Source: Limosilactobacillus caccae (GTDB taxonomy: Bacteria; Bacillota; Bacilli; Lactobacillales; Lactobacillaceae). From it: DNA of 64,000 bases. The position numbers and the translations under genes were made by a program. Shown here one piece after another: positions 1 to 64,000 of this stretch. Each line of letters starts with the position of its first letter. The first letter of the stretch is position 1. The DNA lies in contig NZ_FTOY01000011.1 of the NCBI RefSeq assembly GCF_900156885.1, forward strand, positions 672,501 through 736,500, read 5' to 3'. The notes under the pieces were generated by a model that did no database searches, had not been told where the DNA came from, and saw nothing but the letters and a program-made list of their open reading frames with translations.

Positions 1-1720
1 TGGTGACTGGATCCGCGAGTGAGATATGCTGGAGGTCAAAATCAGGGGTGATTTGCCGAACGGCCTGCATCGTGTTATCCATAATCGATAGGTTCTTTAG
101 CCCCAGGAAATCCATCTTTAACAACCCCAACGCCTCAACGGTATCTTTAGGGAACTGGGTCATCAATAGCCCATCACTCCCGTTTTGGAGGGGAACAATC
201 TCGTGCAGGGGCTCTTCGGAAAGGACGACCCCTGCCGCATGGATCGAATAGTGGCGTGGCAGCCCTTCTAACTGCTGGGCAACCTTGATCAGCAACTGGT
301 ATTTCGGGTTATCATCTAGCAAGTTATTGAGGCGTTGTGACTCAGCAAGGGCCTGCTTAAGGGTCACGTGAAGCCCATGCGGCAAGGAAGCGGTAATGCT
401 TTCCGTTTCATACCGTGACAGGCCAAAGACCCGGCTGACATCCCGCACAACTTGCTTTGCGGCCAAGGTCCCAAAGGTAATAATCTGGGCAACCCGCCGG
501 TGACCATATTTTTGGTGAACATATTGCAACACCTCATTACGTCGGTTATCAGGAATATCAAGGTCAATATCCGGCATCTGGGCACGCTCGGGATTGAGAA
601 ACCGTTCAAACAAGAGGTCGTACTCCAGGGGGTCGACTTCCGTAATCGCCAATGCATAGGCAACTAACGAGCCAGCAGCTGACCCTCGCCCGGGATCAGT
701 CGTAATCTTTTGCTGGTGGGCAAAGTTCATCACGTCCCAGACAATCAGGAAATAATCATCAAAGCCCATTTCATGGATGACTTTTAATTCCATTGCTAAG
801 CGCTGTTGGTAGTCTTGTAATGTCTTATGGGGAGCAACCCGTCGTTTTTTGAGTCCAGCAATACACAGGTGGCGTAAATACTCCTGCGAATTTTGTCCGG
901 CTGGTGTTTGGTAGTGTGGCAGTACCGGCGAACGAAATTTCAGGCTAACGTTACAATTAGCAACCACTTCTGCGGTCTTATCGACTGCCATCGCAAGGTC
1001 AGCGTCACGGTAACTTTTAATCACCTGCTGGCAATCTTTTAAATAGTCCTCCCCTAGCCGCCGTGCCTGTTCAGCGGGGTCTTTTAACTCAACCCCGGCG
1101 CCAATCGCCTGAAGCACCCGACTAGCAAAGAGGTCTTCTGGATTGAGATAATCAACCGGTGAACTGGCGACGATTGCCAGTCCCTGCTGGTCGGCATACT
1201 GCTTAATTGTCGTCAGCTGGACGTGGTCGAGGTCTGGATTAACCCCGATTAATAAGCTGTCAGTATCGCTTAGTTGGTGAAGCTCATGTAAAATTGGCTG
1301 CTGCTGGGCAATGATGCTCAAAAGAGTGCTCTGCGGCGGAATGACGATGTAAAGGTCACCCAACAGCGGCTTGATCTCCGCAACTGCCAGGGGTAATTGG
1401 GTATGCTCCTTTGTCTGGTGAAGGGTCGACAAGTCCATTAGGTGCTGGTAGCCTTGCTGGTTCTTGGCAAGAAAAAGCAAGCGTAACTTATTGCCATCCA
1501 CATTATTAAGGGCAATTACCAGCTGCAGGCCAATCAGCGGCTTAATTCCCGCTGCCGTCGCCGCATTATAAAAGTCAACCGCGCCATATAATACATTCTC
1601 ATCGGTTAGCGCTAACGCCTGGTAACCACGCTTCTTGGCCGTTTGCACTAAATCATCAATCTTAGTTGGGCTCTTCAATAAACTATAACTGCTTTTGACA
1701 TCTAACGGTGCAAATTCCAC
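1..1720 (-). CDS. dnaE: DNA polymerase III subunit alpha, DnaE type (partial, 3' end off the left edge)
   Basis: About 573 N-terminal residues of a roughly 1100-residue replicative polymerase are present; the C-terminal part lies outside the window. A GTG start at 1718-1720 fits a strong GAGGTGAAGG ribosome site. The protein opens with a PHP-domain pattern (SSYSLL, then ALALTDEN), followed by the polymerase core motif PDIDLDIPDNRR, which keeps the catalytic aspartates, and GRGSAAGS. DnaE-type enzymes lack the PolC proofreading exonuclease; in Firmicutes they extend primers, mainly on the lagging strand. The PHP domain has lost the usual metal-binding histidines: DVK where VH is expected and TDEN where TDHG is expected. 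This suggests, as an inference, that it has no PHP nuclease activity. The gene is divergent from the small yjzD-like gene. Confidence 0.95.
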   Translation of the reverse strand, partial: MEFAPLDVKSSYSLLKSPTKIDDLVQTAKKRGYQALALTDENVLYGAVDFYNAATAAGIKPLIGLQLVIALNNVDGNKLRLLFLAKNQQGYQHLMDLSTLHQTKEHTQLPLAVAEIKPLLGDLYIVIPPQSTLLSIIAQQQPILHELHQLSDTDSLLIGVNPDLDHVQLTTIKQYADQQGLAIVASSPVDYLNPEDLFASRVLQAIGAGVELKDPAEQARRLGEDYLKDCQQVIKSYRDADLAMAVDKTAEVVANCNVSLKFRSPVLPHYQTPAGQNSQEYLRHLCIAGLKKRRVAPHKTLQDYQQRLAMELKVIHEMGFDDYFLIVWDVMNFAHQQKITTDPGRGSAAGSLVAYALAITEVDPLEYDLLFERFLNPERAQMPDIDLDIPDNRRNEVLQYVHQKYGHRRVAQIITFGTLAAKQVVRDVSRVFGLSRYETESITASLPHGLHVTLKQALAESQRLNNLLDDNPKYQLLIKVAQQLEGLPRHYSIHAAGVVLSEEPLHEIVPLQNGSDGLLMTQFPKDTVEALGLLKMDFLGLKNLSIMDNTMQAVRQITPDFDLQHISLADPVT

Positions 1721-1741
1721 TTACCTTCACCTCTCAATCAA

Positions 1742-1750
1742 ATTATACCA
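1742..1750 (-). promoter_or_regulatory. Extended -10 promoter candidate for dnaE
   Basis: On the minus strand TGG-TATAAT is a perfect -10 with a TGn extension, about 22 bases upstream of the GTG start. The -35 region at 17-bp spacing is weak, which is compatible with an extended -10 promoter. Confidence 0.5.
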
Positions 1751-1784
1751 AAACATTTTATCAACAGGAAAATATCGGCAGGGC

Positions 1785-1814
1785 TTTCAAATGTTACAAT
1801 AAATATGCTAAAAT
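1785..1814 (+). promoter_or_regulatory. Promoter candidate for the yjzD-like gene
   Basis: TTTCAA and TAAAAT are separated by 18 bp, and a TGC precedes the -10 (extended -10). It lies about 30 bases upstream of the start at 1845. Confidence 0.45.
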
Positions 1815-1844
1815 TATTATATGACTTCAAAGGGGATGACCAAC

Positions 1845-2048
1845 ATGAAAGTTCTGACAAAGAATATCGTTGCCGCTATTTGGGCAGTTATTCTTGGTGA
1901 GGTCCTAGCTTACATTACTAGTCAACTAGAATCAATGACACCAAATTACACGATCGTCGCTGTGGTTGCAGTTATTATGGGGTTGATCGTTGTTAACTGC
2001 GTTGATTACATCACCGCTAGTGCAAACCCTAATAAAGACGAACAATAA
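1845..2048 (+). CDS. Small membrane protein, YjzD/DUF2929-like
   Basis: The protein has 67 residues and two hydrophobic stretches (about residues 7-25 and 35-57), with a short charged tail ending NKDEQ. The ATG at 1845 is preferred over the one at 1821 because an AAAGGGGA ribosome site lies 8 bases before it. Two membrane segments, small size and a position next to dnaE match the DUF2929 (YjzD) family of Firmicutes, whose function is not established here. The assignment rests on pattern and context, so the family name is tentative. The gene is the only one on the plus strand in this part and is followed by two strong hairpins. Confidence 0.75.
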   Translation: MKVLTKNIVAAIWAVILGEVLAYITSQLESMTPNYTIVAVVAVIMGLIVVNCVDYITASANPNKDEQ

Positions 2049-2056
2049 AACAAGCT

Positions 2057-2160
2057 GGAAAAAAGCTTCTCGGAGCCCCGGTGGGGTAACCTAGGACGGG
2101 CATTGACACGGTACGAGTCAACGTTTGTCCGTAGTTACCCTTGAGGGGCTCGCTTTTTCC
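2057..2160 (+). ncRNA. Candidate structured RNA or palindromic element of about 104 nt
   Basis: Five nested pairings make one long interrupted hairpin: GGAAAA(A)AGC 2057-2066 with GCTTTTTCC 2152-2160; GAGCCCC 2073-2079 with GGGGCTC 2145-2151; GGGTAAC 2084-2090 with GTTACCC 2134-2140; GGAC 2094-2097 with GTCC 2127-2130; and TTGAC 2103-2107 with GTCAA 2117-2121. It follows the yjzD-like gene by 8 bases. A separate strong terminator lies downstream at 2192, so this element is more than a terminator. It has no T-box, SRP, 6S or known riboswitch core that I recognise. It could be a small RNA, a 3' UTR element or a dispersed palindromic repeat. Confidence 0.4.
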
Positions 2161-2191
2161 GCGATTACTGTGTAATATTCGGAACGAAAAC

Positions 2192-2228
2192 AAGAGGCCA
2201 GGAAAAGCTACACTTTTCCTGGCCTCTT
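2192..2228. terminator. Bidirectional terminator between the yjzD-like gene and pepT
   Basis: A perfect 16-bp stem (AAGAGGCCAGGAAAAG and its complement) has a 5-base loop, with T-rich sequence on both outer sides. It can serve the plus-strand gene and the minus-strand pepT. Confidence 0.85.
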
Positions 2229-2242
2229 TAGTTTAAAAGTCA

Positions 2243-3490
2243 TTAGTTATTTTGCGCGTTCAATTCCACGATCTTAAGCAATACGTCGAGTGCCCGTTCC
2301 ATCGTTTGGACAGAAACATACTCAAAGCGACTGTGCATGTTCTCGCCACCAGCGAAAAGGTTTGGCGTTGGTAGGCCCTTGTAAGAAATAGTTGAGCCGT
2401 CAGTCCCACCCCGAACAGGGTAAATATCAGGCTTGATCCCCAGTTCTTCCATTGCTTGTTTAGCAATCTCAACAACATCCATGTGGTCTTGTAGGGCATC
2501 CTTTAGGTTGTAGTACTGGTCATAAAGGTTCATCTTGACCCGTTCTTCACCGAGTTCATCATTGATGCCCGCAACGACCCGCTCAAGCAGGTCTTTACGT
2601 TCTGCAAAGATTTGTTTGTCGTGGTCCCGGATAAGGTAAACCATCGTGGCATGGTCAACTGTCCCATCAAACTTGTACAGGTGGTAGAATCCCTGCCGGC
2701 CATCGGTCCGTTCTGCCCGGTCATGGCTTGGCAAGCTATTATGTAAATCAATGGCGACTTGGATTGCGTTAATCATCGTTCCCTTCGCAACCCCGGTATG
2801 GACATCCTTCCCTTGGATCTCAATCTCGGCCTGGGCCGCATTAAAAGTCTCGTATTCCAGTTCGCCTAGTGGCCCACCATCAACAGTGTAGGCAAAGTCG
2901 GCACCAAAATCAGCAACATCAAAGTGGTCGGCACCGGTCCCAATTTCCTCATCGGGGCCAAGGCCAATTCTGATCTCCCCGTGTTTAATTTCTGGGTGCT
3001 TCATCAGGTAGGCAGCCATCGTAATGATTTCCGCCACTCCAGACTTATCATCAGCTCCAAGGAGGGTAGAACCATCAGTAGTCACCAAGGTATTCCCCTT
3101 GTACTTTTTCAGTGACGGGAATTCGGCTACGGTTAACTTATACTGTCCTTTTTCATCGAGTTGAATGTCTGATTGACCATCATAGTCTTCAACAATCTGC
3201 GGGTTGACATTATGCGCATTGAAATCTGCCGTATCAACATGGGCAATAAAGCCAACCACTGGTACCGAGTGGTCGAGGTTGCTGGGAATTGTCGCCATCA
3301 AGTAGGAACTTTGCTTATTGATGTGGACATTTGCTAAGCCAAGGTCGACTAGTTCACCCTTCAGTTCATTTAAAAATGCCGTTTCCTTGGGATCAGAAGG
3401 GATCGTCGTTGAAGCCGGGTTGGACCGGGTTTCTGTCTTAACATACTTTAAGAAACGGGATAACAATCCATCATATTTTTCTTCAACCAT
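2243..3490 (-). CDS. pepT: Peptidase T (tripeptide aminopeptidase)
   Basis: This 415-residue M20-family zinc peptidase removes the N-terminal residue from tripeptides in the cytoplasm, a late step in using milk- or host-derived peptides. Visible metal and catalytic motifs are AHVDTADF, GADDKSGVAEI, the DEEIGTGADHF pair of glutamates, TVDGGPLGELE, and the C-terminal GGTDGST and GGENMHSRFE. The start at 3490 is chosen because AGGAG lies 9 bases before it, whereas an in-frame ATG at 3499 sits directly on that site. Length agrees with the family. It follows the Nif3-like gene by 17 bases and is probably read from the same transcript, ending at the 2192-2228 terminator. Confidence 0.95.
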   Translation of the reverse strand: MVEEKYDGLLSRFLKYVKTETRSNPASTTIPSDPKETAFLNELKGELVDLGLANVHINKQSSYLMATIPSNLDHSVPVVGFIAHVDTADFNAHNVNPQIVEDYDGQSDIQLDEKGQYKLTVAEFPSLKKYKGNTLVTTDGSTLLGADDKSGVAEIITMAAYLMKHPEIKHGEIRIGLGPDEEIGTGADHFDVADFGADFAYTVDGGPLGELEYETFNAAQAEIEIQGKDVHTGVAKGTMINAIQVAIDLHNSLPSHDRAERTDGRQGFYHLYKFDGTVDHATMVYLIRDHDKQIFAERKDLLERVVAGINDELGEERVKMNLYDQYYNLKDALQDHMDVVEIAKQAMEELGIKPDIYPVRGGTDGSTISYKGLPTPNLFAGGENMHSRFEYVSVQTMERALDVLLKIVELNAQNN

Positions 3491-3507
3491 TAAAAACATC
3501 TCCTAAA

Positions 3508-4332
3508 TTATTTCGTAACAAACGTAAATGGCTCTGTGTCTACCTTATTCTCAATAATTGAGAATTGCCAGTTATTCTCATCACGCCACTGGCCAATTAG
3601 CGCCGCTAGGCCATGTTGCACGACTACTTCAATGTGGTGCCCAGGATCAACGACAACGAGGTGGTTGGCAATCATGTCGTGGGCAAAGTGGTAGCTGACG
3701 TCGCCAGTAACATAAGCGTCAGCCTGCAACGAAACGGCTTTATCATAGAAGTCTTGCCCCGCACCACCAAGGACGGCAACCCGCTTAATCTGCTTTTTAT
3801 CATCGAGGGGGTTACAGATCAATCGCAAGCCCTTAACCGCAAACACCTTCATGCAGTAGTCAGCAAATTCTCGTGGTGTCAACGGGGTAGCGAGTTCGCC
3901 AACCCGGCCCATTCCGACAGCCTGGCCAGTAACCGGGTCAGTCCCGGCAGGCACAAGCGGAACAAGGTTGGTCAGCTGCAGCTGTTCAGCAAGCCAATCA
4001 TTCATCCCCCCGTTCGCAGTATCTAAGTTCGTGTGGGCCGCGTAGACAGTAATATTATTCGCCAAAATTTTGGCATACATTTCATTTTGCGGGTTGCGCG
4101 TGTCAAGGTCTTTTGCCGGGTGAAACATCACTGGGTGGTGGGCAAAGATAAAGTCGACATGCTCAGCGATTGCCTCATCAACGACTTCTGGCCGGACGTC
4201 CAAAGTGGTCATCAAACGGGAAATCGGCTGGTCGGGATTCCCGATTTGTAAACCGACATGGTCCCACTTTTCAGCAAGTTGGGGACTAGCAAATTGTTCA
4301 AAACGATTAATTAGTTGGGTACCGGTGGTCAC
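3508..4332 (-). CDS. Nif3-like dinuclear metal centre protein (YqfO family)
   Basis: The 274 residues belong to the Nif3/YbgI family, proteins with a dinuclear metal site. In Firmicutes one member acts as a GTP cyclohydrolase 1 type 2 homolog, but the substrate in most species is uncertain. Metal-ligand motifs are visible in FAHHPVMF, the AAHTNLD segment and the late DPGHHIE segment. The start is GTG with AAGGAGG about 10 bases upstream. The gene overlaps the end of trmK by 26 bases, the usual Firmicute pairing (yqfN-yqfO), which points to translational coupling. It lacks the longer middle insertion seen in larger homologs. Confidence 0.9.
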   Translation of the reverse strand: MTTGTQLINRFEQFASPQLAEKWDHVGLQIGNPDQPISRLMTTLDVRPEVVDEAIAEHVDFIFAHHPVMFHPAKDLDTRNPQNEMYAKILANNITVYAAHTNLDTANGGMNDWLAEQLQLTNLVPLVPAGTDPVTGQAVGMGRVGELATPLTPREFADYCMKVFAVKGLRLICNPLDDKKQIKRVAVLGGAGQDFYDKAVSLQADAYVTGDVSYHFAHDMIANHLVVVDPGHHIEVVVQHGLAALIGQWRDENNWQFSIIENKVDTEPFTFVTK

Positions 4333-5026
4333 TGGTAATTACCTCCTTAATTTCCCGTAATTTTTCTTCTAAGCGGGCGATCTTTTGCAACGGTGGTTGT
4401 TGCGCCTTTTGCATTTGTGCAATGACATTCTCCTCCCGCTGACAAAATTCCTGCCACTTCTTCTTGAAGACCGGGGCCTTCTTTTCAAGCAGCAACGGCC
4501 CAAACTCTAGCTCGTACTGGCTATAGTAGAAGGGAACAATTGACGGTTCGGCGAGGATTATTTCATAAATATGGTCGTCTTCTTCAATAATTTTTTCACC
4601 CGTAATTTGGTAGCGATTAGCCATTAGCCATTGGCGAACCTGCTTCTCACCAACATTGGGCTGAAGGATTAGACGTTTCACTCCCACTAGTTTATCCCGC
4701 CCCTTTTCCAAGATTGAGGCGATCAAACTGCCACCCATTCCAGCAATCACAACCGTGTCAATCTTATCTTCCGGGGTGATCGCCGCCAGGCCATCTGCCA
4801 AGCGTGGCTGGATCTCATCGGTTAACTGCTGGTGGGTAATTTCATGAACGGCGTTTTCATAGGGGCCCTTCACCACTTCACCAGCAATCGCATAGTTAAT
4901 TTTCCCCTGCAACACCAGGGCGGCAGGTAAGTATGCATGATCCGAACCAATGTCAGCTAACCGCGCCCCAGCAGGCACAAGCGAAGCGACACCAGCTAAT
5001 CGTGCAGATAAGTGTTCCGCATCCAA
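4307..5026 (-). CDS. trmK: tRNA (adenine(22)-N(1))-methyltransferase TrmK
   Basis: TrmK puts a methyl group on N1 of adenosine 22 in tRNA, using S-adenosylmethionine. The Rossmann motif ADIGSDHAYLP, the VIAGMGG motif and LILQPN are all characteristic. The C-terminal part is rich in lysine, glutamine and glutamate and probably forms a helical tRNA-binding region. An ATG lies at 5035 but touches the AAAGGA site with no spacer. A TTG at 5026 has a 9-base spacer and gives a better N-terminus (MDAEHLSARL), so it is preferred; the difference is three residues. It is the first gene of trmK-nif3-pepT. Confidence 0.92.
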   Translation of the reverse strand: MDAEHLSARLAGVASLVPAGARLADIGSDHAYLPAALVLQGKINYAIAGEVVKGPYENAVHEITHQQLTDEIQPRLADGLAAITPEDKIDTVVIAGMGGSLIASILEKGRDKLVGVKRLILQPNVGEKQVRQWLMANRYQITGEKIIEEDDHIYEIILAEPSIVPFYYSQYELEFGPLLLEKKAPVFKKKWQEFCQREENVIAQMQKAQQPPLQKIARLEEKLREIKEVITSDHRYPTN

Positions 5027-5096
5027 ATAAATCATTCCTTTGTAAAACTGAATAACTTAATTATAACAAATCAGCCGGATAAGTTTTAATTGCTAA

Positions 5097-5123
5097 ACAA
5101 AAAAGCCGGCAATTTGCCAGCTT
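5097..5123 (-). terminator. Terminator of the aminotransferase gene
   Basis: On the minus strand AAGCTGGC and GCCGGCTT form an 8-bp stem with one G-T pair and a 5-base loop, followed by a run of T. It begins 6 bases after the aminotransferase stop. Confidence 0.8.
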
Positions 5124-5128
5124 AATCA

Positions 5129-6310
5129 TTATAATTGTGCGAGATAATTTTTAATCCGCTTCAGTGCTTCAGTTAAGTTTTCATCAGATGACGCATATGA
5201 GAGACGGACATATCCTTCACCGCCGTCACCAAACGCGCTTCCTGGAGTAACACCGACCTTCGCCTGGTATGCGAGTTCCTTTGCAAATGCCATGTCATCC
5301 TTGCCAAACTTCGCCGGAATTTTGGCAAAGATATAAAAGGCCCCTTCCGGTGTTAGCATCTCAAAGCCCATCTCCCGCAGGCCTTGGACTACCAGGTCCC
5401 GCCGGTGTTGGTAGATCTTGCGGAACTCAACCGGGTCATTAAGGCCATTAGTTAATGCTTCGGTACCAGCTGCCTGAACATTGTTCGTCACTGACGTAAC
5501 TAAGAAGGCGTGCATCTTCCCAATTTGGGCCATAATCTTGGCCGGTGCAGCAACATAACCAAGGCGGTAACCCGTCATCGCGTGTGACTTTGATAAGCCG
5601 GAGACAAAAATCGTCCGTTCTGGAATCATCGTCGCAATTGAGTGGTGGTCGACCCCGTAAGTAAGGTCACTGTATATCTCATCCGCAATCGCGTACAGGT
5701 GGTGGGCACTGATTACCTTTGCCAACCCTGCTAAGACATCTTGCGGGTATTCACGGCCAGTTGGGTTAGATGGGTAGTTAAGAAGGACCGCCTTTACACC
5801 TTCACCTTCTTCTTCGATTACCTGCTCCAAGCGTTCAGGAGTCAGGACAAAGTTATCTGCGGAAGTATCAACTTGGACAACCGTGGCCCCTGTCATCTCG
5901 ATCAACGGGAAGTAAAGGGAAAAGACTGGTGTCGGCACAATTACCTTATCGCCAGTATTCAAAATTGCAAAGAAGATCGCGTCGAGAGCCTCAGTAGCCC
6001 CAACGGTTGAGATAATCTCTGTCTGTGGGTCGTAATGTACATCCCTTGTCTTTTCGATGTACTTACTAATCGCTTCCAGTAATTCCGGCTTCCCCGTCTG
6101 CGGAGCATAATGTGAATCATCGTCTTGAATGCTCTTAATTGCAGCTTGTTTAACGTGTTCGGGGGTTGCCATATCTGGTTCCCCCAGCGTTAACTTGATA
6201 ACCCCAGGAATTGCTGAAACTTCCTTATTAAATTGGCGAATCCCCGATGGCTTTAACGCGGCAAGCTTATGACTAATGGTTCCATATAAATCAGCAGATA
6301 ACTCTGGCAT
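5129..6310 (-). CDS. Pyridoxal phosphate-dependent aminotransferase, class I/II
   Basis: This is a 393-residue fold-type I aminotransferase. Visible features are the PLP lysine in SGLSKSHAMTGYRLGY, the NYPSNPTG motif that binds the substrate carboxylate, ADEIYSDLTY with the PLP-ring aspartate, and the C-terminal YVRLSYA arginine. Close relatives in lactobacilli are annotated as aromatic or N-acetyl-diaminopimelate (PatA) aminotransferases; the sequence alone does not decide the substrate. The start has AAGGAGAG 7 bases upstream. It has its own promoter and terminator and separates rpoD from trmK, which are neighbours in many relatives. Confidence 0.9.
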   Translation of the reverse strand: MPELSADLYGTISHKLAALKPSGIRQFNKEVSAIPGVIKLTLGEPDMATPEHVKQAAIKSIQDDDSHYAPQTGKPELLEAISKYIEKTRDVHYDPQTEIISTVGATEALDAIFFAILNTGDKVIVPTPVFSLYFPLIEMTGATVVQVDTSADNFVLTPERLEQVIEEEGEGVKAVLLNYPSNPTGREYPQDVLAGLAKVISAHHLYAIADEIYSDLTYGVDHHSIATMIPERTIFVSGLSKSHAMTGYRLGYVAAPAKIMAQIGKMHAFLVTSVTNNVQAAGTEALTNGLNDPVEFRKIYQHRRDLVVQGLREMGFEMLTPEGAFYIFAKIPAKFGKDDMAFAKELAYQAKVGVTPGSAFGDGGEGYVRLSYASSDENLTEALKRIKNYLAQL

Positions 6311-6367
6311 TGTTCGATCTCTCCTTAAATCATTAATTAATAATCATCTTAAAAATGTTTAATTTAA

Positions 6368-6396
6368 ATTCTACCCGAACATTAGATCATCGTCAA
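6368..6396 (-). promoter_or_regulatory. Promoter of the aminotransferase gene
   Basis: The minus strand reads TTGACG, 17 bp, TAGAAT, a near-consensus sigma-A promoter about 58 bases before the start codon. Confidence 0.75.
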
Positions 6397-6540
6397 TAGA
6401 TCAATAAGAATTCTTTAATCGAACTTTAAGAAAAGTAAAAAGCGCATCGGCAAACGCATCAAGCAACCGCACTAAATGCGTTTTAGGAACTGTAAAATCA
6501 AAGTTTAATACGAATTCAGTTTATTCAGCGTATACATAAA

Positions 6541-6576
6541 GCCGGACGATAAGCCAAAAATGGCTCATCGTCCGGC
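6541..6576. terminator. Terminator after rpoD
   Basis: A 16-bp stem (GCCGGACGATAAGCCA against TGGCTCATCGTCCGGC, one mismatch) has an AAAA loop, with T-rich flanks on both sides. Confidence 0.85.
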
Positions 6577-6644
6577 TTTTAGTTTTAAACTAGGACTTTT
6601 TCCCAGCTCGTTTAATTACTTCTTACTCGCGTAACTTCCCATCA

Positions 6645-7787
6645 TTATTCAAGGAAGTCCTTCAATTGCTTGGAGCGAGATGGGTGGCGCAGCTTCCGTA
6701 AAGCCTTTGCTTCAATTTGCCGAATCCGTTCCCGGGTAACCCCAAAGACCTTCCCAACTTCTTCAAGCGTCCGCGTCCGGCCATCATCAAGGCCAAACCG
6801 TAACCGAAGGACATTTTCTTCCCGGTCCGTCAAGGTATCAAGGACGTTTTCCAGTTGCTTCTTCATCATTTCATAAGCAGCATGGTCAGCGGGGCTAGTA
6901 GCATCCTGGTCTTCGATAAAGTCACCTAAGTGGGAATCATCCTCTTCACCAATTGGTGTTTCAAGGGAAACTGGTTCCTGGGCGATCTTTAAAATGTTGC
7001 GGACCTTTTCCGTTGGCATGTCCATTTCTGCCCCAATTTCTTCCGGAAGTGGTTCCCGGCCAAGATCCTGGAGTAATTGCCGCTGGATTCGGATTAACTT
7101 ATTGATTGTTTCAACCATGTGGACTGGGATCCGAATTGTCCGTGCTTGGTCGGCAATTGCCCGCGTAATGGCTTGCCGGATCCACCAGGTAGCATAAGTT
7201 GAGAACTTGAAGCCCCGCCGGTAGTCAAACTTTTCAACTGCCTTCATCAGCCCCATATTACCTTCTTGAATCAAGTCAAGGAACTGCATCCCCCGACCGA
7301 CGTACCGCTTAGCAATTGAGACCACTAACCGCAAGTTTGCTTCGGCCAATTCCTGCTTAGCAACCTCATCGCCCTGCTCAATCCGCAAGGCCAATTGGAC
7401 TTCTTCGTCAGCCGTCAACAGGTTAACGCGCCCAATTTCTTTTAGGTACATCCGCACGGGATCGTTAATCTTCACCCCGGTTGGTGCTGATGTATCCTTC
7501 ATCGCAGATTGGGAAAGCTTTTCCGTTGCTTTTAATGCCCGTGGATCTGGATCACCATTTTCATCAACAACACTGATTCCGGAGTCTTCAATATTTTGAA
7601 GCAGGTTGTCAATCCCATCAGCATTTAGCCCAAATGGCTTGGCGATCTTTTCCGTTAATTCGTCGTATTCAATTTCTTTTTTCTTCTTGTAGTTTCGAAT
7701 AAGTTTACCAACTGCAGTATCGTATTCTTGTTGGTCAAAGTCAGCGTTGTTAGAAATAACGATGTCTTTCTTCTTACTCTTTGCCAT
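6645..7787 (-). CDS. rpoD: Primary RNA polymerase sigma factor RpoD (SigA)
   Basis: This is the housekeeping sigma-70 factor, 380 residues, close to the Bacillus SigA length. Region 1.2 ([12 protein letters not shown]) is followed by region 2 with core binding and -10 recognition ([20 protein letters not shown], then [13 protein letters not shown]). Region 3 comes next, and region 4 has the -35 helix-turn-helix ([29 protein letters not shown]). The N-terminus is rich in lysine and acidic residues. It starts two bases after the dnaG stop codon, with a GGAGGAG ribosome site inside the end of dnaG. This is the dnaG-rpoD part of the classic macromolecular synthesis operon. Confidence 0.98.
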
Positions 7788-7788
7788 A

Positions 7789-9654
7789 TTAGTTAGTCTC
7801 CTCCGTTTTTAGCTGCTGTTGCTGCTTCAATAATTTTACTAGTTCAATCGTTAATTGTGTTGCTAATTCCGTATTATTTAGCGAATTGGCTTCTTTTAGC
7901 TGCGCCCGGGTATCCGCAATCTTCTCTGACAGAGGCGTTTGCTGGGTAATCAAATTAATACAATCGTCGACCACCTGCATATCTGCCTCGGCAGCAATAT
8001 TTAATTGTTCGATTTGGCCAAGCGTTCCTCGTAAACGGTCATCAGTCAAATAGTCCAAAAAGTCGGCCGCTGAATAATCACTATGTTCAGTAAAGTAGCT
8101 AGCAGCCAACAAGTAAAGGGTCTGGTACTTTTCGTGAGCAAAGTGAAATTCGTCATCTGCCGTGACGTGCATCCATACTTCACGGTCATATAGCATATAC
8201 CGCAATAAGATTTGTTCGGCAAGTTCCGTCCGGTTAAGTCGCTGAGTAGTCTGCTGGGCTGCAACCGTGGCGATATTTTGATAATCGACAGTGGGCGGAG
8301 CAACTGGTGCAGACTGCCGTGGGCGAATTCCAAGCTGCTGTTTTAGTTGCCCCAGCTGGTTTCGTAACGTCTGCTTATCCAGCTGGTATTCGGTCGCCAG
8401 TTTTTGCAAGTACATATCAACTTCAAGCGGGCTAGTTACCCTAGCAATTACCTTCAACGCCTGGTCAAGGTAGGAAATCAGTTCGTTTTGATTGGCTAAG
8501 TTTTTACCATTTTTGAAGAAGCGGAGATAAAAATCCACCGTGCTTTCCTCTTGGTTGGCCAAATACTCACGAAACTTCTCTGCCCCGTTCTGTTGGACAT
8601 ACTCGTCTGGGTCTACTCCTGCCGGTAGCTGAACTACCCGCACCTGTAATTGTCCTGGGCGGTGGTCATTTACAAGGCTAATTGCCCGGTCAATTGCGTT
8701 TTGCCCTGGCTCATCACCATCATAGCAAATATCAAGCTGGTTCGTCGTTCGGCCAATAATGGTCACTTGCTCCTCGGTAAAGCTAGTTCCCATTGAAGCA
8801 ATCCCGTTGGTGACCCCCGCACCAAATGCAGAAATCACGTCCATAAACCCTTCAAACAGGTATAGTTTGCCGTCTTTGCGGGCAGCCTTACGGGCAACAT
8901 CATAATTGAACAGCGTTCGTCGTTTGTTAAATATCGGCGTCTCCGGGCTATTAAGGTACTTCGGCAAGTCAGTCTGCGTCGTGTCTAACAGCCGGCCAGA
9001 GAAGGCAATTACCTGCCCTTGCCCGTTTTTGATTGGGTAGATCACCCGGTCAACAAAGCGGTCACGCAGTTGTCCTTCTTGATCTTCGCTAAAGAGGCCC
9101 GATTTTCGCATTAGCTGGTAGTCGGTCTTTTGCTTCTCCATATACGGTTTGAGAATTCGTTGAGCCGGTGCATAGCCAAGGCCAAACTGGTTAATCAATT
9201 CTTCTGACATTCCCCGCTTCTTAAGATAGCGAAGCGCTGGTTCACCCGCTGGCGTATTCATCAGGATATGATGGTATAGCTTTGCCGCCTTATCGTGCAG
9301 GTCAAATAATTGCCGGTTTTCATTGTTTACCGGTTGCTTGGGCTGGGTATTGATATATTGCTCTGGCAGGGAAATATTGCTGTCATCAGCAATTTCTTTA
9401 ACGGCTTCCACAAAATCAATATGCTTTAGTTCCATTAAGAACTGAAAAACATTCCCACCGCGGCCACAACCAAAACAGTAAAAAAATTGTTTTTCTTCAT
9501 TTACTGAAAATGACGGGGTCCGTTCCTCGTGAAATGGACACAAACCGGTTAAATTCTTACCGGCCTGATGAAGCTGGACATAACGGCCAATTACGTCCCC
9601 AATATCAACTGAATTGCGTACTTCATCAATTACTTCCCGTGGTATTTTCGCCAT
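7789..9654 (-). CDS. dnaG: DNA primase DnaG
   Basis: DnaG makes RNA primers at the replication fork. The order is an N-terminal zinc finger ([11 protein letters not shown], then YCFGCGRGG), the TOPRIM catalytic core (LFEGFMDV and YDGDEPG acidic motifs) and a C-terminal helicase-binding region. The true start is the ATG at 9654 ([12 protein letters not shown]), 621 residues, with GGGTGAG upstream. The longer reading frame to 9723 would add 23 residues unlike any primase. The gene follows glyS by a 136-base gap that contains a promoter candidate and a hairpin, so it may be read both with glyQS and from its own start. Confidence 0.96.
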
Positions 9655-9693
9655 TGACTCACCCCATTTACTAGTAAGCGAACAGCAACGAAA

Positions 9694-9718
9694 GGTCGCA
9701 ACCCTACGGAATGCGACC
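9694..9718 (-). other. Hairpin in the dnaG leader
   Basis: GGTCGCA 9694-9700 pairs with TGCGACC 9712-9718 across an 11-base loop. It sits in the 5' leader of dnaG without a T-run after it, so it looks like an RNA stem for stability or attenuation rather than a standard terminator. Confidence 0.4.
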
Positions 9719-9752
9719 TCCACTACATATTAACCATAATTCACTACTATAT

Positions 9753-9780
9753 ATGATACCACAAGATTCAAGTAAAACAA
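9753..9780 (-). promoter_or_regulatory. Promoter candidate for dnaG-rpoD
   Basis: The minus strand reads TTGTTT, 16 bp, TATCAT, just after the glyS stop. A second overlapping choice (TTGAAT with TATAGT) is also possible. Confidence 0.4.
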
Positions 9781-9790
9781 TTAAAACCGC

Positions 9791-11869
9791 TTATTTAACG
9801 ATTAAGTTGTCTAAATTACCAATCATTGCCGCTTGGTCAGCAAGAATTGTCAATTGTGCCAACCGGTTGTTACGGATATCTTCGTTCTTATCCATAATCA
9901 TGTTCTCATCAAAGTACTCACTAATAATTGGTTCGAGCTTTAGTAGGGCAGCAAAGTTTTCTGCAACAGAGCGTTCGGCTGCCTTAGCACTAACTTCAGC
10001 AACCGCCTTATTGAGTTTTTCTTCTGATGGATTCTCGAAAAGGGCTGCGTTGACCGTAATTTCGCCAGCCTTGAAGTCACCCTTCTTCGCAATCCGGAGA
10101 ACCCGGTCAAGTGCTTCGATTGCTGCTTTAAAGTCTGCATCATCCTTGTGATCATTAATTGCTGCAGCGGCGGCTAAGATGTTAGCAATATCAGCTTGCT
10201 TTGTATCCGTAGTAGCATCGACAATGTCATGACGAAGTTTTTGCCCGTGGAAGAGTTGCTTGATCCGGTCTAGGAAGAATGCCCGGACTTCGTCACTGTT
10301 CTTATCTAAGGCAAAACTTAGCTCAACACCGGCGTCGGCAAATGCTTGACTAAGCAATGGTTGAATATCCAGCAATGGTAAATGCCAGTCCCGATCAGCA
10401 ATAATCCGGACAATCCCGTATGCTTGCCGGCGCAAAGCATATGGGTCATTAGAACCACTTGGGATCATGTCAACAGCAAAGAAACTAATAATGCTGTCAA
10501 GCTTGTCGGCAATCGCTAGCACTGCCCCAATCTTTGTCTTTGGCAGGTCACCTTCGGCAGAAATTGGCATGTAGTGTTCACGAATAGCAGCCGCAACGTC
10601 AGCCTTTTCACCAAACAACTTCGCGTAAATCTCACCCATGATCCCTTGCAATTCAGCGAATTCACCAACCATCTGGGTGGTCAGGTCAAATTTATAAATA
10701 TTGGCAGCCCGGTCTAAGTCCGCTAGTTCTTCCGCCGTAAAGCCAAGCTTCTTTCCTAACACATTAGCAATTACCGCTACCCGTTGCATCTTGTCATACA
10801 TTGAGCTGATCTTGTCATGGAAACTGACCTTCTTTAACCGTTCAACATACTGGTCAATTGTTAATTTCTGGTCTTCTTGGTAGAAGAATTGGGCATCTTC
10901 TAGCCGGGGAACTAATACCCGTTCATTACCCTTAATCACGTTATCAAGGTATTCCGTATTCCCGTTCCGAACTGAAATAAAGTGGGGGAGCAACTTGCCA
11001 TCCTGGTCACGAACACAGAAGAACCGTTGATTATCCTTCATTGAAGTAATCAAAACGGCATCTGGCAATGCCAGGTACTTATCAGCAAAGGAACCGGCAA
11101 AGGCAGTTGGCCATTCAACCAGGTTATTAACTTCTTCTAGCAGGTCTTCATCCCAGTCTACTTGCCAGTTGTTTTCATTAACAATCTTGTTAATTTGGTC
11201 CTTGATTAAGTCCTTCCGCTTTGCCTGATCAGCAATCACATCGTCGTCATGAAGGACTTGCTCGTAGTCATCTGCCGCAGCAATTTCAACGGGGTGGCCT
11301 AAGAAACGGTGCCCCTGCGTCGTCCGCCCAGCTTCAACATCAAGGATCTTAAACGGCACAACTTCTTCATTTAATAGTGATACTAACCAGCGAATTGGCC
11401 GGATAAATTGAAGGTTGTTGTAGCCCCACTTCATCAAGGTTGGGAAGTTCATTGCCGTGATTACCGCTGGCAAGCCCTTTAAGACTTCCGCAACTGGCTT
11501 CCCTGCAATATGCTTTTCAACAAAAACATATTCAACGCCCTTGACTTCTTTAAATTCAATATCATCGACGCTTGCTCCTTGACCACGGGTAAAACCGATG
11601 GCGGCCTTGGTCCAGTTGCCATCTGCATCCTGGGCAATCTTCTTGGCGGGACCCTTAACTGACTCGTCAATATCTGGTTGCTTATCACTTAAACCATGAA
11701 TTAGCAATGCCAGCCGCCGGGGAGTTGCAAATTCTTGAATATCGTCAAACGTAATCCGTTGTTCCTTCAGGTAATCAGCAACCCGCTGGTGTAACTGCTT
11801 AATACTTGGCGTTACAACATGGGCAGGCATTTCTTCAACACCGACTTCTAGTAAATATGTGTTAGCCAT
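9791..11869 (-). CDS. glyS: Glycyl-tRNA synthetase beta subunit
   Basis: This is the 692-residue beta subunit of the alpha2-beta2 glycyl-tRNA synthetase, which recognises tRNA(Gly). Family motifs are YLLEVGVEEMPAHVV at the N-terminus, FATPRRLAL, the KWGYNNLQFIRPIRW segment, an HD-like middle region (GEIYAKLFGE and nearby) and the anticodon-binding C-terminal part. The ATG at 11869 is the family start; the reading frame to 11983 extends back into the lysine-rich end of glyQ. The start lies one base after the glyQ stop codon, so the two subunits are translated together. Both depend on the glycine T-box at 12880-13080. Confidence 0.97.
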   Translation of the reverse strand: MANTYLLEVGVEEMPAHVVTPSIKQLHQRVADYLKEQRITFDDIQEFATPRRLALLIHGLSDKQPDIDESVKGPAKKIAQDADGNWTKAAIGFTRGQGASVDDIEFKEVKGVEYVFVEKHIAGKPVAEVLKGLPAVITAMNFPTLMKWGYNNLQFIRPIRWLVSLLNEEVVPFKILDVEAGRTTQGHRFLGHPVEIAAADDYEQVLHDDDVIADQAKRKDLIKDQINKIVNENNWQVDWDEDLLEEVNNLVEWPTAFAGSFADKYLALPDAVLITSMKDNQRFFCVRDQDGKLLPHFISVRNGNTEYLDNVIKGNERVLVPRLEDAQFFYQEDQKLTIDQYVERLKKVSFHDKISSMYDKMQRVAVIANVLGKKLGFTAEELADLDRAANIYKFDLTTQMVGEFAELQGIMGEIYAKLFGEKADVAAAIREHYMPISAEGDLPKTKIGAVLAIADKLDSIISFFAVDMIPSGSNDPYALRRQAYGIVRIIADRDWHLPLLDIQPLLSQAFADAGVELSFALDKNSDEVRAFFLDRIKQLFHGQKLRHDIVDATTDTKQADIANILAAAAAINDHKDDADFKAAIEALDRVLRIAKKGDFKAGEITVNAALFENPSEEKLNKAVAEVSAKAAERSVAENFAALLKLEPIISEYFDENMIMDKNEDIRNNRLAQLTILADQAAMIGNLDNLIVK

Positions 11870-11870
11870 C

Positions 11871-12857
11871 TTACTTGTCCCCCTTTTGTGCTTTCTTTGC
11901 AGCTTGCTTAGCTGCGCGTTCCTTCGCCTTTTCAGCTTTCTTAGTATATTCATCAACCGTCTTTTGCCGTAACTTTTCATCATGAATCAACGGGAAGCCC
12001 CGCTTCCGCCGTTCTTCAACAAAGGCCTTCGCAATTGACTTTGCCATGATCCGGATCCGGTGAAGGTAGCCGGCCCGTTCAGTAACGGAGACAGCGCCGC
12101 GCGCATCCAAGAGGTTGAAGGTGTGGCTACACTTTAAGACGTAGTCATATGCCGGGTGAACAAGGCCAAGACCGATTAGCCGCTTAGCTTCTTTTTCGTA
12201 GTCGTTGAAATCTTCAAGCAGCATGTCCTGATTACTTTCTTCAAAGGCGTACTTAGAGTGTTCGTATTCCGGTTCCTTGAAAATATCACCATACAAAACA
12301 CCGTCTGCCCATTCCAAGTCGTAAACTGAATCAACATTTTGGATGTATTCGGCTAGCCGTTCAAGCCCGTAAGTAACTTCGGCCGCAACCGGGTTCATCG
12401 TTAACTCACCGACGACTTGGAAGTAGGTAAACTGGGTTACTTCCATCCCATCGAGCCAGACTTCCCAACCAACACCGGCACAACCCATTGACGGGTTTTC
12501 CCAGTTATCTTCAACGAAACGAATATCATGTTCGAGCGGGTCAATCCCCAGTTGCTTTAAGCTTCCCAGGTATAGTTCCTGGATATTATCTGGGGATGGC
12601 TTCATCAATACTTGGAACTGGTGGTGCTGGTACAAGCGGTTCGGGTTTTCCCCGTAACGACCATCAGCAGGCCGCCGGGATGGCTCAACGTAGGCCACGT
12701 TCCATGGTTCTGGACCGATTGCCCGGAGGAAGGTGTACGGACTCATCGTCCCCGCACCCTTTTCATTATCATAAGCCTGCATCAACATACAACCCTGGTC
12801 AGCCCAGTATTGTTCCAGTGTAAAGATAATATCTTGCACCGATAATTTCTTTGTCAT
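11871..12857 (-). CDS. glyQ: Glycyl-tRNA synthetase alpha subunit
   Basis: This catalytic subunit has class II synthetase motifs: [61 protein letters not shown] and the [14 protein letters not shown] segment. It has 328 residues, longer than the usual 290-300. The extra is a lysine- and alanine-rich C-terminal tail ([20 protein letters not shown]) of unknown role, which might add tRNA affinity. The start at 12857 has AAAGGAG upstream; an upstream in-frame ATG lies in the T-box terminator and is rejected. Expression is controlled by the T-box leader sensing uncharged tRNA(Gly). Confidence 0.97.
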
Positions 12858-12879
12858 ATTTCTTTCTCCTTTCAAAGAA

Positions 12880-13080
12880 AAAGCCCCTACAATCTCTACT
12901 ACCATTGTAGACATTGTAGGGACGAAGTTAATCGCGGTTCCACCCTACTTTTTTACATTCCTGTAAAACAGCTTAGTTTCGTTGGCTGCTGGAGTGCCGG
13001 AAGATGACCTCGTTTGGGGCTTTCACTGTCCCCCAATCGCTGCAAAATGGTCATCTCATAATCTCCGTCATTGCCGATAT
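12880..13080 (-). promoter_or_regulatory. T-box riboswitch, glycine type, for glyQS
   Basis: On the minus strand stem I is closed by GGAG (13066-13063) and CTCC, with the specifier GGC (glycine, 12998-12996) just before that CTCC. The T-box AGGGTGGAACCGCG lies at 12946-12933. The terminator is formed by ATTGTAGGG 12913-12921 and CCCTACAAT near 12885-12893, followed by a T-run. Uncharged tRNA(Gly) pairing with the specifier and the T-box stops the terminator from forming, which allows glyQ-glyS expression. Confidence 0.95.
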
Positions 13081-13098
13081 TCAATTAAACACGCTCTT

Positions 13099-13127
13099 AT
13101 CATAAAAAAACATTGGTCAAAAGTCAA
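13099..13127 (-). promoter_or_regulatory. Promoter of the glycine T-box transcript
   Basis: The minus strand reads TTGACT, 17 bp, TATGAT. The TTGACT overlaps the stop codon of recO, so the promoter is built into the end of the upstream gene. Confidence 0.75.
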
Positions 13128-13909
13128 TCATTCGTGGTCAACTTTCCCATTTTTTGTTCCCACTTATTCATCTGCCGGATAAAACGCTTGGCCTTTAAGT
13201 TCAATCCGACCTGGTTATCATAGAGGGTATCGAGGACTAACTGTAGGCGGTACTTTGTTCCCTTATTAATCCGGATTGAATTTAATTTTTGTAAATTGAT
13301 AGTTGCAAAACGTTGCAGGTAGTAGACAGTTTGCCGTTCTAAATGCATCCGGTGTTCATCTAAATGCCAATGGGCGCGGCAAATCATCCCCCCATATTGT
13401 TCAGAAAAATCAAGGGGTAAGTCAGTCCGGCCGCAAATCGCACATTGATCCCAAATGGGGGCTACCCCAAAGGCTGTCAGAAGCTGGGTTTCAATAATAT
13501 TTGTGATTACCTGCTCATCTAGTCCCTTATCAATTAGGGCAAGTGCTGCTGCCACCTGGTTAAACCACCCGCCGATGCTTTGCCCATCACGAAAGGCACT
13601 ATCGACCAACGCAAGGATATAAGTAACATAAGCGTTCTTATTAATATCGCTTGCAATATTTTTGTACTGGCTCGTATCACTGGCCACATTGATAAAGCTA
13701 AGGCCATCATCAGCAAGCGAACCGATATAAGTACCATGGGTGAACGGGAGGATATCTGCCGTCATCTTAAAGCCACGCTTCTTCGCGTTTTTCACGAAAA
13801 ACATTGCCGGACCAATCTTATCCGTCAGCATCTTAACCAGCAGGTCCCGTTCGCGGTAGTCCTGACGGTACATAATGATCCCTGTAAATTGAGTGGTTAC
13901 CCGTGACAT
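13124..13909 (-). CDS. recO: DNA repair protein RecO
   Basis: RecO helps load RecA onto SSB-coated single-stranded DNA in the RecFOR pathway. The 261 residues show the N-terminal OB-fold start (TTQFTGIIMYRQDYRERDLLVKML style) and the C-terminal zinc-type motif CAICGRTDLP with CRAHWH further on. It follows era by 18 bases, the standard Firmicute order era-recO-glyQS. A GGGGGTGG site precedes the ATG at 13909. Confidence 0.95.
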   Translation of the reverse strand: MSRVTTQFTGIIMYRQDYRERDLLVKMLTDKIGPAMFFVKNAKKRGFKMTADILPFTHGTYIGSLADDGLSFINVASDTSQYKNIASDINKNAYVTYILALVDSAFRDGQSIGGWFNQVAAALALIDKGLDEQVITNIIETQLLTAFGVAPIWDQCAICGRTDLPLDFSEQYGGMICRAHWHLDEHRMHLERQTVYYLQRFATINLQKLNSIRINKGTKYRLQLVLDTLYDNQVGLNLKAKRFIRQMNKWEQKMGKLTTND

Positions 13910-13927
13910 GTAACCACCCCCTTAATA

Positions 13928-14833
13928 TTAGTAGTCCTTATTGCGGTAACCGTAATCTTTTAGCATGGCCGACTTATCGCGCCAGCCGGGAACAACCTTA
14001 ACCCACAATTGTAAGAAGACCTTGTCACCAAGAAGGCGTTCGATATCCTGCCGGGCCATCGTGCCAATCTTTTTCAGCATCTTTCCGCCCTTCCCAATGA
14101 TAATTCCTTTTTGTCCCGGGCGTTCAACAACAATATTCGCCGAAATGTGTACATGTTTTTCGTCTTCCCGCTTAACTGAAGTGACATCCACCGCCACTGA
14201 ATGTGGAACCTCTTGTCTCGTCATTAAAAAGACCTTTTCACGAATCATCTCCGCAATAACGAACCGCTCTGGGTGGTCACTGACCTGGTCTTCCGGATAG
14301 TACTGCGGCCCGGTTGGCAGCATCGTAACTAATTCATTGATCAAGGTATTGACATTATTCCCCTGCAAAGCAGAAATCGGCACAACATCGTTAAATGGTA
14401 AAGCATCCTTGTACTGGGCAACAATGTCTGGCAAATCATTTGGGTTTACCTGGTCAATCTTATTGACTACCAAGTAAATCGGTTGCTTAACGCTCTTTAA
14501 CCGTTCAATGATGAAGTTGTCACCAGGGCCCCGTTTTTCCGTTGCGCTTACAACAAATAAGACGGCGTCAACTTCATCCAACGCTGACATTGCTGACTTT
14601 TCCATAAAGTCACCAAGCTTGGTTGCTGGCTTGTGGATCCCCGGGGTATCGATAAAGACGATCTGCGCTTCTGGGCTCGTATAGATTCCCTGGATCTTAT
14701 TTCTCGTCGTCTGCGCCACGTTACTCATGATCGCGACCTTTTGACCAACAACATAGTTCAATAACGTCGACTTCCCAACATTGGGACGCCCAATAATTGC
14801 AACAAAACCAGATTTATAATTTGGATTATCCAT
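13928..14833 (-). CDS. era: GTPase Era
   Basis: Era is a ribosome-assembly GTPase that binds the 3' end of 16S rRNA. G motifs are visible: GRPNVGKST (G1), DTPGIHKP (G3) and NKIDQV (G4). The C-terminal KH domain shows [15 protein letters not shown]. The 301 residues match the family. AGGAG lies 7 bases before the start. Its place between dgkA-ybeY and recO matches the common ybeY-dgkA-era-recO cluster, which links 16S maturation (YbeY, Era) in one transcript. Confidence 0.98.
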
Positions 14834-14843
14834 TAAAAAACTC

Positions 14844-15245
14844 CTACCTAATAATTGCTAAAAACCGGGGAACAAAAATGATGAGCCCCACTAACACCGC
14901 GAAAAAAGCCGAGATAAGAACACCACCGGCCGCCACATCCTTCGCCTTTTTTACGTTTAAGTCATAGTGATGGTCAACAAGTAAGTCGGTAACTGCCTCA
15001 GTAACGGTATTGAGAAATTCCGCCGTAAAAACAACAAAAATTGCCAGCAAGATCCACAACCACTCCATCGCTGAAATCTGCAATAAAGCCGCAACAAGGC
15101 AAGCAAGCACAGCCGCTGCTACATGAAACCGCATGTTCCGTTCTTCTTTGAGGACCTGTTTGATCCCGTCAAGGGCATGGCCCATCGCTTGTAGTAAGTG
15201 GTGATTTTTACCCGTCTGATGATTATCGTGTGAGTCCATAGTCAT
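14844..15245 (-). CDS. dgkA: Diacylglycerol/undecaprenol kinase family protein
   Basis: The 133-residue membrane protein shows the DgkA signature: EERNMRFH after the first amphipathic helix, [14 protein letters not shown] with catalytic glutamates, and [12 protein letters not shown]. Three membrane segments fall at about residues 45-80 and 95-130. In Gram-positive bacteria this family mainly phosphorylates undecaprenol, recycling the cell-wall lipid carrier. A histidine-rich N-terminal tail ([10 protein letters not shown]) is unusual. The start overlaps the end of ybeY by 23 bases and has GGAG 7 bases before it. Confidence 0.92.
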
Positions 15246-15702
15246 CTAAGATCTCCCGTTGTAAGCTAAACATTTTGGCTTCATCTTCTGCTTGTTCGTG
15301 ATCATAACCGTTGAGGTGTAAGAACCCGTGCACCGCTAAAAAGCCAAGTTCGCGGTCAACTGAATGACCCAAAAACTTCGCTTGCTCTGCGACTTTATCA
15401 ATTGAGATAAATAAGTCCCCCAGGTTTACCGGAATTTCGGCCGCTAATTCCGGATCCATCACGATTGGCGATTCTTCACCAGTCTCTTCTTCAGCAAAAC
15501 TTAAAACATCCGTTGCCCGGTCAACTCCCCGGTACTTAGCATTCATTTCTTTAATTTCCGGATTATTGACAAAGGTCACCGACATTTCAGTATTTTCGCT
15601 AAGGGATAGTTTTTGCGCCGCAAATTGTAACAGTTCGCTAACCATTGTTTGCTGGGCGGTACTAACCTGGTTATCGGTATGGTCAAAGAGTTCTAGTTCC
15701 AT
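15223..15702 (-). CDS. ybeY: Endoribonuclease YbeY (rRNA maturation factor)
   Basis: YbeY is a zinc-dependent single-strand endoribonuclease for 16S rRNA 3' end maturation and ribosome quality control. The three zinc histidines appear in HGFLHLNGYDH. Also typical are the RGVDRATDVLSFA segment and GDLFISIDKV. The 159 residues fit the family. The ATG shares a base with the phoH stop (TAATG), so translation is probably coupled to phoH. Confidence 0.96.
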   Translation of the reverse strand: MELELFDHTDNQVSTAQQTMVSELLQFAAQKLSLSENTEMSVTFVNNPEIKEMNAKYRGVDRATDVLSFAEEETGEESPIVMDPELAAEIPVNLGDLFISIDKVAEQAKFLGHSVDRELGFLAVHGFLHLNGYDHEQAEDEAKMFSLQREILDDYGLTR

Positions 15703-16724
15703 TACTTTTCTTCCTCTTTTTTCTCTTCTTCACGCTTATCTTTTTCTGCTAAGCGCTTTGCTGTCTGAGTCTCATAGGCAGTGATGATCCGGGCAACTAC
15801 TGGGTGACGGACAACATCTTCCGCACTAAAGGTGACAAATTTAATCGACTTGATGTTTTGTAAGATTCGCTGCGCACTAACCAACCCACTCCGCGAACCA
15901 CGGGGAAGGTCAATCTGTGAAATATCACCATTAACGACCATCTTGGACCCAAAGCCCAGCCGGGTCAAAAACATTTTCATTTGCGCATTGGTCGTGTTTT
16001 GCGCTTCATCAAGGATAACAAAGGCACCGTCAAGGGTCCGTCCCCGCATATATGCTAAGGGGGCAATTTCAATGATCCCCCGGTCGATTAACCGTTGGGT
16101 GTGATCTGCCCCGAAGATGTCATTTAACGCATCGTAAATTGGCCGCAAATATGGGTCAACCTTTTCTCGTAAGTCACCTGGTAAAAAGCCAAGGCTCTCA
16201 CCTGCTTCAACGGCTGGCCGCGTCAAGATGATCCGTTCCACTTCGCCACGCTTTAAGGCAGCCACTGCCATTGCAACGGCGAGGTAAGTCTTCCCCGTCC
16301 CGGCCGGACCAATGCCAAAGGTAATATCATTATGCTTCATCGCGTTAACGTATTGTCGCTGGCCAAAGTTTTTCACGCGGATTGCCCGTCCCCGGCGGTC
16401 CTTAATGATCGTTTCGCTATATAAGTCAGCAAAATATTCCAAGGTCCCCCGGTGGGCCATCTTCATTGCACTAACAATATCCGTACTATGGATCCGGATT
16501 CCTTGGTTAAGCAAGTTAATCAGGGCATGGAAAACATCAACCGTCAGCTTGACATCTTCTTCTTTGCCTAGCACTTTTAAATTTTCACCAAAGGGATTGA
16601 TCTCAACATCCATCCCCTGTTCAATCAGCCCCACAAACTTGTCCTGGGTGCCGAGTAACCCGACTTCGATTTCTGGGCTATCGATTTGAAAAGTTTGTTC
16701 AAATTTATCGTTGTTTTCTACCAA
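15702..16724 (-). CDS. phoH: PhoH-like ATPase
   Basis: The 340-residue P-loop protein has Walker A GPAGTGKTYLAVA, Walker B FVILDEAQNT and the PhoH hallmark NGDISQIDLPRGSRSGL. PhoH-like proteins are linked to RNA metabolism because they sit beside ybeY; their substrate is not known. The N-terminus matches the family, and the C-terminus is a lysine/glutamate-rich tail (DKREEEKKEEEK). The start is a TTG with AAGGAG 9 bases upstream; no better ATG exists nearby. It is the first gene of the phoH-ybeY-dgkA-era-recO run. Confidence 0.95.
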   Translation of the reverse strand: MVENNDKFEQTFQIDSPEIEVGLLGTQDKFVGLIEQGMDVEINPFGENLKVLGKEEDVKLTVDVFHALINLLNQGIRIHSTDIVSAMKMAHRGTLEYFADLYSETIIKDRRGRAIRVKNFGQRQYVNAMKHNDITFGIGPAGTGKTYLAVAMAVAALKRGEVERIILTRPAVEAGESLGFLPGDLREKVDPYLRPIYDALNDIFGADHTQRLIDRGIIEIAPLAYMRGRTLDGAFVILDEAQNTTNAQMKMFLTRLGFGSKMVVNGDISQIDLPRGSRSGLVSAQRILQNIKSIKFVTFSAEDVVRHPVVARIITAYETQTAKRLAEKDKREEEKKEEEK

Positions 16725-16823
16725 TTAAGCAAGCTCCTTTAAATTTAGCAGATTTTATTTTCTAACCAATTATATCATAGCATTAATAACGATGATATTA
16801 TGCGCCCTTGAGCAATTTTACAA

Positions 16824-16867
16824 AAAAACAGGAGACGGAGAATTGCTTTCTCCAGCCTCCTGTTTTT
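16824..16867. terminator. Terminator after argH
   Basis: An AAACAGGAG and GGAG arm pairs with CTCC and CCTCCTGTTT, interrupted by small internal loops, and has T-runs on both outer sides. Confidence 0.8.
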
Positions 16868-16903
16868 CTTGCCAAGTTTCGCAGTAATTGCGGGCTTTCC
16901 TGC

Positions 16904-18292
16904 TTACTTGTTGTTTGCTAGTAGTTCTTTTGCTTCCGCAATTTGTTCGCGGACCTGGGCAAATCCGGTGCCACCATAAGAGTTCCGCCGTTCAACTGCT
17001 ACCTTTGGTTGCAAGCAGGTGTAGACGTCTTCTTCAATCTGCGGATTAATCTTCTGATACTCGGCAAGTGGAATGTCGGCAAGGTTGGTTCCCGTCTTTA
17101 GCCCCTTCAAAACCAGTTCCCCAACAATCTCATGGGCCTCCCTAAACGGAATCTCCTTCGTTGCCAAGTAATCTGCTAGCTCCGTCGCGTTTGAAAAGTC
17201 ATGATGGGTGGCGTGCTCCATCTTGTCTTTTTTAACCTTGAGGGTCGCCATCATCCCCCGCATGATCTTGATGCTTGGCAAAATGGTCTTAACGGCATCA
17301 AACAAGCCTTCCTTATCCTCTTGCATATCCTTGTTATAGGCTAAGGGTAAGCCCTTCATCGTCGTCAATAACCCCATCAGGTCGCCAAAGACCCGGCCAG
17401 TCTTCCCCCGGATCAATTCCGCCATATCCGGGTTCTTCTTTTGAGGCATGATTGAACTACCAGTTGAATAGGAATCCGCCAGTTCGATGTAGCCAAATTC
17501 ATAACTACACCAGTAAATTGTCTCTTCACACAACCGTGATAGGTGCATCATCAAAATGCTAGCATTACTTAAAAATTCAAGAACAAAGTCACGGTCTGAA
17601 ACAGCATCCAGCGAATTATGGTATGGCTTAGCAAAGCCTAAGTACTTGGCACTCAATTGCCGGTCAATCGGGAAAGTCGTTCCCGCTAAAGCAGCAGCAC
17701 CGAGTGGTGAAAGGTCGGCATGCTTCATGTTAAAAGCAAACCGCTCAACATCCCGCTGAAACATCTGGAAGTAAGCCATTAAGTAGTGCCCATATGAAAT
17801 CGGCTGGGCATGTTGCATGTGGGTATAGCCAGGCATGATTGTCTCAACATTATCTTCGGCCTTAATAACGAGTTCTTCTTGAAGCGCTTTTAACTCGTCA
17901 ATGATTACTGGCAAACGCTTCTTCACATAAAGGTGGAGGTCTGTTGCTACCTGGTCGTTCCGACTCCGCCCGGTGTGAAGTTTCCCCGCAACCGGACCGA
18001 TCTCTTCAGTCAGCAGCGCCTCGATATTCATGTGAATATCTTCGTTGTCAATTGAAAATGGGAGACCATCCTTAGCTAATCGCGCACTTAGTTTTTCCAG
18101 GCCGGCAATGATCTTATCAGCATCAGTGGCCGGTAAAATCTTAGTTTCCTTTAGCATCTTGACATGCGCCAAGGACCCTTCGATATCCTCGTGGGCCATC
18201 TCCTGGTCAAAGCTAATTGAAGCATTAAATTGGTTAACTAACTGGTCACCGGCCTCTTCAAACCGGCCACCCCACATTCTCTTAATGGGCAT
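16904..18292 (-). CDS. argH: Argininosuccinate lyase
   Basis: This is the last step of arginine synthesis: argininosuccinate to arginine and fumarate. The 462 residues carry the superfamily signature [12 protein letters not shown], the [13 protein letters not shown] segment and the [12 protein letters not shown] segment with its histidine. Length is normal. The start overlaps the end of argG by 11 bases, so the two genes form an argG-argH operon. No ornithine or carbamoyl synthesis genes are nearby; with argGH alone the cell could still make arginine from citrulline. Confidence 0.98.
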
Positions 18293-19508
18293 CGCTTGTC
18301 TTCCCCTCTACTTTATTTTTATTTTGCACTTGAGCATAAACCTTGTCTGGTAATTCCCACAGCTTGATGAAACCAGTTGCTGCTTCTTGGTCAAATTCAT
18401 CAGCGGAAGTGTAAGTTGCCAAGTTCTTATCGTACAGTGAGTTTGGTGACTTCCGGCCTTCACAAATGACGTTGCCCTTAAAGAGCTTAACCCGCACAAC
18501 CCCGTTAACATCCTTTTGGGTTTGTTCAAGGAAGGCTACCAAGGCCTTCATCAGTGGCGAGTACCACAGGCCGTTGTAGATCAATTCACTCATCTTTAAT
18601 TCAATTTGGGGTTTAAAGTGGGCAACCTCTTTTTCCAGCGTCAAGTCTTCAAGGTCCTTGTGTGCTGCTAACAGAACTGTTGCTGCCGGGCATTCGTATA
18701 CTTCCCGGGACTTAATCCCGACTAACCGGTTTTCAACGTGGTCGATCCGGCCAATCCCGTGCTTTCCGGCAAGTTTATCGAGCTTGATGATCAATTCATC
18801 AAGGGGCATTTTTTCGCCATTAATTGCTGTTGGCACCCCTTCTTCAAAGCTAATTTCAATCGTTGCCGGAGTGTCTGGGGTTTCTTCTAGTGGCACTGTC
18901 CGGTCATATGCATCTTCCGGTGCTGAAGCCCATGGATCTTCAAGAATTCCACATTCGTTAGCCCGCCCCCATAAGTTTTCATCAATTGAGTATGGGCTTG
19001 CCTTGGTGATTGGTACCGGAATCCCGTTGTCCTTAGCGTATTGAATCTCTTCTTCCCGTGACCAGTGCCAATCCCGAATTGGGTCTTCAATCTTCATATC
19101 AGGAGCAAGGGCATGGATTCCTGCTTCAAACCGTACCTGGTCATTCCCTTTCCCGGTACAACCATGGGCGATCGCTGTCGCACCGTACTGGTTAGCAACC
19201 GCCACAAGCTTTTGGACAATTAATGGACGAGAAAGTGCTGACACTAGTGGGTACTTTTGTTCATACATTGCGTGAACCTGTAAGGCTGGTAAAACAAACT
19301 GTTCAGCAAAGTCGCGCTTGGCATCAATAACAACTGACTTCCAGGCACCAACCTTCAAGCCCTTTTCCTTAATTGCTTCAAGGTCCTTTCCTTCACCAAC
19401 ATCAATACAGCATGCAATCACATCGTAACCCTTGTTCTTAAGCCACGCGATTGCTACAGATGTATCAAGACCACCAGAGTAAGCTAAAACAATTTTTTCT
19501 TTTGACAT
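18282..19508 (-). CDS. argG: Argininosuccinate synthase
   Basis: The enzyme joins citrulline and aspartate using ATP. The PP-loop motif [11 protein letters not shown] is near the N-terminus; [15 protein letters not shown] and [10 protein letters not shown] are also typical. The 408-residue start ([13 protein letters not shown]) at 19508 has GGAGG 8 bases upstream; the frame can be extended five residues to an ATG that overlaps that ribosome site. Transcription is probably repressed by ArgR through the box at 19559-19576. Confidence 0.98.
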
Positions 19509-19545
19509 ATTCTCGTCCTCCATTTATTTTCTTTCGTTGTTTATA

Positions 19546-19574
19546 AATATACGAGCATCGTGAATAAAAATCAA
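19546..19574 (-). promoter_or_regulatory. argG: Promoter of argG-argH
   Basis: The minus strand reads TTGATT, 17 bp, TATATT, about 38 bases before the argG start codon. Confidence 0.7.
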
Positions 19575-19576
19575 GC
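19559..19576. promoter_or_regulatory. ArgR-type operator (ARG box) on the argG promoter
   Basis: The plus strand reads TGAATAAAAATCAAG at 19561-19575. This closely follows the Bacillus-type ARG-box half consensus ATGAATAAAAATKCAAK, lacking one base. It covers the -35 element and the upstream end of the spacer, as expected for a repressor site. The regulator gene is not in this window. Confidence 0.65.
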
Positions 19577-19643
19577 GTTTTAGCATATTTTTTCAAATTT
19601 TCCATCTTTTATACAAGTAAACGTGCATTTAGGTGTATAAATA

Positions 19644-19677
19644 AACGGAACTAGCGGATAATTACGCTAGTTCCGTT
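19644..19677 (-). terminator. Terminator of the bile salt hydrolase gene
   Basis: A perfect 13-bp stem (AACGGAACTAGCG and its complement) with an 8-base loop lies 10 bases after the gene and is followed on the minus strand by a T-rich tail. Confidence 0.85.
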
Positions 19678-19687
19678 CCTTAAGATA

Positions 19688-20665
19688 TTAGTTTTGGTAG
19701 TTAATTGCCTGGTCAGTTTTAAGGGCATAGGTGATTAATGCACTGCTGTCCAAATCTTCTTTATGCATATCAACTGCATTTATTTGGTTATTATCATAGC
19801 TAGTATAATAGAAGATTCCCTTCGTCAAGTTAGTTCCATCTGAATAAATCGTGTATTCAAAGGTATTCGGGGCAACCTCATCAAGGCCCTTTTGCTGCTC
19901 AACTGCATGCAGAATATGGAAGTAATTGGTGATGTTTTCCCCTTCGCTCTTCCCCGCTGGTGCATGCATCTTGGTAAATGTCTCCTTTACGAAGCGACTT
20001 GCTGAATCCATCCCCCCTGGTAAAAAGTGGGTTCCAAATCCCCGACTATAAGTATCAAGCTTTACCCCCGGGGTAAGGGTATTTTGGGGGTCTGCTGGTG
20101 AAACACTTTGGTAATTGCTCAGGTTAAGCAATTGCTTAGGAAATTCCGGATTGTTTGTCAAAACACCAACAGGGTTATCGTAAACGTGCAGGCCAGTCCT
20201 CGTCGATTCAACGACAATTGCGGCCCCACTCTTATCAGCAATCAACCAGTGCAACGGTGAGAGTTGGAATTTATCAGAAAAGTTAATGTTAACCAGGTTA
20301 AGGTTAGCTAAGAGTTTTTTGGCCTCCTTAACATCCTTACACTGCCCTAATAGGTACGGAATAAACTCAAATGGCGAAACATTATCCTTTCCTTCAACAA
20401 CCGGGAAGTAGTGAGCAGGGCCATCAAAATTCAAGCCAGCCATCCCCAGGCCTGCTTCGTTAACCCCATCAAAGTATAATGGGTAACCATCCTGGACGAG
20501 GGCCATCCCAATAATCGCATAGTGGTGGTCAATCGTTGGCATCTGCCGAAAGTTAAACGCAAAGTCGCGGGGACTGATCACGACTTCCTCCCCAAAGTCA
20601 ATCTCCAGGTCAAGATTTCGACCAAAATATTTGTCCCCTGCATTATAAATAACTGATGTACACAT
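19688..20665 (-). CDS. bsh: Choloylglycine hydrolase family protein, probably bile salt hydrolase
   Basis: This N-terminal nucleophile hydrolase frees glycine or taurine from conjugated bile salts, an adaptation to the gut. Expected catalytic residues are all visible: Cys2 after the removed methionine, Arg16 and Asp19 in YFGRNLD, Asn79 in MAGLNF, Asn171 in LTNNPEF and Arg224 in SASRFVKE. Length (325) matches lactobacillar Bsh. The same family includes penicillin V acylases, so activity on bile salts is inferred from the overall likeness to Lactobacillus Bsh sequences. No signal peptide is present, so it is cytoplasmic. An AAAGGAG site and a TATAAT -10 precede it; it is a single-gene unit. Confidence 0.9.
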   Translation of the reverse strand: MCTSVIYNAGDKYFGRNLDLEIDFGEEVVISPRDFAFNFRQMPTIDHHYAIIGMALVQDGYPLYFDGVNEAGLGMAGLNFDGPAHYFPVVEGKDNVSPFEFIPYLLGQCKDVKEAKKLLANLNLVNINFSDKFQLSPLHWLIADKSGAAIVVESTRTGLHVYDNPVGVLTNNPEFPKQLLNLSNYQSVSPADPQNTLTPGVKLDTYSRGFGTHFLPGGMDSASRFVKETFTKMHAPAGKSEGENITNYFHILHAVEQQKGLDEVAPNTFEYTIYSDGTNLTKGIFYYTSYDNNQINAVDMHKEDLDSSALITYALKTDQAINYQN

Positions 20666-20715
20666 GACATAAATCTCCTTTTAGTTGATAAATATCATTA
20701 TAGTCCTTTTACTAA

Positions 20716-20745
20716 GAAAAAAGGCCACGAATTTCTCCGTTGGCC
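20716..20745 (-). terminator. Terminator after yqeY
   Basis: GGCCA and TGGCC form a short stem followed on the minus strand by TTTTTTCTT. It lies about 110 bases beyond the yqeY stop; no gene is visible in between. Confidence 0.6.
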
Positions 20746-20854
20746 AATTTTTTCATCAGATAATATTTGAATATTTAAAAGAAGGTGCGACTCTTCCACC
20801 AGTAACGGTTAGCTCAAGCTGAAATGATTGTGTAAGAATCACTTTTCTTCCTTA

Positions 20855-21304
20855 TTACTTATTGCTCAGCTGTTCTTTAACAGTCTGATTGATTAATTTA
20901 CCGTCAGCCTTCCCCTTTAACTTCGGCATTACCGCCCCCATTACTTGGCCAAAGTTCTTCATGCTATCAGCGCCAAGGGCAGCAATCGTTTCCTTAACAA
21001 CCTTCTTGACGTCTTCAGCAGAAAGTTGCTGTGGCAAGTACTTTTCAACAACTGCCAGTTCCTTTTTGGTTTGGTCGACCAGGTCTTCCCGCCCAGCCTT
21101 TTCAAATTCCGCTAGTGATTCTTTCCGCTGTTTGTATTCCCGGGACATTACCGCAATCTCTTCGTTTTCGCTTAGGTCATGTCCTAGTTCAATCTTTTCA
21201 TTTTGCACGGCCGCCTTTAGCATCCGGACAACCTTTAGCGTATCCTTATCGCGATTTTTCATCGCCGTCACCATGTCAGTAGTCAATTGCTTCAATAAAC
21301 TCAT
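20855..21304 (-). CDS. yqeY: GatB/YqeY domain protein
   Basis: The 149-residue protein resembles the tRNA-binding tail domain of the GatB amidotransferase subunit; its own role is not settled. The sequence shows the family segments ARNKDTLKV-like start (KNRDKDTLKVVRML), EKYLPQQLSAEDV and GQVMGAVMPKLKGKADG. The ATG at 21304 has AAAGGGG upstream; the longer frame to 21358 would translate through the rpsU terminator hairpin. It follows rpsU, a common Firmicute pairing. Confidence 0.93.
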   Translation of the reverse strand: MSLLKQLTTDMVTAMKNRDKDTLKVVRMLKAAVQNEKIELGHDLSENEEIAVMSREYKQRKESLAEFEKAGREDLVDQTKKELAVVEKYLPQQLSAEDVKKVVKETIAALGADSMKNFGQVMGAVMPKLKGKADGKLINQTVKEQLSNK

Positions 21305-21324
21305 CTGAAATACCCCTTTCATAA

Positions 21325-21358
21325 TAAAAATGCTCCCACCAGCTTCAGGTGAGAGCAC
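21325..21358 (-). terminator. Hairpin between rpsU and yqeY, partial terminator
   Basis: TGCTCTCACC pairs with GGTGGGAGCA around a 7-base loop and is followed by TTTTTATTAT. Because yqeY lies beyond it with no promoter seen between, it may cut transcription down so that S21 is made in excess over YqeY. Confidence 0.75.
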
Positions 21359-21363
21359 ATCTT

Positions 21364-21555
21364 TTAATAACGACGACCGCGCTTGTTCTTACGCTTCCGT
21401 GCCGCTTCAGATTTCAACTTGCGTTTTACACTTGGCTTTTCGTAAAATTCACGTTTGCGGTATTCTTGCAAAGTTCCGTTACGTGAAACCGAACGTTTAA
21501 AGCGTCGAAGAGCGTCGTCTAAAGATTCATTCTTACGAACGACTGTTTTTGACAT
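21364..21555 (-). CDS. rpsU: 30S ribosomal protein S21
   Basis: S21 is a 63-residue, very basic small-subunit protein near the anti-Shine-Dalgarno region. The sequence shows [18 protein letters not shown] and a C-terminal run of lysine and arginine ending RGRRY. Its start is preceded by GGAGGGAGG and a consensus promoter at 21632-21660. Confidence 0.98.
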
Positions 21556-21631
21556 GTTGATTCCCTCCCTCCGAGCTTAAAGTTACGTATCGAGGTAACG
21601 GCCAAACCGCTTCCCTTTCACTACAAAAAAC

Positions 21632-21660
21632 ATTGTACCCAACATGTCTTTTCCTGTCAA
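21632..21660 (-). promoter_or_regulatory. Promoter of rpsU
   Basis: The minus strand reads TTGACA, 17 bp, TACAAT, nearly perfect sigma-A consensus, about 75 bases before the start. Confidence 0.85.
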
Positions 21661-21816
21661 TATTACTTTTAAATAAAAATTAATTATTTCGGCAAAAAAA
21701 TTATTCAAAGATTCCGTTCAGCGCTCATCCCCACGATAGCAACAAAGAAGTCGCTTACATTATTCTGCATAATCGTTCCTAATAAGTGTATATTTATACT
21801 TTTTATCAGTTTTCTA

Positions 21817-21845
21817 TTGCATATTTAGTCAATTAAGCGTATATT
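21817..21845 (+). promoter_or_regulatory. Promoter of glnP-glnQ
   Basis: TTGCAT and TATATT are separated by 17 bp, about 50 bases before the glnP start. Confidence 0.7.
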
Positions 21846-21893
21846 ACATTACAACAAATCGTAATGATAAAAAATTACTTAAAGGAGTTATTG

Positions 21894-23405
21894 ATGATGA
21901 AAGGTTTTAAGCATTTTTTGATGTTAGTGATCCTGACATTTCCACTATTATGTTCACCGGTCACTGCATTCGCTGCTGAATCCAGCAGCAGTTCAAGTAG
22001 TTCTGCTAACAACAGCTCACAGGTTGCTAGCAACGACTCAGTAGAAAAGATCAAGCAAAAAGGAACCCTGGTCGTCGGGATGAGCGCCGACTACCCACCA
22101 TACGAATTTACCACGAAGAAAAATGGTAAGACTGAGTATGTCGGCTTCGAAGTTGACCTGGCCAAACAATTTGCCAAGGACCTGGGAGTTAAGCTAGTAA
22201 TTAAGAACATGGACTTTGACTCCCTGCTAGTTGCCCTTGAAACTGGCAAAGTTGATACCGTTATTTCAGGGATGAACATTACCAACGAGCGGAAGAAGAG
22301 TGTTGATTTCTCTGATACTTACTACGCTGGTGATAGTTACTTCCTTGTTAATAAGAGTGACAAAGATAAGTACAAGAGCGCTAAAGACTTTGATGGCAAG
22401 ACAGTCGGCACCCAAAACGGGACCTTACAGTCAACCATGGTATCCAAGCAAATGCCAAAAGCAACTGGCAAGGGCCTTGCGAAGATTTCCTCACTAGTCA
22501 TCGGCCTGCAATCACATAAGTACGATGGGGTATTGATGGATGCTGCGACTGCGCAAGCATACGCTGCGAACAACTCAAACCTCTATGCCTTTAATTCAAA
22601 GCTTTCTGCTACTGCTGGCGGGATTGCCATGGCTTTCCCAAAGGGTGACACCTCCCTGGTTAACGCCGCTAACCAAACTGTTGCAAAGGTAAAGAAAGAA
22701 AAGCTAATCACTAAAGAATGGATTCCAGATGCTGCCCAGTACATGGAAAGTTACAAGAAGCAAAACACCGTTCTTAGCTACTGGCAATACTTTGCTAAGG
22801 GGGTTGGCTACACATTAATCATCTCTGTTGTCTCCGTCTTCTTTGGGATGATCCTTGGTACCCTCTTTGCCTTAATGCGGCTTTCAAAGAACAAGTTACT
22901 CCACGCAATTTCTGTATGTTACATTGAATTCTTGCGGGGCACTCCAATGATGGTCCAGATCATGTTCGTCTACTTCGGAATTGGTGCAATCATCCAGTCG
23001 ATGCCAGCGATCATCGCCGGGATCATCGCTGTTTCCTTGAACTCGGGGGCCTACGTTGCCGAAATCATCCGGTCAGGGATCCAATCACTTCCGGCTGGCC
23101 AGACTGAAGCTGCCCGGAGCCTGGGGATGAGTAAGAATGAAACATTCCACTACGTCATCATGCCACAAGCCCTTAAGAATATTTGGCCAGCGCTCGGGAA
23201 CGAATTAATTACCCTGGTTAAGGATAGTTCATTAGTATCCGTTATCGGGGTTACCGAATTGATGTACCAAACTCAATTAGTTCAGACAACAACCTATAAA
23301 GGTGTCTTGCCACTGTTCATCACAATGATTATTTACTTTGTCATCACCTTTATACTTTCCAGAGTTTTACTTTACTTCGAAGGGAGAATGAAACATGCCC
23401 ACTAA
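21894..23405 (+). CDS. glnP: Amino acid ABC transporter, fused substrate-binding and permease protein (GlnP type)
   Basis: One polypeptide of about 503 residues combines a signal peptide (hydrophobic stretch [11 protein letters not shown] ending VTAFA-A), a linker of eight serines, one family-3 solute-binding domain ([16 protein letters not shown] through about residue 280) and a permease domain with 4-5 membrane helices. The permease holds the EAA-type loop [22 protein letters not shown]. GlnPQ systems import glutamine, glutamate or asparagine. Lactococcal GlnP has two tandem binding domains; this protein has only one. The start is ATG at 21894 or 21897, 6-9 bases after AAAGGAG; the upstream ATG at 21864 precedes that site. 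glnQ overlaps its end by 11 bases. Confidence 0.93.
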
Positions 23406-24135
23406 TATGATTGAAATTAAAAACTTACAAAAGAAGTTTAAGGATAACATCGTCTTAAAAGACATTTCAGAACACGTCGATAAAGGGCAAGTCATCTGCG
23501 TGATTGGTCCTTCAGGTGCCGGGAAGAGTACCTTCCTTCGTTGCTTAAACGCATTAGAGCAGCCAACTTCTGGCCAGGTCTTGTTTGAAGGCGAAGACCT
23601 TGTCGGCCTCGATGATGCTAAACTTGATAAGCTGCGGGAAAAGATGGGGATGGTTTTCCAGGGCTTCAACCTCTTCCCTAACATGACCGTCTTAAAAAAC
23701 ATCACCATTGCCCCCATTAAGGTAAAGGGGATTGCTGAAGATGAAGCTGAGAAGACTGCCATGTCCCTCCTCGAAAAAGTTGGCCTTGCCAATAAGGCGG
23801 ACCAGTATCCAGACCAACTTTCCGGGGGACAAAAGCAACGGGTTGCGATTGCCCGGGCCCTGGCAATGGATCCGGAAGTAATGCTCTTTGATGAGCCAAC
23901 TAGTGCCCTTGACCCAGAAATGGTCGATGAAGTCTTAAAAGTTATGCGGGACCTCGCTGATTCTGGAATGACAATGGTTGTTGTAACTCACGAAATGGGC
24001 TTTGCCCGGGAAGTTGCTGACCAAATCTGGTTTATGGCTGATGGTTATATCCAAGAAACTGGGAAACCAGACGACTTCTTTAGCAACCCGACCAGCCCGC
24101 GGGCAAAGGATTTCTTAAAACGGGTTCTGAAGTAA
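23395..24135 (+). CDS. glnQ: Amino acid ABC transporter ATP-binding protein (GlnQ type)
   Basis: This is the 246-residue ATPase partner of GlnP. Walker A is GPSGAGKST, the Q-loop is [13 protein letters not shown], the signature is [17 protein letters not shown], Walker B is [13 protein letters not shown] and the switch histidine is in VVTHEMGF. This is a normal polar amino acid importer subunit. The ATG overlaps the glnP end and has GAAGGGAG upstream, so the two proteins are likely made together. Confidence 0.97.
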
Positions 24136-24150
24136 TAAAGATAGATTAAA

Positions 24151-24188
24151 AAATGCGTTGCGATTCAAATGTCGCAACGCATTTTTTT
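24151..24188. terminator. Terminator shared by glnQ and aspS
   Basis: A perfect 13-bp stem (AAATGCGTTGCGA and its complement) with an 8-base loop has A-runs before and T-runs after. It works on both strands; its 3' T-run overlaps the aspS stop codon. Confidence 0.9.
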
Positions 24189-25986
24189 AGTTATTATCAT
24201 CGTCATCTAACTTGTAGTCAACCTGGTCGTCAAACTGGATTTCCAGGTCATTAAGTTGTTGTTGACTAACCTTTCCTGGCGCAGCTGTCAGTGGTTCTAC
24301 TGCCTTAGAGTTCTTTGGGAATGGGATAACATCACGAATGTTATCCGCTTCGGCAAGGAGCATTACCCACCGGTCAAGTCCAAAGGCCAGTCCACCTTCT
24401 GGCGGCATCCCCATTGTCAGGGCCTTCAGCAAGAAGCCAAACCGTGCTTCTGCTCGTTCCTTCGTGTAGCCGAGGGCCTTCAGAACCTTTTCTTGCACCT
24501 TTGGATCGTGGATACGGATTGATCCTCCACCGATTTCTTGACCATTCAAGATGATGTCGTAACTTTGGGCGTGGGCCTTATGTGGGTCTTCGCCGTCCTC
24601 AAGATAGTGTAAGTCTTCTTCGTTTAACATCGTGAATGGGTGGTGGGCCGCAATCCACTTACCAAAGCCTTCATCGTATTCAAACATTGGCCAGTTAACA
24701 ACCCAGAGGTAATTCCATTGGTCATCCTTGATCATTCCTTGTTCCTTGGCAATTGCCCGCCGTAGGTAACCAAGGGAATCAGCAACCACGTGGAAACTAG
24801 CGGCAACAAAAAGAATCAAGTCACCTTCGTTTGCGTCCATTTCAGCGTTAATTTGGTCTGCCTTATCGTTTAAGAATTTTGCAACTGGTCCGTTGTAGCC
24901 ATCAGCCGTAACCTTTACCCAGGCTAAGCCCTTGGCACCATAACGCTTGATGTAGTCTTCCATCTTCGTAATGTCTTTCCGGGAGTACTTGTCAGCACCG
25001 CCAGGAACACAGATTGCCCGGACAAAGTTACCAGCAGCAACCGTACTAGAGAAGACCTTAAACGAGCTGTCCTTAACGATCTCGGACAGGTCATGAATAA
25101 GCATCCCAAAACGGGTATCCGGCTTATCCGAACCATACTTATCCATTGCTTCTTGCCATTCCATCCGTGGGAACGGGGTCTTAACATCAATCCCCTTAAC
25201 TTCCTTCATTACCCGCTTGATTAACCCTTCGGTTACGGTCTGGATGTCTTCAGGGGTGGCAAAGCTCATTTCGGTATCAATCTGGGTAAATTCTGGTTGC
25301 CGGTCACCACGAAGGTCCTCATCCCGGAAACACCGTGCTAATTGGTAGTACTTATCTACCCCAGCTGCCATCAACAATTGCTTAAACAACTGTGGTGATT
25401 GTGGGAGGGCGTAGAAATGCCCAGGGTATACCCGTGATGGCACAATGTAATCCCGGGCCCCTTCAGGAGTTGACCGGGTCAAATCAGGCGTTTCAACGTC
25501 CATAAACCCTTCCCCATCGTAGTAATTATGAACGATGGAGGCAACCTTACTCCGCAGCTTTAAGTGCTTCATCATCTCTGGCCGCCGCAAGTCAAGGTAA
25601 CGGTACTTCATCCGCAAGTCCTCAGATGCGTCAACGTTATCAGTAATGTCAAACGGGGTCGTTTCCGACTTTGCTAAGACCGTGATATTTTCAACCGCGA
25701 CTTCAACTTTCCCGGTCTTCATATCGGGGTTGATTTCTTTTTCTGCCCGCAATTGAACCTTCCCTTGCACTTCAAGGACATACTGGTTACGAACAGCATT
25801 GGCAACGTCAAAGGCTTCCTTATTTTCCTTTTCGTTAAATACTAACTGGACAATCCCTTCACGGTCCCATAGGTCGATAAAGATTAAGCCACCGAGATTA
25901 CGGCGCTTAGCCACCCAACCCTTTAATACGACTTCTTGGCCAACCTGCTGTTCACTAGTATCGCCAGCGTAATTAGTTCTCTTCAT
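24187..25986 (-). CDS. aspS: Aspartyl-tRNA synthetase
   Basis: AspS charges tRNA(Asp). The 599-residue protein has the N-terminal anticodon-binding OB fold ([24 protein letters not shown]), class II motif 2 ([20 protein letters not shown]), the bacterial insertion domain and motif 3 ([12 protein letters not shown]). The start MKRTNYAG at 25986 is the family start; the longer frame runs into the T-box terminator. hisS, its usual upstream neighbour in Firmicutes, is absent here. The gene has its own aspartate T-box. A C-terminal acidic tail ([10 protein letters not shown]) ends the protein. Confidence 0.97.
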
Positions 25987-26030
25987 TCTCCGCTTACCTC
26001 TTTCAGTGTTCTTAATAGTTTTAAATAAAA

Positions 26031-26235
26031 AAGCACCCTTGTATATGCAAGGGTGCAAATGCACGGTACCACCTTGGTATCACTCAATGATAACGTCAAT
26101 AATGACGGGGACAAGCCCAGCTTCAAAAGGGTCAATCGAGTGGGGATCTTTGGAGCTTCCACTATCCTCCAATCGCTTAAATACCACCGGCTCGAGCATT
26201 CTTTATCGTCAGCTATTAATATTTCTTAATTTACA
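26031..26235 (-). promoter_or_regulatory. T-box riboswitch, aspartate type, for aspS
   Basis: On the minus strand the T-box AGGTGGTACCGTG lies at about 26074-26062. It is followed by the terminator GCACCCTTG/CAAGGGTGC (26048-26056 with 26033-26041) and a T-run. In stem I the codon GAC (Asp, 26133-26131) stands one base before CUUUU, which can pair with the 5' UAAAG of the leader, so GAC is the likely specifier. This matches the downstream aspS. Confidence 0.92.
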
Positions 26236-26240
26236 TTTTT

Positions 26241-26269
26241 ACCTTACTCGAAACATTCCTAAAAGTCAA
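26241..26269 (-). promoter_or_regulatory. Promoter of the aspS T-box transcript
   Basis: The minus strand reads TTGACT, 17 bp, TAAGGT, close upstream of stem I of the T-box. Confidence 0.65.
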
Positions 26270-26333
26270 TACTTCGCCCTGCTGATAATTATTGTATGAT
26301 TAAGGCAGGATTAACAAAGGAGGATGAAACATA

Positions 26334-27203
26334 ATGAATAAGTTAAATTCAGCATGGTTTTCCAGGCTGCCAATTAACGACTTGGCAAAAATCAAACCGG
26401 TTAGCGGCGGCGACATCAACCTTGCTTACCAAGCAACGACCAGCAGTAACAAAAAATACTTCATCAAGGTCCAGCCAGGACACCCTAAAGAATACTTTGC
26501 TCATGAAATAAATGGGCTCAAAGCGATCGGAAAAGTCGTCAATACCCCCACCCCCATTACCCACGGTGAAATCGACGGCAATGCCTTTCTGATTCTCAAT
26601 TGGCTTGATGATTCTTGGGGCGACCAGGCCGCCCTCGGTCTTGCAGTAGCAAAAATGCACCAGCAAACAAATGATAAATTTGGCTTTGTCGATAACCACC
26701 AAACAAAAGCCTTGCTAAAGGATAACTCGTGGAACGATAGCTGGCGGGATTTTTATATCAGGCAACGACTGGAGCCCGAAGTTGAAGTTGCCGCAAGCCG
26801 CGGCCGCTGGAACAAGTGGCGGCAATCTCATTTCCAGCAGATGGTCAATAAGTTTAATGCTTACTACCAGGAACACGAGGTGCAGCCAAGCCTCTTACAC
26901 GGGGACTTGTGGTCCGGAAACTTTATGTTTGCAAATGACCCTCAGGATAGTTCCAGCACCAACGAGCCTTACCTAATCGACCCCGACGCTGTGTATGGCG
27001 ACCGCGAATTCGATCTAGCGATGACAACTGTCTTTGGTGGCTTTGATGACCGCTTCTACCAGGCATACAGCAGTATTTTCCCCTTTGACGACCAGCTTGA
27101 TGACCGGCTTTCGTGGTACCGTTTCTACTACCTTTGCATGCACTTAGTATTGTTCGGGGAAAGCTACGGGGGAGCCGTCGATAATATTTTGCAGCAGTAT
27201 TAA
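26334..27203 (+). CDS. Fructosamine kinase family protein
   Basis: The 289-residue protein has a kinase-like fold of the fructosamine-3-kinase group. These enzymes phosphorylate sugars bound to lysine (glycated proteins or amino acids) so that they break down. Family motifs are PVSGGDINLAY near the N-terminus, the catalytic loop LLHGDLWSGNFMF, the metal-binding LIDPDAVYGDREFDLAM and the C-terminal YYLCMHLVLFGE. AAAGGAGG precedes the ATG. It is transcribed against its neighbours and stands where hisS is found in many relatives. Bacterial members are mostly uncharacterised, so the substrate is inferred. Confidence 0.88.
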   Translation: MNKLNSAWFSRLPINDLAKIKPVSGGDINLAYQATTSSNKKYFIKVQPGHPKEYFAHEINGLKAIGKVVNTPTPITHGEIDGNAFLILNWLDDSWGDQAALGLAVAKMHQQTNDKFGFVDNHQTKALLKDNSWNDSWRDFYIRQRLEPEVEVAASRGRWNKWRQSHFQQMVNKFNAYYQEHEVQPSLLHGDLWSGNFMFANDPQDSSSTNEPYLIDPDAVYGDREFDLAMTTVFGGFDDRFYQAYSSIFPFDDQLDDRLSWYRFYYLCMHLVLFGESYGGAVDNILQQY

Positions 27204-27217
27204 GTTGGATAAGACAC

Positions 27218-27259
27218 AAAAGAGGCCATGGAGAATTGCTATTTTCCATAACCTCTTTT
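27218..27259. terminator. Terminator between the fructosamine kinase gene and dtd
   Basis: AAAGAGG and ATGGA pair with TTCCAT and CCTCTTTT, interrupted by a small bulge, with T-rich flanks on both strands. Confidence 0.8.
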
Positions 27260-27301
27260 ATTTTTAATATTTTGCAGGAAAAAACTTTTTGCTTACCGCC
27301 C

Positions 27302-27739
27302 TTATTTTTCATAAATAATTGTCGTTGGCCCGTCATTTTCAAGGTCAATCTTCATCATCGCACCAAAGTGACCGGTTTCGACGGGAATTCCCGTCGCCGC
27401 CAGTTTCGCATTAAATTGTTCATAAAGCGGCTCCGCAATTTCTGGCCGGGCAGCTTGCGAAAAGCCGGGGCGGTTACCATGTTTTGTGTCCGCATAAAGT
27501 GTAAACTGCGAGACAGAAAGGATTGCCCCATCGACGTCCCGGAGGCCCTTATTCATCTTCCCGTTTTCATCTTCAAACACCCGCAAGTTAACAATCTTAT
27601 GAACTAAGTAATCGATTTGTTCTGCACCATCATCTGGGGCAAAGCCAACCAGCAAGAGGTAACCCTGTTTAATCTTGCCAACAACTTCGCCGTCAATCGA
27701 TACTGCTGCACGGTTTACCTTTTGTAATACAACCCGCAT
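27302..27739 (-). CDS. dtd: D-aminoacyl-tRNA deacylase
   Basis: Dtd removes D-amino acids (and glycine from tRNA(Ala)) wrongly attached to tRNA. The 145 residues show SVSQFTLYADT and GNRPGFSQAA, with the cross-subunit motif TGHFGAMMKIDLENDGPTT. It follows the rsh gene by 13 bases, the usual Firmicute arrangement. Confidence 0.97.
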   Translation of the reverse strand: MRVVLQKVNRAAVSIDGEVVGKIKQGYLLLVGFAPDDGAEQIDYLVHKIVNLRVFEDENGKMNKGLRDVDGAILSVSQFTLYADTKHGNRPGFSQAARPEIAEPLYEQFNAKLAATGIPVETGHFGAMMKIDLENDGPTTIIYEK

Positions 27740-27752
27740 TACCTTGTACCTC

Positions 27753-29990
27753 CTAACGAATAATCCGCTTCACAACGTAGACATCAGGAATATTCTTTAG
27801 CCCATCCATAATCAACTGGAGCTGCCGCAAGTTACGGACACCAATGATCAGACTAATCGTGACCATCTTATTGTGGTCGACCTTCCCGTTAACAGAATTA
27901 AGGAAGCGCGTACTGTTATTGATTGACCGTAAGACATCATTTAATAAGCCGTTCCGATTATAGCCTTGGACCTCAACATCTGCATTATAGTTGGTCTTAT
28001 CGCCATTAGGGTTGGCCCAGTAGACGCTAACAATTCGTTGACCATTTTTCTTGGCCGCCTTGATATTTGGACAGTCGTCACGGTGGACTGAAACTCCCCG
28101 CCCCTTAGTAATATAGCCGGTGATTGCATCCCCGGGGATAGGGCTACAACAGTGACTCAACCGCACAAGGAGGTTATCTACCCCTTCGACAACGACCCCT
28201 TCACTGGATGCCTTTGCCTGCTTTTCTTTTTCCCGTTCGTTCGGCTTGCCCAGCGTCTGGTGGTCTTCGAGGAGGGCTTTTTCAGCAGCCTGCTGCCGGT
28301 CGTTCTCCGCTTTTTCACGAATATCGGCAGTAAAGCGGTTCCGGATACCAACTGGCGCTAAGTCTCCAAAGCCCAGCGCAGCAAACATATCGTCACTGCT
28401 TGTGTAGTGGGTCTCCTTAGCAACCTTTTCACACTTTTCTTCGGTCATCAGCTCGCTCGGGGTGTAGTCAGCTTCACGAAGCTCGTTTTCAATCATCTGC
28501 TTGCCAAGCTCAATGTTCTTCTCCCGGTCATGGGCGCGGAAGAACTGGCGAATCTTGTTTCGCGCGCGTCTCGTCGACACAAGGTCGATCCAGTCACGGC
28601 TTGGTCCTGTCGAAGACGTTGAGGTCAAGATATCGACAATATCCCCATTCTTGATCTCATAATCAAGCGGCACAATCCGCCCATTTACCTTTGCCCCCGT
28701 AGTATGGTTACCAACCTCGGTGTGAATCTGGTAAGCCATATCAAGTGGCCCGGAGCCCTTTGGCATTTCAATGACATCGCCCTTCGGGGTAAAGGCATAA
28801 ACCTTGTCAGTAAAGATGTCACTTTGGATCCCCTGCATAAACTCGTCAGTACCATGGCTTTCACTGCGCATTTCGAGGATTTCCTTAACCACGTTCAGCT
28901 TTTGACTATCCTGCGTCTGGCGGATACCGTTAGTCTTTCCTTCCTTGTAAGCCCAGTGGGCAGCCACCCCATATTCAGCAACTTCATGCATCTGGTGCGT
29001 CCGAATCTGCACCTCAAGCGGCCGGCCTTCTGGACCAATAATCGTCGTGTGCAATGACTGGTAACCGTTGGCCTTCGGCATTGCAATGTAGTCCTTAAAC
29101 CGGCCGGGCATTGGTTTCCAATTAGTATGGATTGCCCCTAATGCCGCATAACAGTCACGAATTGAATCAACAACAATCCGAACTGCCAAAAGGTCATAAA
29201 TCTGACTAAATTGTTTATGCTGGGTGACCATCTTCCGGTAAATTGAATAGATATGCTTCGGGCGGCCGTAGATTTCAACATTCGGGCCAAGGTCCAAATC
29301 AGCGATCGCTTTTTTGATTAGCTTAATTGAGTCTTCGATGTAGTCAACCCGCTGGTCACGCCGCGAATTCATTAAGTGAACGATCCGGTAATACTGCTGG
29401 GGATTCAAGTAGCGTAAGGAGAGATCTTCAAGCTCCCACTTAATCGTGCTAATCCCTAGCCGGTCCGCAATCGGGGCATAGATTTCAAGGGTCTCATTGG
29501 AAATTCGCCGCTGCTTATCTGGCCGAAGATGGTTAAGGGTGCGCATGTTGTGGAGGCGGTCAGCTAACTTAACGATCATCACCCGGATATCCTTGGACAT
29601 CGCTAACAATAACTTCCGGTGGGTCGCCGCCATCTGTTCCTTGTTTGACTTATAGCTGATCTTGCCCAGCTTAGTATCACCATCAACAATCATTGCAATT
29701 GTTGGGCCAAACAATACCTTAATGTCATCCAGGGTTGCCCCAGTATCTTCAACGATATCATGTAAGTACCCAGCAGAAACCGTCTCAGGATCCATCCGGA
29801 GGTTTGCCAAAATTCCCGCCACTTGAATCGGGTGGATAATATACGGCTCCCCTGACTTGCGATGTTGGTCGTGGTGAGCGACTTCCGCAAAATGGTATGC
29901 TTTTTCAACTAGTGCAACATGCTCCTCGTTCATGTATGACGAAACAATTCTTTTTACGTCTTCATGTGTTAGTTCTTTTTCCTTGGACAT
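27753..29990 (-). CDS. rsh: Bifunctional (p)ppGpp synthetase/hydrolase, RelA/SpoT type
   Basis: The long RSH enzyme (745 residues) makes and degrades the stringent-response alarmone. In order it has a hydrolase HD domain (HRKSGEPYIIHP, GYLHDIVEDT, KLADRLHNMRTL), a synthetase domain (YDLLAVRIVV, FKDYIAMPKANGYQSLHT, EVQIRT), a TGS domain (VYAFTPKGDVIEMPKGS) and a C-terminal ACT domain. In the hydrolase domain VDGDTKLGKI has Asp where Val is usual (VDGVTKL). All catalytic histidines and aspartates are present, so both activities are expected. GGGGGG-type ribosome site upstream. Confidence 0.96.
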   Translation of the reverse strand: MSKEKELTHEDVKRIVSSYMNEEHVALVEKAYHFAEVAHHDQHRKSGEPYIIHPIQVAGILANLRMDPETVSAGYLHDIVEDTGATLDDIKVLFGPTIAMIVDGDTKLGKISYKSNKEQMAATHRKLLLAMSKDIRVMIVKLADRLHNMRTLNHLRPDKQRRISNETLEIYAPIADRLGISTIKWELEDLSLRYLNPQQYYRIVHLMNSRRDQRVDYIEDSIKLIKKAIADLDLGPNVEIYGRPKHIYSIYRKMVTQHKQFSQIYDLLAVRIVVDSIRDCYAALGAIHTNWKPMPGRFKDYIAMPKANGYQSLHTTIIGPEGRPLEVQIRTHQMHEVAEYGVAAHWAYKEGKTNGIRQTQDSQKLNVVKEILEMRSESHGTDEFMQGIQSDIFTDKVYAFTPKGDVIEMPKGSGPLDMAYQIHTEVGNHTTGAKVNGRIVPLDYEIKNGDIVDILTSTSSTGPSRDWIDLVSTRRARNKIRQFFRAHDREKNIELGKQMIENELREADYTPSELMTEEKCEKVAKETHYTSSDDMFAALGFGDLAPVGIRNRFTADIREKAENDRQQAAEKALLEDHQTLGKPNEREKEKQAKASSEGVVVEGVDNLLVRLSHCCSPIPGDAITGYITKGRGVSVHRDDCPNIKAAKKNGQRIVSVYWANPNGDKTNYNADVEVQGYNRNGLLNDVLRSINNSTRFLNSVNGKVDHNKMVTISLIIGVRNLRQLQLIMDGLKNIPDVYVVKRIIR

Positions 29991-30008
29991 TAAATGCCCC
30001 CCTTTCAG

Positions 30009-30335
30009 TTAATTTTGTTGCCGTAGTGACCAGGATAGGTAGGCAAGCGCAAGGTAGGCAATGCCAAAATAATAAGTGTAGTTCGGCATAAAGAAGTATG
30101 CCATCACCAGGTAAAGCAGGGGGAAAATAAATAATTCTCCCCAGTGACCCTGCTTTTGATAAATGCGATAACCCGTCCAGATACTAAACCCACCATTAAT
30201 TAAAATTAAGACAAATTCAACCATGGTTACCCGGGTAAGAAATGGTAGCTTTGTGACGATAAAAGTAAGCACAAGGCCGACCACAATACTCCAGAGCCAC
30301 AATTGCTTGTCGATCTTTTGCCAAATTCTTTTCAT
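30009..30335 (-). CDS. Hypothetical membrane protein
   Basis: The protein has about 108 residues and four hydrophobic segments, roughly residues 14-34, 38-53, 66-82 and 86-102. The N-terminus is basic (MKRIWQKIDKQ). I do not recognise a family. Two ATG codons lie close together (30344 and 30335); the second is better placed from the GAGAG-type site. The gene lies just upstream of rsh with an 18-base gap, so it is probably co-transcribed. Confidence 0.7.
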   Translation of the reverse strand: MKRIWQKIDKQLWLWSIVVGLVLTFIVTKLPFLTRVTMVEFVLILINGGFSIWTGYRIYQKQGHWGELFIFPLLYLVMAYFFMPNYTYYFGIAYLALAYLSWSLRQQN

Positions 30336-30456
30336 AAAATTCATTCTCTCTCAACACCTATTAACCGATTTGAGTTGTCATAATTTTACCATAGCAGCTA
30401 TTGATTAGCTTAGCCGCGGCATAATTTTTTCATGGTTTATCCGTAATCATCAGGCA

Positions 30457-31209
30457 CTACTTTGGCGTAGCTGATAATTCAAGAGCATAGGAAAGCGCCG
30501 CCATGAAATACAATGGCGCCGTTTCCGTTCGCAAGATCCGGGGGCCAAGACCAGCCGGAACCACGCCGGCTTCTTCCATCGTCGCTACTTCCTGTGCGGT
30601 CAGGCCGCCCTCGGGGCCAAAGATCGCTAGCAGCGAATCACCAGGCGCTAGTTGGTTAAACTGCTGTGCCAGTGCACTCACTTCGCCTTGCTTGGCCGAT
30701 TCTTCCCACGCAACGACCCTCCTGGTTGCCGGATAGGTCGCCAATAATTCCTTTAGGTTGGGACAATATTCAACTGTTGGTAGTAGGTTACGGTGCGATT
30801 GTTCTGCCGCTGCTTCCGCAATTTTATTTAGGCGGCTAATCTTTCGTTCCGCCTTTTTATCATTCCAGTGACTAATCGACCGGGCAGATTCAAAGAAAAC
30901 CACCTTACTTACCCCTAGTTCCGTTGCCTTTTGAACGATTAGTTCGGGTTTCTCCTTTGTCTTTGGAACCCCGCAAGCAAGGATCGCAGTTACCGGAAGC
31001 TCACTATCATTAGGCAGCTGACGGATAATCTTTACCGTTACCGCCGGGGTAATTGTGGCAAGCTTAGCAAGGTAGACGCGGTGGTCAGCAAGGACGACTT
31101 CAATCGCGGTCCCCGCGGTTGCCCGCATTACCTTAACCAAATGGTGGGCGGCATCAGGCGGTAAGGTCACTAGTTTTTGCGGTTGGCTGGCAATGAAATA
31201 GCGCTGCAT
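30457..31209 (-). CDS. rsmE: 16S rRNA (uracil(1498)-N(3))-methyltransferase RsmE
   Basis: This SPOUT-fold methyltransferase (250 residues) modifies U1498 near the decoding site. It has an N-terminal PUA-like RNA-binding part and a C-terminal SAM knot with IFGPEGGLTAQE and LGPRILRTETAPL. KATELGV (VQKATELGVSKVVFF) is also typical. It starts directly after the prmA stop, the usual prmA-rsmE pair. Confidence 0.97.
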   Translation of the reverse strand: MQRYFIASQPQKLVTLPPDAAHHLVKVMRATAGTAIEVVLADHRVYLAKLATITPAVTVKIIRQLPNDSELPVTAILACGVPKTKEKPELIVQKATELGVSKVVFFESARSISHWNDKKAERKISRLNKIAEAAAEQSHRNLLPTVEYCPNLKELLATYPATRRVVAWEESAKQGEVSALAQQFNQLAPGDSLLAIFGPEGGLTAQEVATMEEAGVVPAGLGPRILRTETAPLYFMAALSYALELSATPK

Positions 31210-32172
31210 CTACTTCACCTCTACTGGTTTATGGGCAATCATCCCGTGCCAGTCCTTCATTGTCTGCTCATCATCAATGACGAAGCCTTGCGCAGTGAGC
31301 GTTTCTTTAATTAACGCCGCCTTATCATCAATAATTCCTGAAACGAGGAACTTGCCGCCTGGCTTCAGGTTGGCATATGCCTGAGGAACTAGTGGAACGA
31401 TAATTTCAGCAAGGATATTAGCAACAATAATATCGGCATTTGCTCCGGTGATCCCGTCTAAGAGGCTGTTTATACCGACATGTACGTCTTTGGCAACCGG
31501 GTTTAAGGCCAGGTTTTGCTTTGCCGACCGAACGGCAACATCATCAATGTCATAAGCATCAACCTTACCGGCCCCTAATTGCTTTGCCGCAATGCTCAAC
31601 ACCCCAGAACCAGTCCCAACATCAATTACGTATTCGCCGCCCGTAACAACCTTTTCCAAGGCCGTAAGCATCAAGCGGGTAGTTGGGTGCGTCCCCGTCC
31701 CAAAGGCCATTCCCGGGTCAAGGAAAATCAACTTCTCTTGCTGGTCAGCCGGGGTGTAGTCTTCCCATTGGGGGACAATCGTGAGCTGGTCAGTAACCCG
31801 TAGTGGGTGGTAATACTTTTGCCAAACCGTTGCCCACTTTTGATTATCAACCTCCGCGGCCGTCACTTCATTTGCTCCGGGATTAAGGCCAAATTCACTA
31901 AGTTTGGCAACCCGTTGGCGGATTGTTGGGATTAGTTCGGGCACAAAGACGTTTTGCGGGAAATAGCCGGTCAAAGCTGCCCCATTTTGGCGGTGGGGAA
32001 TCTCTGCGGGGTCAATGATCTCACCGTGTTCACCATACCGGCCTGGTTGAAGGTTTGCGAAATCTGCCGCATCATCGATCTGCACTCCCTGTGCTCCTTC
32101 ATCCGTTAAAATGTAGCTAACGGCCTCGACCGCTTCGCTTGAAGTGATTACCTTAATTGCTGTCCAGTCCAT
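31210..32172 (-). CDS. prmA: Ribosomal protein L11 methyltransferase PrmA
   Basis: PrmA methylates amino groups of ribosomal protein L11. The SAM-binding motif [13 protein letters not shown] and the preceding [14 protein letters not shown] are diagnostic; IVANILAEI is motif IV. It has 320 residues. AAGGAGG precedes the ATG at 32172. The T-rich hairpin at 32196-32227 separates it from the gene upstream. Confidence 0.97.
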
Positions 32173-32195
32173 TATTTTCCTCCTTATATAATAAA

Positions 32196-32227
32196 ATCGT
32201 GACCACGATAATTCTAATGGTCACGAT
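32196..32227 (-). terminator. Terminator of the 32.2-kb hypothetical gene
   Basis: A perfect 10-bp stem (ATCGTGACCA and its complement) with a 12-base loop is followed on the minus strand by TTTATT. It lies immediately upstream of prmA. Confidence 0.75.
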
Positions 32228-32246
32228 GCTTTGCGTACACATAAGC

Positions 32247-32579
32247 CTACTCTTCATCAGTCTTTTTAATATGTGGTCGTTCCTCTTCACGCTTTTTCTC
32301 TTTTTCGAGATGGTGCGTCAAGTAATTAATCAAGTCTGTTTCCGTTAAGAAAATCCGAGGGTGGTGCTGGTGATGAAGTCGCACATCGATTTCGTTAATC
32401 TTTAGCCGCCCCGTCCAGGTATGAGAATAACGGACGATAACCCGATTATTTAATCGGTGCTTACCAAAACGAAATACATAGACGTGTTGGGGTGTCATCA
32501 TTGGCCGAATGTACTCTTTTTTATACATTAAATCATTGTCACGCATAAATTGCTTAGTTCTATTCAGAATGGTAGCCAC
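32247..32579 (-). CDS. Hypothetical protein, about 107-110 residues
   Basis: I do not recognise a family. The protein is basic with many histidine and arginine residues; the C-terminus has a charged run (EKEKKREEERPHIKKTDEE). The start is unclear. A GTG at 32579 is in frame but its first G is the last base of the AGGAGG ribosome site. An ATT at 32568-32570 has a spacing of about 8 bases and would be a rare start codon; the next ATG is 11 residues in and too far from the site. A promoter with TGn-TAAAAT lies upstream. It is a single-gene unit ending at the 32196-32227 terminator. Confidence 0.75.
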   Translation of the reverse strand: MATILNRTKQFMRDNDLMYKKEYIRPMMTPQHVYVFRFGKHRLNNRVIVRYSHTWTGRLKINEIDVRLHHQHHPRIFLTETDLINYLTHHLEKEKKREEERPHIKKTDEE

Positions 32580-32622
32580 CTCCTCTTTACTTAATTTGAT
32601 TAAATGTTTTTCAGATAGTTAT

Positions 32623-32650
32623 ATTTTAGCACAGGTCACGGTCGTTCCAA
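32623..32650 (-). promoter_or_regulatory. Promoter of the 32.2-kb hypothetical gene
   Basis: The minus strand reads TTGGAA, 16 bp, TAAAAT, and a TGC precedes the -10. Confidence 0.65.
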
Positions 32651-32730
32651 AGTTTAATCTATGTTTAACTTTTGATTTTATTAATCAATGCTATACTTGC
32701 TTAATAATAAACAAACGAGGTGGTTATTAA

Positions 32731-33982
<1,252 letters not shown>

Positions 33983-33996
33983 TTTAACCAAATGCT

Positions 33997-34031
33997 AAAA
34001 AAGGCTACGACAAATGTCGTAGTCTTTTTTT
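33997..34031 (+). terminator. Terminator of ldh
   Basis: GGCTACGAC pairs with GTCGTAGTC around an AAAT loop and is followed by a run of seven T. Confidence 0.9.
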
Positions 34032-34109
34032 GTCGCAGTGCTCAATTTTATGCTTCTTACGTTACTTAGCAAATGAAGTAAACCGCAGTTAACAATATTA
34101 AGAAAGAAC

Positions 34110-35189
34110 TTAATCTGGAACATCGACACCAAGTTCTTGGCCGATTTCTTGCATTTCTTCATAAGTCTTCTTATCGATAAGAACTCCCTTGGTCTTATTC
34201 TCTGCCAACAACCGGTACTCCCGGTCACCAGGAATCCAGATTTTTCTTCCCGGAACGTGGTCAAGGTGACGAATGCGGTTAAACATTTCTGTTGCGTCCG
34301 CTGCCAAGGTTGCCGGGTCACCAAAGAACGCGGGGTCAAATGCCATCAAGAACTGGCTAAAGTCATGGTTGCCCTTAACAGTATCGGCTGAAATCGACCC
34401 CTGAGCAAGAATGCCAGTCAACAATTCAATAACGATGGAATTTCCCATGCCCTTATAGTTGCCGTTTACCTCATCCTTTCCACCAAGGGTCAAAACACCG
34501 CCGCCCTTTTGCTCTCCTTCAGTAAAAGCAGCGGTTGCTAAAATGTCTTCTGCCTGCGCGGCGTTAGATACAACTTGACGTTTCTTATCAACTGCCCATT
34601 CACCAGGGAGGTTCTCCCCATTCTTCGCGTGTACCTGAATCTTGCCGCCGGAGACAACGCAGGTCGCACCATCAAACATAAAGGGATGCGGAGAAGCGGG
34701 AAAACCAAAGGCAAAGGCATTGGAACCAAGAAATGCCTGCGTCGCATTAGTCGGTACCACCAGTGGGCGGGTATTAGTTAGCGCAATCCCCACTAACCCG
34801 GCTTTTAAAGCAAGGCGGGCATAATAGCCAGCAGTTCCAAAGTGGTTGGAATTGCGGATAACGGCGATTGCAACCCCTGTTTTTTTTGCCTTTTCAATAA
34901 TTTTCTTCATTCCAAGGACAGCAGCTAGTTGCCCCATATTTTGGTTCGCATCAACTAACACTGTTCCTGGCAGTTCTCGAACTATCTTAGCGTGATTTTG
35001 CGGTTGAATTGTCCCCTCCTTAATCATTCGCTGGTACCAGGCTAATCGTTGGATTCCATGTGATGAAATTCCGCGGAGGTCTGCGTCAACCAGCGTATCA
35101 GCAAGTAATTTACCACCTTCGTCTGTAAAGCCCAGTTTAGCAAAGACATTTTCTAAATATTGTCGTTCCTTTGTTGAATCAATCCGCAT
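34110..35189 (-). CDS. Ldh family oxidoreductase (malate/L-lactate dehydrogenase type 2)
   Basis: This is the second, unrelated NAD(P)-dependent dehydrogenase family (malate, ureidoglycolate, sulfolactate or lactate). Typical motifs are ADLRGISSHGIQRL with the catalytic histidine, RNSNHFGTAGYYA and the GKGYGL-like NYKGMGNSIVIELL segment. Length is 359. The ATG at 35189 has AGAAGG 7 bases upstream; the frame to 35219 overlaps that site. The substrate cannot be read from the sequence. It converges with ldh, with which it shares no ancestry. Confidence 0.9.
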   Translation of the reverse strand: MRIDSTKERQYLENVFAKLGFTDEGGKLLADTLVDADLRGISSHGIQRLAWYQRMIKEGTIQPQNHAKIVRELPGTVLVDANQNMGQLAAVLGMKKIIEKAKKTGVAIAVIRNSNHFGTAGYYARLALKAGLVGIALTNTRPLVVPTNATQAFLGSNAFAFGFPASPHPFMFDGATCVVSGGKIQVHAKNGENLPGEWAVDKKRQVVSNAAQAEDILATAAFTEGEQKGGGVLTLGGKDEVNGNYKGMGNSIVIELLTGILAQGSISADTVKGNHDFSQFLMAFDPAFFGDPATLAADATEMFNRIRHLDHVPGRKIWIPGDREYRLLAENKTKGVLIDKKTYEEMQEIGQELGVDVPD

Positions 35190-35249
35190 ATTCAAACCTT
35201 CTTTTAATTTTTTAATCATATTTTAATCTTAATGAGCTGAAAGTCAAGG

Positions 35250-35279
35250 TTGGCAGGAAATGTTGATTACTGCTACAAT
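35250..35279 (+). promoter_or_regulatory. Promoter of the 65-residue hypothetical gene
   Basis: TTGGCA and TACAAT are separated by 18 bp, 30 bases upstream of the TTG start. Confidence 0.6.
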
Positions 35280-35309
35280 GAAGGCAGTAATATAAAGAAG
35301 GTGAATTAA

Positions 35310-35507
35310 TTGACTGATGAGCAGCAACGAGCACATGACTTTGCTATTGCCTTTGTTCAAACCCTAATGAGCCAAATGTCAGCAAGTGAAATGCGTGATG
35401 TCCTTAAGGAATTAGCAGACCCCGACACGAATAATGACATGGAAAGTGTCTACACGCTTGCCTATAACGGTTTTATTAAAAAACTCCGAATGCGCAACCA
35501 AAAGTAA
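35310..35507 (+). CDS. Small hypothetical protein, 65 residues
   Basis: The product is a soluble, probably helical protein with methionine-rich segments (TLMSQMSASEMRDV) and a basic C-terminus (KKLRMRNQK). I do not recognise a family. It starts with TTG at 35310 after AAGAAGGTG and a good promoter at 35250-35279; no ATG fits better. It stands alone on the plus strand between the dehydrogenase gene and the mobile-element scar. Confidence 0.7.
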   Translation: MTDEQQRAHDFAIAFVQTLMSQMSASEMRDVLKELADPDTNNDMESVYTLAYNGFIKKLRMRNQK

Positions 35508-35617
35508 GTTAAAAGCCAGAATTGATGAAGTAACTGGATTGCAATCTTATCTTTAATTGCTATATGGGCATAGGTAAGTGAATTAGGAAAATAATATAGG
35601 ATAACTTATTAAAAAAG

Positions 35618-35637
35618 CGCCAACCGAAGTCAGCGCA
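35618..35637 (-). terminator. Orphan UUCG-loop terminator
   Basis: On the minus strand GCGCTGAC, the tetraloop TTCG and GTTGGCGC form an 8-bp stem (two G-T pairs) followed by TTTTTT. No nearby minus-strand gene precedes it; the next upstream gene, rplS, already has its own terminator. It is probably a leftover of a lost gene. Confidence 0.7.
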
Positions 35638-35709
35638 AAGGTCACTACTTGAGCAGCCATTTGATTAGATGTTTTTATGTGCTTACTAGGCATAATGAGA
35701 ATTAGTACG

Positions 35710-35746
35710 CCGGTACGGTTCCAGTTGATTACTTGAACCGTACCGG
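35710..35746. repeat. Perfect 12-bp inverted repeat
   Basis: CCGGTACGGTTC and GAACCGTACCGG are separated by 13 bases. There is no T-run after it; it lies 8 bases before the terminator at 35754. It could be a recombination or regulator site of the former element. Confidence 0.6.
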
Positions 35747-35753
35747 TAAACGG

Positions 35754-35777
35754 GATGCCTTAATTGGCATCTTTTTT
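35754..35777 (+). terminator. Terminator in the scar
   Basis: GATGCC and GGCATC form a 6-bp stem with a 6-base loop followed by TTTTTT on the plus strand. The gene it served is gone. Confidence 0.7.
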
Positions 35778-35914
35778 AGTTTTAAATTCAATAATTATTG
35801 TCCACCCGCATAGCAGGTGTTTTTTTGTTTCGCATACTCAACCAGGTCTAAAGACACTAAAAAGAGTGAAAGTCCAAAGGCTCTCACCTCTTACCGAAAT
35901 GTTATTTTACCTAA

Positions 35915-36226
35915 ATCTATCAAGAGCGAAAAACTCAAACTGGTGGAAAAGGGTTTATCTTCTGCACTTCACACGGTACCCCTATTCAAACTTCGGCAAT
36001 GAATACTTTTTTACGTACTGCAAAAAACAATCTAGGTATAGATAAGCCATTGAGTAGTCATATTTTTAGACACACGCATATATCTAAACTTGCAGAATTA
36101 GGTGTTCCCTTGTATGTTATTCAGCAAAGAGTCGGCCATGAGGATAGTAAAATCACTAAAGGAATTTATTTACACGTCACTCAAAAAGCAATAGAAAAAG
36201 AGGCGCCAAAACTCGATAAACTTTAA
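35915..36226 (+). pseudogene. Tyrosine integrase, 3' remnant
   Basis: The open frame from 35915 encodes the end of a phage- or ICE-type tyrosine recombinase. It contains GFIFCTSHGTPIQTSAM, then the catalytic block HIFRHTHISKLAELG with Arg and His, the second His in VGHEDSKITKG and the putative active tyrosine in IYLHVT. A stop codon at 35912-35914 closes the frame upstream, and the neighbouring frames show only degenerate matches. The N-terminal DNA-binding part and most of the catalytic domain are missing, so it cannot be active. It lies just upstream of a tandem repeat of TTTGCTAACAA. Confidence 0.85.
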
Positions 36227-36227
36227 T

Positions 36228-36249
36228 TTTGCTAACAATTTGCTAACAA
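36228..36249. repeat. Perfect tandem repeat TTTGCTAACAA x2 next to the integrase remnant
   Basis: Two directly adjacent 11-bp copies start 1 base after the integrase stop codon. Direct repeats right behind an integrase gene often are integrase binding sites or part of the attachment region; this fits an att-end scar. Whether this is the crossover core is not known. Confidence 0.6.
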
Positions 36250-36306
36250 ACAGTTTTTTCGAGTGTTTCACGCCTCTTTTTTATTAATATAAATAAATTT
36301 AAAAAT

Positions 36307-36334
36307 AAAAAGAACCCTTGCTACACAAGGGTTC
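36307..36334 (-). terminator. Terminator of rplS
   Basis: GAACCCTT and AAGGGTTC form the stem, followed on the minus strand by TTTTTATTTTT. Confidence 0.85.
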
Positions 36335-36341
36335 CACACTA

Positions 36342-36701
36342 CTAGATATCGCGACGACGTTCAGCGATACGAGTAGCTTTACCAGTACGTTCACGTAAGT
36401 AGTAAAGCTTAGCACGACGTACACGACCGTGACGAAGAACGTCAATCTTAGCAACTCGTGGTGAGTGTACTGGGAAAGTACGTTCAACACCAACACCGTT
36501 ACTGATCTTCCGCACAGTGTAAGTAGCGCTGATACCAGCACCGTGGCGCTTGATAACAACACCTTCGAACATCTGGATACGTTCACGTGAACCTTCAACG
36601 ATCCGGGCGTGAACACGAACAGAGTCACCAGCACGGAAGTCTGGAATATCATCCCGTAATTGACTAGCAGTAATCTTTTCGATTAACTTGTTTTGACGCA
36701 T
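36342..36701 (-). CDS. rplS: 50S ribosomal protein L19
   Basis: L19 sits at the 30S-50S interface. The 119 residues show [43 protein letters not shown] and [12 protein letters not shown]. The ATG at 36701 has AAAGGAAAG upstream; the frame to 36728 adds nine residues not typical of L19. It has its own strong promoter and a leader. It is separated from trmD by an amino acid permease gene, whereas in many relatives trmD and rplS are adjacent. Confidence 0.97.
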
Positions 36702-36778
36702 AATTAATTTCTTTCCTTTCGCCGACATTCATGTCCGTCTCAGACAGCGGAACACCGTTATTCACGGCTAAACAGCCA
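36702..36778 (-). promoter_or_regulatory. Possible L19 leader
   Basis: The approximately 75-base leader of rplS contains GC-rich pairing stretches (GCCGTG with CACCG-type partners, GTCTGAGAC, GACATGAATGTC) that can form short hairpins. Autoregulatory leaders of L19 are known in Firmicutes; I cannot confirm the match by eye. Confidence 0.35.
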
Positions 36779-36784
36779 CTAACT

Positions 36785-36813
36785 ACTATACATGGTTTTC
36801 CACCTTGTTGCAA
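36785..36813 (-). promoter_or_regulatory. Promoter of rplS
   Basis: The minus strand reads TTGCAA, 17 bp, TATAGT, with the permease stop codon 10 bases upstream of the -35. Confidence 0.75.
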
Positions 36814-36822
36814 GGCTAATCC

Positions 36823-38250
36823 CTATTTTTTCTGATTAATAATCGAATGACGGATTCCGTAAACAAAGTAAATCAGTAGGCCGATTACAAACCAGCCGAT
36901 CATCAAAATCTTGGCATCCGCATTCAAACCCCAGAAAATTACCGCAGAAAAGATTGCGGAAATTGCAGGTAAAACGGGATACAGGGGCATCTTAAACTGG
37001 GCAGCTGGCAAGTCCACCCCTTCCCGTGGCCGCAGAGCATAGATCCCCAGGGAAACAAAGATGAAGGCAACCAAGGTCCCTGCCGAAACCAGGGTAGCAA
37101 GGAAGGTAAACGGGAACACTGAGCCCAAGATCATCGCTAAAATCGTAATCATCCATAAGGCATGGTTAGGAACGTGTTTATCGTCGATCTTCCCCAATGT
37201 CTGTGGCAATAGCCCGTCGCGCCCGAAGGCATAAATTAACCGGGAAGATGCCAGCAGGATTGCAATCAGCGCTGAAAAGATCCCAACAATCGCAACGATT
37301 GATAGCATGTTTGCCGTAATGTAATGGCCTGAGTGGCGCAATGCCCAGGCTGCCGGTTCCGCGTTATTCGCGTAGCTACTGTACTTAAACATGCCGACAA
37401 GGACAAGGGAAACGGCGATAAAGAAGCCCGTTCCTAGGACAAGGGTCCCAATCAGGCCCCGCGGCATTGTCTTTTGCGGATTAATTGTTTCGGCCGTATT
37501 AGCAGCAATCGCATCAAAGCCAACGTAGGCAATGAAGATCTGTGCCGTCCCGGCTAAGATCCCTTGCCAGCCCCCAAAGGCCGTTCCTGGCTGGTGAGGA
37601 GGCAAGAATGGGACGTAGTTTTGCGGGTGGATGGCCGTCGCTCCGACAACAATAAACATCAGGATCACCAGCAGCTTAATACTGACAATAATGTTTTCAA
37701 TCCGACTAACTTGATGAACACCGCGGGAGATTAATACCCCAACGATAAGGATTGCAAAGGCAGCAAGGATATCAACATAAGACCCGCTATGGGGATTAAA
37801 GCCCCCGGTTAAGGCATGGGGGAGCTTAATGCCAAAGCTGCCGAGAAAGCCCTGCATATACGCAGACCATCCCGAGGCGACAAAGGCCACCGAGATAAAG
37901 TACTCAGCTAACAAGGCCCAGCCGGCGATCCAGCCAAAGAACTCCCCAAAGAGGACATTGATCCAGGAGAAAGCGGAACCGGCAAATGGTAGGACTGACG
38001 ACGTTTCGGCATATGCGAGCGCCGCTAAACCTGCTCCGATAGCGGCCACAATGAAGGCCAAGGGTACAGCAGGTCCCGTGTGGTCCGCCGCGACAATTCC
38101 TGGTAAGGTGAAGATTGCCGTCCCGACAACCATCCCCGTTCCCAGACCAATCAAATCTTTCGTGTGCAAACTCGGTGTCAATTGGGCATCCTTCGCCTGG
38201 TAAACGCGTGGGTCCTGCCGCCGTAACAAACGTTTAAGTAGTTTTTTCAT
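36823..38250 (-). CDS. APC-superfamily amino acid permease (CAT/YfnA-like)
   Basis: The 475-residue integral membrane protein has about 12-13 hydrophobic helices. The first helix carries IGLGTGMVVGTAIFTLPG, the substrate-site glycine motif of the APC family, and FVSAGT-type helices follow. Relatives of the cationic amino acid transporter group import amino acids by proton symport; the substrate cannot be fixed by sequence. The basic N-terminus (MKKLLKRLLRRQ) is cytoplasmic. It starts 8 bases after the trmD stop, so it is probably in the rpsP-trmD transcript, an unusual place for a permease. Confidence 0.9.
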   Translation of the reverse strand: MKKLLKRLLRRQDPRVYQAKDAQLTPSLHTKDLIGLGTGMVVGTAIFTLPGIVAADHTGPAVPLAFIVAAIGAGLAALAYAETSSVLPFAGSAFSWINVLFGEFFGWIAGWALLAEYFISVAFVASGWSAYMQGFLGSFGIKLPHALTGGFNPHSGSYVDILAAFAILIVGVLISRGVHQVSRIENIIVSIKLLVILMFIVVGATAIHPQNYVPFLPPHQPGTAFGGWQGILAGTAQIFIAYVGFDAIAANTAETINPQKTMPRGLIGTLVLGTGFFIAVSLVLVGMFKYSSYANNAEPAAWALRHSGHYITANMLSIVAIVGIFSALIAILLASSRLIYAFGRDGLLPQTLGKIDDKHVPNHALWMITILAMILGSVFPFTFLATLVSAGTLVAFIFVSLGIYALRPREGVDLPAAQFKMPLYPVLPAISAIFSAVIFWGLNADAKILMIGWFVIGLLIYFVYGIRHSIINQKK

Positions 38251-38258
38251 CTAATCAC

Positions 38259-39017
38259 CTAGTCCGGTACATCTGGATCTTCATCCAGTTTAATATCTTC
38301 CAGCATAATCTGCTGCTCACGGCTTAGCTTCGCCGTCTTCAACAGGTCTGGCCGTCGGTGAAGGGTCCGCCGTAACGATTCCTTCATCCGCCATTCTCTA
38401 ATTTTCTGGTGGTTCCCACTGGTTAACACTTCAGGAACCTTCATTCCTCGGAAGTCCGCTGGTCGGGTGTATTGTGGGTATTCAAGCAGACCATTGCTAA
38501 ACGAGTCGCCCATTGGGGATGACATGTTACCGAGCACGCCCGGAACAAAGCGGACGGTCGCATCAATCATCACCATGGCAGCCAGTTCACCACCGGTCAA
38601 GACATAGTCCCCTAGGGAGGCTTCATCAGTGACCAGCTGGCGGATTCGTTCATCATAACCCTCGTAGTGACCACAAATAAAGGTCAGGTGGTCTTCTTGG
38701 GATAGTTCCTGAGCATAGGCCTGGTCAAACTTCCGCCCGGCTGGGTCCATCAAAATCACCCGTCCCCGGGAATACTGGTTCTTCGTCTGTTCTTCAATCG
38801 CGGCCATCGCGTCAAAAATCGGCTGTGCCTGGAGAAGCATCCCTGCTCCCCCACCAAACGGCGCATCATCCACGTGGTTATGCTTGTCAGTAGTGTAGTC
38901 GCGGAAGTCGGTAACGTTAATATCTAAAAAGCCATTATCCTGGGCTTTCCCAATAATCGATTCACCCAGGGTTGCTTGAAACATGTCAGGAAATAGGCTT
39001 AAAATGTCAATTCGCAT
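38259..39017 (-). CDS. trmD: tRNA (guanine(37)-N(1))-methyltransferase TrmD
   Basis: TrmD methylates G37 next to the anticodon to prevent frameshifts. The SPOUT knot motif is seen in [14 protein letters not shown], and the N-terminus starts [21 protein letters not shown] is also diagnostic. The 252 residues match the family. Its ATG overlaps the rimM stop codon by one base. Confidence 0.98.
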
Positions 39018-39523
39018 TATTCAAGGCCCTCCAATAATTCAACTTCGACGAGCCCCTTCGCAAGGTCAACGTCTTTTACAACATCATCAATCACCGGTAA
39101 TAACAAGTCCTTTTGTCCCGGGCGGTCAACGACCCAGACATCATTTGCGCCAGGCGACAAGATTTCTTTGATCGTACCGAGCTCACGGCCATCAACCGTT
39201 TTTACAGTCAAGCCAATGATCTGGTGGTAATAGTACTGGCCCTCTTCTAATGGCTGCTGGTCCTGGTCGCTAACCATCAGCTCAAGGTTGCGAAAATGCT
39301 GCACATCATTGATATTATCATAGCCGACAAACTTAACAAGGATAAAGCCCTTATGCTGCCGTGCCTTTTCAATCTCTAATGCTTGTGGCTGTTCTTTTCC
39401 CTGCAAGTAAAGCGTGTTGCCAGCTGCAAAACGTTCATCAACAAAATCAGTGGTTGCCAATACCCGCACTTCACCGCGAACACCATGGGTATTGACAATC
39501 TTACCAACGTTATAAAATTTCAT
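39017..39523 (-). CDS. rimM: Ribosome maturation factor RimM
   Basis: RimM binds S19 and helps 30S assembly. The start [21 protein letters not shown] is diagnostic, and the PRC-barrel part shows [14 protein letters not shown] and GANDVWVV. It has 168 residues; the ATG at 39523 has GGAGG 5 bases upstream. A TTG-initiated extension overlaps that site and is rejected. It is part of the rpsP-khpA-rimM-trmD block. Confidence 0.97.
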
Positions 39524-39543
39524 ATATTCCTCCAAAAAGATAA

Positions 39544-39573
39544 AAAACTCCCACAGATTAGTGTGGGAGTTTT
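39544..39573 (-). terminator. Internal terminator between khpA and rimM
   Basis: A perfect 12-bp stem (AAAACTCCCACA and its complement) with a 6-base loop and a T-run lies 4 bases after the khpA stop. No promoter is obvious between it and rimM, so it may be a partial terminator that keeps rpsP and khpA expression above that of rimM and trmD. Confidence 0.8.
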
Positions 39574-39576
39574 TAT

Positions 39577-39837
39577 TTAGTGACGATGGTCATTAATCAG
39601 TAACCGGACCTTCTTAGAGTTAGTCCGTCGAGAACGCGCACCCTCAACAATAGTCCGCAACGCGGCGGCAACGTGGCCCTGCCGGCCGATCAAGCGGCCA
39701 ACATCATCGGGAGCCACATCAACCACGTAGCGATGATAACGCAAATCATCTTCCTGAGTGATTGATAAAGCCTGCGGATGCTTAAGTAACGGGGTTACTA
39801 AACTACGAATCAACGTCTCTATGTTTGTCTCAGTCAT
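39577..39837 (-). CDS. khpA: RNA-binding protein KhpA (KH domain)
   Basis: This is a single-KH-domain protein of 86 residues that binds RNA and pairs with KhpB in Gram-positive bacteria. The KH signature GRLIGRQGHVAAALRTIV is clear. It lies 12 bases after rpsP, the standard rpsP-ylqC arrangement. Confidence 0.95.
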   Translation of the reverse strand: MTETNIETLIRSLVTPLLKHPQALSITQEDDLRYHRYVVDVAPDDVGRLIGRQGHVAAALRTIVEGARSRRTNSKKVRLLINDHRH

Positions 39838-39849
39838 GATTAACTATCA

Positions 39850-40125
39850 CTACTTCTTTGCGTACTTAGCTTCGTGGTACTTCTTCATAACGCCAGCCTT
39901 TTGAAGCATGTTACGAACAGTATCTGAAGGTTGAGCACCCTTTTGTAACCAGTCCATAACGGCGTCTTCGTCGAACTTGACTTCCTTAGGAGTAGTCAAT
40001 GGGTTGTAAGTACCTAAAGCAGTAATGAAACGACCATCACGTGGGGCACGTGAGTCAGCTACAACGATCCGGTAGAATGGACGCTTCTTTGAACCCATGC
40101 GCTTTAAACGAATTTTAACAGACAT
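39850..40125 (-). CDS. rpsP: 30S ribosomal protein S16
   Basis: S16 is needed for 30S assembly. The start [22 protein letters not shown] is diagnostic; 91 residues. The ATG at 40125 has GGGAGGTG upstream. It is the first gene of the block and has a strong promoter at 40161-40189. Confidence 0.98.
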
Positions 40126-40160
40126 TCTTTGCACCTCCCTGATTTCTTTTAACAGATTAT

Positions 40161-40189
40161 AATATACCAGTCTTCCAAAGGAATGTAAA
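40161..40189 (-). promoter_or_regulatory. Promoter of the rpsP block
   Basis: The minus strand reads TTTACA, 17 bp, TATATT. TATAAT overlaps just after it. Confidence 0.75.
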
Positions 40190-40224
40190 GTATTTTTTCT
40201 TGACAGGCTTAAATTTTCTCAAAT

Positions 40225-41670
40225 TTATTTCTTTTTCCGCAATTTCCGGAGTTTCTTAATCCGCTTTTGCTTATCCTTCTTCATCTTGCGGGCCATCCGG
40301 TTCATTGCCATCTGCCCCATCTTACCGCCCGGCATTTGGCCGCCGAACATGTTTTGCATCCCGTTAAAGTTACCGTTAGTGACCTGCTTCATCATCTTCC
40401 GCATTTGGTTAAATTGCTTAATCATCCGGTTAACTTCAACAATTGGCCGCCCGGCACCAGCTGCTAACCGCCGCCGCCGACTAGGGTTCATCAAGTCAGG
40501 ATTTTCCCGTTCCTCTGGTGTCATTGAAAGGACAATCGCCTTAATGTGGGCAAACTGCTTAGGATCAATGTTGAGGTTTTTCAGGGCAGGGTTATTCGCC
40601 ATCCCCGGCATCATCTTCAAGATATTTTCAAGCGGCCCCATCTTGGTAACCTGGTCCATTTGTTCCAAGAAATCATTGTAGTCGAAGGTGTTCTCCCGCA
40701 TCTTGTCCATGGTTTCTTGGGCTTGTTCTTCATCAAAGTTCTTCTGGGCCTTTTCGATCAGGGTCATCATGTCCCCCATTCCCAGAATCCGTGAAGCCAT
40801 CCGGTCGGGGTGGAAGACATCAAGATCCTCCATCTTTTCCCCTTCACCGACAAACTTAATTGGCTTACCAGTAACCGCCCGGATTGACATGGCGGCCCCA
40901 CCACGGGTATCACCATCAAGCTTGGTGAGGACTACCCCGGTAATATCGAGCTTATCGTCAAACCCTTCTGCAGTGTTAACGGCGTTTTGCCCGGTCATCG
41001 AGTCAATTACAAGTAAGATTTCATCCGGATTGGTTAGTTCCTTGATGTTTGCCAACTCATCCATCAACTGCTCATCAATTTGCAGCCGCCCGGCGGTATC
41101 GATGATTACGTAGTCGTTATGGTTTTCCTTGGCAACTTCCATCCCCGCCTTGACAATGTCAACCGGGTCAACGTCGGTCCCCTGTTCAAAGACTGGGACG
41201 TCAATTTGCGCAGCGACTTGTTGCAACTGGGTGATGGCGGCTGGCCGGTAAACGTCGGCCGCAATAAACAGTGGGCGGGCGTGGTCCTCGTTCTTCAAGC
41301 GAAGGGCTAATTTACCCGCAGTAGTCGTTTTACCGGCCCCTTGCAAACCAACCATCATGATAACGGTTGGAATGTGCTTCGCCTTGTTTAGGGGAACCGC
41401 TTCTTCCCCCATCAGCTTTGTTAATTCATCGTTAACGATCTTAACGATTTGTTGGGCTGGATTTAACCCCTTCAAGACGTCTGCTCCGGCCGCCTTTTCC
41501 CGAACGGTCTTGACGAAATCCTTAACAACCTTGAAGTTAACATCGGCTTCAAGCAATGCTAACCGGATTTCTCTCATCGTTTCCCGCAGGTCCGCTTCCG
41601 TAACTTTTGGTTTCCGCCGTAGCTTTTCCATCGCCTTTTGTAGGCGTTCAGTTAAACCTTCAAATGCCAT
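40225..41670 (-). CDS. ffh: Signal recognition particle protein Ffh
   Basis: Ffh binds signal sequences and the SRP RNA to bring membrane proteins to the Sec translocon. The N domain leads into the GTPase motifs GLQGAGKTTTAGKLA, DTAGRLQIDEQ and TKLDGDTRGG. The methionine-rich M domain follows (MPGMANN, MRKMMKQV, GGQMPGGKMGQMAMNRM) and ends in a lysine-rich tail. It has 481 residues. It starts 4 bases after the ylxM stop. Confidence 0.98.
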   Translation of the reverse strand: MAFEGLTERLQKAMEKLRRKPKVTEADLRETMREIRLALLEADVNFKVVKDFVKTVREKAAGADVLKGLNPAQQIVKIVNDELTKLMGEEAVPLNKAKHIPTVIMMVGLQGAGKTTTAGKLALRLKNEDHARPLFIAADVYRPAAITQLQQVAAQIDVPVFEQGTDVDPVDIVKAGMEVAKENHNDYVIIDTAGRLQIDEQLMDELANIKELTNPDEILLVIDSMTGQNAVNTAEGFDDKLDITGVVLTKLDGDTRGGAAMSIRAVTGKPIKFVGEGEKMEDLDVFHPDRMASRILGMGDMMTLIEKAQKNFDEEQAQETMDKMRENTFDYNDFLEQMDQVTKMGPLENILKMMPGMANNPALKNLNIDPKQFAHIKAIVLSMTPEERENPDLMNPSRRRRLAAGAGRPIVEVNRMIKQFNQMRKMMKQVTNGNFNGMQNMFGGQMPGGKMGQMAMNRMARKMKKDKQKRIKKLRKLRKKK

Positions 41671-41673
41671 TAT

Positions 41674-42015
41674 TTATTCTTCCTCCAAGCTTTCCAGGTG
41701 GCTAACCATGTGGTTTAGCGTGGCGTCATCTGGATAGTGTTCACGGACGTATTGCTGAATCTCGTCTGCCTGGCGATTACGTAGCTGAAATTCTGCATAT
41801 AAGTGCAACTTGTCCTCGTAATCTTCCAGGATGCTCTCCGTCCGTTTGATATTATCGTAGACTGCCTGCCGACTGACGTGAAAGTTTTCCGCAATCTCGC
41901 CTAGGGAATAGTCATCCCCGTAGTATAGCTCGAGGTAGTCATTTTGCTTCTTCGTCAGTAGGGGCTGGTAAAACTCAAATAGCGAGTTTATCCGGTAGTT
42001 CTTCTCGATTTCCAT
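41674..42015 (-). CDS. ylxM: YlxM/UPF0122 family DNA-binding protein
   Basis: The 113-residue helix-turn-helix protein ([24 protein letters not shown], sigma-factor-like) is always encoded next to ffh and ftsY in Firmicutes. Its exact role in SRP biology is open; in streptococci it affects SRP assembly. It starts 13 bases after ftsY and the ffh start follows it by 4 bases. Confidence 0.95.
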
Positions 42016-42027
42016 TCGACCACCTGC

Positions 42028-43710
42028 TTAATCAACTTCGACAAGTCCCTTGAATAATCCGTATACAAAGTCACCGGCATCAAACTTCTGCAAGTCATCA
42101 ACCTTTTCACCCAGGCCAACGTACTTGACTGGCAAGTGGAGCTCATTACGAATTGCCAAGACAATCCCCCCACGAGCAGTCCCGTCCAGCTTTGTCAAGA
42201 CAATCCCACTAACGTCAGTACTTTGCTTAAAGAGTTTGGCCTGATTAAGGGCGTTTTGCCCCGTCGTCGCATCCAAGACTAGCAATACTTCATGCGGTGC
42301 GGCGGGAATCTCCCTGGTAAGGATTCGCTTCATCTTTGCTAACTCGTTCATCAAGTTAACCTTATTTTGCAGCCGCCCGGCGGTATCAACAAAGAGGATG
42401 TCGTAGTCTTCGCTCTTGGCCTTCTTAACCGCATCAAAAACGACTGCCGCTGGATCACCATTTTCGGGACCAGTGACGATATCAACACCGTCACGCTTGG
42501 CCCACACGTCTAGCTGCTCAGTCGCCCCCGCCCGGAAGGTATCAGCCGCGGCTAATAAGACTTTCTTGCCCTGCTTTTTAAAGAGGGCAGCCATCTTACC
42601 GATAGTAGTCGTCTTCCCGGCACCGTTGACGCCGACAAACATGATGACGGTTGGTCCTTCCTTCGCCATCGTTAAGTTGGGATTTTCATCCTTGCCCGCC
42701 TCATCATAGAGGTCAACCATCTTTTCAATGATGACGTTTGAAACATCCTGCTTACTCTTGGCATTTTGCAGCTTAACTTCTTCACGTAACTCATCACTGA
42801 GCTTCATCGCCATGTCATAGCCGACGTCCGATTCAATCAGCATGTCTTCAAGGTCATCAAAAAAGTCTTCATCAACGTGACGGAAGTTGGCTAAGAACTT
42901 GTTAAGACGGGCACCAAAACCGGTCCGTGACTTCTCAAGGCCATGGTCATACTTCTTTTCTTTTTCAGCCGCCGCATCAGCAGGGGCTTCTGCTGGCTTT
43001 TCTTCAACATCTTCAGCAACTTCTTCACTGGTAGTTACAGCCGTAGCTGATTCTTTGACTTCAGCGACGGCTTCATCAACAGTCGCTGACGAGTCCTCTG
43101 TTTCTTCTGCTGCGGCTGGTTCCTCTTCTGCAGAACTAGCGGGCGTGTCAGTTGCGGAAATAGTAGGCGCAGTTGCTTCTTCACTGCTTGCTGGCACTTC
43201 TTCGCTCGTCGTTTCTGCCAAGTCTTCAACCGTAGTATCTTCTTCGACACTAGCAGAGGCGGAAGCTTCACTTGGTGCTGGCGTTTCTATGCTTGCCTCA
43301 GCCGGTTTTTCTGGAGTGACGGCTGTACTAGTCGGCTCACTACTTGCTGGTTCTGCACTAACCGCCGGGGCCGGTGATGCACTGGCCGCTGACGTTTCTT
43401 CCGCCTGGCGGTCAACGGGTGCTTCCGCCTCTTCCTGGCTGCTTGCCGGTTCATCATCTACTGCCGGTGGTAATTCCCCCTCGTGCTGGATCGTCTTCCG
43501 TTGACCATCCGGGCTAATCTCGTCAACTTCAGCAATTGCCGGTGGGATTTTTACCGGCTTCTTGTGGCCTGCTGAATCTAGCGGTGTTGCTGATTGGGCA
43601 GAATCACTCGCGACGGCTTGTTCTTCAACCGCACTGCTTGCGCTTGAGACTTCATTTTCATGTTTTTCCTCTTTTTTCTTATGACGACGGAAAATATCAA
43701 ATAGTCCCAT
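42028..43710 (-). CDS. ftsY: Signal recognition particle receptor FtsY
   Basis: FtsY is the membrane-associated SRP receptor. The NG domain (from about residue 250) has the GTPase motifs GVNGAGKTTTIGKMA, DTAGRLQNK and TKLDGTARGG. Before it lies a very long acidic and low-complexity A domain of about 230 residues, rich in alanine, serine, glutamate and proline (EEVAEDVEEKP, SASASVEE). Total length is 560, against 330-400 in many Firmicutes. The N-terminus (GLFDIFRRHKKKEE) may bind lipid. Gene order ftsY-ylxM-ffh is classical. Confidence 0.97.
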   Translation of the reverse strand: MGLFDIFRRHKKKEEKHENEVSSASSAVEEQAVASDSAQSATPLDSAGHKKPVKIPPAIAEVDEISPDGQRKTIQHEGELPPAVDDEPASSQEEAEAPVDRQAEETSAASASPAPAVSAEPASSEPTSTAVTPEKPAEASIETPAPSEASASASVEEDTTVEDLAETTSEEVPASSEEATAPTISATDTPASSAEEEPAAAEETEDSSATVDEAVAEVKESATAVTTSEEVAEDVEEKPAEAPADAAAEKEKKYDHGLEKSRTGFGARLNKFLANFRHVDEDFFDDLEDMLIESDVGYDMAMKLSDELREEVKLQNAKSKQDVSNVIIEKMVDLYDEAGKDENPNLTMAKEGPTVIMFVGVNGAGKTTTIGKMAALFKKQGKKVLLAAADTFRAGATEQLDVWAKRDGVDIVTGPENGDPAAVVFDAVKKAKSEDYDILFVDTAGRLQNKVNLMNELAKMKRILTREIPAAPHEVLLVLDATTGQNALNQAKLFKQSTDVSGIVLTKLDGTARGGIVLAIRNELHLPVKYVGLGEKVDDLQKFDAGDFVYGLFKGLVEVD

Positions 43711-43721
43711 GTCATCGCCTC

Positions 43722-46700
43722 CTAATTATCCTGATTTTCTAATGTGTCAACAACATCAACGGAAACCATCTTTGAGACTCCGGATTCTTGCATGGTTACC
43801 CCGTACAAGACGTCGGCCCCCATCATAGTTCCCTTCCGGTGGGTGATGACGATAAATTGGGGACCGTGCGTGCCAAACTGGTTAAGGTAGTGGGCAAAAC
43901 GCTGGACGTTAACCTCATCTAGCGCCGCTTCCGGTTCATCCAAAATGGCAAATGGCACCGGCCGAACCTTTAAGATCGCAAACAATAGGGTAATTGCCGT
44001 CAAAGCCCGTTCCCCACCAGAAAGAAGGCTGAGGTGCTGGTTCTTTTTGCCCGGCGGCTGTGCCATAATGTCAACCCCAGAAGTCAGTAGGTCATGCGGA
44101 TCAGTTAACTCTAGTTTAGCATGACCACCGGCAAAGATTTGCTGGAAGGTCTCGTCAAACTTCTCCGATACCTGCTTGAAGGTCGCAATAAACCGCTTTT
44201 TAACTTGGGCATCCATCTCGCCCATCGTTTGGTTAAGCTGCTTGCGGGAAGCTAATAGGTCGTCTTGCTGGCCCTTTAAGAAATCATACCGCTCCTTAAC
44301 CCGCTGGTATTCTTCAATTGCGCCGACGTTAACTTCGCCAAGGTCATCAAGCCCCCGTTTGAGGAGCTTCAACTTTGTCTGCAGGGTATCATCATCAAGG
44401 TCGCTTAACTGTTGGCGGGCCTCATCAATGGTCATTGAGTACTGCTCAGCCAAGCGGTTAAGGCATTGTTCGATTACCGCCTCACACTTAACCTTTTCTT
44501 CACTGAGCTTATTACGGTCATCAACTGCCGCCCCTTGCAACTCTTGCAAACGCTCATGATGAGCTTCGGCCTTTGATAACTCCTGCTCTAGCCGGTCAAG
44601 GGCGGCATCATTATCGTCTTGCTTACGCTTGGCAGCCGCCTTTTGTTCCTTCGCAGCGGCTAAGGCGGTGGTTGCCGACTCTTCACTGGATGACTGATTT
44701 TTAATTCCGGCCGCGATTGCTGCTAGCTGCCTGCTTTCTTCAGCGAGTTCATCCTGGAGGCGTTTAGCTTCCCGTTTATCGCCCTGTTCTTGCCGCAACG
44801 ATTGCTGCAAGCGTTCATCGGCGACAGCCAGCCATTGTTGCATCTGGGCAAGCTGTTCTACCTGGGCCGACTCACTTGTCTGTAGTTCCGCAACCTGTTG
44901 TTGCATCGTCGCAATCTGCTCCTTAACCCGGCTTAGCTGGTCAGTTGCCACTTGCTCCTGGCTCTTGTTTTCCGCAACTTGCTTTTCGTAATCCTGGTGC
45001 TGAGAGTCTTGCTCCTGGGTCTGCAAGGTTAAGGTCTGGACCTGCTTAGCCAACGCAGCTTGCTGACTTGCCGTTAACTGATAATTAGCCTGGTCAGTAT
45101 GCAGTTGATCCTGGAGAGTCCGCAACTGTTGCTGACATTGCGCAATGACTTGTTCATTGGCCTCTTGAGCGTGCTGTAATTTAGCGACTTCTTGCTCAAG
45201 GGTACTTGTCTTTTGCTGTTGCTGTTTCAACTCACCGGATAGTTGCTTGGCCATTTGTTTTTGGCTCAGCAAACCAGCCTGCCGATTACGGGTTGCCCCA
45301 CCGGTCATTGCCCCACTGGCATTGATCAACTGCCCATCGAGGGTTACAACCCGTACCATGTGGCGACCAGCCCGGGCAATCTCTGTCGCGTGGTCCAAAT
45401 TATCGGCCACCACCGTCGTTCCAAGCAGGTGGTCCGCGATGATCTGGTAACGGTCATCGTAAGAAATCAGCTCCGTTGCCCGGCCACAATAACCCGGCAA
45501 ACTCGCTAATTGCGCCCAAATATTAAGCGGACGGCGGTGACTAAGGGTGTCCAGGGGTAGAATGGTTACCCGTCCGCTCCGGTTGCGGATCAGGAAGTTA
45601 ATAATTTGCTTGGCCGTTGTTTGCCGGTCAACGACTAATTGTTGCAGCTGACTGCCGAGGACCGTTTCAATCGCCGTCGTATAGTCTGCAGGAACATCAA
45701 ACAGCTCACTAACTGCCCCGGCCAGGCCAGGAAATTGTTGCCGCTGCCGCAACACACTCTGTACACCCCGGTAATAACCACTATATTCATCGGCCATCGA
45801 CTGGTAAGCCTTAATCCGGGACTTTAGCGACCGCACATCCCCTAAGGCTTGGTACCACGAACGCTGACTCTGCTGGTACTTACTCGTAAGTTCGCGTTGG
45901 TGCTGTTGTTCAGCGCTTAATTTGCTCTCCGCTGTTGCTACCGCTGCCTTAGCCTGGTCAATCTTTGCCTGCTGGTCCGCCAGCTGGGTATTGACCCTTG
46001 CTAGGTTGGCCTTGACTTGTGCCATCTCGCTTGTGCTTTGCTTATGCTGGTTCATCGTCTGCTCATGATTGCGGGACAGGAACGCTTTGTTATTATGCAG
46101 GGTGGTAAGTTCTTGCATCAAGTTAACCTGCTGGTCACGGAGCTCGTCAATCTGCCGGTTGAGCTTCTTGATCCGCTCCTCACTACTCATTTCCTTTGCC
46201 GCCAGTAGTTCAGCCTGGTGGTCTGCGATTTCTTGCTGCTGGGCAGTGATTTGCCGCTGGTTAGCTGCCCGTTGTTCTTCCAACTCTGCCAGCTGCTTTT
46301 GTAAGGCTGCTTGGCGCTGGTGGTGCCGTTGCTGGTCCTGGAGCTGTTGCTCACGCCGGACGCTAGAAACTGATTGCTGGTTATTTAATTTGGCAATCAT
46401 CTCGGTTTGGTCAAGAATCGTCGCCTGGAGTTGGTCCTTAGTTGCCAAAAGGAGCCGCCGTTGGTGTTTCAGCTTATCTAGCTGGCGGGCATCAGCATCG
46501 GCCTGCTTTTTATAGTCGGTAACCATTTCGTTGGCCTGATTTAGACTAGCAACCAGTTTTTTCAAGTGCTGCTGTTCACTATCATGCCGGCGAACAGTCT
46601 GTGTCCGGTCGAGGACATCAAACTGCTTTTTTTGTTCAACATAATCCTGCGCAAGGGCACTCTGGTCCGCCAGTGGCTCTAGCTGCCCCTCCAATTCACT

Positions 46701-47285
46701 GATAATATCGTTGACCCGGTTAAGGTTGTCCATAGTCGTGGCCAACCTTTTCTCAGCGGTCTCCTTATTCTTTTTATACTTTGCTACCCCGGCAACGGTC
46801 TCGATGATCCCCCGCCGGTCAGCCGGCTTCCCGTTAAAGATCTCCTCAATCCGTCCCTGCGAGATAATTGAAAATGACTCCCGACCAAGGCCAGAATCGA
46901 TGAACAAGTCGGTAATATCTTTTAGGCGGACGTTTTGGTCATTAATCAAGTACTCGCTGTCACCATTACGGTACAACTTCCGGGTAATCGTCAATTCTGT
47001 AAAGTCACTAGCGAGGTAGTGGTCACTATTGTCAAGGGTAATTGAGACCAGTGCCCGGTTAAGCGGCTGACGGTCGGTTGAACCGTTGAAAATAACGTCA
47101 GCCATCCGGTCACCACGCAAGTGCTTGGCAGACTGCTCACCCATTACCCACTGGATAGCTTCGATGATGTTACTCTTTCCACTACCGTTGGGCCCGACGA
47201 TTCCTGTCATCCCTTGTTCAAATTTAATGGTTGTTTTCTGGGCAAAAGATTTAAACCCGTCCAAAGTTAAAGACAATAATTGCAT
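43722..47285 (-). CDS. smc: Chromosome partition protein Smc
   Basis: Smc is the bacterial condensin ATPase. The N-terminal Walker A is GPNGSGKSNIIEA. A long coiled coil rich in glutamine and alanine follows, with the hinge around residues 500-660 (GLAGAVSELF, MTGGATRNR). The second coil leads to the signature LSLLSGGERALTAI and Walker B FAILDEPEAALDE. It has 1187 residues. It is transcribed after rnc with a gap of 17 bases, the usual rnc-smc-ftsY order. Partner genes scpA and scpB are not in the window. Confidence 0.98.
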   Translation of the reverse strand: MQLLSLTLDGFKSFAQKTTIKFEQGMTGIVGPNGSGKSNIIEAIQWVMGEQSAKHLRGDRMADVIFNGSTDRQPLNRALVSITLDNSDHYLASDFTELTITRKLYRNGDSEYLINDQNVRLKDITDLFIDSGLGRESFSIISQGRIEEIFNGKPADRRGIIETVAGVAKYKKNKETAEKRLATTMDNLNRVNDIISELEGQLEPLADQSALAQDYVEQKKQFDVLDRTQTVRRHDSEQQHLKKLVASLNQANEMVTDYKKQADADARQLDKLKHQRRLLLATKDQLQATILDQTEMIAKLNNQQSVSSVRREQQLQDQQRHHQRQAALQKQLAELEEQRAANQRQITAQQQEIADHQAELLAAKEMSSEERIKKLNRQIDELRDQQVNLMQELTTLHNNKAFLSRNHEQTMNQHKQSTSEMAQVKANLARVNTQLADQQAKIDQAKAAVATAESKLSAEQQHQRELTSKYQQSQRSWYQALGDVRSLKSRIKAYQSMADEYSGYYRGVQSVLRQRQQFPGLAGAVSELFDVPADYTTAIETVLGSQLQQLVVDRQTTAKQIINFLIRNRSGRVTILPLDTLSHRRPLNIWAQLASLPGYCGRATELISYDDRYQIIADHLLGTTVVADNLDHATEIARAGRHMVRVVTLDGQLINASGAMTGGATRNRQAGLLSQKQMAKQLSGELKQQQQKTSTLEQEVAKLQHAQEANEQVIAQCQQQLRTLQDQLHTDQANYQLTASQQAALAKQVQTLTLQTQEQDSQHQDYEKQVAENKSQEQVATDQLSRVKEQIATMQQQVAELQTSESAQVEQLAQMQQWLAVADERLQQSLRQEQGDKREAKRLQDELAEESRQLAAIAAGIKNQSSSEESATTALAAAKEQKAAAKRKQDDNDAALDRLEQELSKAEAHHERLQELQGAAVDDRNKLSEEKVKCEAVIEQCLNRLAEQYSMTIDEARQQLSDLDDDTLQTKLKLLKRGLDDLGEVNVGAIEEYQRVKERYDFLKGQQDDLLASRKQLNQTMGEMDAQVKKRFIATFKQVSEKFDETFQQIFAGGHAKLELTDPHDLLTSGVDIMAQPPGKKNQHLSLLSGGERALTAITLLFAILKVRPVPFAILDEPEAALDEVNVQRFAHYLNQFGTHGPQFIVITHRKGTMMGADVLYGVTMQESGVSKMVSVDVVDTLENQDN

Positions 47286-47302
47286 CGGTTAATTCCCACT
47301 TA

Positions 47303-48004
47303 CTATTTATTTTGACTACGAAGTTGATCCAATGCCTGTTGGGCTGCCTGCATCTCGGCATGCTTCTTAGATGAGCCACTGCCCTCACCAATCACTTCAC
47401 CATTGGCCGTGACGTTGACCTTAAATACCGGGTCATTTTCCGTCCCACTCTCTGCTAACAAGTGGTATTCGATTGCCACGTCGCCATCGCGTTGCAAGAA
47501 TTCCTGCAAACTAGTCTTGGCGTCAACTGCATGGTCGAACCATCCCATGTCAAGCTTCGGGAAAATTACCCGGCGGACAAATTTTTCCACTGCCGGACGG
47601 CCCTGGTCGAGATATAGGGCCCCGACGAATGATTCAAAAATGTCACACAACAGTCCCGGACGTTGGCGCGCACCGGCCATCTCTTCACCATGGCCGAGAC
47701 GAATGTACTGGTCAAAGTGACATTCCTTAGCAAACTTCGAGAAACTATCCTCACAAACCATCGCTGCCCGCAAGCGGGTTAACTTTCCCTGGGGCAATTC
47801 TGGGTAACGTTTATAAATATATTCAGAAACGATCAGTTCCAACACAGCATCGCCAAGAAATTCAATCCGTTCATAGAACTTCAACCCTTGTTCGGGATGC
47901 TCATTAACATACGAAGCTTGCGTAAATGCTTCTGCTAATAGTGCAGGGTTATCAAAGTGAATATTAAATTCCTTGGCCAGGTAGTCTTGTAATTCTTCGA
48001 TCAT
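47303..48004 (-). CDS. rnc: Ribonuclease III
   Basis: RNase III cuts double-stranded RNA in rRNA and mRNA processing. The catalytic motif ERIEFLGDAVLELIVSEYI has the acidic residues, and a double-strand RNA-binding domain follows (TSLQEFLQRDG, then GEGSGSSKKHAEMQAAQQAL). It has 233 residues, a normal length. The ribosome site AAAGGA precedes the ATG. Confidence 0.97.
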   Translation of the reverse strand: MIEELQDYLAKEFNIHFDNPALLAEAFTQASYVNEHPEQGLKFYERIEFLGDAVLELIVSEYIYKRYPELPQGKLTRLRAAMVCEDSFSKFAKECHFDQYIRLGHGEEMAGARQRPGLLCDIFESFVGALYLDQGRPAVEKFVRRVIFPKLDMGWFDHAVDAKTSLQEFLQRDGDVAIEYHLLAESGTENDPVFKVNVTANGEVIGEGSGSSKKHAEMQAAQQALDQLRSQNK

Positions 48005-48105
48005 AAAAAATTCCTTTCATGTATTAAAATAAAAAATGTCTACCGCCTATTATACTAGACAACAAGCGTTTCCGCAGTCAAATTTAATGATATTTATGAC
48101 ATTAA

Positions 48106-48142
48106 CGCAAAGAGACCGGGAAAACTTCCCGGTCTCTTTGCG
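48106..48142. terminator. Long hairpin after acpP
   Basis: A perfect 17-bp stem (CGCAAAGAGACCGGGAA and its complement) with a 3-base loop stands between acpP and rnc. It has no clean T-run on the minus strand, so it may be a poor terminator or an RNase III cleavage site close to rnc. Confidence 0.6.
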
Positions 48143-48209
48143 CTGTAAAAAAACTTCACCGCCAGTTCAAGCAGGAAAAGTACTCCCCGCTGGCGATTCC
48201 ATGGTTAAG

Positions 48210-48464
48210 TTAGGCAGCAGTGTGTTGCTCAATGTAGTCAACAACTTCGCCAATTGTACTGAGCTTTTCTGCATCCTCATCGTCGATCTCTTCATTAAAT
48301 GTGTCTTCAAGTTCAAGCACAAATTCAACAAAGTCAATTGAGTCCGCATCTAAGTCGGTCTTTAAATTTAAATCATCAGTAATTTTAGCACGATCAATAT
48401 CAAAATGGTCTGCTACGATTTCTGAAACCTTATTAAAGATTTCTTTCTTTCTACTATCAGCCAT
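48210..48464 (-). CDS. acpP: Acyl carrier protein
   Basis: The 84-residue acidic carrier has the phosphopantetheine serine in DLDADSIDFVEFV (DSL is more usual; Ile here). It carries acyl chains in fatty acid synthesis. It follows plsX by 35 bases, a common Firmicute pairing, since PlsX uses acyl-ACP. Confidence 0.95.
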   Translation of the reverse strand: MADSRKKEIFNKVSEIVADHFDIDRAKITDDLNLKTDLDADSIDFVEFVLELEDTFNEEIDDEDAEKLSTIGEVVDYIEQHTAA

Positions 48465-48499
48465 GATTATGAACCTCTCTTTAACTAGTTGCTACTATT

Positions 48500-49531
48500 C
48501 TATTCGTTTTTCGCAGAATTGTCCATATCTTGTGCGGGACTGAAGAACTCATCGGCCTTTTCCACGACCCCACTGTTTAGCATCGTCCAAATCTGACTGA
48601 TGGTATTCTTTACTGCCAAGGCATCAGAAGCGCCGTGGGTCTTGACAACGGGTGCCTTAAGTCCAAGCAGAACCGCACCACCGTATGTTGAGGTGTTCAT
48701 CTTTTGCCCAATTTGGTGGAAAACCGGCTTAAGCAATAAGTAGCCCAATTTGGCCCGCAAACCACCCTTTAAAATTCCATCACGAATGATAGTTAAAAAC
48801 ATCTTGGCCGTGCCCTCTGTTGCCTTTAAGGCTGCATTGGCAGTCCAACCGTCGCTAACGACAACGTCTGCCTTACCGTAAAGGAGGTCGCCGGATTCGA
48901 TGTTACCGATAAAGTTAAGGTCATCTTCGGCATTGAGTTTTTGCCATACATTCTTGTGGAGGGTGTCACCCTTGTCTTCTTCTGCCCCGTTGTTGAGGAG
49001 GGCAATCCGGGGATTAGCCACCCCCAAGACATTTTCTGCATAGAACTTTCCGAGGTAGGCATACTGAACAAGGTTTCTCTCCTTACTCTCAGCATTCGCC
49101 CCACTATCAAGGTAGACAAAGTTATGGCGGGCTGCTCCCGGCTGAGTGATTGGCAAGACACTAGTTAATCCCGGCCGGTCAATTCCCTTGATCCGACCAA
49201 CGATGAAGAGACCAGCGGCAAGGATTGCGCCGGTATTCCCGGCAGAAAAGAACGCGTCCGCCGTTCCTTCTTTAACTGCATTTGCTGCCCGGACAATCGA
49301 AGAATCCTTTTTCCGCCGGATTGCCCGAACCGGTTCTTCACCCATTGAAATTTCCTCGGTGGTTTCGACCATCGTCAAGCGCTCACTATTTTGAATCAAT
49401 GGCTGGACCTTTTTGGGATCGCCATAGAGGATAAATTCAAGGTCAGGGTAGAGGTCCCGGGCCTGCTCGACCCCTTCAATAATTGCTTGAGGGGCATTAT
49501 CGCCACCCATTGCGTCAACTGCAATTTTCAT
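48500..49531 (-). CDS. plsX: Phosphate acyltransferase PlsX
   Basis: PlsX converts acyl-ACP to acyl-phosphate, the donor for the first step of phospholipid synthesis. The start MKIAVDAMGGDNAP is diagnostic. It has 343 residues, with the ATG at 49531 and GGAGG 9 bases upstream; a TTG extension of two codons is rejected. The recG stop lies 14 bases upstream of its start. Confidence 0.97.
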   Translation of the reverse strand: MKIAVDAMGGDNAPQAIIEGVEQARDLYPDLEFILYGDPKKVQPLIQNSERLTMVETTEEISMGEEPVRAIRRKKDSSIVRAANAVKEGTADAFFSAGNTGAILAAGLFIVGRIKGIDRPGLTSVLPITQPGAARHNFVYLDSGANAESKERNLVQYAYLGKFYAENVLGVANPRIALLNNGAEEDKGDTLHKNVWQKLNAEDDLNFIGNIESGDLLYGKADVVVSDGWTANAALKATEGTAKMFLTIIRDGILKGGLRAKLGYLLLKPVFHQIGQKMNTSTYGGAVLLGLKAPVVKTHGASDALAVKNTISQIWTMLNSGVVEKADEFFSPAQDMDNSAKNE

Positions 49532-49545
49532 TAACAACTTCCTCC

Positions 49546-51582
49546 TTAGTCAAAGTGTGTCTCTAATTCATGCCGCTGTAAGTATAGAACTAACGGCTGG
49601 TTTTCATCAATTTCATCCCAGTGGGGGGTCGCCAACAAACTGCCCGCATCGGCCCGCGCAATTTGGAGCATCTTTAAGTCAGCAACTGGGTCACCGACTT
49701 TAAATTCCGGCATCCCCGACTGCTTACTGCCAAGGACATCACCGGCCCCCCGCAAGCGCAGGTCTTCTTCAGCAACCTTAAAGCCGTCGTTCGTTGCCAC
49801 CATCGTCTTCATCCGGGCCTTCCCATCATCGGTCTTCGGGTCCGCAATCAAGAGGCAGTAACTCTGGCGGTCACCACGGCCGACCCGGCCCCGCAGCTGG
49901 TGGAGCTGGGCGAGGCCAAACCGGTCGGCATCATAGATTACCATCACGGTCGCATTGGGGTTGTCAACCCCCACCTCAATCACGGTCGTTGCCACCAGGA
50001 CCTGGATCTCGCCATCCTTAAATTGGCGCATCGTTTCATCCTTTTCGTCCCCGCTCATTCGCCCGTGCAAAAGGCCAACCCTGTATTCTGGTTGGAGGTC
50101 CGCGGACAGCTGGTTATATAAGTCCGTCGCGTTCTGCACATCGAGGGCGGCAGACTCCTCAATCAGGGGACTGACCACATAGGCCTGGGCCCCACTGGCT
50201 AACTGATCACGCAAAAAGTGAATTGCCTCGGCATGCTGGTTGGACTTGAGCCACTGGGTCTGAATTGGTTTTCGTCCCGCTGGTAGCTGGTCAATGACTG
50301 AAACGTCCATTTCACCATAGTTAGTGATGGCAAGGGTCCGGGGGATCGGGGTCGCCGTCATGGCTAAAACATCCGGGTGATCACCCTTTTCCCGCAATAA
50401 CTGCCGCTGGTTAACCCCAAAGCGGTGCTGCTCATCGGTAATGACTAAGCCGAGGTTGGCATATTCAACATCGTCTTGGATTAGGGCATGCGTCCCAACG
50501 ACGAGGTTGATGTCGCCCCGCTTGATCGCGGTCACAAGCTCCCGGTGCTGCTTAGCGGTAAGTGAACCGGTCAATAAGCCGACGTGAACGTGGGTGTCTT
50601 CAAAGACCCGCGATAGTTTTTCAGCATGCTGGGCCGCCAAAATTTCCGTTGGGGCCATCAGGGCCGCTTGAAAGCCCGCCGTTATTGTTGCATAGACCGC
50701 GATTGCAGCAACAACCGTCTTCCCAGAACCGACATCCCCTTGCAAGAGCCGGTTCATCTGGTAAGGCTGGCGCATATCACGACAGATTTCATTAACAACC
50801 CGTTTCTGCGCTGTCGTCAGCTCAAAGGGTAAGGTTTTAATAAACTCCTTAAGTTCATCATTATGGTAAAGGATTCGTTCACCGTCCTGCTGGCGGTTAG
50901 CCCGGCGAATTGCTTGCAAGCGCAACTGAAAAAGGAAAAACTCCTCATAGGCAGCGGTTCGACGGGCGGCCTTGGCGGTCGACTGGTCCTTGGGGAAGTG
51001 GATCTCCTTGATCATTGTCCGCCGATCAAGCAAGCGGTAGCGTTCTCGTAACGTTTCCGGTAGTAACGTCGGGATGATCTTGTGGTATTCCTCGTAGGCT
51101 TGGCGGATAAAGCTGCGCAAAACGCTCTGGCGAATATGCTTATTCACCGGGTAAACCGCCCCAAACTCATTTTGCTGGTCAGGAGTATTTTTCAATAGCT
51201 TATTGGCGGTCACCTGGCGGCGGGTAGCATCCCACTTACCCATTACCGCTACCTGGCCATTAAGGGTTAAACTCTTTTGGACATATGGCTGGTTGAAAAA
51301 GGTCACCAGCACCACATCACGGCCAACTTGCATTCGAAAGCTCAGACGGTTGCGGCGGTACCCGTAGCGGGTCAGCAGTGGTTCTGAAACAACCGTCCCC
51401 CGCAACGTAATTTTTTGCTTGTCCTTTGCTTCTGCCAAATTCGTCGGTGTAAAGTCATCGTAACGTGTCGGATAGTAGGTCAGCAAATCAGCAATTGTAT
51501 CAATGCCTAAAGTAGCAAGGTCAGCTACTCGTTTGGGGCCAACTCCTTTTAGGTTTGACACCGGATCAGTTAGGCTCTTCAC
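49546..51582 (-). CDS. recG: ATP-dependent DNA helicase RecG
   Basis: RecG reverses stalled forks and moves Holliday junctions. It has an N-terminal wedge OB domain (KITLRGTVVSEPLLTRYG). The helicase motifs are GDVGSGKTVVA, TDEQHRFGV, MTATPIPRTLA and the C-terminal RGRVGRGDRQSYC. It has 678 residues. The start is GTG with AAGGAAG upstream. The gene follows the fakA-like gene, as in Bacillus (yloV-recG order). Confidence 0.98.
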   Translation of the reverse strand: MKSLTDPVSNLKGVGPKRVADLATLGIDTIADLLTYYPTRYDDFTPTNLAEAKDKQKITLRGTVVSEPLLTRYGYRRNRLSFRMQVGRDVVLVTFFNQPYVQKSLTLNGQVAVMGKWDATRRQVTANKLLKNTPDQQNEFGAVYPVNKHIRQSVLRSFIRQAYEEYHKIIPTLLPETLRERYRLLDRRTMIKEIHFPKDQSTAKAARRTAAYEEFFLFQLRLQAIRRANRQQDGERILYHNDELKEFIKTLPFELTTAQKRVVNEICRDMRQPYQMNRLLQGDVGSGKTVVAAIAVYATITAGFQAALMAPTEILAAQHAEKLSRVFEDTHVHVGLLTGSLTAKQHRELVTAIKRGDINLVVGTHALIQDDVEYANLGLVITDEQHRFGVNQRQLLREKGDHPDVLAMTATPIPRTLAITNYGEMDVSVIDQLPAGRKPIQTQWLKSNQHAEAIHFLRDQLASGAQAYVVSPLIEESAALDVQNATDLYNQLSADLQPEYRVGLLHGRMSGDEKDETMRQFKDGEIQVLVATTVIEVGVDNPNATVMVIYDADRFGLAQLHQLRGRVGRGDRQSYCLLIADPKTDDGKARMKTMVATNDGFKVAEEDLRLRGAGDVLGSKQSGMPEFKVGDPVADLKMLQIARADAGSLLATPHWDEIDENQPLVLYLQRHELETHFD

Positions 51583-51627
51583 GTTACCACTTCCTTCCTT
51601 TACGATCTTCTCATGAACAAAACAAAA

Positions 51628-51662
51628 GTGGGATGTAGAGCCTCACGTGCTCATTACCCCAC
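51628..51662 (-). terminator. Hairpin between the fakA-like gene and recG
   Basis: GTGGG pairs with CCCAC and GAGC with GCTC around a small loop, followed by a TTTTG run. It is followed closely by recG, so it probably acts as an attenuator. Confidence 0.55.
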
Positions 51663-51687
51663 CCGCTAAGAATAATTAAACTCTTTA

Positions 51688-53409
51688 TTATTCGACTGAA
51701 ATCAAGTATGGGTAAACTGGCTGACCACCATCATAGATCTGAATTTCCAATTCATCATCCATCTCTTCTACCGCACTCTTAATCTCTTCTGCAGTTGCTT
51801 GATCGCCATCTGCACCATACAAGATCGTGACAATTTCACTATCTTCATCCAGCATTGCCTTAACCATCTTGATGGCTGCTTCCTTCAGATCTGGGTCTGT
51901 GTCGACAATCGTGCCGTCAACAATTCCCATGTAATCGTCTTTCTTAATCTCCCGGCCATCAATGGTAGTATCGCGAACAGCATTCGTCACTTCACCACTG
52001 GCAACAGTATCAAGGTTGGCTTCCATGCTGGATTGGTTATCGTCAATTGAAGCTTCTGGGTTGTATTCAAGCAAGGCACTCATCGCCTGGGCAATCGTCT
52101 TACTGTGAACAACCTTCGTCGGGATATCCGCTACTTCGGCTGCCTGGTCAGCAGTCATGAAGATATTCCCGTTGTTTGGCAATACAAGCGCTTGCTTAGC
52201 GCCACTAGCGTTAATGGCGTCAACGATATCCTGGGTACTTGGGTTCATCGTCTGCCCCCCACTGATAATGTGGGTAACACCAAGGCTCTTCAATAACTTC
52301 GCAATCCCATCACCGGAAGCAACGGCAATGACCGCCGTCTTGAGTTCTTCTTTCTTAGCCTTGGCAGCCTTTGCCCGTTCAATTGGTGACGGTGCTGGCT
52401 CACCAGCATTGTCTTCTTCTTCATCATGTTCCATGATTTCTTCTTGTTGCCAAACCATGTTGTGAATTTCAATTGTCTGCAGGTCCCCAAACTGTTGACC
52501 CCAGCTCAAAACCTTGCCCGGGTGTTCAGTATGAACGTGAACCCGGACAACCTGGTCATCATTTAAGACTAGCAAGCTATCACCAAGGTCAGCAAGGTAG
52601 TTGTAGAAGGTATCATAATCAAACTTCTGGGTAACCTGCTTCCCCTTACCAAGCCGGACTAACATCTGTGTACAATAAGTGTACTTAATATCTTCTGGGT
52701 TTAACTTTCCCTGGACGCTTTGGTGGTCCATGGCGTTAACCATTTCATCAATCTCGGCATTATCTGGCTTGTATTGCTCACTCTTATCAACCCGGCCACT
52801 CAGGGCTTCATCAAAGGCTTGTAAAACAAATACTAACCCCTGACCACCAGAGTCAACGACACCGACTTCCTTCAATACTGGAAGAAGGTCAGGAGTCTTT
52901 TGCAACGCTTTTTCACTGGCTTCGTAAATTGCGTGCATAATCTCAACAAGGTCATCAGTCTCCTTGAGCTTATTCAGCCCTTCTTGTGCAGACTCACGAA
53001 CAACTGTTAAGATTGTCCCTTCAGTCGGCTTCATCACTGCCTTGTATGCGGTCTTGGCACCATTAGCGTAGGCATCGACAAAGTCCGCCGCTGATAGTTC
53101 AGCCATCCCGGCAGTTGCCTTGGCAAAGCCCCGGAAAATCTGGGAAAGGATAACCCCGGAGTTACCACGGGCCCCCATCAATAGTCCTTTTGCTAAAGCA
53201 GCGCTCAAGTCGCCAACCTTCTTGCTCGTCTCATTACGCTCATATTTGGCGCCACTAGCCATTGAAGAAGTCATGTTTGTCCCGGTATCACCATCTGGAA
53301 CCGGGAAAACGTTCAATGAGTTAATGAAGTCAGCGTTCTTACCGAGCTTGTCGGCAGCAGCTTGGACCATCTTGCCAAATTCAAGATTAGTAATTTTTGT
53401 TACAGCCAA
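51688..53409 (-). CDS. yloV: DAK2 domain protein, fatty acid kinase catalytic-type (YloV/FakA)
   Basis: The protein is the ATP-binding catalytic subunit type of fatty acid kinase, which phosphorylates host or exogenous fatty acids together with FakB. The N-terminal DhaL-type fold has NVFPVPDGDTGTNMT with metal-binding aspartates and ARGNSGVILSQI; then a middle linker with lysine/alanine repeats and a C-terminal domain follow. The TTG at 53409 has GGGGAGG 9 bases before it and gives 573 residues starting MAVTKITNLEFGK. No FakB gene is in the window. The upstream gene is the Asp23-like gene, the usual pair. Confidence 0.9.
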   Translation of the reverse strand: MAVTKITNLEFGKMVQAAADKLGKNADFINSLNVFPVPDGDTGTNMTSSMASGAKYERNETSKKVGDLSAALAKGLLMGARGNSGVILSQIFRGFAKATAGMAELSAADFVDAYANGAKTAYKAVMKPTEGTILTVVRESAQEGLNKLKETDDLVEIMHAIYEASEKALQKTPDLLPVLKEVGVVDSGGQGLVFVLQAFDEALSGRVDKSEQYKPDNAEIDEMVNAMDHQSVQGKLNPEDIKYTYCTQMLVRLGKGKQVTQKFDYDTFYNYLADLGDSLLVLNDDQVVRVHVHTEHPGKVLSWGQQFGDLQTIEIHNMVWQQEEIMEHDEEEDNAGEPAPSPIERAKAAKAKKEELKTAVIAVASGDGIAKLLKSLGVTHIISGGQTMNPSTQDIVDAINASGAKQALVLPNNGNIFMTADQAAEVADIPTKVVHSKTIAQAMSALLEYNPEASIDDNQSSMEANLDTVASGEVTNAVRDTTIDGREIKKDDYMGIVDGTIVDTDPDLKEAAIKMVKAMLDEDSEIVTILYGADGDQATAEEIKSAVEEMDDELEIQIYDGGQPVYPYLISVE

Positions 53410-53434
53410 TTCGAAATTCCTCCCCAATGCTCAC

Positions 53435-53797
53435 TTAGTCTTCTAATGTCCGGACACCCTGAACACATACGTTAACTGAGTTTGCCGTAATGCCGAGCAT
53501 TGTTTCAAGATTGTATTTTACTTTTGATTGAACACTCTTCGATACTTCAGAGATCTTCGTGCCATAGCCGACGATAATGTTAACGTCAACGGCAACACCA
53601 TTGTCTTGCTGACGGACAACAACGCCCCGGGCGAAGTTTTCCCGCCGCAAGATCTGGTTTACCCCGTCACGCAATGGATTCCGACTTGCCATTCCAATAA
53701 CACCGTAGTTATCAGTCGCAGCGCCACCAACAACTGATGAAATCACATCGTTATCAATGTCAATTGTCCCTGACTTAGTTTTGATTTTTACTGCCAT
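53435..53797 (-). CDS. yloU: Asp23/Gls24 family protein (YloU type)
   Basis: This is a 120-residue member of the Asp23/Gls24 envelope stress family. It has the repeated beta-alpha pattern with GVIGMASRN and VDVNIIVGYG, and NVCVQGV near the end. Family members are linked to envelope integrity. The ATG at 53797 has GGAGG 8 bases before it; an ATG two codons earlier is too close to the site. Its leader holds two stem-loops. Confidence 0.9.
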   Translation of the reverse strand: MAVKIKTKSGTIDIDNDVISSVVGGAATDNYGVIGMASRNPLRDGVNQILRRENFARGVVVRQQDNGVAVDVNIIVGYGTKISEVSKSVQSKVKYNLETMLGITANSVNVCVQGVRTLED

Positions 53798-53822
53798 CGT
53801 CATGGCCTCCTTATTAAATTGC

Positions 53823-53883
53823 CAGCATTAGTAAATGCTGCTTCCTATCTCCAAACTGGCTAACGGGTTTCCCCGACCAGTTT
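53823..53883 (-). promoter_or_regulatory. Two stem-loops in the leader of the Asp23-like gene
   Basis: CAGCATT and AATGCTG (53823-53829 with 53834-53840, 4-base loop) form one hairpin. AAACTGG and CCAGTTT (53853-53859 with 53877-53883), with an inner CGGG/CCCG pair, form a second. They lie between a weak promoter (TATGAT near 53890) and the start. No T-run follows, so they look like an mRNA leader structure. Confidence 0.45.
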
Positions 53884-53980
53884 TAAATCAATACCATCAT
53901 ACCATAGCATAAAACAGTTAAAAAGTAATCCCGCGAGATTTTTCCATTTAGTTAACGGGGTTAATCATTTAAGAATAAAA

Positions 53981-54003
53981 AATAAGCCGCCCAGCTGGAC
54001 GGC
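53981..54003 (-). terminator. Terminator of rpmB
   Basis: On the minus strand GCCGTCC, the loop AGCT and GGGCGGC form a 7-bp stem with one G-T pair, followed by TTATTTTTTATT. Confidence 0.85.
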
Positions 54004-54018
54004 ATCATTTTTTATGAA

Positions 54019-54204
54019 TTAAACCCGAGTCACTTTACCTGACTTCAAAGTACGTGCTGAAACGTATACCTTCTTAGGCTTACCATTTACTAAAATGGTT
54101 ACCTTTTGCAAGTTAGGCTTCCAGCTACGCCGACTTGAGTTAAGGGCGTGAGAACGCTTGTTACCAAATTGCGTCCGTTTACCGTTGATAAAATCTTTAG
54201 CCAT
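54019..54204 (-). CDS. rpmB: 50S ribosomal protein L28
   Basis: The 61-residue basic protein has [20 protein letters not shown] and a C-terminal [25 protein letters not shown] precedes the ATG. No CxxC zinc motif is present. It is a single-gene unit with its own promoter (54266-54294) and terminator. Confidence 0.96.
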
Positions 54205-54265
54205 TGGTGGTACCCTCCTCTTTATTTTTTCGTTTACGCAAAACTGCGATGTAACTCACCTAATT

Positions 54266-54294
54266 AATCTACCATAGGGACCGGCACAATGCAA
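54266..54294 (-). promoter_or_regulatory. Promoter of rpmB
   Basis: The minus strand reads TTGCAT, 17 bp, TAGATT, about 60 bases before the start. Confidence 0.7.
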
Positions 54295-54351
54295 TAGTTT
54301 TCTTTCAAGTAATTTTCCTTGACAGTAATTTCTGTCATTTTGCCTGACCAG

Positions 54352-55002
54352 TTAAAGACGGTCAGCACACTGAATGACGGCAACTACTCCCTGTTCAAAG
54401 GTAAAGTGGTTTTGGGGCGCCGTAAATTCATTGCTTGTCCACGAAAACGGAATATCACCATCCCAGTCCGTTAATGGGTATTTCTCATCCACCAGGGTCA
54501 GCCCCTTGACCGGGGTTAGATTGACAAATGCCAAGTACTTTTTCCCTGCTTCGTGGTCGACCGTATAACTGCCTGGCAGATAATAACTGACCGTATTTTG
54601 TACGTCAATTAGTCTGATCTTCGGTAAATAAGCGATGAACTCCTTTTGTAGTGGCAAGAAAATATTTGCCAGAAGGTGGTCAAGCCGCCCACCGGTCGCC
54701 CCAAAAACATCAATTTGCTCAGGCTGGTACTTGTTAATCGCCAGTTTAACCCCAAGCTGCGTGTCAGTATAGTCCTTTTCCGGGGGGTAAACGTCCACTT
54801 GCCGAAGGTCATCTTGCAAGCTTGCAAGCGCGTTACTACTAATTGAATCAAAATCACCAATTGCTGCCGCGGGAATAATGTTATTTTCCACTAGGGTGAT
54901 CGCCCCCCGGTCAACACCAATCCACACTTCTGCCTGCCGTTTTTTTATCATCGCTAACGGCAAGAGGTCAATTGGGCCTCCCACCAAGACATTTACCCGC
55001 AT
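54352..55002 (-). CDS. thiN: Thiamine diphosphokinase
   Basis: The enzyme converts thiamine to thiamine diphosphate. The 216 residues include the IGVDRGAITLVENN and IGDFDSIS motifs (Asp-rich), PPEKDYTDTQLGVKLAI and GATGGRLDHLLAN. It follows rpe and ends the priA-to-thiN block. No thiamine riboswitch is seen near it. Confidence 0.95.
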   Translation of the reverse strand: MRVNVLVGGPIDLLPLAMIKKRQAEVWIGVDRGAITLVENNIIPAAAIGDFDSISSNALASLQDDLRQVDVYPPEKDYTDTQLGVKLAINKYQPEQIDVFGATGGRLDHLLANIFLPLQKEFIAYLPKIRLIDVQNTVSYYLPGSYTVDHEAGKKYLAFVNLTPVKGLTLVDEKYPLTDWDGDIPFSWTSNEFTAPQNHFTFEQGVVAVIQCADRL

Positions 55003-55031
55003 TTAGGATCTTTCCCTTCTTGATAAAAGTA

Positions 55032-55059
55032 AAAAGAGGCTGATCTGCCAGTCTCTTTT
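55032..55059 (-). terminator. Hairpin between rpe and thiN
   Basis: AAAAGAG(A)CTG and CAG(C)CTCTTTT form a stem followed by T on the minus strand. It may cut thiN expression below that of the genes upstream. Confidence 0.65.
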
Positions 55060-55070
55060 ATCATCGTTAT

Positions 55071-55724
55071 TTACTTGGTAGCATCTTCAAGGGCCTTAAC
55101 CCGTTCAGCAGGGTCATCAGCGTTAAAGACATATGAACCAGCAACGGCAACCGTTGCCCCAGCCTTTGCACAGTCAGCAACTGTCTTGTCGTTTACACCA
55201 CCATCAACTTCGATATCAAAGTCGTAGCCCTTGTCCTTCTTGATGGCATCTAATTGGGCAATCTTTTCAAGCGTTTCTGGCAAGAACTTTTGTCCACCAA
55301 AACCAGGGTTAACAGTCATCACTAACACTTGGTCAACCATGTGTAAAACTGGTTCAATCATTGCCACTGGGGTTCCAGGGTTGATTACAACTTCGGCCTT
55401 AACCCCACCGTTTTTAATAATCTGTAATGCCCGGTGAATGTGTTGGGTTGCCTCAACTTGGACACCGATAATGTCAGCTCCAGCATCGATAAATGCAGGC
55501 AAGATGTGTTCAGGGTTTTGAACCATCAAGTGAACATCGAGAACCATCTTAGTGATTGGCCGAATGGCCTTCACAAAACCTGGTCCATAAGAAATACTTG
55601 GCACAAAGGTACCGTCCATCACATCGATGTGTAGGTAAGGCGCACCAGCCTTGTCAACCTTTTCGATGTCCTGTTGTAAGTTTACGTAATCTGCACTTAA
55701 GATTGATGGTGCAACTTTAATCAT
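55071..55724 (-). CDS. rpe: Ribulose-phosphate 3-epimerase
   Basis: The TIM-barrel enzyme (217 residues) converts ribulose-5-phosphate to xylulose-5-phosphate. Motifs are APSILSADYVNL, LHIDVMDGTFVPSI, VHLMVQNPE, TVNPGFGGQKF and VDGGVNDKT. The ATG at 55724 has GAGGG upstream; the longer frame overlaps the rsgA stop. It supplies xylulose-5-phosphate for the phosphoketolase path of this group. Confidence 0.97.
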   Translation of the reverse strand: MIKVAPSILSADYVNLQQDIEKVDKAGAPYLHIDVMDGTFVPSISYGPGFVKAIRPITKMVLDVHLMVQNPEHILPAFIDAGADIIGVQVEATQHIHRALQIIKNGGVKAEVVINPGTPVAMIEPVLHMVDQVLVMTVNPGFGGQKFLPETLEKIAQLDAIKKDKGYDFDIEVDGGVNDKTVADCAKAGATVAVAGSYVFNADDPAERVKALEDATK

Positions 55725-55734
55725 TCTTATTCCC

Positions 55735-56625
55735 TCATTTCTTATAATTTGGTTTCTGATTAGCAATCAACTCATGGAATTGAACATAATCATCATACCG
55801 ACTCTCCATGATTATACCATTGTTTACCGCATCCTTAACAGCGCAATGTGGTTCTTTTAGGTGCAAGCACCCGCGGAATTTGCATTGCGGTGCTAAATCA
55901 GCCATCTCTGGAAAGAGGGCCGGCAGCTCATTTACCGTCATGTTAAAGGTCTCGTAGGATGAAAAACCAGGAGTATCCGCAATCAATGCGCCATTTACGT
56001 CGAGCAGGCTAACTTTTCTCGTCGTGTGCCGGCCCCGTTGCAGTGCTTGGGAGATTTCACCCGTCGCTAATTCTAGCTGCGGAGCTAGGTGGTTAAGTAA
56101 AGTTGACTTACCAGCCCCAGTCTGCCCCATCATTGTGACAATCTGTCCCTTTAATAGGGTCATCAATTCAGCAAGCTGTTGCTGGGCGAAGGGGTCCTGG
56201 TTCGCTAAAACATGGTAGCCAATTTTTCGGTAGCCGTCAATCACAGGACGCAAGTTTTCGTCCTCCGCATCTGTAAGGAGGTCTGTCTTTGAGAAGAAGA
56301 TTACCGGCGTGATTTGTTGCGCTGCTAAAGCAATCAACTGGCGGTCAAGCAAGTTGGCAGAAAATGCTGGTTCCTTAGCAGATGTTACCACTACCGCCAT
56401 ATCGACATTGGCAACTGGTGGCCGCACCAGCTGGTTTTCCCGTGGCAAGATCTTCAGTAGGTATCCTTCCTGCTGGTTTTCCGCACTAAACTCGACGTGG
56501 TCACCAACGACCGGCTTGATCTTTTTCTGCCGGAAGTTCCCCCGTCCCCGGGTACGATAAATCTTCCCGTCAGAATAAACATCATAAAAGCCACTTAGTG
56601 ATTGTTGAATTGTTCCTGTTTTCAA
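55735..56625 (-). CDS. rsgA: Small ribosomal subunit GTPase RsgA
   Basis: RsgA helps late 30S maturation. The 296 residues have an N-terminal OB domain (VVGDHVEF), the circularly permuted GTPase motifs (SKTDLL, then [14 protein letters not shown], then DTPGFSS) and a C-terminal zinc motif with [14 protein letters not shown]. The start is TTG with GGAGG upstream. It stands directly after prkC, a classical prkC-rsgA-rpe-thiN order. Confidence 0.97.
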
Positions 56626-56637
56626 ATGGCACCTCCA

Positions 56638-58557
56638 TTAGCCTGTAATGTTTGTTGCACTCATAATCGTCCGCCCGTTGCGAACAACCCGGTACGCACC
56701 CATCTGGCCGCGCTTCAGGGTAAACGGCACATTAATCGTTGTTTCCTGATTGATCGTGATATCTTGATACTCCATCGTTAAGTTATGGTTGGCGTCTTTG
56801 ATATAAACCTGCACCCGGTTTTCCCGTTGACCACCATTACCATCAAATGGAATATTAATTTGAATATTGGTTGTCTTAGTTTGGTTGCCAGAATTGGCAA
56901 TTGCGACTGTCAACGTATCACCGTGGTTTAAGACGGAACCAGGCCGCGGCGTTTGGCTAACAACGTGATTCGTCGCAATTGTCTTGGACCGCTTTTCCTG
57001 CGTCGTCAGCTGGAGCTTATTTTCATTAGCAAACTGTTGAACCGCACTAATGTCCTGGTTCTTAAAGTCAGGAACCTTGATCGGCTTTTTACCGGCACTA
57101 ACCCGAAAGACAATCGTGTTATCTGCCGGTTTAACGATGGTTCCCTTCTTGTGGTTTTGCCGCATGATTTCGCCCTTGCCAACGTGGTCCGAATAAACCT
57201 TTTCATGGTGAACTTGGAATCCCTTATTGCGCAGTGACCGGGCAACTGGTGCATAATCATCACCGACATAGTTACCCATCTTCCATTGCTTCACCCCGGC
57301 ACTTAGCACAACATCGACCGAGCTATTTACCCGGGCCTTATGGTTAACATCCGGCTTTGTCTCCACAATGCGGTTCTTCGCCACTGTTCGACTATTTACC
57401 CGGGTAATGTTGCCAAGGCGGAGATTATGTCTGCGGAGACTACGCTCTGCTTGAACAGGGGTCAACCCCTCCACATCAGGCGTGATCACTTGCCGCATTA
57501 AGAACCACCAGCAAGCAAAAGCACCAATAATAAGGACCACGACCAACGAGCTGACCGCTAGGTATTTCCGCCAGCGTGACGTTTTTTTCGTTGGCTTTCC
57601 CTTTTCCTTCGCTGGTTTTTCTTCCTCATCTTCACCTGGGCCTTGCTGTAAAGTGTCTTTAAGGTGCTTAATATCAAGGACCTTGGTCTCACCATTGTCA
57701 TCATGGTGAATTTCAACCCGCGGCTCATTTGCCCGCACCGGGTTGAGGGCCGTCTTAAGGTCAGCCGCCATCTCGTCGACTGACGAATAGCGGTCTGCCG
57801 GCGCCTTAGCGGTTGCCTTGATAATTACATTTTCCAACGACTGCGGAATTTTCTCATTTTGCTGTCTTACTGACGGCACCTCTTCGCGGAAGTGCTTGAG
57901 GGCAATCGAAACAGCCGTCTCCCCTTCAAAGGGAACCTTCCCGGTCAATAACTCATATAAAATAATTCCCAGCGAGTAAATATCCGACTGCTTGGTCGCA
58001 ATGCTCCCCCGCGCTTGCTCCGGCGAAAGGTAGTGAACAGACCCCATCAAAGTATTCGTCTGGGTCAGTGAGTCTTGTGAAACCGCAACGGCAATTCCAA
58101 AGTCAGTAATTTTTATATTTTTATTTTCATCAATTAATATATTTTGTGGTTTAAGGTCCCGGTGGATAATTCCGTGGGCGTGAGCGGTGCCAACGGCTGC
58201 TAATACCTGCGTCATAATATCGACTACTTGGGGAAGCGAGATAGGAAAGTTTTTCTTAATGTATGCTTTCAGATCCGTCCCCTTCACGTATTGCATCACC
58301 ATGTATTGCAAACCGTGATCCTCACCAACATCATAAATACCAACAATGTGGGGATCATTCAGCTGCGTTGCCGCCATTGCCTCACGGTGAAAGCGCCTCT
58401 TGGTATTGGGGTCATCCCGCAGGTCAAGCCGTAATAGCTTCACTGACACATCACGGTCAAGAACCGTATCATGAGCCAGGTAAACATTTGCCATCCCACC
58501 TTCACCAAGAGAACGAATTATCCGATAACGGTGACCAATCTCATATCCAGGATTCAT
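56638..58557 (-). CDS. prkC: Ser/Thr protein kinase with PASTA domains (PrkC/Stk1)
   Basis: This membrane kinase senses cell-wall fragments. The kinase domain (residues 1-270) has LGEGGMANVY, Lys40 (in DVSVK rather than the usual VAVK), HRDLKPQN with Asp134 and the DFG motif at 152-154. An acidic and lysine-rich juxtamembrane stretch follows, then one membrane helix (331-353). Outside are three PASTA repeats (about 355-565) and an extra C-terminal domain of about 70 residues. It is 639 residues long and starts 4 bases after the stp gene, so kinase and phosphatase are made together. Confidence 0.96.
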   Translation of the reverse strand: MNPGYEIGHRYRIIRSLGEGGMANVYLAHDTVLDRDVSVKLLRLDLRDDPNTKRRFHREAMAATQLNDPHIVGIYDVGEDHGLQYMVMQYVKGTDLKAYIKKNFPISLPQVVDIMTQVLAAVGTAHAHGIIHRDLKPQNILIDENKNIKITDFGIAVAVSQDSLTQTNTLMGSVHYLSPEQARGSIATKQSDIYSLGIILYELLTGKVPFEGETAVSIALKHFREEVPSVRQQNEKIPQSLENVIIKATAKAPADRYSSVDEMAADLKTALNPVRANEPRVEIHHDDNGETKVLDIKHLKDTLQQGPGEDEEEKPAKEKGKPTKKTSRWRKYLAVSSLVVVLIIGAFACWWFLMRQVITPDVEGLTPVQAERSLRRHNLRLGNITRVNSRTVAKNRIVETKPDVNHKARVNSSVDVVLSAGVKQWKMGNYVGDDYAPVARSLRNKGFQVHHEKVYSDHVGKGEIMRQNHKKGTIVKPADNTIVFRVSAGKKPIKVPDFKNQDISAVQQFANENKLQLTTQEKRSKTIATNHVVSQTPRPGSVLNHGDTLTVAIANSGNQTKTTNIQINIPFDGNGGQRENRVQVYIKDANHNLTMEYQDITINQETTINVPFTLKRGQMGAYRVVRNGRTIMSATNITG

Positions 58558-58560
58558 CTA

Positions 58561-59301
58561 CTAACCCTCCTGGTCATTGTTAATCCCGATTAACACGGTG
58601 ATATTATCAGGGCCACCAGCCTTATTAGCCATCTTGATAAGCTTATTACACTTGTCAGTCAGCGGCGTCTCGTCCACCAAAACCGCAATAATCGCTTGAC
58701 GGTCGACCGTCTTAAATAAGCCATCGGTGCACATCAAAAGAATGTCACCCTGGTTTAAGTTAAACCGGTTGACTTCGACCCGGGCATCACTAGAAATACC
58801 GATCGCCCGGGTAATAATGTTACTTTGTGGCAGCTTTAAGGCCTCTTCTTCCGATATATCACCGGTCTTAACTAACTCATTTACGAGGGAGTGGTCAATC
58901 GTGATTTGTGTCAGCATCTGCTGGTGCAGGATGTAACCCCGGCTATCACCGATGTTGGCAACAACAATTTCACTGTCGAACACAATTGCAGCTACCATCG
59001 TGGTGCCCATTCCCCTGAGCTTTACTTTTTTCTTTGATTTTTTGACAATTTGATCATTAACAATTTGCGTTTCACGAGCAAACCACCGAATTGCCTCTAA
59101 CGGCGTTAACGGTGGTTTCTTTTTAAATTGTTTTCCAAGAGTCGTCACAGTATATTCGGCAGCAACGTCGCCACTGCGATTACCACCAATCCCGTCAGCA
59201 ATAACTAATAGCTGGTTGCCACGGTCATTTGTAAATACGTTCACGCGGTCCTGGTTTTGTTTTCGCTGGTGACCGATGTCCGTTTGATAAGCAACTTTCA
59301 T
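58561..59301 (-). CDS. stp: PP2C-type protein phosphatase (Stp/PrpC)
   Basis: The 246-residue phosphatase reverses PrkC phosphorylation. Metal-binding PP2C motifs are QNQDRVNVF, DGIGGNRSGD, GMGTTMVAA, NIGDSRGY and GGPDNITVL. The start follows the rsmB stop by 4 bases. Gene order stp-prkC-rsgA is classical. Confidence 0.97.
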   Translation of the reverse strand: MKVAYQTDIGHQRKQNQDRVNVFTNDRGNQLLVIADGIGGNRSGDVAAEYTVTTLGKQFKKKPPLTPLEAIRWFARETQIVNDQIVKKSKKKVKLRGMGTTMVAAIVFDSEIVVANIGDSRGYILHQQMLTQITIDHSLVNELVKTGDISEEEALKLPQSNIITRAIGISSDARVEVNRFNLNQGDILLMCTDGLFKTVDRQAIIAVLVDETPLTDKCNKLIKMANKAGGPDNITVLIGINNDQEG

Positions 59302-59304
59302 GGA

Positions 59305-60651
59305 TTATTTTCCCTTCTTGAGGCTACTAATAAAGAAGCCGTCAGAGTCAAAGTCACTCGGCAAAATGGTTAAAGTTGGTGAGTGACGCTCGTCTTTAAT
59401 CTTCCGTGCCGTCTGTGTTTTAACCAGGCTAAATTCTGGATGGGCCGCTAAAAAGGCCGTTACCGTCTCCTCATTTTCCTGCTTAAGGATCGTACACGTA
59501 CTATATGTGATTATACCGCCTTTTTTCAGTTTGGGGGCAACTGCATTTAAAATTGCTAGCTGGATTTGGTGCAAATGGGCACTATCTTCCTTGGTCTTGG
59601 TATAGCGAATTTCTGGCTTCCGCCGCATCAGCCCAATCCCACTGCAGGGGGCGTCAACTAAAATCTTGTCAAAAGTTTCATCGCTAAACGCAGCAGCTAC
59701 TTTGCGGGCATCAAGCGCATGGGCAGTCACTCGGTCAGCAAGTCCTAACCGGTTGGCATTCTTTTCTATCAACCGAACCTTGTGAGGGTGAATGTCGAGG
59801 GCGTCAACATGACCATCTCCCGTAAGTTTGGCGGCAATCTGGACTGTTTTACCACCAGGCGCTGCACATGCGTCCAGCACCCGGTCATTAGGCGAAACTG
59901 CCATGCTCTCAACCGCTAGCATCGCACTCTCATCCTGGATGGTAATCAAACCTTCCTTAAATAGCGCTGAAGTAACCACCTCCCCCTTGCTAATGACAAG
60001 GGCGTCTTCTGCTACTGCACTTTCACTAAACTGGATTCCCTCTGCTGTTAATGCCTGCTGAACCTCTGTCATCGTGGTCTTGGCCCGGTTAATCCGTACG
60101 ACTTGATGGGCAGGCTCATTAATGGTTCTAAGAACTGCTGTGGCTTTCTCCTTGCCATATTCAGCAACCAATTCTTCCACTAACCATACTGGCACACTCG
60201 CCTGAATGCTCAACCGTTCCACCGGATCGGTAATATCTTGCAAGTCAGTTAGGCCCTGCCGCAAGATTGCGTGCAAGACACCAGTCACAAACTTCCGAAT
60301 TCCGGGATTACCACGGTGCTTCGCAATTTCAATACTCTCATTTGTAACCGCCCAGTCAGGAACCCGTTCAAGGTAGTGGTATTGATAAATTGCTGACAAG
60401 AGCAATACCTTGACCCAGGAATCTAGGCGCTTACCGTTAGTAACCGCGGCCAGCCAGTATTCAAGCGTCAGCTTATGTTGCAAGACACCATAAGTGATGT
60501 TCGTGGCAAGGCGGCGGTCCTTATCAGCAAGTGGGTATTTCTTTAGGAGCTGGTCTAACTGGAGGTTTGAATACGCCCCACTCTGCTCAACTTGTTCAAG
60601 GGCAACCAGGGCAAGCTCCCGGGCATTTGTTGGGGTAAACTTCTTAGTCAT
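59305..60651 (-). CDS. rsmB: 16S rRNA (cytosine(967)-C(5))-methyltransferase RsmB
   Basis: This 448-residue SAM enzyme has an N-terminal NusB-like RNA-binding domain and a Rossmann domain with ACAAPGGKTVQIA, DAPCSGIGL (catalytic Cys) and STCTI (second Cys). It modifies C967 in the 16S 3' domain. The end of fmt overlaps its start by 8 bases. It follows fmt and precedes stp in the block. Confidence 0.97.
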   Translation of the reverse strand: MTKKFTPTNARELALVALEQVEQSGAYSNLQLDQLLKKYPLADKDRRLATNITYGVLQHKLTLEYWLAAVTNGKRLDSWVKVLLLSAIYQYHYLERVPDWAVTNESIEIAKHRGNPGIRKFVTGVLHAILRQGLTDLQDITDPVERLSIQASVPVWLVEELVAEYGKEKATAVLRTINEPAHQVVRINRAKTTMTEVQQALTAEGIQFSESAVAEDALVISKGEVVTSALFKEGLITIQDESAMLAVESMAVSPNDRVLDACAAPGGKTVQIAAKLTGDGHVDALDIHPHKVRLIEKNANRLGLADRVTAHALDARKVAAAFSDETFDKILVDAPCSGIGLMRRKPEIRYTKTKEDSAHLHQIQLAILNAVAPKLKKGGIITYSTCTILKQENEETVTAFLAAHPEFSLVKTQTARKIKDERHSPTLTILPSDFDSDGFFISSLKKGK

Positions 60652-61597
60652 CAGTTACGATTTGACCTCCCTCACTGATTCCTTGGTGGCCGTTAAGGTA
60701 AGGGGTGATCTCCATCATCTTCTTCCCCGCAGGCTTTAGCTGGTTAATTTGATAAGTGGTATTGTCACCAGCAGCAATTACCAGCTGGTGTTTGGTGACC
60801 CGCACTACTTTTCCTGGCTCCAGGTCGGTCTTTTCGTCAAGGGGGGTGACATCGTAAATCTTAGTCCGCACCCCATCAATGACCATGTTGCCGAGAGGCG
60901 CTGGCCGTAAGCCACGCACCTTAGCATCGATCAAACGGGCTGGCAAGCGGTAGTCAATTTGTTCTTGTTCACTACTAATATTTGGTGAAAAGACTACCTT
61001 TTCAGGATCCTGGGCAATTGGTTGGACATCCCCGCTAATCAATTTTGGCAGGGTTGCTAGAAGCAAGTCCCGGCCAAGCAGGCTGAGCTTATCAAACATC
61101 GTTCCACTATCATCATCAGCCTCAATTGGAATTGACCGCTGGGCAATGATGTCACCGGCATCCATCTTCTTGACCATGTACATGATCGTAACCCCAGTTT
61201 CCTTATCACCATTGATAATCGAATACTGGATTGGCGCACCACCACGATACTTTGGCAGTAGTGAGCCGTGAACGTTAATGGCAGCAATACGGGCAGCCTC
61301 GAGAAGCTTGGTTGGCAAGAACTGCCCATAGGCTGCAGTAATCAGTAAATCCGGTTGCAGGTCAATGATCCGTTCCATCTCAGGACTCTTGCTAAGCTTG
61401 GCCGGCTGGAGTACTTCGATTTCGTACTTCTTCGCTAATTGCTTAACTGGTGACTCGTGGAGGGTCCGTTTACGCCCAATATGGTGGTCCGGCTGGGTCA
61501 AAACTGCTTTGACGTCATAATCAGGGCTATCGATCAGGCTCTGTAAAATTGGCACGGCAAATGATGGTGTTCCCATGAAGACAATTGAAGTTGACAT
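60644..61597 (-). CDS. fmt: Methionyl-tRNA formyltransferase
   Basis: Fmt makes formylmethionyl-tRNA for initiation. The N-terminus is SIVFMGTPSFAVPIL, the catalytic NVHGSLLPKYRGGAPIQ carries Asn and His, and VKKMDAGDII carries Asp. The C-terminal OB-type domain follows. It has 317 residues. It follows priA by 20 bases and overlaps rsmB. Confidence 0.98.
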   Translation of the reverse strand: MSTSIVFMGTPSFAVPILQSLIDSPDYDVKAVLTQPDHHIGRKRTLHESPVKQLAKKYEIEVLQPAKLSKSPEMERIIDLQPDLLITAAYGQFLPTKLLEAARIAAINVHGSLLPKYRGGAPIQYSIINGDKETGVTIMYMVKKMDAGDIIAQRSIPIEADDDSGTMFDKLSLLGRDLLLATLPKLISGDVQPIAQDPEKVVFSPNISSEQEQIDYRLPARLIDAKVRGLRPAPLGNMVIDGVRTKIYDVTPLDEKTDLEPGKVVRVTKHQLVIAAGDNTTYQINQLKPAGKKMMEITPYLNGHQGISEGGQIVTDD

Positions 61598-61616
61598 ATG
61601 AAAAATCCTTTCCTAT

Positions 61617-64000
61617 TTACATAAAGTACTGCGGATCCGGGTCAATGCTGACTTGGACATCCTTATATCCCTTACTCTGCGTGTCTTGAAGAATATCAAA
61701 TAGTAGTTCATGCAGGTGCGGGTCCTTTTTATATTTAATTACAATCTGGTAGTAGTAACGGCGCTTCATCCGTGCAATCGCCCGGGGAGTCGGCCCCAGG
61801 ATAATCGTTGACGGCATTAAGCCCCGTTTTAGGCGGTCATGAATCTTCGCCATCGCTTTAGCGGCTTGCGCTTCTTCAGGATGGCTCGCCATCAAGCGCA
61901 CCGTAAAATAATAGGGTGGGTAACCCGCCTGGTGCCGCAAGCCCATCTCCTGCTTGAAAAAGCGGTCGTAGTCGTGGGCCTGAGCATCCTTTATCGCATA
62001 ATGATCAGGGTTATAGGTCTGGATAATTACCTGTCCCTGCTTATTAGCCCGGCCAGCCCGGCCACTGACCTGGCTAAGGAGGTCAAAAGTACGTTCACTT
62101 GACCGAAAGTCTGGCAATCCTAAACCAGTATCGGCGTTTAAGACACCCACGAGGGTAACGTTGGGAAAGTCAAGGCCCTTGGCGATCATCTGGGTGCCCA
62201 GGAGAATATCCGCCTGGTGTTGACCAAACTGCCGGAGAAGTTTCTCGTGCATCCCCTTCCGCCTGGTCGTATCAACGTCCATCCGAATTATCCGCGCTTG
62301 TGGCAACAGTTGTTGTAACTCCTGCTCAACCTTTTCTGTTCCTGTCCCATAGTACCTAATCTGGCGGCTATGGCAGTTCGGACAGACTTGCGGGATTGGT
62401 TCCTCATGCCCGCAATAGTGGCATTTCATCGTCCGTGTATCCATGTGGAGGGTCAGTGAAATATCACAATTAGGACACTTTAAGACTGCCCCACAGTCCC
62501 GACACATCATAAACGAAGAAAAGCCCCGTCGGTTAAGCATCAAGATACTCTGTTCCCGCCGTTGTAGTCGTTGGTCAACTGCTTGTAAAAGCTCACGCGA
62601 GAAATTGCTCTCGCCGTATTTTTTGACTTGTTCACGCATATCAACGACTTGAATTGGCGGAAGCGGTTGCTCGTTTACCCGGTGTGGCAAACTCAACAAC
62701 TGATACACCTTTTTCACCGCCCGTGCCCGACTCTCAAGGCTAGGTGTCGCAGAGCCAAGGATTACTGGGGCATGGTGGTACTTTCCCCGCCATTTGGCAA
62801 CCTCGCGCGCATGGTAGCGGGGTGACTCATCCTGCTTATAGCTGGCTTCATGTTCTTCATCGAGGATGATGATCCCAATCTTTTTTAGGGGAGCAAAGAC
62901 AGCCGAGCGGGCCCCAACAACTACCTGAGCCTCGCCACGTTCAATCCGCCGCCACTCATCAAATCGTTCCCCATTCGATAGACTACTGTGTAAGACCGCC
63001 ATTTTCGAGCCAAAGCGGCTGCGCACCCGGTTGACAATCTGGGGGGTTAAGGAGATTTCTGGTACTAGCATTAATGCGGTCCTGCCCTGCGCTAATGCCG
63101 CCGCAATCGCCTGCAGGTATACCTCGGTCTTACCACTACCGGTTACCCCCTGCAAGAGAAAGGTTGGCGACTCCTGCTGGTCAATTGCACGGTCAATCGC
63201 CTGAACAGCAGCTGCCTGGTCATCATTGAGCGTCAATGGCTTTGCTAAGTGCTGGTCGTCTGGGGAAGGCGTTTGTCCCAGTGGCGTTCGGTAAACTTCC
63301 ACTGGCACCTTTTCTAACCAGCCTTTCTTTTGCCCCTGGTTAAAGGTAGCGGCCTTTAAGCCGGTCAACCGTTCGGCCTCTTTAAGCTTGACAACCTTTT
63401 CCCCAATCGTTTGCAGGTAGGAAAGCAACTTATTCTGAGCATGGGCGTTCGAATGAAGACCCAGGCGCTCGTCTTCTAACTGCTCAAAGGTAAGCCGGGA
63501 GCGGATCCCCGTGACCGTCTTTGCCCGGGCGCGGTCTTCAATCCGGTAATCAATTGCTACTTTCCCGGCCCGTTTAAGCTTTAGTAGTTGGCTGATAATT
63601 GCCGGCTGGTCTTGGACTGTACTCAAATCCAGCTCGTCTTTACCGTGAAAAATATCAAAGAAAACGTCCTCACTGACCTCGTCAATAATTCGCACAATCC
63701 GACTAGTCTTGGCCTTTAAGAGGTTCGGCAGCATCGTGTACAGACAGGAAATCCAAAAGGAGTAAGTTGTGTCAGCGAGCCACTTGCTAAGGGTCAATAG
63801 TTCACGATTAATCACTGGCTGCAGATCCATGACCGCTTGGATTGGCTTTAATTTACCATCATAATCAGTGGCCTGGTCCAAACCGACGACAAATCCCTGG
63901 ACAGTGCGGGACCCTTTGCCAAAGGGGACGACCACCCGGACCCCTAGCTGGATCTGCTTTTCAAGGGTCGCGGGAATCTGGTATGTATACGGCTGGTTTG
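61617..64000 (-). CDS. priA: Primosomal protein N' (replication restart helicase PriA), 5' end off the right edge
   Basis: About 794 residues of PriA are present. The frame stays open through the right edge, with ATLEKQIQLGVRVVVPFGKG preceding the apparent GTG at 63935, so the real start lies outside. Helicase motifs are GVTGSGKTEVYLQ, ILDEEHEASYKQDE and the late GRAGRANKQG. Paired zinc cysteines occur in CRDCGAVLKCPNC and CHYCGHEEPIPQVCPNC. PriA reloads the helicase at broken forks. It follows the block fmt-rsmB in transcription order. Confidence 0.97.
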   Translation of the reverse strand, partial: NQPYTYQIPATLEKQIQLGVRVVVPFGKGSRTVQGFVVGLDQATDYDGKLKPIQAVMDLQPVINRELLTLSKWLADTTYSFWISCLYTMLPNLLKAKTSRIVRIIDEVSEDVFFDIFHGKDELDLSTVQDQPAIISQLLKLKRAGKVAIDYRIEDRARAKTVTGIRSRLTFEQLEDERLGLHSNAHAQNKLLSYLQTIGEKVVKLKEAERLTGLKAATFNQGQKKGWLEKVPVEVYRTPLGQTPSPDDQHLAKPLTLNDDQAAAVQAIDRAIDQQESPTFLLQGVTGSGKTEVYLQAIAAALAQGRTALMLVPEISLTPQIVNRVRSRFGSKMAVLHSSLSNGERFDEWRRIERGEAQVVVGARSAVFAPLKKIGIIILDEEHEASYKQDESPRYHAREVAKWRGKYHHAPVILGSATPSLESRARAVKKVYQLLSLPHRVNEQPLPPIQVVDMREQVKKYGESNFSRELLQAVDQRLQRREQSILMLNRRGFSSFMMCRDCGAVLKCPNCDISLTLHMDTRTMKCHYCGHEEPIPQVCPNCHSRQIRYYGTGTEKVEQELQQLLPQARIIRMDVDTTRRKGMHEKLLRQFGQHQADILLGTQMIAKGLDFPNVTLVGVLNADTGLGLPDFRSSERTFDLLSQVSGRAGRANKQGQVIIQTYNPDHYAIKDAQAHDYDRFFKQEMGLRHQAGYPPYYFTVRLMASHPEEAQAAKAMAKIHDRLKRGLMPSTIILGPTPRAIARMKRRYYYQIVIKYKKDPHLHELLFDILQDTQSKGYKDVQVSIDPDPQYFM

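Follow-up and report, generated by a model that had tools for sequence, protein, structure and literature searches.

Locus and fold of the hairpin

The window analysed here is a 64,000-nucleotide stretch of the Limosilactobacillus caccae genome (contig NZ_FTOY01000011.1), in which a DUF2929 gene and a convergent gene for a pepT-like M20 peptidase flank a 104-nucleotide interrupted hairpin on the + strand, located by reading and folding the sequence. The first arm of the hairpin begins 9 bases 3′ of the DUF2929 stop codon (2046-2048). The genes and the parts of the hairpin are as follows.

1821-2048, + strand: DUF2929 gene, ending just before the repeated unit (ORF list, annotation of neighbours)
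2057-2160, + strand: long interrupted hairpin with helices P1 to P4 (folding, covariance model match, covariation)
2057-2066, + strand: 5′ arm of P1, GGAAAAAAGC, pairing with GCTTTTTCC at 2152-2160 (sequence, model alignment)
2067-2072, + strand: one-sided bulge, TTCTCG (alignment A3)
2073-2079, + strand: 5′ arm of P2, GAGCCCC, pairing with GGGGCTC at 2145-2151 (covariation)
2084-2090, + strand: 5′ arm of P3, GGGTAAC, pairing with GTTACCC at 2134-2140 (covariation)
2091-2093, + strand: CTA side of an internal loop whose other side is at 2131-2133
2094-2107, + strand: 5′ arm of P4, pairing with 2117-2130 (covariation, model alignment)
2108-2116, + strand: apical loop, ACGGTACGA (alignments)
2243-3499, - strand: pepT-like M20 peptidase gene, convergent (ORF list, annotation of neighbours)

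The multi-stem structure that the initial annotation placed at 2057-2160 is real. The stretch 2040-2230, which takes in a second hairpin as well, folds at -86.5 kcal/mol compared with -51.6 (SD 5.0) for 200 shuffled versions, none of which folded as well (z = -7.0); the opposite strand of this stretch also folds well (z = -8.4). Of the arms listed there, GGAC and TTGAC are not separate stems, being parts of one longer helix, P4, which has 14 positions, some of them G·U and one A·C. The covariance model (R1, built from 30 sequences and with 41 pairs) matched the window copy at 2049-2167 with 103.6 bits. The window holds a single copy, the second match of the model there being the same hairpin on the other strand. 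Among the unpaired parts, the bulge reads TTCTCG or TCCTCG in most A3 sequences and has other letters in other lineages, the apical loop is ACGGYACGG in most A3 sequences and differs in other lineages, and the internal loop is mostly CTA/GTA without being invariant (e.g., ATA/GGA in one subfamily). No known RNA had been recognised in the hairpin, and a covariance search against Rfam likewise found nothing at E ≤ 1 across window positions 1-6000; at the loci of four relatives, it gave only five matches, all below the gathering score and to unrelated families.

A repeated unit of hairpin, tail, and terminator

BLAST of 2050-2165 against its own genome found 14 places, namely the window copy, 12 others at 89-93% identity, and one at 80%, and R1 at E ≤ 1 gave 14 matches as well. 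When these copies were oriented, the hairpin was followed by a tail like CGCGATTACTRTGTAATATTCGG and then, in nearly all of them, by a terminator hairpin whose arms differ between copies with compensation. The repeated unit and its additional parts were placed in the window as follows.

2050-2228, + strand: whole repeated unit (hairpin, tail, and terminator), 179 nucleotides (parts shared by own-genome copies, BLAST ends)
2161-2191, + strand: conserved tail (CGCGATTACTRTGTAATATTCGG...) and short variable linker (oriented own-genome copies)
2192-2228, + strand: terminator hairpin of the unit, with arms at 2192-2207 and 2213-2228 (compensatory differences between copies)

There is indeed much more here than a terminator would need, as the hairpin, with its four helices, makes up only part of a 179-nucleotide unit. 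What had been taken for a second, ordinary terminator at 2192-2228 is a real and perfect hairpin but not an independent one, since it belongs to the repeat. That it might be a general terminator of this genome was ruled out, because all six places with the common form of its pattern (GGCTGRGAARAAA...) adjoin copies.

With an L. balticus copy as the query, many hits in other genomes started at query positions 613-617 and stopped at 801-806, and these nearly constant ends indicate that hairpin, tail, and terminator form one unit, of about 191 bp. Several BLAST matches in the reuteri group took in the terminator part alone, so that similar terminators exist without the hairpin. Individual copies have lost or gained parts of the terminator, which is present without its 3′ arm in locus L007 and has its loop interrupted by further sequence in L104.

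The hairpin itself varies in length. Of 66 hairpins, 27 have an insert between P2 and P1 (insert 2), and 9 have a different one (insert 1) placed at the P3 3′ arm. In L. panis (L112), the two optional inserts can pair with each other at 19 of 23 positions, permitting a second fold. Genome G008, a single 1.9-Mb contig, contains head-to-tail arrays of hairpins with a period of about 121 bp (L212, bases 284-659; also L213 to L215), with 3.1 copies in one array, no tail or terminator between the units, and a partial last unit in L212. An apparent remnant of an inverted, deleted copy lies ~40 bases past an intact unit in L115.

Distribution across genomes

R1 matched 32 of 50 Limosilactobacillus genomes at E ≤ 0.001, with 1 to 71 matches each when at most 72 candidates were scored per genome. 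In G008 there were at least 140, as 140 of 150 scored candidates had E ≤ 1. Among 201 genomes sampled from the family, with few candidates scored in each, nine had matches and seven of these were within Limosilactobacillus. The two outside the genus (G131, with three matches, and G255, with one weak match) have the same helix order and CTA/GTA internal loop. Their loci (L154 and L155), from two other Lactobacillaceae genera, contain hairpins with a common CCTAG/CGTAG core, and L155 apparently lies inside a cluster of motifs of this type. A sample of 395 genomes from the order, which is not known to include E. faecalis and in which at most nine candidates were scored per genome, so that weak or rare members may be missed, had four genomes with matches, all of them in Limosilactobacillus.

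A search of a species-genome collection with the apical pattern, which is not a census because lineages such as G010 do not have it, retrieved 44 stretches, 35 in Limosilactobacillus records (reuteri, balticus, oris, agrestis, and panis) and nine from one MAG titled uncultured Lactobacillus sp. There was no match in plasmids with window positions 2050-2235 as the query or in phages with the G049 element in L063 as the query, and the apical pattern was absent from viral contigs.

Conservation of the + strand fold

In alignment A3 (29 distinct sequences), 96.5% of the cells were paired and both sides had changed in 21 of the 41 pairs, including 7/7 pairs of P2. The covariation score was 0.441, compared with 0.187 for shuffled alignments, none of which (0/500) scored as high. 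Four of the five measures gave this outcome (0/500), with only "further pair types" unexceptional (204/500), and sliding the partners abolished the covariation signal. The initial annotation had set compensatory changes at one conserved locus, pointing to an RNA, against many scattered copies, pointing to a mobile palindrome; both turned up together, as many scattered copies with compensatory changes between lineages.

The pairs that depart from Watson-Crick tell the two strands apart. Read on the + strand, the cells of this kind in A3 numbered 116 for G·U and 8 for A·C, and 33 were of other types; G·U was spread over 18 column pairs and A·C over 7. These are cells and not events, and the kinship of the sequences inflates them. 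A second set, made up of 24 sequences that came from 20 other genomes (41 rows minus 14 weaker opposite-strand matches of the same places and 3 whose genomes are in R1 or close to it) and aligned by fitting to R1, gave 85 G·U, 6 A·C, and 62 other cells, with G·U in 24 column pairs versus A·C in 5 and both-side changes in 36 of the 41 pairs. A palindrome maintained as double-stranded DNA should give nearly equal numbers of the two, and the conserved entity is therefore the fold of the + strand. In DNA, too, G·T pairs are more stable than A·C, and the bias therefore fits RNA and single-stranded DNA alike.

Within genomes, rough counts of variant states over all helices came to 33 for G·U and 22 for A·C. 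For P2 to P4 in five groups (P1 was left out because the optional insert misaligns it), the rough figures were 25 versus 12, a weaker bias than that between sequences, with 4 versus 4 in the L. caccae genome and 12 versus 2 in two reuteri-group types.

Gene context of the copies

Among 71 copies, which include some orthologous ones and for which ORF calls were mechanical, 31 lay between convergent genes and 2 between divergent genes, while 10 were left unclassified. The 28 copies between tandem genes were divided evenly, the + strand being sense in 14 and antisense in 14. The 61 classified copies (31 convergent, 28 tandem, and 2 divergent) were set against a background of 105 gene pairs at these named loci, of which 12 are convergent, 64 tandem, and 29 divergent. 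With different ORF and gap limits in the two sets, the copies showed an excess of convergent (Fisher, 4e-8) and a deficit of divergent positions (5e-5). Copies are thus almost always at the 3′ ends of genes, in either orientation. By eye, and with the origin assumed at base 1, there was no clear replication-strand bias among the G008 matches listed.

Occupied and empty sites

The site of the window copy was read in 30 of the 50 genomes, its own included. DUF2929 is next to pepT in 21 relatives, 19 of which have by eye a short plain hairpin there, while the place is taken by a different and longer stretch in G013 and by a longer element in G011. Eight further relatives differ in their neighbouring genes. 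Of the conserved RNA that had been proposed for this locus, what stands is that the arms are conserved with compensatory changes, but they belong to a dispersed repeat (14 copies) and not to an RNA of one locus, and most relatives with the same gene pair have the plain hairpin instead. The G011 element at the DUF2929-pepT site (L038, 1278-1480) has a 73% BLAST link to an L. oris-type copy (query 86-199) and includes tail and terminator; R1 gave no match to it at E ≤ 0.01 (L061), and by sequence it is a probable distant relative of the repeat. An 8-base direct repeat around the window copy (AAAACAAG, at 2047-2054 and 2187-2194) was considered as a target-site duplication and rejected, as other copies have by eye no such site-specific repeat.

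Two occupied sites could be compared with their empty counterparts. At the L. balticus site (L117), four relatives have a plain terminator, reading AAACCTTTGAGGATGAG...CTCATCCTCAAAGGTTT in G053 and AAACCTTTGAGGATAAG...CTTATCCTCAAAGGTTT in G054, with close variants in G056 and G016; in the occupied site, the two halves of the stem base, AAACCTTTG and CAAAGGTTT, border the element, with two additional bases. The same terminator has been hit repeatedly, as G055 contains a decayed copy (L175) and G015 and G018 another insert, GGGACTGTGACATAAG... (L176 and L177). At the L. reuteri site (L115), which is also occupied in G056, the relatives G055, G053, G021, and G016 have the terminator GAAGAGACT...AGTCTCTTC, and GAAGAG and CTCTTC are retained around the element. 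The inner terminator at both occupied sites is that of the element subfamily, as found at other loci, and not that of the relatives, which indicates that the relatives' tip was exchanged and not kept. Comparison of these alleles thus demonstrates an apparent tip exchange at two sites, both in the reuteri group. However, the relatives' tips resemble the terminator of the element (e.g., GAGGCTGAGAAAA in G056 and G016), and gene conversion between similar terminators could mimic such a replacement.

The outer flanks of the copies point the same way in part. In 57 of the 71 copies, a set that excludes copies containing N or lacking a clear end, flank complementarity exceeded that of within-genome permutations (3/5000 as low). 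The signal was carried by a few strong cases, in the MAG (35 of 5000) and L. reuteri (55) and less so in L. balticus (364), and it was absent in the L. caccae genome (2936), L. oris (4170), and five G010 copies (1282). With no such signal in L. caccae and L. oris, tip replacement is shown for the reuteri group only. Read by eye, one intergenic terminator (AAGGACAAGAG/CTCTTGTCCTT) is occupied both in the MAG (L082, reverse complement 6304) and in L. reuteri (L095, 6479), with the element facing opposite ways.

Nature of the repeat and possible mechanism

Taken together, we consider it fairly likely that the hairpin belongs to a miniature element of Limosilactobacillus, about 180-190 bp long, non-coding and probably mobile, which would work in the manner of the EFAR repeats discussed below, exchange itself for the tips of hairpins, and be tolerated as a terminator. 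Transposition is inferred here from the comparison of copies and sites. An enzyme encoded elsewhere would act in trans on the folded + strand and put the element in place of a target hairpin's tip, with recognition perhaps through the recurring CTA/GTA internal loop, which is common though not invariant. Copies would then persist because transcription from both sides ends there. A more specific version is possible but tentative, namely, a family of hairpin-for-hairpin exchange in which the folded + strand, as RNA or single-stranded DNA, is read by a protein, perhaps via the CTA/GTA loop, and replaces the tips of terminators. As the element brings a terminator of its own, the host would under such an exchange retain a working terminator, and insertion would be cheap.

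Some of the same observations would suit a structured RNA that serves the host within 3′ untranslated regions, for instance in mRNA stabilisation or as an RNase or protein-binding site, and that had spread through its usefulness. The compensatory changes in the arms, the G·U bias of the + strand, which extends to two reuteri-group subfamilies (12 versus 2 states), and the position of copies directly after stop codons all agree with it. We nevertheless regard it as unlikely, given that copies in tandem pairs are as often antisense as sense (14 and 14), that the number of matches goes from none to at least 140 among species of one genus, and that the variants within the L. caccae genome are unbiased (4 versus 4). 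As for an ordinary enlarged terminator that evolved at the window locus, its position after one gene and before a convergent one would be the expected one, but the genome has 13 more copies next to other genes, 12 of which share 89-93% identity with the one in the window. These refute the explanation, and we give it next to no credence.

Known routes of mobility were considered as well. A classical MITE, i.e., a DNA transposon that has lost its interior, depends on an IS transposase acting at its terminal inverted repeats, and duplicates the target site, would likewise be dispersed, non-coding, and provided with inverted arms (GTGGGAAATAACC/GGTTATTTTCCAC). These arms, however, are not at the ends of the unit, which continues through tail and terminator; comparison with the two empty sites (at L117 and L115) shows a loss of the target tip and no duplication; and there was no parent IS with the same ends, BLAST of 2050-2165 in its own genome at E ≤ 10 yielding the 14 copies only. 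This makes a MITE improbable. A REP/BIME-like element, moved by a Y1 transposase of the RAYT or IS200/IS605 type acting on a folded single strand, is less probable again, even though the repeat is palindromic and intergenic and has a strand-specific fold. The Y1 domain (PF01797) showed no association with the element, occurring in 22 of the 32 genomes that have the element and in 9 of the 18 that do not. It was missing from 10 of the 32 bearing genomes, one of them with 29 matches, although drafts, which could hide the gene, are among these.

Relation to known miniature elements

The nearest parallel is provided by the EFAR repeats of Enterococcus faecalis, reportedly described by Venditti et al. 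in 2007. EFAR integrates at stem-loops, where most of the target is lost and the stem bases remain at the ends, and it shows modular length variation. To our knowledge, no enzyme is known for miniature elements that target stem-loops. The Limosilactobacillus repeat corresponds in size and form to the EFAR type (about 170 bp and two adjacent stem-loops), with 179 nucleotides in L. caccae, about 191 bp in L. balticus, and two hairpins. Loss of the tip with the stem base kept was found at both sites read, in the reuteri group, where gene conversion is a possible cause, and modular variation is seen in the inserts of 27/66 and 9/66 hairpins and in the 121-bp tandem units of G008. It differs from EFAR in its genus and in being a four-helix hairpin with its own terminator. 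We would class the repeat as working like EFAR, by description and not as a matter of common descent.

An intergenic family of E. faecalis, Efa-1, has a 163-bp model, 65 copies (18 of them complete), and two adjacent stem-loops (PMC2267715); Efa-1 is probably EFAR. The Efa-1 comparison and those with ERIC, SPRITE, RUP, and BOX draw jointly on PMC2267715, PMC10969869, and PMC1590033. ERIC of the enterobacteria, as outlined there, is like the repeat in being intergenic, about 127 bp long, and made of one long stem-loop, whereas its hosts and, as far as described, its architecture are different, and it is set apart on that description. SPRITE, RUP, and BOX of Streptococcus pneumoniae are also small intergenic repeats, SPRITE being terminator-like; compared by description, they differ in that tip replacement does not figure in the descriptions consulted. 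REP/BIME with RAYT are dispersed palindromes too, with REPs of 20-40 bp, but the Y1 transposase is missing from 10 of the 32 repeat-bearing genomes. A description of the repeat itself was not found among the literature matches listed, in a search that covered few subscription journals.

In some genomes of Limosilactobacillus, whose members are common bacteria of gut and food, the repeat is a visible share, reaching at least 140 matches in a 1.9-Mb chromosome. If true, the strand-specific fold and the tip replacement would allow the mechanism by which miniature elements target stem-loops to be tested in a tractable genus. On a practical level, the repeats may disturb draft assemblies and could perhaps serve as typing markers.
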